From NCBI GenBank assembly GCA_013042125.1, contig JABDQS010000167.1:1-10374 (forward strand): a DNA stretch of 10,374 bases, in the 5' to 3' direction. Origin of the DNA: Eudoraea sp. GTDB taxonomy: Bacteria > Bacteroidota > Bacteroidia > Flavobacteriales > Flavobacteriaceae. The position numbers and the translations under genes are program-made. Of this stretch, positions 1-10,374 are shown piece after piece; positions within the stretch are counted from its first letter, which is position 1; each line of letters opens with the position of its first letter. Below the pieces are notes generated by a model. It saw only the letters and a program-made list of their open reading frames with translations, was not told where the DNA came from and did not search any database.

Positions 1-96
1 GAAGCTACCTTAAAACTCTCGGAATCACCAAATGCCAAAGTAGTTGTGGTGGGCTCCGGAGACTCAGGCTTGCCTTTGATATTGGGAAATAATTAG
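1..96 (+). CDS. C-terminal end of a probable prohibitin/SPFH (band 7) family protein, partial
   Basis: Frame 1 is open from the window edge to a TAG at 94-96 and gives the last 31 residues of a protein. The tail contains PNAKVVVVGSGDSG followed by LPLILGNN. As I remember them, the C-termini of Bacteroidota prohibitin-like membrane-anchored SPFH proteins end in a similar way, with a PNAK-V-V-I-G stretch and a final GLPLILGN. Only the tail is visible, so the assignment rests on that resemblance, and no domain or membrane segment can be checked. The gene lies 49 nt upstream of the his leader ORF with no terminator hairpin between them. Readthrough from it into the his attenuator is therefore possible. 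Confidence 0.55.
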   Translation, partial: EATLKLSESPNAKVVVVGSGDSGLPLILGNN

Positions 97-108
97 TAAG
101 CGTAAATT

Positions 109-138
109 TTTGTAGATTGAAAATAAATTTTACATTTG
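109..138 (+). promoter_or_regulatory. Candidate Bacteroidota-type promoter of the his operon
   Basis: TACATTTG at 131-138 matches the Bacteroidota -7 consensus TAnnTTTG exactly. A TTTG at 109-112 lies 18 nt upstream, close to the usual spacing of the -33 element. Transcription would then start at about 143-147, at or beside the ATG of the leader ORF (146). A weaker alternative is TAAATTTT at 103-110 (7 of 8 matches), with TTTG at 75-78 as a distant -33 box. That promoter would start near 117 and leave a normal short leader before the ATG. The choice between the two cannot be made from sequence alone. Confidence 0.55.
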
Positions 139-145
139 CTGCTCT

Positions 146-199
146 ATGAGAAACAATAATACACATCATCACTCTGACTCTTGCCCTCAGGCAGGTTAG
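146..199 (+). CDS. hisL: his operon leader peptide, 17 aa with three consecutive His
   Basis: ATG at 146 opens an 18-codon frame ending at TAG 197-199 that encodes MRNNNTHHHSDSCPQAG. The His codons CAT CAT CAC lie at 164-172. The ORF stands between the promoter and a strong intrinsic terminator upstream of hisG. This is the arrangement of enterobacterial HisL, whose run of His codons senses charged tRNA-His through ribosome stalling. The run here is shorter than the seven His of E. coli. The peptide itself probably has no function beyond being translated. The symbol is used by analogy of position and role, because such short peptides show no meaningful homology. No Shine-Dalgarno site is visible, as is common in this phylum. 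Confidence 0.8.
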   Translation: MRNNNTHHHSDSCPQAG

Positions 200-236
200 G
201 AATGTAATGTTGTATTTATACCATATCCGGACCCGT
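180..236 (+). promoter_or_regulatory. Alternative hairpins of the his attenuator (pause stem and antiterminator)
   Basis: Two mutually exclusive pairings can be drawn by hand. Stem 1:2 pairs CTTGCC (180-185) with GGCAGG (190-195) around a CTCA loop, with one G-U pair. Stem 2:3 pairs 191-201 with 226-236 using G-C, A-U and wobble pairs with two mismatches. It would occupy the first six bases of the terminator's 5' arm. A ribosome stalled on the His codons (164-172) would cover roughly to 182-185 and break stem 1:2, which favours stem 2:3 and readthrough. A ribosome reaching the stop at 197-199 would cover strand 2 and allow termination. A further AU-rich pairing is possible between 158-166 and 207-216. 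No energies were calculated. Confidence 0.55.
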
Positions 237-263
237 TTGAGCAATCAAACGGGTTTTGTTTTT
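231..263 (+). terminator. Intrinsic terminator of the his attenuator
   Basis: ACCCGTTTGA (231-240) and TCAAACGGGT (245-254) are perfect inverted repeats around a GCAA tetraloop, followed by the T-rich tract TTTTGTTTTT (254-263). The structure ends 28 nt before the hisG ATG and lies after the His-rich leader ORF, so it can end transcription before the structural genes. It is the strongest terminator-like structure I see in the window. Confidence 0.9.
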
Positions 264-291
264 AGTTCAAAGAATAAAAAGTAAAGCAGAC

Positions 292-1146
292 ATGAAATTA
301 AAGATAGCCATACAGAAATCAGGTCGATTAAATGAAGATTCTCTGAATATTCTCAAAGACTGCGGGATCTCTATCGATAATGGCAAAGATCAGTTAAAGG
401 CCTCATCACGTAATTTTCCTATGGAGGTATTCTATCTCAGAAATGGGGACATTCCTCAATACCTGCGAGATGGGGTTGTAGATATCGCCATAATTGGAGA
501 GAATGTTTTGGTTGAAAAGGGCGAGGACATACAGGTAGTTGAAAAATTGGGATTCTCAAAGTGCCGGGTTTCATTGGCAGTGCCTAAATCTTTCAAATAT
601 ACTTCTATATCGGACCTGCAGGGGATGCGCATAGCAACATCATATCCCAATACTGTGGAGAATTATCTCAAAAGCCAGGGGATTAGTGCTGAGATGCACA
701 TTATTAATGGTTCTGTTGAGATCGCTCCGAACATTGGCTTAGCCGATGCTATTTGTGATATTGTTTCCAGTGGAAGCACCCTGTTTAAGAATAATTTAAA
801 AGAGGTAGAGAAGATACTGACCAGTGAGGCAGTGTTGGCCGTATCCCCTGAAATAGGTTCAGAACAGAAAGAGATTTTAAATCAACTGCAATTCAGGATT
901 CGGTCCGTTCTTGCAGCAAGACAGTCCAAATACGTTTTGATGAACGTACCAAATGACAATCTCGATACTATTATAGAGTTACTGCCAGGGATGAGGAGTC
1001 CAACTGTATTGCCTTTGGCAGAAGAGGGATGGAGTTCTGTACACACCGTCATCAATAAAGATACCTTCTGGGAGGTAATAGACGAATTAAGACAGGCTGG
1101 CGCAGAAGGAATTTTGGTTTGCCCTATTGAAAAAATGCTAATCTAA
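292..1146 (+). CDS. hisG: ATP phosphoribosyltransferase, long form
   Basis: HisG condenses ATP with PRPP to give phosphoribosyl-ATP, the first committed and feedback-inhibited step of histidine synthesis in the cytosol. The protein is 284 aa when started at ATG 292 (MKLKIAIQKSGRL). The HisG signature at residues 143-164 is intact: it starts EIAPNIGLAD and ends in the PRPP-binding SSGSTL. Residues from about 210 to 284 are the ACT-like regulatory domain, including PTVLPL and ILVCPIEKML, so this is the long form that needs no HisZ. The frame extends upstream to a TTG at 256, but that codon lies in the T-tract of the attenuator terminator, so the start at 292 is preferred. It is the first structural gene of the operon, and hisD follows after 7 nt. 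Confidence 0.97.
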   Translation: MKLKIAIQKSGRLNEDSLNILKDCGISIDNGKDQLKASSRNFPMEVFYLRNGDIPQYLRDGVVDIAIIGENVLVEKGEDIQVVEKLGFSKCRVSLAVPKSFKYTSISDLQGMRIATSYPNTVENYLKSQGISAEMHIINGSVEIAPNIGLADAICDIVSSGSTLFKNNLKEVEKILTSEAVLAVSPEIGSEQKEILNQLQFRIRSVLAARQSKYVLMNVPNDNLDTIIELLPGMRSPTVLPLAEEGWSSVHTVINKDTFWEVIDELRQAGAEGILVCPIEKMLI

Positions 1147-1153
1147 GATCCCC

Positions 1154-2449
1154 ATGAATAAGATATATGATCCGAAACGAAACGAATGGGAATCCATACT
1201 CGCCAGACCAACCCAAACGGTTGGAGATATTGAGGCAACAGTAAATACTATTTTCACAGATGTTCAGCAAAAAGGCGATGAGGCACTGAGAACTTATACG
1301 CAAAAGTTTGATGGGGTAGCTGTAAAAGACCTGCAAGTAGGAGAGGACGCCTTTGATGTGGCTGAGGAATCGCTTTCAGAACCTCTGAAGATGGCAATTC
1401 AAAAAGCTTACAAGAATATTAAACGTTTTCACGAAGCTCAAATAACGCCTGCCGTAAGGATTGAAACATCACCGGGAGTAGAATGCTGGCAGGAAAAGCG
1501 ACCCATCCAAAAAGTTGGACTTTATATTCCGGGAGGTACGGCACCCTTGTTCTCAACAATTTTAATGTTGGCTATTCCGGCGAAAATAGCGGGTTGCAAT
1601 GAGATAGTACTCTGCTCGCCTCCGGATAAGAATGGAGGTCTGCCGGCAGTTGTGATATATACGGCAAAGCTTTGCGGAATAACCAGGATTTTTAAAGTGG
1701 GAGGTATACAGGCCATAGCAGCTCTAACTTTTGGTACTCAAAGTATACCGAAAGTTTATAAGATATTTGGTCCGGGGAACCAATATGTTACTGTAGCCAA
1801 GCAGTTGGCAACGAAGTACGGTATTTCAATAGACATGCCAGCCGGACCCAGTGAGTTGCTGGTAATGGCAGATGATTCGGCGGAGCCAAGTTTTGTTGCA
1901 TCCGATCTTTTGAGTCAGGCTGAACACGGAACAGACAGCCAGGTAATTCTCGTATCTACTTCGAAAAAAATGTTGGGGGAAGTGGAGAAAGAAGTAGAGC
2001 TGCAACTAGAGCAACTTCCCAGAAAGGAGATTGCACGAAAAGCGATCGAAAATAGCAAACTTATCTTTGTTTCAACAGATGCAGAAGCTGTTGCATTGAT
2101 CAATGAGTACGGCCCTGAACACTATATTCTCTGTGTAAAGGATGAACAGTTCTATTTGGAAAATACAGCCAATGCAGGTTCAGTTTTTATAGGAAATTAC
2201 ACCCCGGAAAGTGCCGGAGATTATGCTTCCGGAACCAATCATACCTTACCCACTAATGGCTATGCTAAACAGTATAGTGGAGTAAATTTGGACAGCTTTA
2301 TGAAGAGTATCACCTTTCAGAAGATATCTGAAAAAGGCATCCTTTCATTGGGTGAAACCATAGAAATAATGGCAGAAGCAGAAGGATTGGAAGCACACAA
2401 AAATGCGGTTACGCTTCGTTTAAACAAATTAAAGGAAACTGTAAACTAA
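1154..2449 (+). CDS. hisD: Histidinol dehydrogenase
   Basis: HisD oxidises L-histidinol through histidinal to L-histidine with two NAD+, the last two steps of the pathway. It is a zinc-dependent cytosolic homodimer of about 430 aa, and this protein has 431. The family signature IDMPAGPSELLV is present. The zinc ligands expected from the E. coli enzyme map to Q255 and H258 (SQAEHGTDSQ), D356 (GDYASGTNH) and H415 (EAHKNAV). The catalytic Glu-His pair is E322-H323 in YGPEHY. The gene starts 7 nt after hisG and ends 12 nt before hisC, which points to co-transcription. Nothing is truncated or missing. Confidence 0.97.
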   Translation: MNKIYDPKRNEWESILARPTQTVGDIEATVNTIFTDVQQKGDEALRTYTQKFDGVAVKDLQVGEDAFDVAEESLSEPLKMAIQKAYKNIKRFHEAQITPAVRIETSPGVECWQEKRPIQKVGLYIPGGTAPLFSTILMLAIPAKIAGCNEIVLCSPPDKNGGLPAVVIYTAKLCGITRIFKVGGIQAIAALTFGTQSIPKVYKIFGPGNQYVTVAKQLATKYGISIDMPAGPSELLVMADDSAEPSFVASDLLSQAEHGTDSQVILVSTSKKMLGEVEKEVELQLEQLPRKEIARKAIENSKLIFVSTDAEAVALINEYGPEHYILCVKDEQFYLENTANAGSVFIGNYTPESAGDYASGTNHTLPTNGYAKQYSGVNLDSFMKSITFQKISEKGILSLGETIEIMAEAEGLEAHKNAVTLRLNKLKETVN

Positions 2450-2461
2450 TTCGTTGAATCC

Positions 2462-3526
2462 ATGAAAAACGAGAAAGAGATCTTGATTTTTGACTTGAAT
2501 CGGTTGATTCGGGAAAATGTAAGGGCCATGACACCGTATTCTTCGGCCAGGGATGAGTACGTTTCAGATGGTTCTGAGAAGATCTTTATGGATGCCAATG
2601 AGAATCCAAATGAAAATGGTTTAAATCGTTATCCTGATCCGCAACAACGATCCCTGAAATCAGCCTTGGCAGGTATAAAAGGGATTCAGCAAGACCATAT
2701 ATTACTAGGAAATGGCAGTGACGAAGTACTCGACCTGCTTTTCCGTGCCTTTTGCGAGCCATCAAAAGACAATGTCATTACAGTACCACCTACCTATGGT
2801 ATGTACAGTGTTCTGGCATCACTTAATAATATTGAGAACAGGAAGGTCTTATTGACGCCCTCCTTTACATTAGACGTAAAAGGGGTCCTGAATTCGATAG
2901 ATGCCAATACTAAAATGATCTTTCTGTGCTCCCCTAATAATCCTACCGGGAATTGCATTCCTAAAGATCAGATCAAAGAGATATTAGACCATTTCCATGG
3001 TTTGGTAGTGATAGATGAAGCGTACATAGATTTCACAACGAAAGGAAGCTGGTTGGGCGAGCTGGCGAATTATAAGAATCTTGTGGTAACTCAAACCTTC
3101 TCTAAGGCCTATGGAATGGCAGCTGTTCGTTTGGGTTCTTGTTTTGCATCCAGCGAGATCATAAACATATTAAATAAGATAAAGCCTCCATATAATGTCA
3201 ATGAACTAACTCAGATAAAGGCAAAGGAAAGGCTGTTGATGAAAAATGAGGTGGAACACGAAGTTGCCATTATTATTGAAGAACGCAAAAAGCTGGAAAG
3301 AGCCCTGAGAACTATCCCTTTTGTTCAAGAGGTATATCCCAGCGAGGCCAATTTTCTTTTGACCGTAGTTGATGATGCCGGTAAAAGATACAGGCAATTA
3401 TTAGACAGGGGTATTATAGTTAGAAACCGTTCTGGACAACCACTTTGCAAAAACACCCTGCGTTTTACCGTGGGTACTCCGGCTGAAAATGAAAGTTTGA
3501 TAAAGCTGCTAAAAGAAGTAATATGA
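2462..3526 (+). CDS. hisC: Histidinol-phosphate aminotransferase
   Basis: HisC is a PLP-dependent fold type I enzyme that moves an amino group from glutamate to imidazole-acetol phosphate, giving histidinol phosphate. The protein is 354 aa, normal for the family. Visible landmarks are the substrate-end motif MDANENP with [15 protein letters not shown] at 157-164, DEAY at 185-188 contacting the cofactor, and [14 protein letters not shown] with the PLP Schiff-base lysine K215. The C-terminal IIVRNRSG contains the Arg-rich substrate-binding segment. The start at 2462 leaves a few extra residues before the conserved core, and there is no other Met until about residue 22, so it is accepted. The TGA stop overlaps the hisB ATG by 4 nt (ATGA at 3523-3526), which suggests translational coupling. 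Confidence 0.96.
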
Positions 3527-4671
3527 AAACAGTTCAGAAAAAAAAGGTGTTGTTTATAGACCGGGATGGAACTCTTATTAAAGAGCCAGCCGATGAACAG
3601 ATAGATTCCTTCGAAAAATTAATATTTTACCCTGCAATTTTTACTTTTTTAGGTAAAATAGCCAAAGAGCTTTCTTATGAATTGGTAATGGTCACCAATC
3701 AGGATGGCTTGGGAACCGAATCATATCCCGAAGATACTTTTTGGCCGGTACATAATTTTATTATGAATACCATGGAACAAGAAGGGATAGTGTTTGAGGA
3801 GGTATTGATAGATAAAACATATCCGCATGAAAATGCTGAAACTCGTAAGCCGGCAACCGGTCTACTAACCCACTATTTTTCAGAAAAGTATGATCTGAAA
3901 AATTCTTATGTGATAGGGGATAGGTTAACCGATATGGAACTGGCGAAAAACCTGGGAGCAAAAGGTATTCTTATTCAAAATGATCTGGAACTGGGAAGCA
4001 ATGAGATCACCGTAGACCAAAAAGAAGTTCGATCCTTTATAGCTTTAGAAACGAACTCATGGAAAGCGATTTATCAGTATCTGTTAAATGAAAACAGGAT
4101 AGCCTCCCATGCCAGGAATACTAAAGAAACCAAGATCGTCATTCAGCTAAATTTAGATGGTACCGGAAAATCCAAAATTTCAACCGGACTTCCATTTTTT
4201 GACCATATGCTCGATCAGCTGGCGCGTCATGGGCAATTAGACCTGGATATTAATGTTGTAGGAGATCTTGAGGTAGATGAACATCATACTATAGAAGATA
4301 CGGCTATAGCTCTAGGCGAGGTTTTCTATGAAGCCCTGGGCTCAAAATTGGGGATTGAGCGCTATGGTTTTTGTCTCCCTATGGATGATTGCATGGCACA
4401 GGTTGCCATTGATTTTGGAGGCCGTAACTGGTTAGTTTGGGATGCAGATTTTAAGCGGGAAAAAATAGGAGACATGCCTACTGAAATGTTTTATCATTTC
4501 TTCAAATCTTTTACAGATGGAGCCAGGGCAAATCTGAATATTAAAGCGGAGGGAACCAATGAACACCACAAGATAGAAGCAATATTTAAAGCATTTGCAA
4601 AGTCGATCAAAATGGCTGTAAAACGAGATCAGGAAAAAATGATCCTGCCTTCTACCAAAGGCATGTTATAA
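3523..4671 (+). CDS. hisB: Bifunctional histidinol-phosphatase / imidazoleglycerol-phosphate dehydratase
   Basis: The protein is a two-domain fusion of 382 aa. Residues 1 to about 165 are a HAD-type histidinol phosphatase with nucleophile D13 and acid/base D15 (FIDRDGTLI), motif VTNQDG, R108-K109-P110 and GDRLTD at 132-137. Residues from about 198 are imidazoleglycerol-phosphate dehydratase, with paired metal-binding motifs HHTIED at 254-259 and EHHKIEA at 347-353 and the terminal STKG. It therefore supplies the dehydration step and the later dephosphorylation to histidinol. The E. coli-type zinc loop is altered: [11 protein letters not shown] at 100-110 keeps one His but has no Cys and a shorter loop. 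The gene overlaps hisC by 4 nt and lies 10 nt before hisH. Confidence 0.96.
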
Positions 4672-4681
4672 GAGAAGAGTA

Positions 4682-5263
4682 ATGAAGATCGTGATCATTG
4701 ACTATGGAGCAGGAAACATTCAAAGCATTCAATTTGCTTTGCAACGTCTTGGCTATACGGCTGTATTAAGTAGTGATAGGAATATCATTAAGGAAGCAGA
4801 CAAAGTTATATTCCCCGGGGTTGGAGAAGCCAGCAGTGCAATGACCAAATTAAAGGAAAGTGGTTTAGATACTTTAATACCTATGCTCAAACAGCCAGTC
4901 TTGGGAATCTGTCTGGGAATGCAACTGATGTGCAGGTATTCGGAAGAAGGAGACACCAATGGCTTGGGGATCTTTGACGTGGATGTGGTTAGATTTTCGA
5001 ACAAAGTAAAGGTGCCACAAATAGGCTGGAATCAGATCACTGACTTAAAAACTCCCCTTTTTAAAGATATTGCGGAGAAGGAATACATTTATTTGGTTCA
5101 CAGTTATTATGCGCCACTTTGTGAGGAGACCATTGCGGTTTCCGATTATGAACTTTTATACAGCAGTGCAATGTGTAAGGATAATTTCTGGGGAGTTCAG
5201 TTCCATCCGGAAAAAAGCAGTGAGGTAGGGGAACGTATACTAAAGAATTTTGTGAACCTCTAA
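4682..5263 (+). CDS. hisH: Imidazole glycerol phosphate synthase, glutaminase subunit
   Basis: HisH is a class I glutamine amidotransferase. It hydrolyses glutamine and passes ammonia through the barrel of HisF, where IGP and AICAR are formed. The protein is 193 aa, slightly below the usual 200. The catalytic triad is visible: nucleophile C77 in GICLGMQLM, and H175 and E177 in FHPEKSSE. The N-terminal IDYGAGNIQS and the oxyanion-region PGVGEA are also typical. The partner gene hisF lies downstream after hisA and the DinB-like gene, so both subunits come from one transcript without being adjacent. There is a 19-nt gap to hisA. Confidence 0.97.
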   Translation: MKIVIIDYGAGNIQSIQFALQRLGYTAVLSSDRNIIKEADKVIFPGVGEASSAMTKLKESGLDTLIPMLKQPVLGICLGMQLMCRYSEEGDTNGLGIFDVDVVRFSNKVKVPQIGWNQITDLKTPLFKDIAEKEYIYLVHSYYAPLCEETIAVSDYELLYSSAMCKDNFWGVQFHPEKSSEVGERILKNFVNL

Positions 5264-5282
5264 ATCATAGAAAACACTAAAA

Positions 5283-6020
5283 ATGAGGATTATTCCTGCC
5301 ATAGATATCATTGAGGGAAGTTGCGTACGACTTTCCAAAGGCGACTATGCTACCAAGAAAATATACAATGAAGACCCCTTAGAAGTTGCCAAAACATTTG
5401 AGGCGCATGGAATTACCCACCTGCATCTGGTAGATCTTGATGGTGCCAAGTCTAAGCATATTGTGAATTACAAGGTTTTAGAACAGATTGCGTCGAAAAC
5501 ATCTTTAAAGATCGATTTTGGCGGAGGTCTTAAATCGGATGAAGATCTTCGTATTGCTTTCAACTCGGGAGCAGAACAAATAACCGGGGGGAGCATTGCT
5601 GTTAAGGACAGCGAAACATTCCTTAGGTGGTTATCTCATTTTGGTGCTGATAAGATCATATTGGGTGCCGATGCGATGGATGAAAAGATTGCTGTTTCAG
5701 GCTGGCAGGAGTCGTCCGGTGAGGAATTGATCCCATTTATTCAACGCTATCAGAAAGAGGGAATTAAATATGTTATCTGTACTGATATTAGTAAAGACGG
5801 AATGCTGGAAGGCCCATCTAAAGTTCTTTACAAAAAGATCCTGCAAAAAACAGCAAAATCTAAAACCGATTTAAGTCTTATTGCCAGCGGTGGCATTGCA
5901 GAATACGAGGATCTGCAGGCTTTGAAAGATCTGGGATGCGAAGGCGCCATTATTGGTAAGGCTATTTATGAGAACAGAATTAGCTTAAAACAGTTGGAAG
6001 AATTTATTTTAGCATCATGA
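5283..6020 (+). CDS. hisA: ProFAR isomerase (phosphoribosylformimino-AICAR ribotide isomerase)
   Basis: HisA is a (beta/alpha)8-barrel that converts ProFAR to PRFAR by an Amadori rearrangement. The 245-aa length is typical. The catalytic aspartates are D8 (PAIDIIEG) and D130 (GADAMD), and T167 begins TDISKDGML at the second active-site strand. The two phosphate-binding elements are [10 protein letters not shown] in the first half and [11 protein letters not shown] in the second, the half-barrel repeat shared with HisF. SGWQE is present and points to HisA rather than HisF. The stop overlaps the start of the DinB-like gene by 4 nt (ATGA, 6017-6020), so the two are probably translationally coupled. 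Confidence 0.97.
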
Positions 6021-6538
6021 AAGACAACAGATCAGACCTTGCCAAGAACCTTGTGGATAATGCCATTTTCAGAATGGAAGAAAGCCTGAGGATGATCGCC
6101 AAAAGCACGGCCCTCTTAACTGAGGAGGAGCTATGGAAAAAACCAAATAAAGCCTCAAATAGCGTAGGGAATCTCATCATTCATCTGAAAGGCAATATTA
6201 CACAGTATATTCTCGCAGGCTTAGGAAGACAGGAGGACCATCGGCAACGCGATCTGGAATTCTCTGAAACACATAGTCACAATGCAAAAGAACTTAACCA
6301 ACAGTTGAAGGCGGTAGTGGAAGAGGTTAAAACAGTGCTATATGGTATAAAAGATGCAGAAATGACCAAAGTCATTCCTGTGCAGGGCTTTAAATTAAGC
6401 GGGCTTGGGATCATACTACATGTAGTTGAACATTTATCTTACCATACCGGTCAGATCGCCTTTTGGACCAAGATCCTAAAGAATAAAGATCTCGAATTTT
6501 ATAAGGGCTTCGATCTGAATACTAAAAACGAGAAATAA
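6017..6538 (+). CDS. DinB-superfamily protein, DUF1572-like, inside the his operon
   Basis: The protein has 173 aa, is soluble and mostly helical, with no signal peptide. It resembles the DinB/YfiT four-helix-bundle superfamily, DUF1572 branch: [24 protein letters not shown] is followed near the end by [15 protein letters not shown]. Three histidines, H56, H139 and H143, are positioned as the metal triad of this superfamily; H135 is also near. Characterised relatives include thiol transferases and the N-terminal domain of ergothioneine synthase EgtB, but the substrate here is unknown. It is not a known histidine-pathway enzyme. It overlaps hisA by 4 nt and its TAA directly abuts the hisF ATG, so it must be expressed with the pathway. 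A role in histidine metabolism is inferred from this position only. Confidence 0.85.
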
Positions 6539-7294
6539 ATGCTGACCAAAAGGATCATACCTTGTCTTGATATTAAAAATGGGCGCACTGTAAAAGGCAT
6601 TAACTTCGTGGACCTTCGCGATGCCGGGGACCCTGTGGAGTTGGCACAGCGATATGCCCGGGAAGGTGCAGATGAATTGGTCTTTCTTGACATCTCAGCT
6701 ACTGAGGAAGAACGTAAGACCCTTGCTGATTTGGTAAAAAGGGTGGCTGAAAAGGTAAATATCCCCTTTACTGTTGGTGGGGGTATTTCTTCGGTGGAAG
6801 ATGTAAATAAGTTATTATACAATGGGGCAGATAAGATCTCGATAAACTCATCGGCCGTTAAGAATCCGGATCTGATCAATCAACTGGTTGCAAAATTTGG
6901 CTCACAATGCATAGTGGTTGCCATAGATGCCAAAAGAATAGATAACAGCTGGAAGGTACATTTGGTAGGTGGCAAAGTTCCTACAGACATTGATCTCTTC
7001 GAATGGGCCAAAGAGGTGGAAGATAGGGGAGCGGGAGAGATACTTTTTACCTCCATGGATCATGATGGAACAAAGAATGGCTTTGCCAATGAAGCACTTG
7101 CACAACTATCAGAGACCTTGAATATTCCCATTATAGCTTCTGGTGGAGCAGGGAATATGGATCATTTTGCCGATACCTTTACCAAGGGAAAGGCAGACGC
7201 TGCTTTAGCTGCCAGTGTTTTTCATTTTAAAGAAATAGAAATAATAGACCTGAAGAATTACCTGATTGAGCGGAACATCCCAATGAGGGTATAA
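6539..7294 (+). CDS. hisF: Imidazole glycerol phosphate synthase, cyclase subunit
   Basis: HisF is a (beta/alpha)8-barrel that uses ammonia from HisH to turn PRFAR into IGP and AICAR. The 251-aa length is typical. The catalytic acid/base pair sits at the canonical positions, D11 ([11 protein letters not shown]) and D130 (VVAIDAKR). [12 protein letters not shown] and [11 protein letters not shown] are the two phosphate-binding loops, and [13 protein letters not shown] is the HisF-specific strand. The start ATG follows the TAA of the DinB-like gene with no gap, and hisIE follows after 28 nt. No anomaly is seen. Confidence 0.98.
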
Positions 7295-7322
7295 GATTTA
7301 TAAAGACATTAAAGAACTTACA

Positions 7323-7919
7323 ATGAAAGTAGATTTTAATAAAAATAAAGATGGCCTTGTGCCTACGATCATTCAGGACGCCAACACAAAGAATGTTCTT
7401 ATGCTGGGATATATGGATCAGCAAGCCCTGGATAAAACTTTGGATACAGGGAAGGTCACCTTTTACAGCAGAACAAAAAAGCGACTTTGGACAAAAGGCG
7501 AAGAAAGTGGTCATTTTCTTTCTGTAGAAGAGATAACTGAAGATTGTGATCAGGATACCTTACTTGTCTCTGTAACACCTAAGGGTCCTACCTGTCATAA
7601 AGGATCGGACACCTGCTGGAATACTGAGAACAAAGCCTCTTATGGGTTTTTAACCAGGCTTGAAGGAGTTATTGCCGAAAGACATAGCAATGCTGCCTCT
7701 GATAAAAGTTATGTAGCCTCACTTTTCGAGAAAGGGATCAATAAAATTGCTCAAAAAGTAGGAGAGGAAGCTGTTGAAGTTGTTATTGAGGCCAAGGACA
7801 CAAATGAGGAACGCTTTCTAAATGAGGGTGCCGACCTGCTGTTTCATTATCTGATCTTGTTACGGGCCAAAGGAGTAGTTTTGGATGACGTGGTAAAGGT
7901 ATTAGAGCAGCGTCATTGA
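7323..7919 (+). CDS. hisI: Bifunctional phosphoribosyl-AMP cyclohydrolase / phosphoribosyl-ATP pyrophosphatase
   Basis: The protein (198 aa, also called hisIE) is a fusion that carries out steps two and three: pyrophosphate removal from PR-ATP and opening of the adenine ring of PR-AMP. Residues 1 to about 105 are the cyclohydrolase, with MLGYMDQQAL, FYSRTKKRLWTKGEESG and the zinc cysteines C75, C91 and C98 (CHKGSDTC). Residues from about 112 are the all-alpha pyrophosphatase, with KIAQKVGEEAVEVVIEA and the second acidic helix EGADLLFHYLILL providing Mg2+ ligands. It is the last gene of the operon. No convincing terminator follows it; a 16-bp palindrome covers its stop codon, and the convergent gene ends 35 nt away. 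Confidence 0.97.
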   Translation: MKVDFNKNKDGLVPTIIQDANTKNVLMLGYMDQQALDKTLDTGKVTFYSRTKKRLWTKGEESGHFLSVEEITEDCDQDTLLVSVTPKGPTCHKGSDTCWNTENKASYGFLTRLEGVIAERHSNAASDKSYVASLFEKGINKIAQKVGEEAVEVVIEAKDTNEERFLNEGADLLFHYLILLRAKGVVLDDVVKVLEQRH

Positions 7920-7927
7920 TCAATGAC
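7912..7927. repeat. 16-bp perfect palindrome over the hisI stop codon
   Basis: GTCATTGATCAATGAC reads the same on both strands and includes the TGA stop of hisI at 7917-7919. It has no loop and no following T-tract on the plus strand, so it is a poor intrinsic terminator as drawn. It lies between two convergent genes. A role in transcript ends or protein binding, or simple chance, are all possible. Confidence 0.4.
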
Positions 7928-7954
7928 CTGATCTGTTGAGCAACAAAAAATTGG

Positions 7955-8770
7955 CTACCACCAAACAACAAAGAATTTTTCAAAAACCGATTCTTCTTTT
8001 TTCATCCAAACCAGGGGTGAACGCTTTCTGTAAAGCAGACTTTTAAGTTCAAGTAACAGTTCAGAATGTGATATCCAAAATTCTTTATTATATGGACTTA
8101 CAGCCCATTCATCCTTTGTAGGTACATAGTATTCATATTCTTGGAATTTGATGGTGTCAAATGCCTCAAATGAAAGCCAAAATCCCGAGATACAAAGCTT
8201 GTTAAAGGGTTTATAAACCACCTCAGAATGATCATACGGGGTGAATAATTGCGCTTTAAAACAAACTTCTTGTTTAATGTCCTCAGACTTTACATCGAGC
8301 AAGGCTAGTTGTTCTTTTCCTTCTTCTAAAAATGGAATTTGGAACTGTGTGTTTTTTAGTTTCTCCAGTTTGGAATGGAATTTATCCCTCCTGTTGGGAC
8401 CTATTAGTTGATACAAGGGTTTCCCAAGTGTGGTATCTATCAGATAGAATTTATAGGTCAATTCTAAATGCAGAATTCTCCCATCTCTCTTGTCTTTTAA
8501 GAGGAAGTCGATTTCCCCGATGGTCCGCTTATTTCTCTTTACGGTCACATTATGTGCGAGGAGATCATAGATGACCTGTCCTTGCAGACAATTTTTAAAA
8601 ACATGTTCCATTTTATGCCCCAACCGCATGTTTGCCGGGACATTACTATTGTGTACCTTATCAACATCGATCACGGGAAATACAAACTGCTTTAAACCAA
8701 ATTGCCTGTCTGGCCATAGAGGCGGTGTTCCGATGAAGGCTTTTAAAATTTTTGTCGTCAGAGTAACCAT
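7955..8770 (-). CDS. DUF1853-type protein with a probable PD-(D/E)XK nuclease-like core
   Basis: The protein has 271 aa and no signal peptide or membrane segment. It carries what I recognise as the DUF1853 pattern: RLGHKMEHVF (49-58), LLAHNVTVKR, GEIDFLLKDKRDG (85-97), HLELTYKFYL (101-110) and GPNRRDKFHSK (124-134). E55, D88, E103 and K107 are arranged like the Glu, Asp and E-x-K residues of PD-(D/E)XK nucleases, with the Lys displaced by two positions. No substrate or pathway is known to me for the family. The C-terminal half, residues 150-271, is rich in aromatic residues and unrecognised. The gene runs against hisI and is divergent from the VWA gene. The start at 8770 is the first Met before the homologous region, and the gene is not part of the his operon. 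Confidence 0.8.
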   Translation of the reverse strand: MVTLTTKILKAFIGTPPLWPDRQFGLKQFVFPVIDVDKVHNSNVPANMRLGHKMEHVFKNCLQGQVIYDLLAHNVTVKRNKRTIGEIDFLLKDKRDGRILHLELTYKFYLIDTTLGKPLYQLIGPNRRDKFHSKLEKLKNTQFQIPFLEEGKEQLALLDVKSEDIKQEVCFKAQLFTPYDHSEVVYKPFNKLCISGFWLSFEAFDTIKFQEYEYYVPTKDEWAVSPYNKEFWISHSELLLELKSLLYRKRSPLVWMKKEESVFEKFFVVWW

Positions 8771-8804
8771 CCAAACGAAAATAGATCAAACCGTTAAGGT
8801 TTTA

Positions 8805-8812
8805 CAAAAATA
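8805..8812 (-). promoter_or_regulatory. Possible -7 box for the DUF1853-type gene
   Basis: The reverse complement of 8805-8812 is TATTTTTG, an exact match to TAnnTTTG. It is oriented toward the minus-strand gene and lies about 35 nt before its ATG. No good TTTG at the -33 position is visible, so the call is weak. The rest of the 77-nt divergent region (8771-8847) must also hold the start signal for the VWA gene, for which I found no box that passes. Confidence 0.3.
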
Positions 8813-8847
8813 TCCGGGCATTTTATGAAATGTAGTATTTTTATGGG

Positions 8848-9993
8848 ATGGCTATGAAAACGAGAAGCGGTTTCCGATTCACTACTTATAATGCTCCTGA
8901 TCAAACCCCTTTTGAAAAACTTTTTGAGATTTTTCAAGAGCTTATTACACACACCTCTGGTGATGTGGATGAAGCCCTTGATTGGCTTCGTGAACTCGAT
9001 AAGGAATACGATCTTACAGATGAGGACTACACCATAGACGACTTTATAGAGGATCTGAAGGCAAAGGGATATTTAAGGGAAGAAATAGAACAGGGTGATG
9101 GGGGAGATGGAAAGGGAGATCCCGGAAAAGGATCTTTATCCATTACGGCCAAAATGGAACGTATTATCAGGCAGAGGGCCTTGGATCAGATCTTCGGAAA
9201 GATCAAAAGAAGTGGTTCAGGAAATCATAGAACCGGTAAGGCCGGAATAGGAGATGAACATACAGGAGATTTTAAGAAATATCACTATGGGGATTCACTA
9301 GATAGGATCTCCATGACGGAGAGCCTGAGGAATGCACAGGTAAATCACGGTCTGGATGGATTCTCTCTAACTGAGGACGACCTTGTAATAGAAGATACGC
9401 ACCACAAGGCACAAATGAGCACTGTGTTAATGATAGACATTAGCCATAGCATGATCCTGTATGGAGAAGATAGAATTACACCTGCAAAAAAGGTGGCAAT
9501 GGCACTGGCGGAGTTGATCACGACAAGGTATCCAAAAGACACTTTGGATATTCTTGTTTTTGGAAATGATGCCTGGCCAATTCCTATTAAGGATCTTCCG
9601 TACCTGAAAGTAGGACCCTATCATACAAATACCGTTGCCGGATTGCAGTTGGCTATGGATATGCTGAGAAGAAAAAAGAATACCAACAAACAGATCTTTA
9701 TGATCACAGATGGAAAGCCAAGTTGTTTGCGAATGCCAGATGGTAGTTACTATAAAAATAGCGTCGGATTAGATGATTTCATTGTTGAGAAGTGCTACAA
9801 TATGGCCAGACAAGCACGTAAATTGCATATCCCTATTACGACCTTTATGATTGCCCAGGACCCATATTTAATGCAGTTTGTTCGTCATTTTACTGAGGCG
9901 AATAAGGGGAAGGCGCTGTTCACCGGATTACAAGGTTTAGGGGAAATGATCTTTGAGGACTACGAAAAGAACAGACGAAAAAGACTAAAATAA
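8848..9993 (+). CDS. VWA domain protein with intact MIDAS, partner of a MoxR-like ATPase
   Basis: The protein has 381 aa and is cytosolic, with no signal peptide or membrane segment. Residues 1-80 are an acidic helical region. Residues 81-96 are a Gly/Asp/Lys-rich linker (EQGDGGDGKGDPGKGS). From about residue 190 comes a von Willebrand factor A domain with a full metal-ion-dependent adhesion site: D197, S199 and S201 in DISHS, a Thr at 260 or 262 in HTNTVAGLQLA, and D288 in ITDG. The C-terminus is basic (NRRKRLK). VWA proteins encoded beside MoxR-family AAA+ ATPases generally act with them as chaperone-like complexes, as in RavA-ViaA and the CbbQ-CbbO type. The ATPase gene follows after 35 nt. 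ATG 8854 is an alternative start two codons downstream. The client protein is unknown. Confidence 0.88.
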   Translation: MAMKTRSGFRFTTYNAPDQTPFEKLFEIFQELITHTSGDVDEALDWLRELDKEYDLTDEDYTIDDFIEDLKAKGYLREEIEQGDGGDGKGDPGKGSLSITAKMERIIRQRALDQIFGKIKRSGSGNHRTGKAGIGDEHTGDFKKYHYGDSLDRISMTESLRNAQVNHGLDGFSLTEDDLVIEDTHHKAQMSTVLMIDISHSMILYGEDRITPAKKVAMALAELITTRYPKDTLDILVFGNDAWPIPIKDLPYLKVGPYHTNTVAGLQLAMDMLRRKKNTNKQIFMITDGKPSCLRMPDGSYYKNSVGLDDFIVEKCYNMARQARKLHIPITTFMIAQDPYLMQFVRHFTEANKGKALFTGLQGLGEMIFEDYEKNRRKRLK

Positions 9994-10028
9994 AAATTGC
10001 TAAAGAATAAAGAAAACATCTATTACAC

Positions 10029-10374
10029 ATGAAATTAGATTACAAGAAGATAAATACCTTAGGAGAATTAAAAAAAGCAGGATATACCTCCACCGGAATC
10101 AAAGATGAGCTGCGAAATAATTTAAGACGCAGCATCAAAGAAGGGAAGGATTCTTTTTTTGGAGTCTGGGGTTACGAAGATTCAGTGATTCCGGAATTAG
10201 AGCGAGCTATCCTTTCCAGACACAATATAAATCTTTTGGGACTACGTGGACAGGCCAAAACGCGGTTGGCAAGGCTTATGGTTCATCTGTTGGATGAATA
10301 TATACCTGTAGTTGAAGGATCTGAGATCAATGATGATCCGCTAAAACCTATTTCCAGATATAGCAAACAGCTCA
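10029..10374 (+). CDS. MoxR-like AAA+ ATPase (magnesium-chelatase/sigma-54-interacting type), 5' part
   Basis: ATG 10029 opens a frame that stays open to the window edge and gives 115 residues, so the gene is cut off. It begins MKLDYKKINTLGELKKAGY. The Walker A motif is GLRGQAKT at 71-78, with Ala before the catalytic Lys as in MoxR-type AAA+ proteins (GxxGxAKT) rather than GxGKT. The following RLARLMVHLLDEYIPVVEGSEINDDP fits the start of that ATPase domain. Walker B, sensors and the lid lie beyond the window. It starts 35 nt after the VWA gene on the same strand, so the two are probably co-transcribed, with the ATPase powering the VWA partner. Confidence 0.82.
   Translation, partial: MKLDYKKINTLGELKKAGYTSTGIKDELRNNLRRSIKEGKDSFFGVWGYEDSVIPELERAILSRHNINLLGLRGQAKTRLARLMVHLLDEYIPVVEGSEINDDPLKPISRYSKQL

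Follow-up and report, generated by a model that had tools for sequence, protein, structure and literature searches.

A probable near-leaderless histidine attenuator upstream of hisG in Eudoraea sp.

The histidine biosynthesis (his) operon of Eudoraea sp. is most probably preceded by a ribosome-mediated transcription attenuator with a near-leaderless leader, a reading of the sequence to which we give a probability of roughly 0.87. The whole stretch of DNA that was analyzed, hereafter the window, is 10,374 nucleotides long and holds a complete his operon. The attenuator reading is supported by anatomy, conservation, covariation, and promoter spacing. Upstream of hisG lie a short leader open reading frame (ORF) that contains consecutive codons for histidine, the product of the operon, a stop codon so positioned that a ribosome finishing the ORF would cover strand 2 (186–197) of the leader RNA, an intrinsic terminator between the leader ORF and the first gene, and an antiterminator that shares strand 3 (230–241) and that, by folding and comparison, is mutually exclusive with the terminator. 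A caveat is that three His codons are few for an attenuator.

The his genes were named from Pfam domains and gene order, and all are on the forward strand. hisG (292–1146; PF01634, PF08029) is the first gene of the presumably controlled operon and is followed by hisD, hisC, a bifunctional hisB, hisH, hisA, a DinB-family gene, hisF, and hisIE (1154–7919). The DinB/DUF1572-family gene (6017–6538) sits between hisA and hisF, and its ORF overlaps hisA by 4 nt. On the 3′ side of the operon are a gene for a DUF1853 protein (7955–8770, reverse strand) and one for a von Willebrand factor A domain protein (8848–9993, forward strand).

The leader ORF, MRNNNTHHHSDSCPQAG followed by the stop codon TAG (146–199, forward strand), is of the hisL type, and its translation from a near-leaderless mRNA is predicted. 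Read from the sequence, it has the 17 codons and the three consecutive His codons ahead of hisG that an earlier, sequence-only reading of this DNA had described; these putative control codons, CAT CAT CAC, occupy 164–172 and the run is kept in relatives. The comparison covers 261 hisG loci: 26 from relatives' genomes (26 of 40 had a HisG match), 80 named genome records that are the best 80 of 591 confirmed, and 155 from wider searches, in which 166 of 199 genomes of the family, 61 of 98 of the order, and 58 of 129 of the class had a match. The 155 wider loci are part of those matches, 75 taken from the searches and 80 fetched, and the genome sets overlap (L035 and L110, for example, are identical in HisG). 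By a single criterion, an ORF of 6–40 codons with at least three His in six, a His-rich leader occurs in 248 of the 261 upstream regions across Bacteroidia, against 8, 6, 5, 9, and 9 in five sets of dinucleotide shuffles of the same regions. Seven of the 13 loci that miss the criterion have a leader with fewer His codons in a relaxed scan made without shuffle control, among them MRTKNTNHHSLTCTQAS from the same genus as the window, and no leader was found in 6 of the 261 loci with the relaxed scan included. The locus L006 of the window's genus, with no more than two His codons side by side, was excluded wherever a count required a leader. Between leader and hisG, 239 of the 248 leader-bearing loci have a terminator of −9 kcal/mol or lower, and the conserved His run and terminator that had been expected in relatives are thus both present. 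Three class-level loci (L218, L219, and L220) have a His-rich leader, but a terminator of −6 kcal/mol or better was not found in them; their leader may control translation instead, or work through a site that the scan overlooked.

In an alignment of 64 relatives from the window's clade, 62 have the stop codon in one and the same column. Each of the 126 gaps inside the ORF has a length divisible by three, as do 59 of the 349 gaps 3′ of it; many of the ORF gaps are shared by descent and so are not independent. With that reservation, such conservation of frame and stop is what a translated ORF would leave in the sequences.

The RNA from 143 to 270 folds to −36.1 kcal/mol, compared with a mean of −23.3 in shuffles (z −3.7); none of 200 dinucleotide shuffles folds as low. 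The core of the leader hairpin, strands 1:2 (173–200), pairs 173–179 with 194–200 and 182–185 with 190–193, or alternatively 180–185 with 190–195. The latter form, at −7.6 kcal/mol, is the hairpin that the sequence-only reading had placed at 180–195. Folding, covariation, and the pairing test described below point to an outer leader helix (153–213), in which the start of the ORF (153–163) pairs with a segment beyond its stop codon (203–213). The antiterminator (186–241), drawn from folding and comparison, consists of 186–192/235–241 and 194–197/230–233, extended by 199–204/222–228; when RNA 185–245, which lacks the leader hairpin's 5′ arm and the terminator's 3′ arm, is folded, the antiterminator forms at −17.2 kcal/mol, and 5 of 200 shuffles fold as well. 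The intrinsic terminator (229–263), seen in sequence and folding, has a stem of 229–240/245–256 and a T-tract at 254–263, with TTTTGTTTTT after the stem and overlapping its end, and its energy is −16.1 kcal/mol, in keeping with the terminator and T-tract described earlier. All of these elements are on the forward strand. The energies of terminator and antiterminator are close, so the outcome would be set by kinetics. The earlier view that the stems are mutually exclusive holds, with the antiterminator better placed at the pairings given here than at 191–236; the stop codon (197–199), which had been put just after strand 2, instead overlaps its end. A 25-codon ORF at 207–284 overlaps the terminator.

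A terminator and a long structured leader are also what a T-box, a riboswitch, or a protein-binding terminator would present, the His-rich ORF being incidental. However, no Rfam family reaches its cut-off anywhere in the window, T-box and his_leader (RF00514, which we take to be the leader, hisL, of the enterobacterial his operon) included, and the frame, the position of the stop codon, and the His run are conserved in the manner of a translated sequence, which makes this explanation extremely unlikely. Even with E values up to 10, Rfam gave only seven weak and unrelated matches in 100–320, his_leader not among them, and the best of these, PyrR, scores 23.8 bits against a cut-off of 54.

From the anatomy we infer the start site, leader translation, stalling, and regulation by histidine, which together make up the stalled-ribosome attenuation that had been suggested from the sequence and that the present results support. 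Transcription would start at about 143, 2–3 nt 5′ of the leader AUG, and a ribosome would start near the 5′ end of the RNA without a Shine-Dalgarno site. When charged His-tRNA is scarce, the ribosome would stall at 164–172 and occupy the leader hairpin's 5′ arm, presumably to about 177–184 if we assume a usual ribosome footprint. Strand 2 would thereby be freed to pair with strand 3, the terminator would be blocked, and the his genes would be transcribed. When histidine is plentiful, the ribosome would reach the stop codon at 197–199 and cover strand 2, and the terminator (229–256) would form. The leader hairpin would hide strand 2 when no ribosome is present, so that termination would be the default.

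The terminated product predicted by this scheme is a near-leaderless RNA of about 120 nt, like rnTrpL as portrayed in passages of PMC10117765, and the leader could instead serve mainly as a source of a trans-acting regulatory RNA or peptide, with attenuation secondary (compare rnTrpL/peTrpL of Sinorhizobium meliloti). This is very unlikely, since in the sequences compared the residues other than the His run and a terminal QA[RSG] vary, and the terminal motif falls on strand 2.

Helices of the attenuator were tested by comparing the pairing of each segment with its own partner and with the partners from other loci, over 230 non-redundant leaders with a terminator (229–230 loci). The arms of the terminator pair better matched than mismatched (mean z −1.70), as do strand 2 and the terminator's 5′ arm plus loop (−0.99) and the two sides of the leader helix, formed by the beginning of the ORF and the stretch beyond its stop codon (−0.89); the values of seven sham pairings range from −0.08 to +0.12. 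These values substantiate the compensatory pairing changes that had been anticipated. Strand 2 with the 5′ arm alone gives z −0.79, yet no more than 90 of 229 loci have a value under the mismatched median, and one sham pairing, of the 3′ arm of the terminator with a downstream segment, reaches −0.64 when set against shuffles of its own sequence. The results are alike for 130 less similar representatives (−1.86, −1.12, and −0.79). Within the window's clade, the 5′ arm of the terminator, CCCGTTTGAG, is invariant in all 64 aligned relatives. The leader hairpin has 66 cells changed on both sides compared with 32.0 (sd 4.9) in shuffled alignments, none of 500 being as high, a test in which related sequences can exceed the shuffles without structure; its count of pairs with a double change, 12 against 10.2, is reached in 64 of 500 shuffles and is unremarkable. 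The antiterminator core is 94.9% paired across the 64 relatives, and its 14 double-change cells within the clade (10.5 in shuffles, reached in 62 of 500) do not go beyond the shuffles because strand 3 hardly varies there; covariation of the putative antiterminator is thus a property of the wider set of loci and not of the window's clade by itself. RNAalifold, applied to the 64-row alignment, recovered the terminator and none of the other helices.

The near-leaderless start is predicted from the spacing between promoter and ATG. A −7 box, TACATTTG (131–138, forward strand), matching the Bacteroidota consensus TAnnTTTG, is preceded by a −33 element TTG at 110–112 on the same strand with a spacer of 18 nt, and a second TTG stands at 117 with a spacer of 11. 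Passages of PMC6847099 give 4–5 nt between the −7 box and the start site in Flavobacterium johnsoniae, and in F. psychrophilum, according to the main text of PMC9723704, the box spans −12 to −5. In the window, the box ends at 138, 7 nt before the ATG at 146, so the predicted start is at 143–144 and the 5′ untranslated region (UTR) would be 2–3 nt long. Transcription would thus start upstream of the ORF, at about 143, not downstream of 199 as would have told against the attenuator. Bacteroidota are described in PMC6847099, in the passages concerned, as lacking Shine-Dalgarno sites; a near-leaderless start could explain how a ribosome finds the leader in the absence of such a site, and the earlier remark that translation of the leader must be set differently can be sharpened to a predicted UTR of 2–3 nt.

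Over the 248 leaders, the gaps between box and ATG have their main peaks at 7–8 and 17–20 nt, and competing boxes produce two minor peaks, of 11 loci at 14 nt and 10 loci at 35 nt. Automatic classification gave 71 leaderless loci, 117 leadered, 27 ties, and 33 with no box in range; on visual inspection, 24 of the 27 ties were classed as leaderless, including 22 loci of the window's clade in which one-mismatch boxes near and far are equal, and 15 of the 33 were put to leadered by hand, so that the final classes of the 261 loci are 95 leaderless, 132 leadered, and 34 unassigned. The leaderless class has C at −4 (0.65) and a purine at −3 (0.69) and is without an A-rich UTR, and the leadered class, found in other lineages, has a gap of 17–20 nt and an A-rich 5′ UTR. 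On a tree of HisG, the leaderless/leadered label needs at least 16 changes, five of them forced by well-supported branches; this tree was built with FastTree from HisG only, and 102 of its 253 internal branches are open.

The same attenuator might nevertheless be leadered, the real promoter lying further upstream and the TACATTTG box being a chance match. In those Bacteroidota that have been mapped, a minority of mRNAs is leaderless: the passages of PMC6847099 report leaders longer than 10 nt for 87% of the predicted transcripts of F. johnsoniae, and published figures are 5.5% leaderless mRNAs in F. psychrophilum and about 3.7% of UTRs shorter than 10 nt in Bacteroides thetaiotaomicron. Against this, the window and the other six loci of its genus all have a perfect box, and a box stands 4–9 nt from the ATG, the leaderless spacing, in 68 of the 72 rows that make up the HisG clade of the window. 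Of the 68, 22 are hand-assigned loci with an equally good one-mismatch box further upstream; the other four rows are two leadered and two unassigned. A −33 TTG lies 17–21 nt 5′ of the box in 38 of the 68 leaderless-clade loci, a count that cuts both ways, since it is little more than half and yet far above the 123 of 1360 shuffles. With the A-rich UTR of the leadered class also absent from the leaderless class, we regard a leadered form in the window as unlikely and continue with the near-leaderless attenuator.

In many relatives, a further segment downstream of the terminator, segment 5, can pair with strand 3. Among the 224 loci with enough spacer, at least 9 contiguous bp between the 5′ arm plus loop of the terminator and segment 5 occur in 101, against 56 of 2240 shuffles. 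All but one of these 101 pairings include at least two loop bases, there are 69 distinct pair variants, and changes in the loop are matched in segment 5 (for example TAAA/TTTA, TACA/TGTA, CACA/TGTG, and ACAA/TTGT). In the matched-versus-mismatched comparison, the 3:5 pairing has z −0.50 and the pairing of segment 5 with the hisG start −0.30. The 3:5 pairing is present in 81 of 127 leadered, 16 of 83 leaderless, and 4 of 14 unassigned loci; by kinship, in 0 of 6 loci of the window's genus, 37 of 79 of the same family, 19 of 29 of the same order, 43 of 77 named records, and 2 of 33 from other orders of the same class. Examples are L010, L020, L021, L075, L091, L137, L139, L142–L144, and L147–L155, and L022 has a version with one mismatch. 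From the sequences compared, a 3:5 pairing in relatives is well supported. For the window itself, segment 5 was rejected: GTTCAAA (265–271, forward strand) is at most a rudiment of it, with a 7-bp match to the terminator arm that is not significant (z −1.1), and none of the six loci of the genus has 9 bp or more.

A pairing of at least 7 bp over the hisG start codon is also available in 61 of the 100 loci with a 3:5 pairing of at least 9 bp, compared with 22 of 99 loci without one and 360 of 1990 shuffles, and five or more bases of segment 5 are common to both pairings in 47 of these 61 loci. Where the start differs from ATGAGTAAA (51 starts), the run is 5.88 when matched and 5.58 when mismatched, and the former is longer in 29 of 51; being near the mismatched level, these starts leave the start-codon half resting largely on species with an ATGAGTA start. 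The idea that segment 5 always closes the hisG start was accordingly rejected. When 3:5 is imposed in place of the terminator, the hisG start becomes more open by prediction, going from 0.48 to 0.73 in the 3:5 loci and from 0.60 to 0.72 in the other 99, so part of the effect is general. The mean minimum free energy is −21.2 for 3:5 and −25.4 for 3:4; energies by themselves give no preference for 3:5, and a two-layer arrangement would need kinetics. In such an arrangement, proper antitermination would leave an RNA that ends in the 3:5 pairing with hisG open, and a transcript that leaks through a formed terminator would keep 3:4, so that segment 5 could close the hisG start. That 3:5 serves as a second, translational layer is a guess. 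It is possible, at somewhat less than even odds, that many his attenuators of Flavobacteriales have two layers and that the window's genus dropped the second and kept the leaderless first; if so, the covarying segment would form part of a ribosome-sensed switch that acts on transcription and then on translation.

Leaders of other amino-acid genes were surveyed in the window's genus. A Phe/Tyr-rich pheA leader with a one-mismatch box 17–22 nt upstream occurs in 7 of 8 loci, the box of L264 being 13 or 22 nt upstream depending on the start codon. In L263–L269, the leader peptide contains FYFYFFF or FYFYFFY about 150 nt upstream of pheA, and a terminator was present in all six examined, which makes this a candidate leadered phenylalanine attenuator by sequence. 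Because the pheA leaders are leadered in 7 of 8 loci, leaderless leader peptides as a habit of the whole genus were rejected, and the predicted leaderless design is specific to the operon, not to the genus. No convincing leader was found for ilvD in 8 loci. In L281–L285, a leader ORF with several Thr codons that ends in TPWG lies about 155 nt upstream of a thrA-type gene, an aspartokinase-family frame of 818–832 aa. This leader has leaderless spacing in 5 of 8 loci, with a perfect −7 box 6 nt before the ATG; a terminator better than −5.6 kcal/mol was found in 0 of 8, and the leader is a candidate translational attenuator.

Leader-peptide attenuation of his operons is textbook knowledge, and attenuation requires the leader ribosome and RNA polymerase to be in step. 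For Bacteroidota, which lack Shine-Dalgarno sites, timely loading of the leader ribosome is the question that the apparently leaderless clade addresses, and this clade beside sister lineages that have the same attenuator with an A-rich 5′ UTR makes ribosome loading directly testable. In the Bacillus subtilis trp operon, transcription and translation attenuation occur together with the TRAP protein as sensor, and the hisL anatomy comprises a His-codon run, alternative hairpins, and a terminator, with seven His codons in the E. coli his leader. The window resembles enterobacterial hisL in its His-codon run, alternative hairpins, terminator, and hisG as first gene of the operon; it differs in having three rather than seven His codons, a Bacteroidota promoter, no Rfam match, no Shine-Dalgarno site, and a predicted near-leaderless start. 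PMC9226507 describes transcription and translation attenuation together for vmlR, where an antibiotic is sensed; this system and B. subtilis trp are comparable only to segment 5 of the relatives, and in neither is the sensor a ribosome stalled at His codons. A study of his genes in Bacteroidota (PMC8305728) mentions attenuation, in the sections concerned, once, for Salmonella enterica and E. coli. In the open-licence literature, as represented by titles, abstract openings, and passages, we found no described leaderless or His attenuator in Bacteroidota. The tetQ gene of Bacteroides has a translational attenuator (Wang 2005, as cited in a passage of PMC5418344), which shares leader-based attenuation in Bacteroidota with the window but senses an antibiotic and acts on translation. 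According to passages of PMC10117765, trpL/rnTrpL of S. meliloti encodes an attenuator leader peptide on a leaderless RNA; it resembles what is predicted for the window, an attenuator peptide translated from a near-leaderless RNA, and differs in responding to tryptophan and belonging to Alphaproteobacteria, and no homology is claimed. The main-text sections of PMC9723704 report a conserved structured 5′ element without Rfam match upstream of hisG in Flavobacteriaceae including F. psychrophilum, the same gene and family as the attenuator of the window, and its authors name clues of attenuation upstream of amino-acid operons; those sections do not describe a leader peptide or a leaderless start for hisG. 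The class of attenuator is therefore known and the hisG 5′ element of Flavobacteriaceae is in print, and the predicted leaderless design is a new variant.
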